From positions 1 through 26,469 of the IMG/VR virus record IMGVR_UViG_3300030503_001052: 26,469 nt of DNA. The stretch is one strand, 5' to 3'. A program made the translations under genes and the position numbers. Shown here one piece after another: positions 1 to 26,469 of the stretch (positions within the stretch are counted from its first letter, which is position 1; every line of letters starts with the position of its first letter). The notes below the pieces were generated by a model. It did not search any database. It had not been told where the DNA came from and was given only the letters and a program-made list of their open reading frames with translations. The stretch is from a virus.

Positions 1-213
1 ATGAGTCAAGAAGATCGCGCGCAGGAGCAGGAAATCATGGAGTGGGAGCGCAACAACAAGGTACGCTCCCAAAAAACGTATAGCCCGACCGATGCGGGCT
101 ATGGACCGGAGTGGTGTGAGGAATGCGGCGCCGTCATGCCGGAACTGCGTCGCATCGACGGGCGCAGGCTCTGCACAGCGTGTCAAACCATGCAAGAAAA
201 ACAACGTCGATAA
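1..213 (+). CDS. TraR/DksA-type C4 zinc finger protein
   Basis: A 70-residue protein with a four-cysteine zinc finger: Cys39-x2-Cys42 and Cys58-x2-Cys61, in the context CEECG and LCTACQ. This is the signature of the TraR/DksA family, of which many phages carry short versions. Family members bind in the RNA polymerase secondary channel and alter promoter response without binding DNA specifically. The N-terminal part is short and charged, as in TraR, and lacks the long coiled coil of full DksA. The gene is on the plus strand, convergent with the late operon that ends at 297, so it belongs to a different transcription unit. The ATG is the first base of the window, so the ribosome binding site and any N-terminal extension cannot be seen. 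The family call is secure; its role in this phage is inferred. Confidence 0.8.
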   Translation: MSQEDRAQEQEIMEWERNNKVRSQKTYSPTDAGYGPEWCEECGAVMPELRRIDGRRLCTACQTMQEKQRR

Positions 214-296
214 CTATTTTCGCATGGCGTCCGCTGACCGTCGTTTCCTTGCACTGCGAACCGACCGCCAGTGGAACCAAAGCAGCAACAAGACCA

Positions 297-1103
297 TTAG
301 GCGAAGGTACTCATTGCATCGAGGGTACCCTTGTAGCCCGCCCAAAACAGCGTATTTCTGATATCAAGAGACATATTGCGATCCAGGCCGTTGGCATAGC
401 CGGTTTCGATCAAGGCGAAGTGCGCTCCCTCTTGCTTATCCAGATCGACGCGGGTGTTTTCGTTCGCGGCGAGCAGCATGTTGACGTCGCGCGCCAGCAA
501 ATCGACCACGGAGAAGGAACGTCCCTTCGACAATGGCGCCATGGTCGAGACCAACTGGATGCCGATGCGCGGCACCGCGTCGACCACCAGTTTGTCGGCC
601 GGAATATTGTTGACCAGCCCGCCATCCTGCAATATCGCCCCCTGAAAGGGCACGGCCGCATACACTGCCGGAATGCACGCCGAACAGCGCGCGGCAAAGG
701 CGACCGACGTCGTTCCAGTCGTCGTTTTGCTGAACTCGAAGCCTGTCTCCGTGACCGCATCTGACGCCATGATCGTCAACGGCGTTGTTAATTCATTGAA
801 CGTGGCGCCGAAAGTCTGATTCTTCAGCCAGTCCAGCAACGCATTTCCCGAACAGTATCCCCTACCGCGCAACGCCGGCCATGGACTGAAAGTCAGCATG
901 TCGGACCAGTCACGATGCAATGTTAGCTCCTTCATCGCATCGAGATCCATGCCGCATGCCGCCAGGACCGCGACGATGGAGCCGCCCGACGTCCCAGCGT
1001 ATTCGATCGGCGTGAATCCCGCATCGCGGATGGCCAGCAGCGCGCCGACATGGGCGGGAAACCGGAACCCCGACCCGGAAAGCGCAACCCGGATCGGCCT
1101 CAT
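297..1103 (-). CDS. Patatin-like phospholipase
   Basis: A 268-residue protein with all the patatin landmarks: a glycine-rich oxyanion segment near residues 9-20 (SGSGFRFPAHVG, a variant of the usual GGGxRG), the nucleophile elbow GTSGG with Ser39, and the DGG motif with Asp159 (LQDGGLVNN). Ser39 and Asp159 would form the catalytic dyad that hydrolyses acyl lipids. No signal peptide or membrane segment is visible, so it would be cytoplasmic unless released by the holin. Its ATG overlaps the stop codon of the preceding gene as TAATG, so it is translationally coupled to the lysis genes and is the last gene of the late operon. A lysis-helper lipase acting on host membranes is the simplest reading. 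An accessory (moron) lipase or a defence-type patatin effector is the alternative. Confidence 0.85.
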   Translation of the reverse strand: MRPIRVALSGSGFRFPAHVGALLAIRDAGFTPIEYAGTSGGSIVAVLAACGMDLDAMKELTLHRDWSDMLTFSPWPALRGRGYCSGNALLDWLKNQTFGATFNELTTPLTIMASDAVTETGFEFSKTTTGTTSVAFAARCSACIPAVYAAVPFQGAILQDGGLVNNIPADKLVVDAVPRIGIQLVSTMAPLSKGRSFSVVDLLARDVNMLLAANENTRVDLDKQEGAHFALIETGYANGLDRNMSLDIRNTLFWAGYKGTLDAMSTFA

Positions 1104-1465
1104 TACGCCCCCGCAGCAACGGTTGCAACGGCCACTGCCGCAGCCGGCTGGGCCGACAAGCTCGTGTCCGGGGCTGGCAAGGTGGCTTGGGCGACTGGCG
1201 CCGCAAACGCTGGATCGCCCGCCGCCTTATAGCTCGCGACCATCGCATTGATTGCGCCGGTCAATGCCGGCGCAATGGCCATGTAGCTCACTTGCGCTTC
1301 TTGCGCGGCGCCGATTGCGCCCTCTACCGTTCCCAACACAACATTCAACTTGGTATTGCCGGCAGCAGTCGGGATCGCGGCTTGCACCTGGCGCACGCCA
1401 ACGTCCAGCACTTTCAAGAAATTGAAAGCCAGTTCAAGGTCATTTAAAAAATTCAGCAAAGGCAT
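1103..1465 (-). CDS. Small helical phage protein in lysis region
   Basis: About 120 residues. The N-terminal two thirds are mostly helical (LNFLNDLELAFNFLKVLDVG, then a segment around YMAIAPALTGAINAMVASYK). The C-terminal tail is rich in Ala, Pro and Val and is probably disordered. I do not recognise a named family with confidence, although similar short helical proteins occur beside phage lysis genes. It has no clear transmembrane helix or signal peptide. AGGAG lies only one base before the ATG at 1465; the TTG two codons downstream (1459) has better spacing, so the true start may be there. The gene sits 4 bases after the lipoprotein gene and overlaps the patatin start by one base. The longer upstream reading in this frame runs through two other genes and was not used. 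Confidence 0.6.
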   Translation of the reverse strand: MPLLNFLNDLELAFNFLKVLDVGVRQVQAAIPTAAGNTKLNVVLGTVEGAIGAAQEAQVSYMAIAPALTGAINAMVASYKAAGDPAFAAPVAQATLPAPDTSLSAQPAAAVAVATVAAGA

Positions 1466-1469
1466 ACTC

Positions 1470-1664
1470 CTAATCGTCGTAATTGCAGGTGATAAAAGAG
1501 ATCGATTCGATCTCCGCAAATTGTTGTCGGACGGTAAGCCGCCCAGTTTGGGATTCCGGGGCGCCATCGGGTGGTGTCCAGGTGTGGACGATGAAATCCG
1601 GTCGGCAAGACACATTGACGCATCCGGCGCACAGCAAGGCGATGAGGACGCTAAGGCCCCGCAT
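1470..1664 (-). CDS. Small lipoprotein, candidate outer-membrane spanin
   Basis: A 64-residue protein that begins with a short charged segment, a hydrophobic stretch (LSVLIALL) and a lipobox-like CAG-Cys15, so it should be exported, lipidated at Cys15 and anchored in a membrane. The mature part is only about 50 residues and is not especially proline-rich. Its size, its lipoprotein signal and its place directly after a holin-like gene resemble Rz1-type outer-membrane spanins, which help disrupt the outer membrane at lysis. It overlaps the end of the holin-like gene by 14 bases. A cysteine at the -3 lipobox position is unusual. The lipoprotein call is good; the spanin role is inferred from context. 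Confidence 0.6.
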   Translation of the reverse strand: MRGLSVLIALLCAGCVNVSCRPDFIVHTWTPPDGAPESQTGRLTVRQQFAEIESISFITCNYDD

Positions 1665-1869
1665 CGCCGCCGTCGTTTTTTGCGGTCAGTGACCCCTCCG
1701 GCTGCATATCGCGCACCACGATCAGGATCGTGCCGCCGGCCATCGCCATGTTCAGGTGCAAGAAACCGCCAAGCTGGGTCCGGTCCACCAATACGGCAAT
1801 CGCGCCCCACGCGACATAACCGACCGTGGCAATAGCGATCTGGCAAGCCGTTTTGACGTCGATCCTCAT
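1651..1869 (-). CDS. Small two-helix membrane protein, candidate holin
   Basis: A 72-residue protein with two predicted membrane helices, about residues 9-28 and 33-53, joined by a short loop (VDRTQLGG), and a polar tail containing TAKNDGGD. The start was chosen at the ATG at 1869 because it forms an ATGA overlap with the endolysin stop codon; the longer frame upstream only shadows the endolysin. Small two-helix proteins next to an endolysin are typical holins, which form the inner-membrane lesions that let the endolysin reach the cell wall. No named holin family is recognised, so the role rests on topology and neighbours. Confidence 0.6.
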   Translation of the reverse strand: MRIDVKTACQIAIATVGYVAWGAIAVLVDRTQLGGFLHLNMAMAGGTILIVVRDMQPEGSLTAKNDGGDAGP

Positions 1870-2333
1870 GCGGTCGCCACGTCGTATTGCGTCAGGTTGT
1901 GCGTATGGATCACGTCGGCGATCTTGGCAAGGTAATCGGGATCGGTGCAATACCCGGCCTTGACGATGGCCGCCGCAAACGCCAACGCATTGCCCCGCAC
2001 CAGCACCGCCGCTGCGTAGCGCGGATTGATGCGGAAAAACGCCGCATGATCGTCCAGGCAAGCCTGCCAGGTTGGATATTTACGCCACTTCGCGGCAACG
2101 ATTACCCAATTACCGTCCAGGAACTCCTCGGTCGGAATGCTGACGGTCTCGCCCAGCCAGGACGGGTCGGCCTTAACCCCGAACAGGTTCATCGCGGACA
2201 GGGCAAGGCCTGACTTATCCCAGCCCGACTCCAGCGCGCCCTGGGCGATCACGAATGCAGCCGAGATGCCGGTCAGCTTGGCCGATGCGACCGCCGCCGG
2301 GGCAATCGCTGCAATAAAATCTTCTGGTGTCAC
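1866..2333 (-). CDS. Endolysin, GH73-type glucosaminidase
   Basis: A 155-residue protein that matches the FlgJ/GH73 family of N-acetylglucosaminidases over nearly its whole length. The catalytic glutamate is probably Glu35, in AQGALESGWDKS, followed by the conserved MNLFGVKA segment at residues 48-55 and a C-terminal AGYCTDPDYLAKI segment typical of the fold. It would cut peptidoglycan glycan strands during lysis. There is no signal peptide, so export depends on a holin. The start is a GTG at 2333, which overlaps the previous stop codon as GTGA and has AAGGAG eight bases upstream. It consists of the catalytic domain alone, with no cell-wall binding module, as is usual in phages of Gram-negative hosts. 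Confidence 0.88.
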   Translation of the reverse strand: MTPEDFIAAIAPAAVASAKLTGISAAFVIAQGALESGWDKSGLALSAMNLFGVKADPSWLGETVSIPTEEFLDGNWVIVAAKWRKYPTWQACLDDHAAFFRINPRYAAAVLVRGNALAFAAAIVKAGYCTDPDYLAKIADVIHTHNLTQYDVATA

Positions 2334-2920
2334 GCTTTTACTCCTTCTTTTGCTCCCGCTTTTACTTCAAGCCTGGCCGTCAGTTCGTCCGGCGAATAGA
2401 CAAATCCGGGTTTGCGGGGAAATGCCTGAAATACCCATAAAGGGAAACTTGCGCCGTGGATGCCGTGGCCCTTGGCGCGGTGAAATTTTTGATGCAGCAC
2501 CAGCATGTTGGCCGCGCTATCCACGAAAATTTCCGGGTGATCGGGGTCGAACGATGTCCAGTCGAAGCCACGCGCCACGGTCAACGCCAGCAGCATGCCG
2601 GTCAGGGATTTGGAGACGGGAAAGGTTTCGCCGGTCGGCAAATCCGTCTCGATATCCAGTACAGGTAATTCCTTGATCTCGCCCAGCGCGATGTCCTTCA
2701 CCATCACCCAATCGACGCCCTCGGTAAATGCGTCTTCGCACAGGACGTGGTGGTACTCGATCCCCATCGCCTGACCACTGATCGCGCACACGTCGCCGTG
2801 CCGATGGCCGTCGCGCTTGGTCTTCTCGAAAGTCCGGGTGGCCACACGCGTGTGATCGGGGTAATACACCTCTTCGGCAATCGTCGCCTTGAACAGGTGC
2901 TCATGTTTCGGGTCGTTCAT
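2330..2920 (-). CDS. HNH-like phage protein of unknown role
   Basis: A 196-residue protein. Two segments resemble an HNH nuclease core: CAISGQ...IEYHH (Cys45, His57, His58) and ANMLVLHQKFHRAKGHGIH (Asn138, His143, His147, His152, His155). The spacing between the two halves, about 80 residues, is longer than in compact HNH enzymes, so the middle may be an insertion. The fold call is based on motif resemblance only, and nuclease activity is not established. It lies between the coiled-coil membrane protein (ATGA overlap at its start) and the endolysin (GTGA overlap at its end), so it is produced with the lysis genes. HNH proteins are more usually found beside packaging genes, which makes this position unusual. 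Confidence 0.55.
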   Translation of the reverse strand: MNDPKHEHLFKATIAEEVYYPDHTRVATRTFEKTKRDGHRHGDVCAISGQAMGIEYHHVLCEDAFTEGVDWVMVKDIALGEIKELPVLDIETDLPTGETFPVSKSLTGMLLALTVARGFDWTSFDPDHPEIFVDSAANMLVLHQKFHRAKGHGIHGASFPLWVFQAFPRKPGFVYSPDELTARLEVKAGAKEGVKA

Positions 2921-3243
2921 GGCAGGCGCACCCCGTAGCGCTCCAGCGCGACGCCGATGGCAATGGCGATGATCAATTTGAGGACGTCGTACAGCACCAG
3001 CCCGGTAATCTTCTTTTGCTCCGATTCGTGCGCGTCGAATTTTTCGGAGAGCTTCTTTTGCGCATCCTTGACGTTCGCCAGATCGTGTTCGAGCAAACCG
3101 ATGCGCTGGTTGCTGCGCACCAGGTCCTCATAGGCGTTCGCCATGCGTTTGATGTCGTTCGCCATCTGTTCGATGAACGAATCGAAGCCCTTGACGCGTT
3201 CGTCGAGTCGGGCAACTGCTACATCGAGGTTTTCCGTACCCAT
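2917..3243 (-). CDS. Coiled-coil protein with C-terminal membrane anchor
   Basis: A 108-residue protein. Residues about 5-80 form a charged helical, coiled-coil region (DERVKGFDSFIEQMANDIKR and following), and residues about 82-100 form one membrane helix (LYDVLKLIIAIAIGVALERYG). This layout resembles XhlA-type phage proteins, which work with holins at the inner membrane, but the match is by architecture, not by a diagnostic motif. It comes first in the lysis group and overlaps the next gene by ATGA. No good ribosome binding site is visible before its ATG. A role as holin accessory or as the membrane partner of the lipoprotein at 1470-1664 is possible. Confidence 0.55.
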   Translation of the reverse strand: MGTENLDVAVARLDERVKGFDSFIEQMANDIKRMANAYEDLVRSNQRIGLLEHDLANVKDAQKKLSEKFDAHESEQKKITGLVLYDVLKLIIAIAIGVALERYGVRLP

Positions 3244-3301
3244 GTTTTATTATGTGGAGGTTGATTTGCCTTCATGCTGGCGTCACGACCTGGGCGGCGC
3301 G

Positions 3302-3787
3302 CTACTGGAGCCGCAGCAATGCGGTCGAGGATGTGTTGGTGGGCATGAGAATGGTGAACGTCCCGGCGGTCACGGTCTGCAAACCGCCGAAACTGCCGAT
3401 GTAAGCGGCGCGCGTGCCGTTCGTGTTGTTGTACATGAGGCAGCCGGAAGTCGAGAACGATGCCGAGGTCCACGTCGGGTTCACGCCCGGCGTAGTGAAC
3501 GCCACGGTGCCGCTGACACTCGGCGTCATATTATTGGCCGCCGTGATATCGAACCCGCCCTGCGTATAGCCGGTTGCGGTCGGCAACTCGTCAGTTCCCA
3601 TGTTGGCAACTGTCGGCGCTCCCGAACCTGCCCCGTAATTAGTGGTCGCCGCACCATAGGTGCCGGTCGGGGAAGCAATGCCGAGCGCCACCCGATAGTC
3701 GTTGCCGGTGGTGGTCGTAAAATTGTGCAATGCCTGCATCAGCTCCGATTTGAAGCTGGTCGGCATGGCGGTGGTGAACCCGGCCAT
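3302..3787 (-). CDS. Conserved small phage structural-type protein
   Basis: A 161-residue protein starting MAGFTTAMPTSFKSELMQAL. The pattern SFKSEL, HNFT, a YRVALG strand, and then a Ser/Thr/Gly-rich beta region with a GYTQGG segment is shared by many tailed phages, usually near fibre or tail genes, where these proteins are of unknown function and probably virion-associated. AGGAG lies six bases before the ATG, and the start is one base beyond the previous stop codon, so it is coupled to the gene at 3789-4259. No enzyme motif, signal peptide or membrane helix is visible. The phage-protein assignment is fairly sure; the function is not. Confidence 0.6.
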   Translation of the reverse strand: MAGFTTAMPTSFKSELMQALHNFTTTTGNDYRVALGIASPTGTYGAATTNYGAGSGAPTVANMGTDELPTATGYTQGGFDITAANNMTPSVSGTVAFTTPGVNPTWTSASFSTSGCLMYNNTNGTRAAYIGSFGGLQTVTAGTFTILMPTNTSSTALLRLQ

Positions 3788-3788
3788 C

Positions 3789-4259
3789 TCATGCTCCTAG
3801 ATTGTGAACGGCGCGGAACTGGATGGATTCGGGGGCGCCCGGATTGCGATCGGCATGCCAACTGCGCTCGATATGCATCGAGGTCGCAAAATGCTGTTTC
3901 AACAAGGCATACAGATAGTCGGCCGTATCGGCGGCATTGCACTCTGCCTCCCACGGGGTGCCTTGTGCGGCTGCGATGATTTGCGCGACGACTTGATCGA
4001 GAGATAGGTGATGCGCCGGGTCGAGCGGCGCCAGCAAGCGCGGGTGACCAACGGTTTGCAGGGCGCTGCGCTCGCCGACCTGAACCGCCGTGTGGTGGGC
4101 CGTCAACAGATCGATGATGGCCGCTTGCAACTTGATCGCCGCACCACGTTTTTCACCAGCGATGTGATCCGCGATATCAACGATATGCGAGGCCGTGGCC
4201 TCGGCCCACTTGTCTGCACTATGGGGGCCGCCATTCGTGACTAAGATTCCGGTAGACAT
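3789..4259 (-). CDS. Hypothetical phage protein
   Basis: A 156-residue protein that I do not recognise. It appears soluble and mostly helical, with several His-rich stretches (LTAHHTAVQVG, DPAHHLSLDQ) and no obvious membrane segment or catalytic motif. The start was placed at the ATG at 4259 (MSTGILVTNGG) because GGAG sits five bases in front of it; the frame extends six codons further upstream to another ATG with no such site. It lies between the PAAR gene and the conserved small phage protein on the same strand. Confidence 0.5.
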   Translation of the reverse strand: MSTGILVTNGGPHSADKWAEATASHIVDIADHIAGEKRGAAIKLQAAIIDLLTAHHTAVQVGERSALQTVGHPRLLAPLDPAHHLSLDQVVAQIIAAAQGTPWEAECNAADTADYLYALLKQHFATSMHIERSWHADRNPGAPESIQFRAVHNLGA

Positions 4260-4329
4260 GCTTTCTCCATTCAACACATATCGAAGCGTGAATCATGGAG
4301 TCACGAATAGCATTCCAAGTCCAAGCGAC

Positions 4330-4608
4330 TTACACCGTCAGGACATTCATGCTGCCGGTGGTAATGATGGCGCCACACCCGGCACGGTCACCGGCCTTAA
4401 TGAAACCCTTGCCACCGCTGGTATTGCGCGACGATGAAATCAGTTGCGTGTCGCCATGACCTTCGATGGGACAACGGTGATAATCTCCCTCGACCGCCAC
4501 CGCAATGCCGTTGGCAACGATGTTATTGCCGGAGGCCGAGATAATGGTCCCGCCGTGCGTGCTTTGCTCGCCCAGCCGCGCCAGGCTGATGCTGACGGTC
4601 ATGCTCAT
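4330..4608 (-). CDS. PAAR-domain spike tip protein
   Basis: A 92-residue protein that is a PAAR domain from end to end: ARLGEQSTHGG at the start, then SGNNIVANG, VEGDYHRCPIEGHG and GDRAGCGAIITTGS. The conserved His and Cys residues (STHGG, YHRCPIEGH, AGCGA) are the usual metal-binding ligands of the sharp cone that caps trimeric VgrG or gpV-type spikes. It should sit on the tip of the spike encoded at 19528-20286, which appears to lack its own tip domain. Its ATG follows the stop of the GV-repeat gene after one base. It lies far from the spike gene and next to the fibres, which is unusual but workable for a separate tip. Confidence 0.85.
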   Translation of the reverse strand: MSMTVSISLARLGEQSTHGGTIISASGNNIVANGIAVAVEGDYHRCPIEGHGDTQLISSSRNTSGGKGFIKAGDRAGCGAIITTGSMNVLTV

Positions 4609-4609
4609 A

Positions 4610-5803
4610 TCAAGTCCCTGTCATGGAAACGATGGAAGAAATTAACGCTGGCTGCGGTTGATGCAGCTCCACGATATTGGCCGATGTCCGTACCGATATG
4701 CCGGCTGACACAATGGTGGCATTGCTGTTGATCAGTCCGGCCAGCGCGCTGGCAACCTGGGATAAGGTCTGCCCGGACCCGATCGTGACGGCAACACTCG
4801 GCAACCCGGCAAATGTCACCGTGACCGTTCCACCCGGCACGGGTGAGCCCCAAAGACCAAAGGCCGACGACGGACTTAATGAAAACAGTGTTCCAGGAGC
4901 GCCCGACGCAGCACTCCCAGTCAAGCCGGTACTTGGGTCGAACATACTAGCCAAGCCGAACGCACTGTCGGATGAAACACCGGGTGACAGCAAGAAAATG
5001 CTGTCGACGAATGCCCCAGCGGAGCCAGTCGCCGCCACCGGCCCAAGCGGAACCGGGAAGGTAGCAGCAATCTCCCCGAGCAGCGCGGTAGCGGCCACAC
5101 CGGGCGCATCCAGCATCAGGCTTAGGGAAGATGGCGAAACGGCGGTAATTGCCGCCACACCAGGCCCGTTAGCGGACGGGTTGGCGGTTACGGCTCCGGC
5201 CGCACCGATCGCCTCCACACTGTTGTTGACGATCATCACTGCCGGGCCACACACGCCGACGCCGGCGACACCACTAAACCAGGACTCTGGCGGCGCATCG
5301 ATCACGAGGGAGGCATCGCCGAGTGTCCATAAACCCAACACGCCATCGCTGGTGATAGGGAAAGCACCGATGGCAATGGCGACCATCGGCGTAATGGGCG
5401 CGATGGCCGTGACGGTTGATGCGCCAGCAATCGCCACGTTCAATGTGCCGGCCAACTCGCCGATCGCGCTAGTACTGGCGGCACCGACTGCGTTATCACT
5501 GAGTGAGAGCGCTACCGATCCGACCGAAGCAGAAGCGGAAACAGACGGTACCGGGACGCTGCTCGATGGCGTAAAAACACCAACTGCACTCGCGGAGGTG
5601 ATCCCGGAAAATTGCCAGAATTGGCTGAGAGAAAGCACGCCGACCGCACCCGTCGCGACGCCCGAACCGGCTCCGATTGACGCGTTGTTGCCGGACAATG
5701 CACCAGCGGTCGCCGACGAGGCGACGCCGACGAGCACGCCATCGGCAATCGACGTGCCGTCTGTCCCGAGCGCGGCGGTCCCGAGCGGGTAAAGCCCAAG
5801 CAC
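4610..5803 (-). CDS. GV-repeat, Ala/Gly/Ser-rich phage protein
   Basis: A 397-residue protein made largely of degenerate tandem units with the pattern GVxATxAxG followed by eight to fifteen variable residues, for example GVASSATAG, GVATGAVG, GITSASAVG, GVAAITAV and GVAATALLG. Such repeats occur in tail or fibre-associated proteins of several phages, and beta-solenoid or extended beta structure is likely. The last 90 residues differ: PGGTVTVTFAGLPSVAVTIG and SGQTLSQVASALAGLIN resemble a small beta-sandwich module. The start is a GTG at 5803 with only a weak ribosome binding site. The gene fits exactly between its neighbours (14 bases after one stop codon, one base before the next start). A long plus-strand frame over the same DNA is a mirror of the codon usage and was rejected. 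Confidence 0.6.
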   Translation of the reverse strand: MLGLYPLGTAALGTDGTSIADGVLVGVASSATAGALSGNNASIGAGSGVATGAVGVLSLSQFWQFSGITSASAVGVFTPSSSVPVPSVSASASVGSVALSLSDNAVGAASTSAIGELAGTLNVAIAGASTVTAIAPITPMVAIAIGAFPITSDGVLGLWTLGDASLVIDAPPESWFSGVAGVGVCGPAVMIVNNSVEAIGAAGAVTANPSANGPGVAAITAVSPSSLSLMLDAPGVAATALLGEIAATFPVPLGPVAATGSAGAFVDSIFLLSPGVSSDSAFGLASMFDPSTGLTGSAASGAPGTLFSLSPSSAFGLWGSPVPGGTVTVTFAGLPSVAVTIGSGQTLSQVASALAGLINSNATIVSAGISVRTSANIVELHQPQPALISSIVSMTGT

Positions 5804-5816
5804 GCGTCAGTCCCGT

Positions 5817-6185
5817 TTAGGTAAAGTACAGTTTGACGGTCGTCAGTTGCTCTTGTGCGGTCGGCAGTGTTGTCAATACTGTATTGGCAAGCGCAGCCGT
5901 CAACCCCGCAATCGGTGTCGAGATGGTGCCCAGGCCAAGAATCGTGGCACCGGCAGCATAGTTGACTGCATCAATCACATCTTGGCGTTGCAGATCAACC
6001 CATTTTCGCAACGCAATGTTCTTGAACATCGCGACAATGATGACGTCGGTACTCGTCAATATAGCCAACGCCACCGCCGATCCAAAGCGATCAAGAAAGT
6101 CGCCTTGGTCCATGTACCAGAGATACACGGGTGGCAGAGGCGCCGGCGGCGCGACATACTGCGCCGGATCAGTGGTGGTGAACAT
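5817..6185 (-). CDS. Small FLxRF-type fibre-associated protein
   Basis: A 122-residue protein. Its N-terminal 25 residues are proline-rich (PPAPLPPVYLWY). After this comes DFLDRF, an AILTSTD segment, and a hydrophobic half with AVNYAAGATILG. DFLxRF, AIL and VNYxAG recur in the same order in the protein at 8908-9348, so the two are probably related. The family of small phage proteins with an FxxRF...IAI core usually follows fibre genes and may help fibre assembly or attachment, but no function is proven. The ATG is two bases after the 712-residue fibre gene and has AAGGA seven bases upstream. Confidence 0.55.
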   Translation of the reverse strand: MFTTTDPAQYVAPPAPLPPVYLWYMDQGDFLDRFGSAVALAILTSTDVIIVAMFKNIALRKWVDLQRQDVIDAVNYAAGATILGLGTISTPIAGLTAALANTVLTTLPTAQEQLTTVKLYFT

Positions 6186-6187
6186 GA

Positions 6188-8314
6188 TTAATCCTTTGTT
6201 TGGTAGCGAAGCTGCGTGTAGGCGTACGATGTCTCAAGGTTGTCGTACCGATTGAAGCCAAATTCATTGCGAAAGGACCAATTGGCAGACCTGTTCATTG
6301 CATACAAGGAGCCCGAGGTATTGTCAAACGTACCGATAACAAGATAGGACGAACTTGATGACATCACATACCCTGCCTGTGGCATGAAGATGCCATCAAA
6401 GCTCATCAGGAGAGGCACCATCATCGCGTACGTGCTACTGGAGCCGCCGATTAAATAGGCAAAATTGATGGAATTCATCAGGAAGACAGACTGCCGCGTG
6501 TTCTCTATTTTCGTAACGGAGTAATTTTGCAGACCATTCCACATTGGCCCATAGTTGACTGGCGGACTTTTGTAGGCAGGCGCACCGCTGGTGTAACTAA
6601 GCGACGTGTCCGCCAGGCTGGTGCTTGTCACTGCACAGGTGAGTTGACTTGGCAGGCGCGGGTAGATCAAATCGAAATCTGCTATCGCATACAACAGCGT
6701 TGGTGTGACGAATATGGATGCCCCGTTTTCGCTGAGAGCGCCGACGGCACCAATAGCGCCGGTCGTGCCGAGCGGACTTGACAGCTTGGCGCTTTTGACC
6801 GCAACAGTGACGGATGCGCCCTTTGCCGCGCCAGTGACCGCCACCCCGATCTCGACGCCGTACGCAAACGTATTATCCAGGGACTCCTCGGCAGTAGTCC
6901 AATATCCGGTCGCATACGCGTTGGTAGATGAGGCGATGGTCGGGAAAAACATCGGAATATAAGCGACCCCGGCTGGTACGCCATTCGACGCGTAGCCCCA
7001 GCCGCCTGCGGTTGGACTAGCGTAAGCGGCCCCTTGCAAGGGGGTGTACGCTTTGGAATACGCGACGATACCATTAGGCGTGATAGCCGTGCCCGTGAAG
7101 GGAATCTTTAAGTGACAATTCGCTTCAATGTAATAGAAATTATAGCCGTCGTAATAGGAGTGTGCGCCGGAGCCGCAGCGCGACAACGATGTGATGGGTG
7201 TGGGGGTTGATACGAAGCTGTTGTTTGATCCAAGAATCGGGACCACATTGCCGATCGTCAAGGTTTTTGTGCCCGGCGCGTAGGTGATCAGGGTGAGCGC
7301 ACCCGCAACAACGCCACCAGGCGTTCCAGCGAAGCGCTGGTAGAGGACGATCTGGTTATTGGCGTTGAGAGCCGAGAAAATGAACCCGCTGCCGTCCCGC
7401 CCGGTGTAGGCCGCCTGCGCGGCTGTCAGCGCATAGGTGGCATTGATCGTGAAGGTAAGACCTGACGTATTCAGGGTCACCACATACATCGTGCCGTAGT
7501 TGCCGATATCCGATCGGAAATACAGGAATGTGCCCGTATTTCCCAACGGGATCAGATCGACGTTCGACGTTGAGCCGCCGGCAGCAATGCCCAGCGTGGC
7601 GACAGGTTGATTCGTGCCTATCGTAATCGCACCAGCGCTGGTAACGGAGAAAGCCTGAAGACCACCGATGGTAGCGCCACTGGAGACGCCATACCCGTTC
7701 TGCACTTTGATAAAAGGTATGTTATACGCGTAGGCGCTCGGCACCAGATCGGCATACGTGATCATGGCGCCGGTCGAACCGTTGCACGTGACGATTTCCG
7801 CATTCGCGCCGCTGCCTGCAAGTACCATCCATACGTCGCTTGCGCCGCCGTTATCGACTATTTTTACCGGCTGTGACGGGTATATTTGATAGCCGGAGGC
7901 AACAAAGTAGCCGTTGTTTGCTCCGATCGCCGAAACAGAAAAGACCGTGTTATTCAGATTACCATTTGTACGACTAATCCTCGTCCAGTACGGGTAAGAG
8001 GATGACCCGTTGGAGCCGTCGAGATACCCATAGAGCGAATCTGTCTCTGCGTCATAGACGAAATCGCGATTGGTATAGGTGGCGGGGAATTCCATCTTGC
8101 CATATCCGGCGAGATAGGGAGCATTCTGCGAGTTCTTTGTATAGGTATTCCCGGATGTGGTATTGGTAACCGGGTAGTTTGCGCGATACAGCGGCGCGCT
8201 GACATTGCCATCGTAGCCGAGCAGGACCGCATCGCCTGGATTGATCGTCCGGAACCCGGTATTGGTGAAGGTAAGGAGCGTGTTCGCGCTACCGAAAAGC
8301 TGACTTGATCTCAT
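6188..8314 (-). CDS. Large tail fibre / receptor-binding protein
   Basis: About 708 residues, rich in Ser, Thr, Gly, Asn and Tyr, with almost no charged helices, as in phage fibres and propeller-type adhesins. Short recurrent beta motifs (FVYDAETDSLYGYLDG, FLYFRSDIGNYGTMYV, YYDGYNFYYIEANCH) suggest a beta-propeller or beta-helix, but no enzyme motif is recognisable. I put the start at the ATG at 8314, which makes an ATGA overlap with the preceding gene; an ATG four codons earlier (8326) is the alternative. It stands between a fibre N-terminal-type protein and a small FLxRF protein. A receptor-binding role is inferred from composition and position. Confidence 0.6.
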   Translation of the reverse strand: MRSSQLFGSANTLLTFTNTGFRTINPGDAVLLGYDGNVSAPLYRANYPVTNTTSGNTYTKNSQNAPYLAGYGKMEFPATYTNRDFVYDAETDSLYGYLDGSNGSSSYPYWTRISRTNGNLNNTVFSVSAIGANNGYFVASGYQIYPSQPVKIVDNGGASDVWMVLAGSGANAEIVTCNGSTGAMITYADLVPSAYAYNIPFIKVQNGYGVSSGATIGGLQAFSVTSAGAITIGTNQPVATLGIAAGGSTSNVDLIPLGNTGTFLYFRSDIGNYGTMYVVTLNTSGLTFTINATYALTAAQAAYTGRDGSGFIFSALNANNQIVLYQRFAGTPGGVVAGALTLITYAPGTKTLTIGNVVPILGSNNSFVSTPTPITSLSRCGSGAHSYYDGYNFYYIEANCHLKIPFTGTAITPNGIVAYSKAYTPLQGAAYASPTAGGWGYASNGVPAGVAYIPMFFPTIASSTNAYATGYWTTAEESLDNTFAYGVEIGVAVTGAAKGASVTVAVKSAKLSSPLGTTGAIGAVGALSENGASIFVTPTLLYAIADFDLIYPRLPSQLTCAVTSTSLADTSLSYTSGAPAYKSPPVNYGPMWNGLQNYSVTKIENTRQSVFLMNSINFAYLIGGSSSTYAMMVPLLMSFDGIFMPQAGYVMSSSSSYLVIGTFDNTSGSLYAMNRSANWSFRNEFGFNRYDNLETSYAYTQLRYQTKD

Positions 8315-8901
8315 GAAACGGACCATCCCATTATTGTGTCGACATAGGTGAAGACCCTTGTCTCATTGTTCAAATCACAGATATACGGGCCGACAACGCC
8401 GTTGATCGGGGCGCCGTTCCCCAGAACCGACAGATTGTTCACTGCAAACGTGCCGCTATAGTCATGCACCGTGACTTGCCATTTCGGCTTCGGATTTGCC
8501 GGCAGGGCGACGTTAAAGCCGCCATTGGCGGTATTGGCTTCAACCAGGTCATTGTTGCTTGCCGTGTAATTGCCGGTTGCCGTGACCAGATTTTGCGGAA
8601 CCGCGATGTCCTCGGCCAGGAGAGTCAACACGACGATCGCCGACCCGCTCAAATTGATCGCCGCGCCACCATTGGTGGAGGCAATGGGCATGCGCGACAA
8701 GGTCGTGCCGGACGCCGAATAGACGCCATGCCCAGCCTCACTGGCAAGCGAGACAGGATCGAAGATCCCGTACGACACCGTTTCCTGATCGACGACGCCA
8801 CCGAGCGCAAAGGACAGAAAGCCGTTGACAGCTGCACCCAGCGTGATCGTGCCGGTACCGGTTGTCGCGGTGCCCACTTTAACGAGATCGTGGAAAGCCA
8901 T
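8311..8901 (-). CDS. Fibre-type virion protein with GTGTITLG domain
   Basis: A 196-residue protein starting MAFHDLVKVGTATTGTGTITLGAAVNGF. The pattern DLVKV-TATTGTGTITLG...GF-SF is a familiar domain found at the start of phage fibre and decoration proteins. Residues about 25-90 continue it (VSYGIFDP, HGVYSASGTTLSR, STNGGAAINLSG). The C-terminal 90 residues are another beta-rich region. It would be a short fibre, or the connector for the large fibre encoded just downstream, with which it overlaps by ATGA. The ATG at 8901 follows an AGGCAGG-like site. Confidence 0.7.
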   Translation of the reverse strand: MAFHDLVKVGTATTGTGTITLGAAVNGFLSFALGGVVDQETVSYGIFDPVSLASEAGHGVYSASGTTLSRMPIASTNGGAAINLSGSAIVVLTLLAEDIAVPQNLVTATGNYTASNNDLVEANTANGGFNVALPANPKPKWQVTVHDYSGTFAVNNLSVLGNGAPINGVVGPYICDLNNETRVFTYVDTIMGWSVS

Positions 8902-8907
8902 GCCTGC

Positions 8908-9348
8908 CTAGGGCGTCGGGTTAAGAATGGCCGCAACCCGGTCCACCGTGATCGCCGTAATTTTGCCGGCGCAATAGTTCACGCCGGCCACGATCTGCGG
9001 ATCGTTCAGCACCACGGACTTCGCATGGTTCAGCATGTTCATGAAATCCGCTGCCTCCATATCGGTTTTCGCCAATGTCAGGATCGCGATCCGCTCCGGT
9101 TGAAGGAAGCGATTCAAAAAATCGAATGACGTCATTGGTACGTAGAGCGACGACGGGTAGCCGGTAATCAGCGAGATGCCGTCCAGCTTCTGCACCCATT
9201 GGCCGTGCCAGATCCATACGTCAGCCGGCTGCGCGGTTGCTGGTAGGGGCATGAGGGTGGCGCTTATCGGACAAGTGCCATCGACGCAGGGCACTGAGCC
9301 GGTATATTGGCGGGTCGTCGCGTCGTATTGGTAAGCAGTGGAAGTCAT
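8908..9348 (-). CDS. FLxRF-type fibre-associated protein
   Basis: A 146-residue protein. The N-terminal 50 residues look like a small tail-accessory domain (YQYDATTRQYTG, CVDGTCP, DVWIWHGQWVQKLDG). The C-terminal half is the widespread phage module FDFLNRFLQPERIAILTLAK, DMEAADFMNMLNHAKSV and a final DRVAAIL. It shares the DFLxRF, AIL and VNYxAG elements with the protein at 5817-6185. Both follow a large fibre gene directly, so each fibre probably has its own small partner. Fibre chaperone or attachment functions are guesses from context. Confidence 0.6.
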   Translation of the reverse strand: MTSTAYQYDATTRQYTGSVPCVDGTCPISATLMPLPATAQPADVWIWHGQWVQKLDGISLITGYPSSLYVPMTSFDFLNRFLQPERIAILTLAKTDMEAADFMNMLNHAKSVVLNDPQIVAGVNYCAGKITAITVDRVAAILNPTP

Positions 9349-9371
9349 CGGTAGAGTAGCAATCGTAACAA

Positions 9372-10826
9372 TCAGATTTTCATGAACATCGAGGTGCCGG
9401 CACCAGCGGTCGAAGTCAGGTTCGGCAACTGCGCCGCATAGAGCGGGTTAAATTCCGGGATGAGGCTCAAGGATCCAGCTAAAATGCCGGTTCCGAAGGC
9501 ATTCACGTTGAACATGTCAACGCAAATATCCTCCGTCTGGAAACTTTGCTGGACCAGTGGCACTGTGGTCGGGTTATAAATGAAAGCGACAGTCGAGGTG
9601 TTTCGTCCGTATACGATCCCGCCACCCATGATGGAATTCTCTTCAGAGCTACACACTGCCCACAGGGTCGGGGAGATTTCGAGTATGCGCGCGCCGAAAC
9701 CGGAGGGAGCGAAACCTTGATTCATTGCACTGGTGTAATACAAGGTCCAATTGACGCCGTCTGGTGAGGAATAATAGGCGTTCACGCCACCAGTCAACGC
9801 GATCCCATACAGGGTGCCGCCGATATTTTCCATGGCGATGAACTGCATGTCGGCTCTCTTCGTCCAATTGGTGAAATTGGCCGAGGTGTACACCACCCCA
9901 AAAATCAGCGCGACATAATTGGTACCGACGTATGACAGCTTATAGTTCCAGAAACTGGTGATCGCATTGGCGGCCGCGTTAATCGGCGGCGTTGGACACA
10001 ACATGCTTCCAGTGAATGCATTGTCGATCACGTTGATTGCGGTCTTCGTATTTCCAACGCCAACCTTCCAGGCAGAGAATGTATAGGGCGCTCCACCGCT
10101 TCCAGTCGCCAAAGACACTCCCCCAACCTCCCCAGTGGTAAGGACGTTCAACAACGATTGATAGGCGCTGCCGCCGATATTATTGGTGTCATAGCACCAT
10201 TGGGTGCCGTTATAGAAGATGCAATTATTGCAGCCGCCCTGCAATGCGACGACGATTGAAGCAGAAGACACCATTTGCGAAGGGCCATAAATCGGCGCTC
10301 CGCCACCGTAGGTATATGCCTGCGTCCAGGCGGTCAGGTTGGTGCTGCTATAGACGTAATCTTGACCAGATTCACCTGTCGTGCCGGCAACCAGGGCGTA
10401 ATAGGTTGCGCCGAGTTTTGCGATCCCACAACACCAAGTGCCGGCGACAGCATTGATTTGACCATTGGTCCAATTAACGAGATCGCTGGAGAAGGAAATC
10501 GCCGCCCCGTCGACGCCGGTACTCGCAGATGTAAATCCGCATAGGATGTGATAGGGTCCAATCACCGAACTATCAGTAAACAGTCCCTGACCGCTGCCGG
10601 ATCCAGAATAAATATTAAAGCCGGACGCAGGGCCGACGCTGACGAACGGTGGCCCGGTCAAATAACCAAGATTGTTGTTCAGGTAGGTCAGCGTCGGATA
10701 CGTCGCCAGCGACACAATCGAACCGTTGGCAGGCAAAATGCCCGCCGCGACACCAACCGGAGCGGTCGATACCGCAGGAAATACATAGCCCTCCGGCAGC
10801 GCACCCGTGTCAAGTAAATCGCTCAA
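9372..10826 (-). CDS. Tail fibre with Asp-box-like propeller repeats
   Basis: A 484-residue protein that begins with a short connector (MSDLLDTGALPEGYVFP, a fibre-type start) and then contains at least four recurrent motifs of the form S-S-x(2-4)-N-W-T: around Trp119 (SSDLVNWTNG), Trp167 (SSTNLTAWTQ), Trp321 (TSANFTNWTKR) and Trp360 (SSPDGVNWTLY). These resemble Asp-box/BNR repeats of sialidase-type beta-propellers, each preceded by a strand with Tyr (YVYSS, VVYTS, AYYSS). A glycan-binding, receptor-recognition propeller is likely; a hydrolase is possible but no catalytic residues can be named. The start is a TTG at 10826, one base after the previous stop codon, with no better ATG nearby. Confidence 0.6.
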   Translation of the reverse strand: MSDLLDTGALPEGYVFPAVSTAPVGVAAGILPANGSIVSLATYPTLTYLNNNLGYLTGPPFVSVGPASGFNIYSGSGSGQGLFTDSSVIGPYHILCGFTSASTGVDGAAISFSSDLVNWTNGQINAVAGTWCCGIAKLGATYYALVAGTTGESGQDYVYSSTNLTAWTQAYTYGGGAPIYGPSQMVSSASIVVALQGGCNNCIFYNGTQWCYDTNNIGGSAYQSLLNVLTTGEVGGVSLATGSGGAPYTFSAWKVGVGNTKTAINVIDNAFTGSMLCPTPPINAAANAITSFWNYKLSYVGTNYVALIFGVVYTSANFTNWTKRADMQFIAMENIGGTLYGIALTGGVNAYYSSPDGVNWTLYYTSAMNQGFAPSGFGARILEISPTLWAVCSSEENSIMGGGIVYGRNTSTVAFIYNPTTVPLVQQSFQTEDICVDMFNVNAFGTGILAGSLSLIPEFNPLYAAQLPNLTSTAGAGTSMFMKI

Positions 10827-10827
10827 T

Positions 10828-12207
10828 TTATTGTTCCATCGTGATATTGATCAACTGAAAATTCCCCGTATTGGTGTCCCCCGCATTGGTGGCCAAACGC
10901 AGCAACACGAAATTCACCAAATCCTGTGCGACCAAGGTGGCGCCAGGAACGATCAGGGAGGCGGTCAGGTAATTGGCGAGGTCTCCTGCCGTGGATGGCG
11001 CAGGCACTTCCTCGGTGAGCTCGGTATAAGCAGGAGCGGCGAGCGCACCGCCGGAAACGATTTGGTAACCTAGCTGCAGGAAATAATTATCATTGGCCGC
11101 GTCCCCGGTGTAATGAAGCCGTAGCTTCAAGGGCTTGGCAACATTGAGCGTCGACAGCACCGGCATGCGCCAAGTGACGCCTGCCACTGCAATTTTTTGG
11201 AACTGCGAAGCCGGCGTGTCACCAATCATGACAGAGTAAGCCGGCGCCGGGATATACATCCGCAAAAGCGGCACGACGTACCGGAATGGCGTGGCGGAAC
11301 CGACCGCCGAGTCGACATACAAGGTATTGGCTTGCGCCTGTGACGCATCGAGCGGCGGCCGGTTCGCGGCGCTGGCGCTCGAATAATAGATGCTCGTCCC
11401 ATCGCAATGCACCGTATCCGCATGGCCTTGCAGGATCGGCACGCCACCGCCACCCAGCGCGATCGCGATCAGTGAATACGGCCCGCTGGTCAGGTTGATG
11501 ACAATCCACTTACCAAACGCGGCGGGAAACGTCAGCTCGACGTTTTCTGTTAGTGCGCCGGTGACCTTGATTAGCTTGTTGTACGCCTGCAATGGGGTGA
11601 TCGTCACGATTCCGCCTGTCGTGGGCACCACCACTTCCCAAGGGTTGTTTGGATCTTGCCAACCGATATCGCCGGGATTGTTTGAATTTTTTTGCAGAAC
11701 CTGATATTGCGTCCCGGCAGGAAATAAATAGGCGGGTGTGACCGTGGCGAGGACCCACGCCCGAGTGGCTTGCACCACCGAAGGATCAATCGAAATCGTG
11801 ATGAGCGCGGTGTTCGATGCCAGCAAACCAAAATTGATCACGAGATCGGACGCACTACCATCGGCCAACACCGGCTTATAGGTATCCGGGTAATTCGAGA
11901 TCGCGAACAAGACGCCAGCGGACGTAAATAGGCCGACCTCGCGGATCGTAAAGCCGCCGGTTGCCGGTGGGATGTCCAGCCCTGCCCACATCAGATTGGG
12001 ATTACCCGGATCGACCGACAGCGAGGTGATCGCGCCGCTGTAGACTTGATTGACCAGGGTCGTGCGCGTCGGGTCCGGTGTGGCAATATCGACACCGCCG
12101 CCATCCCCCACTGCCGCCAGATTGAGGACGATGGGCGTGCCGGATACCAGCGCGGCCGCATACAGTGCGGCGCCGGCATTGGTCAAAGTTGCGGAATACG
12201 TCGTCAT
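10828..12207 (-). CDS. Tail-collar fibre protein, DUF3751-type N-terminus
   Basis: A 459-residue protein. The first 150 residues match the phage tail-collar fibre domain (MTTYSATLTNAGAALYAAAL, VGDGGG, LVNQVYSGAITSL, GGFTIREVGLFTSAGVLFAI), which attaches side fibres to gpI/gpJ-type baseplates. The rest is beta-rich, with a LQGHADTVHCDGTSIYY segment typical of phage fibre stalks and a C-terminal half ending in DTNTGNFQLINITMEQ. It directly follows gpI, the usual order in P2-like tails. No Shine-Dalgarno sequence is evident before its ATG. The specific receptor cannot be predicted. Confidence 0.75.
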   Translation of the reverse strand: MTTYSATLTNAGAALYAAALVSGTPIVLNLAAVGDGGGVDIATPDPTRTTLVNQVYSGAITSLSVDPGNPNLMWAGLDIPPATGGFTIREVGLFTSAGVLFAISNYPDTYKPVLADGSASDLVINFGLLASNTALITISIDPSVVQATRAWVLATVTPAYLFPAGTQYQVLQKNSNNPGDIGWQDPNNPWEVVVPTTGGIVTITPLQAYNKLIKVTGALTENVELTFPAAFGKWIVINLTSGPYSLIAIALGGGGVPILQGHADTVHCDGTSIYYSSASAANRPPLDASQAQANTLYVDSAVGSATPFRYVVPLLRMYIPAPAYSVMIGDTPASQFQKIAVAGVTWRMPVLSTLNVAKPLKLRLHYTGDAANDNYFLQLGYQIVSGGALAAPAYTELTEEVPAPSTAGDLANYLTASLIVPGATLVAQDLVNFVLLRLATNAGDTNTGNFQLINITMEQ

Positions 12208-12222
12208 GAAAAAAGTATGGCG

Positions 12223-13092
12223 TCACGTCTGTGAAGACGGATAAATCCATACGGTCTGCCCGGAAATCACCATGGCCCCAAAATTGGGGGCAGCTTCAAC
12301 GGGCGTCTCGATATTGATCTGACGAACATGCGTGCCGGCGTCGCGCATGCTGTTGATGATGGTGCTAATCGCCGTCTGCCAGCCCAGGATGGTCGTAACC
12401 TGCAGCATGGTCAGGCTGACTGCGAAATTCACGTCGAACAGGCCGTAGCTGTTATTGACGAGCTCGTCATAATCGACCACGGAGGCGGCAAGCCCGCCAT
12501 TCAAGACGCGCAGCGCCGACTCGATGGCAACGTTGTTACCCAGCGGCCGGATGACGGTGGCGATAATGCGCGGACCATATTGCGCATCCAGTTCGCCGAG
12601 GTTGCGCGGCACCCCAAAGAAGGCACCTTGATAATCGAGCCACATATCTGCTGCCGAAATGGTATTCATCTGCTGCAGCATGTTGCCGATCTGCTGGCCC
12701 GCCTCGGCCAGTTGCTCCGCATTGGCATCCATGTAGGCCCATAAGACACTCGTGAATCCGTACAGATGGTCGCCGTTGGTTTGCCCGACGTTACCGGCGG
12801 CATCCATCAGTACCTGCGAACTCAACACCGACCGCGCCGAGCTATCCACGTACAGAACGGTATAGCCAGGTTGCGCGGCAATCAACATCGCCAGTTGGGC
12901 GACGGTATAGGCGCGAAGGTTGATCGTCAGCGGTAACGCCGTGCCGCCTACCGGCTTGGTGGTCAAGACGCCGTCGCAGATTGTCCAGGTTAAACCCATG
13001 CCGTTGCACTGGATGCGCAGGGCAAGGAATTGATCCGGGTTCTTGTCAAAAACCCGGTGCAGATAATTAATGAGGCGTTGGGTTAAAGTCAT
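12223..13092 (-). CDS. gpI-like baseplate / tail protein
   Basis: A 289-residue protein immediately after gpJ, with an ATGA overlap. The middle (YMDANAEQLAEAGQQIGNML, MWLDYQGAFFGVPRNLGELD, VIRPLGNNVAIESALRVLNG) has the pattern of gpI-type tail proteins, in which a helical region precedes a WLDxxGxxFGVPR segment. These proteins link the gpJ wedge to the tail fibres. The N-terminal 100 residues are an extra domain (ALRIQCNGMGLTWTICDG and following) beyond the usual short gpI. Assignment rests on order plus this motif. Confidence 0.7.
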   Translation of the reverse strand: MTLTQRLINYLHRVFDKNPDQFLALRIQCNGMGLTWTICDGVLTTKPVGGTALPLTINLRAYTVAQLAMLIAAQPGYTVLYVDSSARSVLSSQVLMDAAGNVGQTNGDHLYGFTSVLWAYMDANAEQLAEAGQQIGNMLQQMNTISAADMWLDYQGAFFGVPRNLGELDAQYGPRIIATVIRPLGNNVAIESALRVLNGGLAASVVDYDELVNNSYGLFDVNFAVSLTMLQVTTILGWQTAISTIINSMRDAGTHVRQINIETPVEAAPNFGAMVISGQTVWIYPSSQT

Positions 13093-14234
13093 GAGAGCGT
13101 GATCGCTCCCGGCATGATCTTCTGGGCGGTAGTCGACGGGGTATCGGCTACCGGCAGCGACGGGGCGTAATTGGCAATACCGGGTATCGCCATCACCAGG
13201 GCGACCAGCTCGGCAATCAGGGCGGAGCCGCCGATCTTGATCCCTTGCAGGTAAGCAAAGACAGCGGCGGTTGCGAGAGTAATGAGACCCGGCACAGTAA
13301 CGCCGTTGATCACAAGGTCAGGCTTGGAGTAGCCGGTCGCGGCGGTAATCACGCCAGTGACGTTGACGGCAATTTCGGTAGCGGCAGCAACAGGCACCTT
13401 GATCCCGGCCGCTTTGTAGCCGGGAACCGCAACCCCTCCCGAGGTGTAATACCCATAGAGCGACTGCGCGGCTTGTGCCACCAAGGCGGCCGACGTGTTG
13501 CCCACGCCATTATGGACATAGCAATTGACGAGACCCACCGGCTGGGTCGGGTCTGTCAGATAGGGTTCCACCACGGAGGTGAACACCGGGCGCTCGATGA
13601 CGTTGCCGTTGGCGTCCAGTACGACCGCCACGCTCATGCCGTAATAGAGAGCGGGGATGGTGCCGCGCGGCAAGGAGGCGATAAAGGCGTTAAAGCGAAG
13701 CTGTTGCTGGGCTGCGGTCTCCGCATCCATGCCGTTGACGAAGGGTGCGAGATTAACCGCCGACACAAACCCGGATGGCGATGGCGTCAGGGTAAAACTC
13801 ACATCCACCACCAGGTTGGTGGATGACCCCACAACTGTCGCGGCAACGGGAATCGCTGCCGTGCTGACGCCAGCGGGAATGATGGTATCGGCGGTCGCGG
13901 CGTATTGGGTTGCGCTGACCGTTGCCGAGAAAAGTGTCCCCGCCGACACCAGGGTTGCCGTCGTCTGCGCAGTGATGGTGACCTGGATCGTGCCTGTCGC
14001 GGCGAATGCGGCCAGCGGCGGGAACGAAAACGACTGGTAGATCGACACGGGGATCGCTTCGCGCAGGCCGTTGAACATTTGCTGGTACAACTGGTCGATT
14101 TCCGCTGCGGGCGCTTCGACCAGCGTCCTGGCAATCGCGCCGACATTAAAATCGGTCAATTGCGTTTGCGTCGCTTTCATGCGGTTGATCATCGCAGCGA
14201 CGATCGAGACGAAATTCTTTATTTGAAACGCCAA
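13089..14234 (-). CDS. Baseplate wedge protein, gpJ family
   Basis: A 381-residue protein with the Baseplate_J pattern: an N-terminal helical region (NVGAIARTLVEAPAAEIDQL), beta-rich central repeats (GTIQVTITAQTTATLVSAG), and the diagnostic segment GMDAETAAQQQLRFNAFIAS, equivalent to the GxDxETxxxxRxR signature. In contractile tails gpJ trimers or hexamers form the wedges around the hub. The start appears to be a TTG at 14234 with AGGGA upstream, eight bases after the gp25-type gene. It overlaps gpI by ATGA. Confidence 0.85.
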   Translation of the reverse strand: MAFQIKNFVSIVAAMINRMKATQTQLTDFNVGAIARTLVEAPAAEIDQLYQQMFNGLREAIPVSIYQSFSFPPLAAFAATGTIQVTITAQTTATLVSAGTLFSATVSATQYAATADTIIPAGVSTAAIPVAATVVGSSTNLVVDVSFTLTPSPSGFVSAVNLAPFVNGMDAETAAQQQLRFNAFIASLPRGTIPALYYGMSVAVVLDANGNVIERPVFTSVVEPYLTDPTQPVGLVNCYVHNGVGNTSAALVAQAAQSLYGYYTSGGVAVPGYKAAGIKVPVAAATEIAVNVTGVITAATGYSKPDLVINGVTVPGLITLATAAVFAYLQGIKIGGSALIAELVALVMAIPGIANYAPSLPVADTPSTTAQKIMPGAITLS

Positions 14235-14242
14235 GATCGTCC

Positions 14243-14857
14243 CTAATACGTGACGCCGGTCGAGGACGTGGTGCCCTGGATGGTTTCAGCGTCGATTGCC
14301 ACCGAGATGGCATTGCCCAGCGCCGTGCCGACCGAGCTGGTGACGCTGCTGATGCGCGGGTCCGCCTCCACCGTGGACTTCGCGTAATTGGCGGCGATCA
14401 GGGTCGATGCCGGGCCATTCTTGCCGCCAATGAGGCGGCGAACCAGGCTCCCGTATTCCGTGTGGTACAGCAGTTCCCCCTGGTCCGTATCCAGTGCATT
14501 GGTCAGCGCCTGGTTCAGATTGGGCAAACCACTGACGACGGCGAAATCACCATGATTAAAAGTGAATTTGCCGTTGGTTAAGAGGATGTCCTGACCGAAA
14601 ACAGCATTCGGGTCGTTTGTGGCGGCGCCGGGCGATGCGGCGGGTATGGTGATCAACCCGCCATTGAGAAAGACCCCTGGCACCACATCGGCTGGATCGT
14701 CCGTCAGATACGGCGGCACCATGTCGTTCAACACGATGATTTCGGCCCACAGTCCGGCATCGCCCAGCTCGCGCGCGGCGATCTTTTGCAAAGTGTCGCC
14801 ATGCTGGGTTGTTACAAAACGGTAGCCGTATAGGGGCTTGTCGAACGGCGTACTCAT
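14243..14857 (-). CDS. LysM domain fused to gp25/gpW baseplate protein
   Basis: A 204-residue protein with two domains. Residues about 9-70 are a LysM fold (VTTQHGDTLQKIAARELGDA, then VLNDMV). Residues about 90-200 match gp25/gpW-type wedge proteins (GDFAVVSGLPNLNQALTNAL, DQGELLYHTEYGSLVRRLIG). gp25-like proteins are the baseplate wedge component around which the sheath starts; LysM domains in contractile tails typically bind the hub or tube base instead of cell wall. In many phages these are two separate proteins. It overlaps the preceding gene by ATGA. Confidence 0.82.
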   Translation of the reverse strand: MSTPFDKPLYGYRFVTTQHGDTLQKIAARELGDAGLWAEIIVLNDMVPPYLTDDPADVVPGVFLNGGLITIPAASPGAATNDPNAVFGQDILLTNGKFTFNHGDFAVVSGLPNLNQALTNALDTDQGELLYHTEYGSLVRRLIGGKNGPASTLIAANYAKSTVEADPRISSVTSSVGTALGNAISVAIDAETIQGTTSSTGVTY

Positions 14858-16116
14858 TGAACGGCAACCCCTGCGGCAATGTTGGCGGCGGCCACCCCGA
14901 GACTCGTGATCGACATGGGTGCCAGCACCGGGTCAGAATTGTTGATCAGGGCAAGCGATTGCTGTGCGGAAGGGGTGATCGTGACCGCGGGTGGTGCAAC
15001 TGTCGGTGTCGCGATGATTGGCGCGGTCGATGGACTGGCAGTCGGTGCCGGGGCGTTCCGCGGGGCGCCGACGATTGCATAGAAGGGGTTGGTGCCGGCG
15101 TACGGGCTGATCGGACTGCCGCCATTGGTCGAACTGCAGTTGGATGCGCCATAGAGGGGCGTATAGTCGGGATACGTCTGCTGCGTGTTGACGGCATTGT
15201 TGAGCAGGCACCAGATATTCGAGAAATCCGAGGCGGAAGACATGGCGGCGGCCGACTGCGTGGTCGAATTCCCTGGAATTGCGGCAATCGTGGAAAACAT
15301 CGTCGTCCCGGCCTGCGCCATCGCTTTGGCGGCGCCTAACACGCTTTGCGGAATCGCCTGCGCCGAGTTGATCAGATTGCTGACCGACTGAAACAGGCTC
15401 GTTGCGGTCTGCATGTACGCGGTCACCTGACCCACGATGCCATTCACAACATTGATGACATTCTTGATCCCGTTGACGATATTGTTGATGGACGCCAAGA
15501 GGCTGGCTAGTGGATTCGATGCGGCGACCGACTGCGAGGCCGTGGTGTAGATGGTCCCCGATAGCACCAGCATGGAGATGTTGAATTGCATCAACAACGG
15601 GCGCGACTTGGAGCGACGCAACGTGAAATTCATCGGGGCCACGGAATCCATGGTCGAATCCAGCGTGTCCACAAAGAATAGGGTGACCAGCTTGGGGTCT
15701 TTGCCTGCTTTAACGGCATCGTTGCGGCGCTTGTGCCAGCCCGTAAACGTTTGGGTTTTAAGCTTGGCGAACTGATCGACGCCGTCGATGGCAGCATTGC
15801 CCTGGGCGGCAGCGTTCATGCGCCAGCCGGTGGTGCCGCTGATATTGATGGTCGCCAGGCCCGGTCCGAAATCGTCCACCCATCCGCCGCCCAGCGTCTG
15901 CTGCACCGTGGCACGCGACACATCGGTTCGGGTCAATTCCTCCGGGCGAATGACCATGTCGAGCGTAATGATCTGGCTCGATGGCACGCTGGCGTCGACC
16001 AGTCCGAACGTGATCGGGCGATCTCCGGCTTTCTGACTGATTGGATGCTGCTGGCCGCCAGTGGCTATCGACGAGACAGCGCTGGAGATGGACGCGACGG
16101 CAGAAGAAATGGACAT
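14854..16116 (-). CDS. Baseplate protein preceding LysM-gp25
   Basis: A 420-residue protein. Residues about 30-130 form a conserved phage domain (GDRPITFGLVDASVPSSQII, EELTRTDVSRATVQQTLGGG, WVDDFGPGLATINISGTTGW) seen in contractile-tail baseplates directly before LysM/gp25 genes. The middle is a helical, Ala/Asn-rich linker (NPLASLLASINNIVNGIKNV), and the last 80 residues are Pro/Ala/Thr-rich and probably flexible. The first domain may sit at the junction of hub and tube. It is the first tail gene after the AIPR cassette, and translation is coupled to LysM-gp25 by ATGA. Confidence 0.6.
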   Translation of the reverse strand: MSISSAVASISSAVSSIATGGQQHPISQKAGDRPITFGLVDASVPSSQIITLDMVIRPEELTRTDVSRATVQQTLGGGWVDDFGPGLATINISGTTGWRMNAAAQGNAAIDGVDQFAKLKTQTFTGWHKRRNDAVKAGKDPKLVTLFFVDTLDSTMDSVAPMNFTLRRSKSRPLLMQFNISMLVLSGTIYTTASQSVAASNPLASLLASINNIVNGIKNVINVVNGIVGQVTAYMQTATSLFQSVSNLINSAQAIPQSVLGAAKAMAQAGTTMFSTIAAIPGNSTTQSAAAMSSASDFSNIWCLLNNAVNTQQTYPDYTPLYGASNCSSTNGGSPISPYAGTNPFYAIVGAPRNAPAPTASPSTAPIIATPTVAPPAVTITPSAQQSLALINNSDPVLAPMSITSLGVAAANIAAGVAVQ

Positions 16117-16192
16117 GCGCCCATTATTGCGTCACGACACACTGCTTCTGACAGAGGTGCCCGGTTTAAGATCGCGTCAAATTAACTTGGGG

Positions 16193-16227
16193 AAAATGAA
16201 AAAGGGAACTATATATGTAACTCCCTT
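16193..16227 (-). terminator. Intrinsic terminator at end of the accessory cassette
   Basis: On the minus strand, AAGGGAGTTA and TAGTTCCCTT form a ten-pair stem with two G-U pairs around a six-base loop (CATATA), followed at once by TTTCATTTTCC. The stem starts six bases after the stop codon of the membrane coiled-coil gene. This is a good rho-independent terminator facing in the same direction as the tail operon. Confidence 0.75.
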
Positions 16228-16233
16228 GCGTAA

Positions 16234-17325
16234 TCAGTTCTTGTTGCCAATAACCAGAATGGATTGCGCGGGCAGGCGATCAAAACCTGAATCAGAATGC
16301 ATTCCGTCCTTGGTAGAGATGTCGATTACTGTTAGTGCCGAGCGAAGAATTTTATTGGATTCCGGAATGGCATTGCCGCCATAATGGATCCATATTCCAG
16401 AACCACCATCGTCCCATAAATTTCCGCGACCGATTTCGACTGTAACGGCCCATCCCGAAATCTTGAATGCAGCAGCGATCTCATCCGAATAGGATTTCGC
16501 GTCAACGGCACTATTGAGTGCGAAAATAGTCAGTCTTCCTTTTGGCTTGTCCAGAAGGAAGGTCGTTAGGATGGATTTTTGAGCATCGGTAATATGTCTT
16601 GCACCGACAACCTTATCAAGATCGTTTATTTGGTTCTTCAGAGATTGGCTTTCTCGATTTGCATCGGCCAATTGAGTTTTCAGTTGCTCTTGTAAGACTT
16701 TTCCCTGGGAAAGAAAAACGGAAGCATCCTCTAGGTATTTTTTTGCGCTCTCTGATGCTAAAACAGAATCATCCCGTGCTTTATTTAGCGAGGCAGTATT
16801 TTTAACAAGTTCACTTTTTGCCAAATCAATCTCGGCAGCTTTCTTTTTTACAAATTCATCAAGGTTTCCATATTTAAATCCAAGACTAACGGCGTGGTCT
16901 ATGGCTTGCTTTGCAATTTTGTTAGCTTCCGCAATTTTCTGTTCTGATGCTTTTGCGTCAGCTTCGAGTGACGTAATTTTCAAATCAGATTGCTTTCCGC
17001 TGTCCTCTAATTCGCCAGTTCGTTTAGTTGCGGCGGCTAACTCTGTCTTTGCGGAGGTTAATTCTGAACCTTGTGCGGTCAGTTTTTTCTCTTGCCCCTG
17101 ACTGATAGATTCATCAAACGCGAATAAACAAATGCTACAAACCGTCTCAGCTACAATGCCCCAGATTACCAATTTTTTTGCAATGCGATGCCGTTCTGGA
17201 GGCTGTTCGGCAGCCTCCCAAAGTATCCCCCAGCCAACTGCGATGGTCGCTAATACGTCTCCGCCTATCAGCAAAAAATGGACTAAGAATGCAACGCCAA
17301 ATAGCCAATCAACAATCAATGTCAT
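16234..17325 (-). CDS. Membrane-anchored coiled-coil protein of unknown function
   Basis: A 363-residue protein. It has hydrophobic N-terminal segments at about residues 4-35 (WLFGVAFLVHFLLIGG and following) and 52-70 (LVIWGIVAETVCSICLFAF), then a long alpha-helical coiled coil at about 75-235 rich in Lys, Glu, Ala and Ser. A compact alpha/beta C-terminal domain follows at about 245-363 (GRLTIFALNSAVDAKSYSDE, AFKISGWAVTVE, ending QSILVIGNK). Similar C-terminal domains occur in other hypothetical membrane coiled-coil proteins, but no function is known to me. The gene lies 138 bases after the AIPR gene on the same strand and is more AT-rich than the tail genes. A sensor or membrane effector working with AIPR is an inference from pairing only. 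Confidence 0.6.
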   Translation of the reverse strand: MTLIVDWLFGVAFLVHFLLIGGDVLATIAVGWGILWEAAEQPPERHRIAKKLVIWGIVAETVCSICLFAFDESISQGQEKKLTAQGSELTSAKTELAAATKRTGELEDSGKQSDLKITSLEADAKASEQKIAEANKIAKQAIDHAVSLGFKYGNLDEFVKKKAAEIDLAKSELVKNTASLNKARDDSVLASESAKKYLEDASVFLSQGKVLQEQLKTQLADANRESQSLKNQINDLDKVVGARHITDAQKSILTTFLLDKPKGRLTIFALNSAVDAKSYSDEIAAAFKISGWAVTVEIGRGNLWDDGGSGIWIHYGGNAIPESNKILRSALTVIDISTKDGMHSDSGFDRLPAQSILVIGNKN

Positions 17326-17372
17326 GTGGATTCTCGCTATTGTCGGCGCATTTGCATTGGATTCGGATACGC

Positions 17373-17394
17373 GGGAGTCAAGTAAATAACTCCC
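17373..17394 (-). repeat. Inverted repeat between AIPR and membrane gene
   Basis: On the minus strand GGGAGT and ACTCCC form perfect six-base arms around TATTTACTTG. No T-tract follows, so this is not a good terminator. It starts with the same eight bases (GGGAGTTA) and has the same 22-base span as the core of the terminator hairpin at 16204-16225, so the membrane protein gene is bracketed by two related hairpins. Confidence 0.5.
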
Positions 17395-17463
17395 AATGAA
17401 AAGGGACCCTCATAGATTTCAACGCCCATAGAAATCATCAGATTCGGAGCAGCAGCAATCCAT

Positions 17464-19152
17464 CTACGGATTCCTAATTGACTTTGCGGTTGATTCTAAT
17501 TTTGGAAGCAACTTAGTCGTCAACTTGACCATTCGACTGTTAATCTTGCTATCGATTTTCAGCAAAAACTTTGCGGAACGTAGTGTGCTCTTGAACGAAC
17601 CGAACTGATCCCGATCATACGTATCCACGGCAGCATCGTAGAACATGCTTACCGCTTGATTAACGTACTTCGCGAGTGCATTTTGGAATTCAGAGCTTTT
17701 CATTTTCTGTAAAGTGATGGATACAGAATTGATATCTGAAAACTTTGCGAGCATCTTATAAGTGCAATAAACAATCCAATACCTACTAGTCACACCAAGC
17801 AAACTCTTGTTTTCATCATCTCCGAGCCCATCAGCAAGTTTTTGGCGTTCCTGGTCTGCAGCGCTGCCAACCAACCAAGCCAAGTAGACGTTAGAAGCCT
17901 TAATGCCTTTTCTAAAAAGTTTTTGATATGGCTCGTCAAAAAGTTCACTTTTGTTGTCAATCGCTTGGATTAAGTACTGCTGCTCGGCGGATGCAAGATA
18001 CTGTGTAACCTTGTCCAATTCGATGGTCTGCGCGTCACGCTTTTGCCTCGATCCCGACTGCTTGGGAGCATAGGTAATGCCACATGCAAGAAACTCTTTT
18101 CGCAATTGCTCTTGGATATCATCGACGGCTCGAACCGTCCAAATTTTTACAGCATTCTGTGAATTGTTATATCGAACAATCTCGTTTTTCAGGCCAACTT
18201 TCGCAGCAATGACTCGGGCGAGCACCTTGGCAGATGATTTTGCGTCAGCGCGAACAAGGCCAGATGTTGTTTGACAACCGTTTACAATACTGAAACGCTT
18301 TAATTTCAATGTGGAGCCACCAGACTTACCATTCGCAATCACTGCACTATCCGCAACAATGGTGATGCCGTTATTAAGCGCCCAAAAATTACCCGGCGTT
18401 GTCTGCGCAGTTTTAATGATTTGTTCATTAATACCGCCCTTTCGACTACCTAAGAATAGGCGAATATTTCCAGCGAATAGCTTATCTTGATGTGCTTTGT
18501 GAAGCCTCTTTAATTCGGTTGCTGTAACGGAACCCACCCAAGCTCTTCCATAATCCCCATTATCCTCGAAGTGACTACCAGAGAAATGAAGTTCATCCTC
18601 CGGAATACCTGACTCGGCATCGACAAGAGCCTGATATTTCATCGTAATGTCTTCCTGTGCGAAATGGAAGAAGGCGACCTTTTTATGAGAGTCATCGCCT
18701 TGATGGGCATGAACCGACCTCTCTATTGCTTCAGACTTTAATCCCAGCGTGATAAGACCAACTGCGCATGTATACGTTGGATTATTTGCCTTTAGCGTAT
18801 CAAGCGTCTCTGCAAGATCCGGGCGGCCAACTTTCGCGAGTTTCTTTGGATCTTTGATGAATGGCAATGCACCAACAATTGCATCCCATTTGTTCTTTGG
18901 TGTAATTTTTGAGAGATTTTCCGGACAGTGTGCTTGCAATACAACAATTTCTTCGCTACTGCTATCAGCGAAGGCTATATCTATTCCTTGGTCATTCCCT
19001 CCATCGGCCGCCGCTGATTCCAGCGCGTCATCTTCGTCAAGATCAAAGAAATTGATTGCAAACCAAGCAGCCAAAGCTCGACTGCGGGAAATTTTTCCGC
19101 GTGCCGCAAGTTCATCGATTGAAGCTAGAATATCTTCAAGAATCTTTCCCAC
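17464..19152 (-). CDS. AIPR-family protein (abortive infection phage resistance)
   Basis: A 562-residue protein with the AIPR core: FWALNNGIT at residues 256-264, VNGCQTT at 290-296 and RYNNSQN at 327-333, followed by a helical region with RKEFLACGI. The N-terminal 80 residues contain GGNDQGIDIAF (Asp58) and VVLQAH (Gln73), which resemble the D...QxK core of restriction-endonuclease-like folds, with His in place of the last Lys. AIPR proteins are named for phage-resistance genes and occur in accessory islands. The start is a GTG at 19152 with AGGAG five bases upstream. It is visibly AT-richer than its neighbours and splits the tail operon between spike and baseplate genes, so it was probably acquired. 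Exclusion of competing phages is the likely purpose; its biochemistry is unknown. Confidence 0.82.
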   Translation of the reverse strand: MGKILEDILASIDELAARGKISRSRALAAWFAINFFDLDEDDALESAAADGGNDQGIDIAFADSSSEEIVVLQAHCPENLSKITPKNKWDAIVGALPFIKDPKKLAKVGRPDLAETLDTLKANNPTYTCAVGLITLGLKSEAIERSVHAHQGDDSHKKVAFFHFAQEDITMKYQALVDAESGIPEDELHFSGSHFEDNGDYGRAWVGSVTATELKRLHKAHQDKLFAGNIRLFLGSRKGGINEQIIKTAQTTPGNFWALNNGITIVADSAVIANGKSGGSTLKLKRFSIVNGCQTTSGLVRADAKSSAKVLARVIAAKVGLKNEIVRYNNSQNAVKIWTVRAVDDIQEQLRKEFLACGITYAPKQSGSRQKRDAQTIELDKVTQYLASAEQQYLIQAIDNKSELFDEPYQKLFRKGIKASNVYLAWLVGSAADQERQKLADGLGDDENKSLLGVTSRYWIVYCTYKMLAKFSDINSVSITLQKMKSSEFQNALAKYVNQAVSMFYDAAVDTYDRDQFGSFKSTLRSAKFLLKIDSKINSRMVKLTTKLLPKLESTAKSIRNP

Positions 19153-19266
19153 AGGCGCTCCTATCAGTCAATGCGTAACACATTTATGCGACCCCAAAAG
19201 GGGCACGATGAAAAATATCACATCAAAACGCGGTACGATTGTCGTTTTACGCTTTTGAACAATCAC

Positions 19267-19295
19267 AGCATACGGAAATATGGGGTTATTGTCCA
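19267..19295 (-). promoter_or_regulatory. Sigma70-like promoter for the AIPR cassette
   Basis: On the minus strand TGGACA (-35, one mismatch) and TATGCT (-10, four of six) are separated by 17 bases, about 115 bases upstream of the AIPR start codon. It is the best promoter-like pair in this gap and would let the cassette be expressed independently of the late operon. Assigned by eye only. Confidence 0.45.
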
Positions 19296-19325
19296 TTCAG
19301 TATTTATCTCCATTTTCATGGACAA
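19289..19325. repeat. Inverted repeat overlapping the -35 box, possible operator
   Basis: The arms TTGTCCAT (19289-19296) and ATGGACAA (19318-19325) are perfect eight-base inverted repeats separated by 21 AT-rich bases. One arm covers the -35 element of the putative AIPR promoter. This could be a repressor binding site; the regulator would have to be encoded elsewhere or be one of the two cassette proteins. Confidence 0.5.
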
Positions 19326-19527
19326 TTTTGCGTTGCTGTCCCTGCTCAAACTCAGAAGCCAAATCTGCGACGCTACCGTCCCGCGTTAAATAGGCGGTTG
19401 GAGAATGCACCGCGACCGCCGGGGCGGACTTTCACGTTCAGCCGGATTTTCTGCGTCATGTTTGGTAGGCTGCGCATTTCTTTGTGTGCTACAAGCGTCA
19501 GTATTAGATACTTTTACGCCCTCAGCA

Positions 19528-20286
19528 TCAATTCAGACTGACAGGCGATCCGGTAATCGTCACAGCACCAACGCCCGCGATCGTCACTCCGCCGCTAGCT
19601 GTCACGCTGGCGTTGGCTTGCGTATTCACTGAAACGGCTCCGGTCGCATTGATGGTCGTGGCGCCCGTGACATTCAGTGTCGCGTTGCCTGACGTGGTCG
19701 TCGTCAGATTCCCGTTATGCACCAGCGTGACATTGCCGCCCGGATCGATGTCTAAAGTCGCCACGACGTTCCCGGCATTCGCCACGACCAGGTGTGCATG
19801 CACGGCCGAGCCGATATTGTTTTTGATTGCCCACTGTTGATCGAAGTCCTGCGCAGTCAAATCCTCATGCGTAGGCGACGCGCCGATGCGCAGATACGTG
19901 CCGCTCGGGTGATAAGTTTCCATGTCGCCTGCTGAATTGATGGTCGAATAGACATCGCTGGCGTGCCGATCAACCTTGAAATTCTTGCGCTGAAACGACA
20001 GTTGCCCGACCTGCGGAAAAATAAACCCGGTGCAAATCGGCACCCCACGAATGAACATGATGATCCCTTGGACAAAGCGCGTGACCGGCTGCGTTGGGTC
20101 CCAGCGTGCCGGGCCAACCGCAGCGCCAATATCCGGCAAGTCGACCGCCCCAGTATTGGATGACGCTGTCCATGACGCGACTTGCACGTTACTGAGACGG
20201 CTGCCGTCGTTGATCATCAGCACATCGATGGAGTTACCCTCAGGATACGTCGCCACCACGATACCCAGATCCGCTCCCTGGCTCAT
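19528..20286 (-). CDS. Baseplate spike protein, gpV-like
   Basis: A 252-residue protein. The N-terminal half is the OB-fold type spike base (DLGIVVATYPEGNSIDVLMI, DLPDIGAAVG, a GIIMFIRGVPICTGFIFPQ segment). From about residue 165 it is a Thr/Asn/Val/Gly-rich repeat region (GNLTTTTSGNATLNVTGATT, ASVTASGGVTIAGVGAVTIT) that fits a trimeric beta-helix shaft. It ends in SPVSLN without the HxH metal-binding apex of P2 gpV-type spikes, so the separate PAAR protein probably forms the tip. It overlaps the hub gene by ATGA. In the tail operon it is the last gene before the accessory cassette. Confidence 0.75.
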   Translation of the reverse strand: MSQGADLGIVVATYPEGNSIDVLMINDGSRLSNVQVASWTASSNTGAVDLPDIGAAVGPARWDPTQPVTRFVQGIIMFIRGVPICTGFIFPQVGQLSFQRKNFKVDRHASDVYSTINSAGDMETYHPSGTYLRIGASPTHEDLTAQDFDQQWAIKNNIGSAVHAHLVVANAGNVVATLDIDPGGNVTLVHNGNLTTTTSGNATLNVTGATTINATGAVSVNTQANASVTASGGVTIAGVGAVTITGSPVSLN

Positions 20287-21812
20287 GACTGATCCACCAT
20301 TTCCGCAAGGTAGGGGGAAGCGCTCCCGGCGTCCTGCTGCACACGCCCGATAAAACCGGTGCCGCGCTCAAATTGCACGGTCGTGAAGTAGGAGCCGAAC
20401 GGCGCGAAATCGTGTTCGACCGACACGACGTAGTAAAACGCCGGCACGTTACCGGGCTTGTACTGAATGTAAGTGCCCGCTTTGATGGCCTCGTTACCCT
20501 TCAAGCGCATCGTCCCCGTCTCAAAAACGATGTTGTCCTTGTTTTGCGCAATCAGGTCGATGCGGCGCTGCGTGATCCATCCAGACAGATCGGTTTGGTT
20601 GGCGAAGCGCGGTGTGCCGTTCGCGGTGCCATTACCGTTGTCTGTCTCCGCGTTGCCGCCCTGGTTGGTCTGCTCCCACATTTTGCGTTGCCCATACAAG
20701 GCAGGGTCCACATTCGGATAGCCCGTGACGTACGGTCCTTGCAACGGTGCGCCAGGTTGCGGCGTTTGATTCGCTTGCACGGCCACCATTCGGAGCGTCG
20801 GTTCATAATTCAGATTGAAGCGCGGGCAGTCCACCCAGAAGTAGTTCGCGACATTGGCGTCCGACCGCGCTGCCGTGATACTGACCACATCCGCCCGGCC
20901 AATGACATTACTCACGGGGAATTTCCCGCTGGGGAACGTGAACAGCGGGGTATTGTCAACGGCATAAAACGGATTGGGCCGATACACCGCATACGGGCCG
21001 TCCTCTCGATCCTCGATAAAGAATTCGTTCCACGTTCCGATATCACCGAGCGACATCAAGAGGCCGTAGATCGTCCCGCCTTGCCAACCGCCATTCCCGT
21101 AGGGCGACACTTGTCCGCCCGACACGATGATATCGGGTGTGATCGACACGAGCGGCGCACTGCACGACGCCGCGCTGGCATTTTCACGCATGTTGGAAAT
21201 ATAGGGATTAATCACCTTTGCGAACAGTTGCGTTACGAACTGGCTGGCCGGCATGATGCTATTACCAACACCAAACTGCGCGAAGAACGGGAAACTGGTC
21301 ATGTAACTGGCGTCACTCGACGGCACCCCCGGCATATAAAACACCTGCATCATCTGCAGAATCTTGCCGTAATCCTGTCCACTAACCACGATGGTGCGCT
21401 GTGGCTTTCCGTCCGCTCCCATGGTTTCCGTGATTTCCACTCTGGACACAAACCCGCGCATCATCATGGGCGGCTGCGCCGTCGGGCCGACGGCCGATTT
21501 ATAGGCATTCCCCGTCATGCGGATTTCAATGGAATCCATCGGCTCGATCAAGCCATACAATGAATCGCCGTACGAGGTGGTGTCTTGATAATAAAGCTGG
21601 TCGGTCATCGTGATCGAAAACGAGCCAGCCGGGTCTCGCACGGATTTGGACACGCGCACGCCGTTATTCTCGCCAATGTAAGGCGTCAGATCGACCGACT
21701 GCGTGGCGCCGGAGAAACGGATTGATACCGGCGTATCGCCATCCAGGGTGGTACGGCTGACGTTCTTTTTAAGGGTGACCAGCAACCCCGGCTTGCGCGT
21801 CTCGAACCTCAT
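20283..21812 (-). CDS. Baseplate hub protein (gpD / gp27-like)
   Basis: A 509-residue protein between tape measure and spike, overlapping both by ATGA. The segments VDLTPYIGENNGVRVSKSVR, AGSFSITMTD, LYGLIEPMDSIEIRMTGN, MMRGFVSRVEIT and RTIVVSGQDYGKILQ are typical of tail hub proteins, in which beta-barrel domains form the trimeric ring that closes the tube and holds the spike. The C-terminal third includes GNEAIKAGTYIQYKPGN and YYVVSVEHDF, also seen in hubs. At 509 residues it is longer than P2 gpD. Confidence 0.8.
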   Translation of the reverse strand: MRFETRKPGLLVTLKKNVSRTTLDGDTPVSIRFSGATQSVDLTPYIGENNGVRVSKSVRDPAGSFSITMTDQLYYQDTTSYGDSLYGLIEPMDSIEIRMTGNAYKSAVGPTAQPPMMMRGFVSRVEITETMGADGKPQRTIVVSGQDYGKILQMMQVFYMPGVPSSDASYMTSFPFFAQFGVGNSIMPASQFVTQLFAKVINPYISNMRENASAASCSAPLVSITPDIIVSGGQVSPYGNGGWQGGTIYGLLMSLGDIGTWNEFFIEDREDGPYAVYRPNPFYAVDNTPLFTFPSGKFPVSNVIGRADVVSITAARSDANVANYFWVDCPRFNLNYEPTLRMVAVQANQTPQPGAPLQGPYVTGYPNVDPALYGQRKMWEQTNQGGNAETDNGNGTANGTPRFANQTDLSGWITQRRIDLIAQNKDNIVFETGTMRLKGNEAIKAGTYIQYKPGNVPAFYYVVSVEHDFAPFGSYFTTVQFERGTGFIGRVQQDAGSASPYLAEMVDQS

Positions 21813-24760
21813 ACGTTGGCTGTTTGCACACCCGAGCCGCGCGGAACGGAGAACGATGCCTGGTTATTATGTTGCACCGTGGCGCCTTGCGCATTCTTGC
21901 CGGTCGTGTTGACGTTGACATTGACGTTGAGCGTATCCTGCGCGCCCTGGCTGTTGGCACCGTTTGACGTTTCTCCCGCAATCTTGGTCGGCGCACCGCC
22001 CAATGCGAACGCCACACCCTTGTCAATCTGATCATCGGTGACAGTGTTTTTACCGTTTTCTTGTTTCAGAATGGCTTTTCCCAGCACCCGCAACACCTTC
22101 GGGTCGTGCAAATTCAGTTTCTCGTCTGCCCTGAAACCGGTCATTTTCGATACGTGGGCGATGTAGCCGGCCGTATCGTTTTTGTCGCCTTTCGGCGCAT
22201 AGGGCGACACGATGTCGGCAATCGTATTGCGATGATGCCCGTCTTGCGCATACAGCAAATTCTTGAAACCCGCATTGACTCCGGTTTGCAGATCAGCGAA
22301 TTTCAGGTAACCGCCGGACTCGGTTTGTCCCTTTTCCCAAGGGCGCATGTCGAACGGATTGTTGTTGCGTTCGCCAATGGGTCCGTTTGGATTGCCCTGG
22401 ACACCGGCAGCGGCGTTTGCTGCGCCGTCGCCCCCCGCTGGTTGATCAGCACCGCTGGCGGCCTTGTTGAGCTTGTCGTTGGCATCTTGCATGGCTTTTT
22501 CGCGCGCATCGATGGCTGCTTTGTCTGTTGTGCGACGTTTTTCGACGTCAGCTAAGTCCGCATTGCTTTTCGTTTTCAGAGCGGCCATTTGCGCATCGAT
22601 GGCGTCGCGTTGCTTCGCCAGTCGTGCGCGATCGGTTTGCGAGATAGGCGTACTCCCTAACAATTTATTGTTGAGCCCGTGCCGTTTCGTTTCCAGTTCA
22701 CCCATTTGCTTGGCGTAGTCGCCCGCAATGGTCGTTCTCTCCTGATCATGCCCCGCATCGACTTCCGATATCTCCGCGTCGAGCGCTGCTTTGTGCAGAC
22801 TCTTTGCGGTACCGCCGGCCATCTTCAGCAACGCATCGCGCATCGTATTCATCGGGCCGATCAGCTTGTCGCCGACGGCGGTCTGCGCCGTCTCGACCGC
22901 CTTGATGCCCGCCAGCATGTCCTTGCCTTCGGTATTTTCCTGATCTCTCCCGGCCATCGTCTTGATCAGCGCATCCCGGAAATCACCAAACCCCTTATCG
23001 CGCGCGACATCGATCGATTTAGTCTCAACGGTGGACAGCGCATCCTTGCCGGTGCGCCGCTTGATGCCCGTGTAGATCGCATCGAGATCGCCCGAGGTCT
23101 TCGCGCCGCCGATATTGGCAATCGTCGCAATACCGCCGGTGTTGAGTTTATTAATATCGACGCCGGCATGATTGACCATGTCGCCCAGCCCGCTGACTTG
23201 TTTCGCATTCAAGTTCAACATGGCGGCGGCTTGCTGGTTCGATTGCAGTCCGAAGAAATTCTTGGCCGCGTCCAGCTTCAGTAGCGGGTTGTTGAATTGC
23301 TTGTCGAGATTTTCCCGAATCGACTGGAAATTGGTGACGCCACGGTTGCCGTCGGTGACCGTCCCGTCTTTCGATGAATCAATGCCGTTCGCGAGCAGAT
23401 ACTTGCCGATTTCCGTATCAGCCCCGAAGGTCGAGCCGCGCGTGGCAAACAGACCGCCCGATGCCAGTGCGCTGGCCCGGAACGGATCAATCTTGCCTTG
23501 CTGGCCAAACGTCCCCAGCGTGAAATTTTGCCCGGCCTCGCCGACATTGCCCATCGTGGACATGGCGCCATTGGCTTGCCCGAGAATGGCTTGTGCAGCG
23601 TCCGCCGTCATGCCCGACGACCCAGAATGCAGCATCGATCCATAGGCGGCCGCATAGGCACCCGTGTTGGGCATCGACAGACTCAAGCGCGCCATGCCGC
23701 TGGCCATGGATTGCACGAACTGCATGACGTCACCGGCCATCGCGCGCCCGCCAGATTTATTAACAGCTTCGGCGATCTGCAGCGCCAGTTCGCGGTTGTT
23801 TTGCTTGGGATCGATGTTTTTCATGGCGCCGAAGAATCCGACGCCCTGGCTCGGGTCCATCCCATAGGCGCGACTAAACCGCACGGACGAGCGCACATCG
23901 CCCATCATCCCCTCGGCGGTTTCGCCTGGAGCGTTGCGGCTAATCTTGTTGTACTGCTCGGCGAGCTGGACGAACTCCTTCGAGTTGACACCCAAACCCT
24001 GACTGGCGACATCGCTCATGGCTTTCAAGCCGGCAAAACTGACGCCGAGGTCACCCATTTGCCGCTTTAAGGTGTCCAGCCCGGTGTCGCGATCCTTTGC
24101 CATGCCGTAGCCTTCGGACACGGCCTGACCGGCCTTGAAGATGCCCAAGACAGCAGCACCGATCAGCCCACCACGCAACAATCCCGCAGCGCCCCCACCG
24201 ACGCCTCCGTCGGCAGAGCCGGATTGCGCGCCCTTGATCGCGCCATCGGCGATCTGCCCGAACCCACCACCCACGCCCTTAGAAAACGCTCCCGCCACCC
24301 TGCTCGCAAAGCCATTACCGCCTGCTTGTCGGCTAGACTTTCTCGGAACAGGCGGTTTCCCCGGATTAGCGGGGTTGGGTGGTAGTGGAACCGGCGCGAA
24401 ATTCCCCATGTCCCAGGCTGTACCCCTCGCTGCATAGCCAAACGCTTTGTCGCGCATGCGTTGCGCGGCGTGCGGGTCAATCGAGAGTTGACTGAAATCG
24501 ACATCCTGGATGCCCTTGCCGACCTGGCCCGTCGCTTTCAGGGAATCGCGCAGGGATTTCGAGCGTTGGATCGCCTGCTCAAAATTCTTGTTGAGCGTAT
24601 GCAGGTCTTTTGTCGCTGTGGCGACGTCAACCGGCTTGAACTTGACGCTGCCGGCGGTTGCCACCGCTTTGGCTAGTTGGTTGACCGATTGGGTGATCTC
24701 ATCGATCGCCTTCGAGACATTCGAGCCGTCCGCATTGACGCCAATTTTTACATCAGCCAA
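21809..24760 (-). CDS. Tape measure protein with a lysozyme-like domain
   Basis: A 983-residue protein. The N-terminal 100 residues are helical (IDEITQSVNQLAKAVATAGS, LNKNFEQAIQRSKSLRDSL), followed by a Gly-rich hydrophobic segment at about 205-235, long helical regions and a Lys/Asp/Ala-rich coiled coil at about 680-770, as expected for a tail length ruler that is also ejected. Residues about 796-915 are a separate enzyme-like domain: ERNNNPFDMR, GGYLKFADLQTGVNAGFKNL, NTIADIVSPYAP and DTAGYIAHVSKMTGF match virion peptidoglycan hydrolases of the NNPxNxR type. It probably opens the cell wall during DNA entry. The start is a TTG with GGGAGG about eight bases upstream, inside the end of the chaperone frame. 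It precedes the hub with an ATGA overlap. Confidence 0.85.
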   Translation of the reverse strand: MADVKIGVNADGSNVSKAIDEITQSVNQLAKAVATAGSVKFKPVDVATATKDLHTLNKNFEQAIQRSKSLRDSLKATGQVGKGIQDVDFSQLSIDPHAAQRMRDKAFGYAARGTAWDMGNFAPVPLPPNPANPGKPPVPRKSSRQAGGNGFASRVAGAFSKGVGGGFGQIADGAIKGAQSGSADGGVGGGAAGLLRGGLIGAAVLGIFKAGQAVSEGYGMAKDRDTGLDTLKRQMGDLGVSFAGLKAMSDVASQGLGVNSKEFVQLAEQYNKISRNAPGETAEGMMGDVRSSVRFSRAYGMDPSQGVGFFGAMKNIDPKQNNRELALQIAEAVNKSGGRAMAGDVMQFVQSMASGMARLSLSMPNTGAYAAAYGSMLHSGSSGMTADAAQAILGQANGAMSTMGNVGEAGQNFTLGTFGQQGKIDPFRASALASGGLFATRGSTFGADTEIGKYLLANGIDSSKDGTVTDGNRGVTNFQSIRENLDKQFNNPLLKLDAAKNFFGLQSNQQAAAMLNLNAKQVSGLGDMVNHAGVDINKLNTGGIATIANIGGAKTSGDLDAIYTGIKRRTGKDALSTVETKSIDVARDKGFGDFRDALIKTMAGRDQENTEGKDMLAGIKAVETAQTAVGDKLIGPMNTMRDALLKMAGGTAKSLHKAALDAEISEVDAGHDQERTTIAGDYAKQMGELETKRHGLNNKLLGSTPISQTDRARLAKQRDAIDAQMAALKTKSNADLADVEKRRTTDKAAIDAREKAMQDANDKLNKAASGADQPAGGDGAANAAAGVQGNPNGPIGERNNNPFDMRPWEKGQTESGGYLKFADLQTGVNAGFKNLLYAQDGHHRNTIADIVSPYAPKGDKNDTAGYIAHVSKMTGFRADEKLNLHDPKVLRVLGKAILKQENGKNTVTDDQIDKGVAFALGGAPTKIAGETSNGANSQGAQDTLNVNVNVNTTGKNAQGATVQHNNQASFSVPRGSGVQTANV

Positions 24761-25115
24761 TATTTATGTCCTCCCAATCATCGACCGGCGTGGCCGGCTT
24801 ATTTGCTGCTGGCTTAGTTAACGCAGCACGCCGTTTCAATGCCGCCAGCTCTTCGCCGATCTGCGCAAAGCCGTCTGTCACCGCCGCAAGGTCGAAATCG
24901 TCATCGACAATTTCTTCCTGCACCTTGTTGGCCTGATACTGATAGGCCCAGTATTCGGTTTCTATTGCCTCGTCGGTCGCCCGCAGATAACGCTCGTCCG
25001 TCGGCGCCAGGTTGTATTTATTGCGAAACCACAGGCGATGGGTGTTCGCCAGTTCCCGCCCGGCCTTCTTTGCCACCCTTGTCCTGTTGCGGTCGAAACG
25101 ACAGCTCCTTGTCAC
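24753..25115 (-). CDS. Tail assembly chaperone, second frame (GT-type extension)
   Basis: An open frame of 120 codons directly before the tape measure gene, overlapping the first chaperone frame by about 100 bases in the +1 (equivalently -2) register. The protein is charged and helical (KAGRELANTHRLWFRNKYNL, EIVDDDFDLAAVTDGFAQIG). In many tailed phages, the second chaperone domain is made only as a frameshift fusion to the first and binds the tape measure protein. The GTG at 25115 lies in the overlap and has no evident ribosome binding site, so fusion by frameshifting is more likely than independent initiation. Confidence 0.65.
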   Translation of the reverse strand: MTRSCRFDRNRTRVAKKAGRELANTHRLWFRNKYNLAPTDERYLRATDEAIETEYWAYQYQANKVQEEIVDDDFDLAAVTDGFAQIGEELAALKRRAALTKPAANKPATPVDDWEDINIG

Positions 25116-25407
25116 GGAGCGCCCTCCAGATCGTAATTAGTTTGTTTTCGTAATCGTCATCCACCAGCGGATCAAGGTGGTCGAGATCGAAGCCATCCGG
25201 GCCGCCCACCAGCAAGAGCTGGATCGTCACAAATGCGAGTGCCGCGATATCGGCCATGTTGCCGTCGGCGTCGTAGTGGCCATCTGTGACCTGGTTGTAC
25301 CGGCCGCGAATCTTGAACAGGTCGCCGACCGAGCGGCGGGCAAAGAGAAAGCGGCCTAGTTGGTCGACGTCGACGGCAAAGTCGGTAGCATGAGCGGTGC
25401 GCGGCAT
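25018..25407 (-). CDS. Tail assembly chaperone, first frame (G-type)
   Basis: A 129-residue acidic protein (DVDQLGRFLFARRSVGDLFK, LAFVTIQLLLVGG, FDLDHLDPLVDDDYENKLIT) between tail tube and tape measure, the position of tail assembly chaperones. The start was chosen at the ATG at 25407 with GGA upstream, not at a TTG four codons earlier. The last 30 or so codons overlap the second frame; the terminated form ends in SPVVSQ. It guides polymerisation of the tube around the tape measure and is absent from the virion in studied phages. Confidence 0.75.
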   Translation of the reverse strand: MPRTAHATDFAVDVDQLGRFLFARRSVGDLFKIRGRYNQVTDGHYDADGNMADIAALAFVTIQLLLVGGPDGFDLDHLDPLVDDDYENKLITIWRALRDKELSFRPQQDKGGKEGRAGTGEHPSPVVSQ

Positions 25408-25454
25408 GGTGGATTCCAAAAACGATGAAGGGTGTAAAAATGCATTGTGCTGTC

Positions 25455-25487
25455 ACGACAGGGCCGTCAATTGGACGGCCCTGTCGT
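25455..25487 (-). terminator. Strong hairpin after the tail tube gene
   Basis: A perfect 14-base stem (arms 25455-25468 and 25474-25487) with a five-base loop lies between the tube stop codon and the chaperone start. On the minus strand it is followed by GACAGCACAATGCATTTTTA, so the T-run begins about 12 bases after the stem instead of directly after it. It probably attenuates transcription or marks an RNA end, reducing chaperone and tape measure expression relative to sheath and tube. Full termination would cut off the rest of the operon, so leakiness or antitermination must be assumed. Confidence 0.65.
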
Positions 25488-25508
25488 TGTCTGCTGGGTT
25501 GGGTCTGA

Positions 25509-25943
25509 TTACAACGTGGTGCCCTGGACGTCCAGGGCATTGAATTGCCCCGACTGCATGACGATGGCATGTTTGGAGACTTCGACATCGCCCGACGCAT
25601 ACGAGCAGCCGACGTATTTACGCAGCAAGGTGCCGTCGGTCTTCGAGTAGACCTCGAAATCGAACACCAGGCCTTGCAACATGGCGTCGCCGTTTTCTGC
25701 GGCGGCCCCCGAGGCGAGTAATGCACCTGCATTCAAGGCCATGACCTGCACGCTGATCGAATGCCGTGCCATGGTTGGGACGTATTCCTGCACATGGATA
25801 TCGCCGACGCCGCTGGCCGGTTCCGGCGAATAATCGTCGTTGAGCCGCACCGACTGAATCAGGCCGACTTGCACCCCGCCGAAGGTCACCACGATCAGGT
25901 TGCCTGTGCGGGTCTTGAGATTCACACTATTCTGGATCGTCAT
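25509..25943 (-). CDS. Tail tube protein
   Basis: A 144-residue protein directly after the sheath gene, with AGGAG ten bases before its ATG. The beta-rich pattern (NLIVVTFGGVQVGLIQSVRL, YSPEPASGVGDIHVQEYVPT, RHSISVQVMAL, LVFDFEVYSKTDG) and its size fit tube proteins of contractile tails, which stack as hexameric rings inside the sheath. It ends in a strand with QSGQFNALDVQGTTL. The assignment is based on gene order and fold-like pattern; no diagnostic motif exists for the family. Confidence 0.75.
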   Translation of the reverse strand: MTIQNSVNLKTRTGNLIVVTFGGVQVGLIQSVRLNDDYSPEPASGVGDIHVQEYVPTMARHSISVQVMALNAGALLASGAAAENGDAMLQGLVFDFEVYSKTDGTLLRKYVGCSYASGDVEVSKHAIVMQSGQFNALDVQGTTL

Positions 25944-25956
25944 CTATTCTTGCTCC

Positions 25957-26469
25957 TCATGACGATGTCGCCGTGCCGCTGAAGGGCACGGAGAAGATGG
26001 TGATCGGCACGAAGTCCACACCCAAGACCGGCGAACACTGGAAGGACACAGCCAGGACGTTGCCAATCGATGAGGCAGTGATGCCCGTATAGGCGGGGCT
26101 GGCGGCATTGCCCGTCAAGACGCCCGGTCCCTGTGGCTCGGGAATCGACAGCAGGCGCAATTGCGATTCCGTGATGCTGACCGCGCGACCCATGGTGATC
26201 GGCGTGTTTTTGGAGCCGCGCAGCACATCCAGGGCCGTTCGTACGTTTTGCGCAACGAAATCGAGTGCCCAGCCGACCGATTGTTCTACTTTGTCGTAGC
26301 GGTTGTCGTTCAACCAGGTGCTGATCGATTGCACCACCTTGTAGCCGCTCGCGGTCGCCTCGATGCACAAGACGCCGCCCTGGATCAACGGATCGGTATC
26401 GGTCGGATTGAGCAGTACACGCTCCACCCCGGAAAAGTTCAATGACTTATTCGTCATTGGTGTGCCGGG
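25957..26469 (-). CDS. Tail sheath protein, C-terminal part (cut by window edge)
   Basis: At least 170 residues, open to the right edge of the window: four sense codons (PGTP) precede the first ATG in frame, so this is the end of a longer gene and the internal ATG at 26457 is not the start. The sequence fits the C-terminal domain of contractile sheath proteins: LLNPTDTDPLIQGGVLCIEA, YKVVQSISTWLNDNRYDKVE, a helical DFVAQNVRTALDVLRG segment and a last strand LAVSFQCSPVLGVDFVPITI. This domain lies close to the tube and carries the strand exchange that links subunits. It establishes the contractile nature of the tail. Confidence 0.8.
   Translation of the reverse strand, partial: PGTPMTNKSLNFSGVERVLLNPTDTDPLIQGGVLCIEATASGYKVVQSISTWLNDNRYDKVEQSVGWALDFVAQNVRTALDVLRGSKNTPITMGRAVSITESQLRLLSIPEPQGPGVLTGNAASPAYTGITASSIGNVLAVSFQCSPVLGVDFVPITIFSVPFSGTATSS

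Follow-up and report, generated by a model that had tools for sequence, protein, structure and literature searches.

We found that the junction between two small overlapping reading frames in a virus record is very probably a programmed +1 frameshift site, UUU_CGA, from which the long form of a tail chaperone would be produced. The window (the whole stretch of DNA that was analysed, 26,469 bases) carries these frames on its minus strand, between a gene of the tail-tube type and the tape measure gene, with the following features.

25509..25943, minus strand: structural protein gene of the tail-tube type, adjacent on the upstream side (phrog_985 virion structural protein, 9.3e-36)
25018..25407, minus strand: TAC-N, the short form of the tail assembly chaperone (frame 1), an ORF of 129 aa with ATG at 25407 and TAA at 25020-25018
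25137..25139, minus strand: TAA bounding frame 2 upstream, the 5' limit for a shift
25113..25115, minus strand: GTG at which frame 2 might start independently, not conserved (GTG here in 11/68 loci), with GGAGG (25127-25123) 7 nt upstream
25105..25110, minus strand: Shine-Dalgarno-like AAGGAG, 6 nt 5' of the shift codon (AAGGAG here in 45/68 loci)
25099..25101, minus strand: E-site codon Ser TCG (TCC/TCT in most relatives; TCG in 2/53 distinct loci with Ser here)
25095..25098, minus strand: UUU_C slip tetranucleotide (TTT in 68/68 and C in 68/68 distinct loci), with predicted re-pairing of tRNA-Phe from UUU to UUC
25093..25095, minus strand: zero-frame A-site codon CGA (Arg) (CGA 30, CGC 27, CGT 10, CAG 1, CGG 0 of 68)
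24753..25097, minus strand: TAC-C, +1-frame C-terminal domain, from the post-shift TTC codon to the stop at 24755-24753
21809..24760, minus strand: gene for the tape measure protein, adjacent on the downstream side (phrog_2276 tail length tape measure protein, 3e-24)

Just past the TAA at 25139-25137 frame 2 becomes open, and it extends from 25136 to the stop at 24755-24753. It shares 119 nt with frame 1, or 98 nt if measured from the GTG at 25115, in keeping with the overlap of about 100 bases given in the original prediction from this DNA. The same order of tube gene, two frames and tape measure gene was observed in the loci L003-L008, and the gene in the tail-tube position is annotated as a major tail protein in the phages Dolphis and ST4. 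In the mechanism that we propose, the two frames would together specify a single pair of tail assembly chaperones: the majority of ribosomes would finish TAC-N (129 aa) at its stop, while at the slip site tRNA-Phe would slide one base forward onto UUC, with GAC (25094-25092) as the post-shift A-site codon, and reading would continue in the +1 frame. The predicted product of this shift is a 217-aa TAC-NC fusion with the junction ...ELS-F-DRNR.... By analogy with gpG/gpGT of phage lambda, TAC-N would coat the tape measure protein, and tail-tube subunits would be recruited by the C domain of TAC-NC.

Relatives of both frames were found by tblastn in phages of about 90 kb (PHB04, Dolphis, Jeremy, phiT5282EW, ST4, Touem01 and fHe-Yen8-01), and 70 IMG/VR loci were fetched with a frame-2 profile; a single frame-2 protein used as the scan query found no relative. 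With the window counted, 78 loci carried frame 2 and 77 also carried frame 1, L068 being the locus without frame 1 and starting at a contig end. These loci were reduced to 68 distinct sequences, which fell into 46 clusters when the fused proteins were grouped at 70% identity. The site was assigned to whichever TTT CGN lay closest to the profile position, up to 30 nt away, which required a choice in 9 of the 68 loci, and the 59 loci where no choice was needed made up a strict set. TTT CGN was present at the matching place in 7/7 named phages compared, among them Morganella phage Mecenats66, a relative found later, which has CGA TTT CGC and frame 2 at +1. The other six are the phages named above apart from Jeremy, a close relative of Dolphis. 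Because related sequences are not independent, p-values for the codon biases described below overstate their significance.

Frame 2 lay at +1 relative to frame 1 in all 77 loci in which both frames were scored, as had been proposed for the window (+1, equal to -2, and not -1), and the lambda-type -1 register was found in none of them. The position of a shift could be narrowed by combining homologues: in L061 and L074 the open part of frame 2 begins 8 nt before TTT, and frame 1 stops 18 nt past TTT in L053 and L063, limits that together would confine a shift to about 26 nt. Within these limits the sole invariant run of bases was TTTC, and the next base was G in 67/68 loci. Conservation of the frame-1 protein dropped directly after the Phe-Arg pair and that of frame 2 climbed over the following codons, with the frame-2 profile match starting at the post-shift TTC codon in most relatives. 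Two in-frame candidates for a +1 slip had been named from the window, TTT-C at 25098-25095 and AAA-G at 25071-25068; both are correctly placed in frame 1, and comparing the overlap among homologues for a conserved site, the check that had been recommended, singled out TTT-CGN among the candidates.

The codon statistics at this site upheld the candidate TTT-C followed by CGA. The P-site codon was TTT in 68/68 distinct loci, compared with 19.7 expected from the codon use of each locus (the background share of TTT was 27% of Phe codons), and the codon after it was CGA, CGC or CGT in 67/68, with a single CAG and no CGG, compared with 12.4 CGG expected; the zero-frame A-site codon was thus CGN or CAG in all 68 loci. 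The strict loci gave TTT in 59/59 and TTT CGN in 58/59. TTT was far less frequent in each of three controls: matched Phe-Arg pairs at other places in these loci (53/148, vs 59/59 at the strict sites), the conserved Phe-Arg of frame 2 (13/43) and the conserved GxFxF of frame 1 (40/124). Likewise, CGG was the following codon in 0/58 cases at the site, vs 29/125 elsewhere. When counted by clusters (70% identity), TTT CGN was present in all members of 45/46, where L057, which has TTT AGA at the aligned place, was scored by an in-frame TTT CGT 21 nt upstream. The other exception, L051, has TTT CAG, which is still UUU_Y. A particular tendency to shift by +1 is reported for UUU_Ynn in bacteria (PMC5009743). 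Part of the preference among CGN codons may come from the residue specified in the +1 frame.

Codon choice was also biased upstream of the slip site. Across the family the E-site codon was TCC in 29/68 and TCT in 20/68 loci, and where Ser preceded the site it was written TCC or TCT in 43/47 cases, vs 40/226 before other Phe codons. A Lys-Glu pair further upstream was written AAGGAG in 41/43 strict loci, vs 76/226 such pairs elsewhere. As these choices are synonymous in frame 1, the frame-1 protein does not explain either bias, and this synonymous conservation suggests that both the AAGGAG, which lies 6 nt upstream, and the Ser codon in the E site probably make slippage more frequent. No downstream stimulatory RNA structure was evident in the two stretches evaluated over 68 loci (mean z +0.25 and +0.06). 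The upstream stretch from -60 to -12 had a mean z of -0.57, with 11/68 loci below -2.

We also gauged how specific the cassette is to this junction by scanning viral contigs with two 18-nt patterns, each with 15 fixed bases and corresponding to two versions of the cassette. The patterns matched 43 and 29 stretches, 72 in total, and 37 of these (24 and 13, respectively) lay exactly at a chaperone junction at which both profiles matched. Judged from the contig names, 16 of the 37 junction matches were in contigs already known and 21 were new. As the patterns were built from the commonest versions of the site, these figures are a gauge of specificity and not an independent rate.

The assignment of the two frames to a tail chaperone, made initially from the window, was supported by both similarity and gene position. 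Of the 68 distinct fusions, 25 were submitted, and all 25 matched the tail assembly chaperone family phrog_25000 (best 5.1e-15); in addition, the pair lies before the tape measure gene. This family (230 positions) spans both frames, with frame-1 matches in its first half and frame-2 matches in its second, where TAC-C aligns to positions 128-187. An AlphaFold2 model of TAC-N (pLDDT 88.7) resembles viral tail assembly chaperones, and its BFVD matches include named ones (Bacillus phage JL, 3.5e-3), while comparisons with the HK97 chaperone structure 2ob9 (Z 3.7) and with 3fgx (Z 5.0) were weak. The TAC-C model (pLDDT 83.6) had few matches. A Foldseek search of the PDB with the TAC-N model returned nothing at E <= 0.001, a search of the PDB by sequence gave no match, and Pfam gave no convincing match.

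We considered whether frame 2 might instead be translated as a separate protein from its own start codon, coupled to translation of frame 1 and without any fusion product. The window itself counts against a shift in two respects, as its E-site codon is TCG and not the favoured TCC or TCT, and as it has a plausible start for frame 2 in GTG 25115, behind a good Shine-Dalgarno sequence (GGAGG, 7 nt upstream). A GTG occurs at the same place in 11/68 relatives, and in the GenBank relatives gene callers have given frame 2 a short gene of its own. However, no such start is conserved: frame 2 has no ATG, GTG or TTG before the site in 25/68 loci, and none up to 30 nt past the site in 20/68, and in L061 and L074 it opens just 8 nt before the site. 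Independent initiation would also leave the TTT in 68/68 loci, the TCC/TCT bias and the absence of CGG unexplained. We therefore regard this alternative as highly unlikely. The two findings named beforehand as able to overturn the predicted shift point the same way, as frame 2 was a separate, non-overlapping gene in 0/77 loci, and translation from its own start without fusion was not upheld, given the 25/68 loci that have no upstream frame-2 start codon.

A shift of -2, as is known in phage Mu (PMC5009743), would produce the same register as +1, and so the register by itself accommodates either. Nevertheless, tRNA-Phe would then have to re-pair two bases back, where the window has CGT and most relatives have CCT or CTT, and the nucleotide profile of 68 loci contains no conserved -2 run, in agreement with the original prediction, which had seen no convincing one in the window. 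For both of these reasons -2 slippage is extremely improbable, and the conserved tetranucleotide fits precisely the needs of +1 re-pairing by tRNA-Phe. As for a shift at AAA-G (25071-25068) or elsewhere downstream of TTT, we give it almost no chance: AAA-G is in frame in the window, but AAAG is found at +27 nt in just 7 loci, frame 1 has already ended there in 4/68, and in L053 and L063 it ends 18 nt after TTT. This second candidate was thus not conserved. The +1 slip at UUU_CGA is the reading that we retain.

Frameshifting is an established feature of several systems with which this junction can be compared. The shift in phage lambda G/GT uses a slippery heptamer, descriptions of +1 shifts may exist for some Burkholderia phages, and the +1 site of the E. 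coli release factor 2 gene (prfB) combines a CUU codon in the P site with UGA as an A-site stop and has a spacer of 3 nt. Our proposed site resembles that of prfB in combining a +1 P-site slip with an upstream Shine-Dalgarno-like sequence, but it has UUU in the P site, a sense codon in the A site and a 6-nt spacer. With lambda G/GT it shares a transframe long form and the place of the chaperone pair, ahead of the tape measure gene, whereas lambda is reported to use the -1 register (PMC5009743). Vandenendeviridae and Andersonviridae are myoviruses, like the present family, and KPP10 shares its gene order and overlapping chaperone frames; the tail assembly chaperones of these two families, however, reportedly shift by -1 at GTTTTT (PMC12846349), and profile comparison of the KPP10 chaperone with TAC-N and TAC-C revealed no similarity.

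A TTT-CGC motif was noted earlier in haloarchaeal viruses of the HF1 group (PMC7230728), which resemble the present family in having a chaperone pair before the tape measure gene, the +1 register and TTT CGC, and differ from it in being archaeal viruses known from six related genomes. The HF2 sequence reads AAG TTT CGC AGA TAG, with AAG in the E site and a stop one codon later, and HF2 had no significant match to the TAC-N or TAC-C profiles.

The closest parallel in codon choice is the +1 site of influenza A PA-X, UCC_UUU_CGU, reported to have been shown by mass spectrometry (PMC3498833). In that work UUU_C sites whose A- and E-site codons are restricted are put forward as a class, and the authors describe changes of UCC that cut shifting by 40-70% and a change of CGU to CGG that halves it (PMC3498833). 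The phage family shares with PA-X the P-site UUU_C, an A-site CGN and the +1 register, and CGG was never found here; in the E site, where PA-X has UCC, the family favours TCC or TCT but the window has TCG. It also differs in that PA-X is an unrelated gene translated on the eukaryotic ribosome. The portions of the PA-X paper considered here describe no Shine-Dalgarno-like element (PMC3498833), whereas the phage family has AAGGAG. The same sequence as the PA-X site is also reported in ASXL1 (PMC5644247), and, according to the authors of PRFect, forward frameshift sites have no known general motif (PMC10885494).

Chaperone frameshifting and the UUU_CGN class of sites were thus known already, and the present junction adds a very probable bacterial case that extends across a lineage and carries synonymous signals as well. 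In the literature searched, from which subscription papers were mostly absent, we found no description of a TTT-CGN +1 shift in the tail chaperones of bacterial phages, nor of the site, Shine-Dalgarno-like element and codon constraints of the present lineage. We are inclined, if only somewhat, to the broader view that +1 slippage on the cassette UCY_UUU_CGH (H = A, C or T) is intrinsic to the ribosome and works in all three domains, and that a bacterial myovirus lineage fixed this cassette for its tail chaperone, reinforced it with an internal AAGGAG and so converged on the E-, P- and A-site choices of influenza PA-X.

Our results correct the annotation of this locus, as the GenBank entries of the named relatives (7) list the frames as separate proteins or annotate only one of them. 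About 46 diverged lineages (clusters at 70% identity) have retained a single short cassette, down to codon choices that are neutral for the protein, and they provide a natural series for dissecting the roles of the E site, the A site and the Shine-Dalgarno-like element in a +1 slip. The rules worked out for PA-X in eukaryotic cells thereby become testable on bacterial ribosomes.

Across the 68 distinct sequences containing the chaperone junction, we found that the base at position +6 from the slip-site TTT, immediately following the CGN codon, was C in 34, A in 22 and G in 12 loci, and T in none. In the +1 register this base occupies the third position of the A-site codon. At one variant junction (L057:2976-3000), TTT AGA occupied the aligned slip position, and TCC TTT CGT was present 21 nt upstream of it in the same frame; judging from this arrangement, it is possible that the slip site has been relocated in this locus. 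Another in-frame TTT C (TTT CTC, window 25347-25350) was observed near the start of the first chaperone frame, at codon F20, within a GxFxF motif whose conserved Phe codons were TTC in 84 of 124 cases across relatives.

None of the seven GenBank records of phage relatives examined (L003-L008 and L081) carried a frameshift annotation at the chaperone junction. The two frames were annotated as separate hypothetical proteins, with the second truncated to 135-183 nt and beginning at an internal start, except in the Touem01 record, where the second frame was 348 nt and the first lacked annotation.

A pattern scan of viral contigs also located the slip-site cassette AAGGAGCCATCTTTTCGC at L158:3372-3389, in a 90-codon frame whose +1 frame spanned 94 codons. 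Neither frame belonged to the window's chaperone family, and this cassette may represent either a chance occurrence or a second family.

The neighboring feature is as follows:

21809-24760, tape measure protein gene, C-terminal part resembling phage endolysin family phrog_873

Because this C-terminal part (residues 793-957) matched phrog_873 (8.9e-33), the tape measure protein seems to bear a cell-wall-degrading domain.
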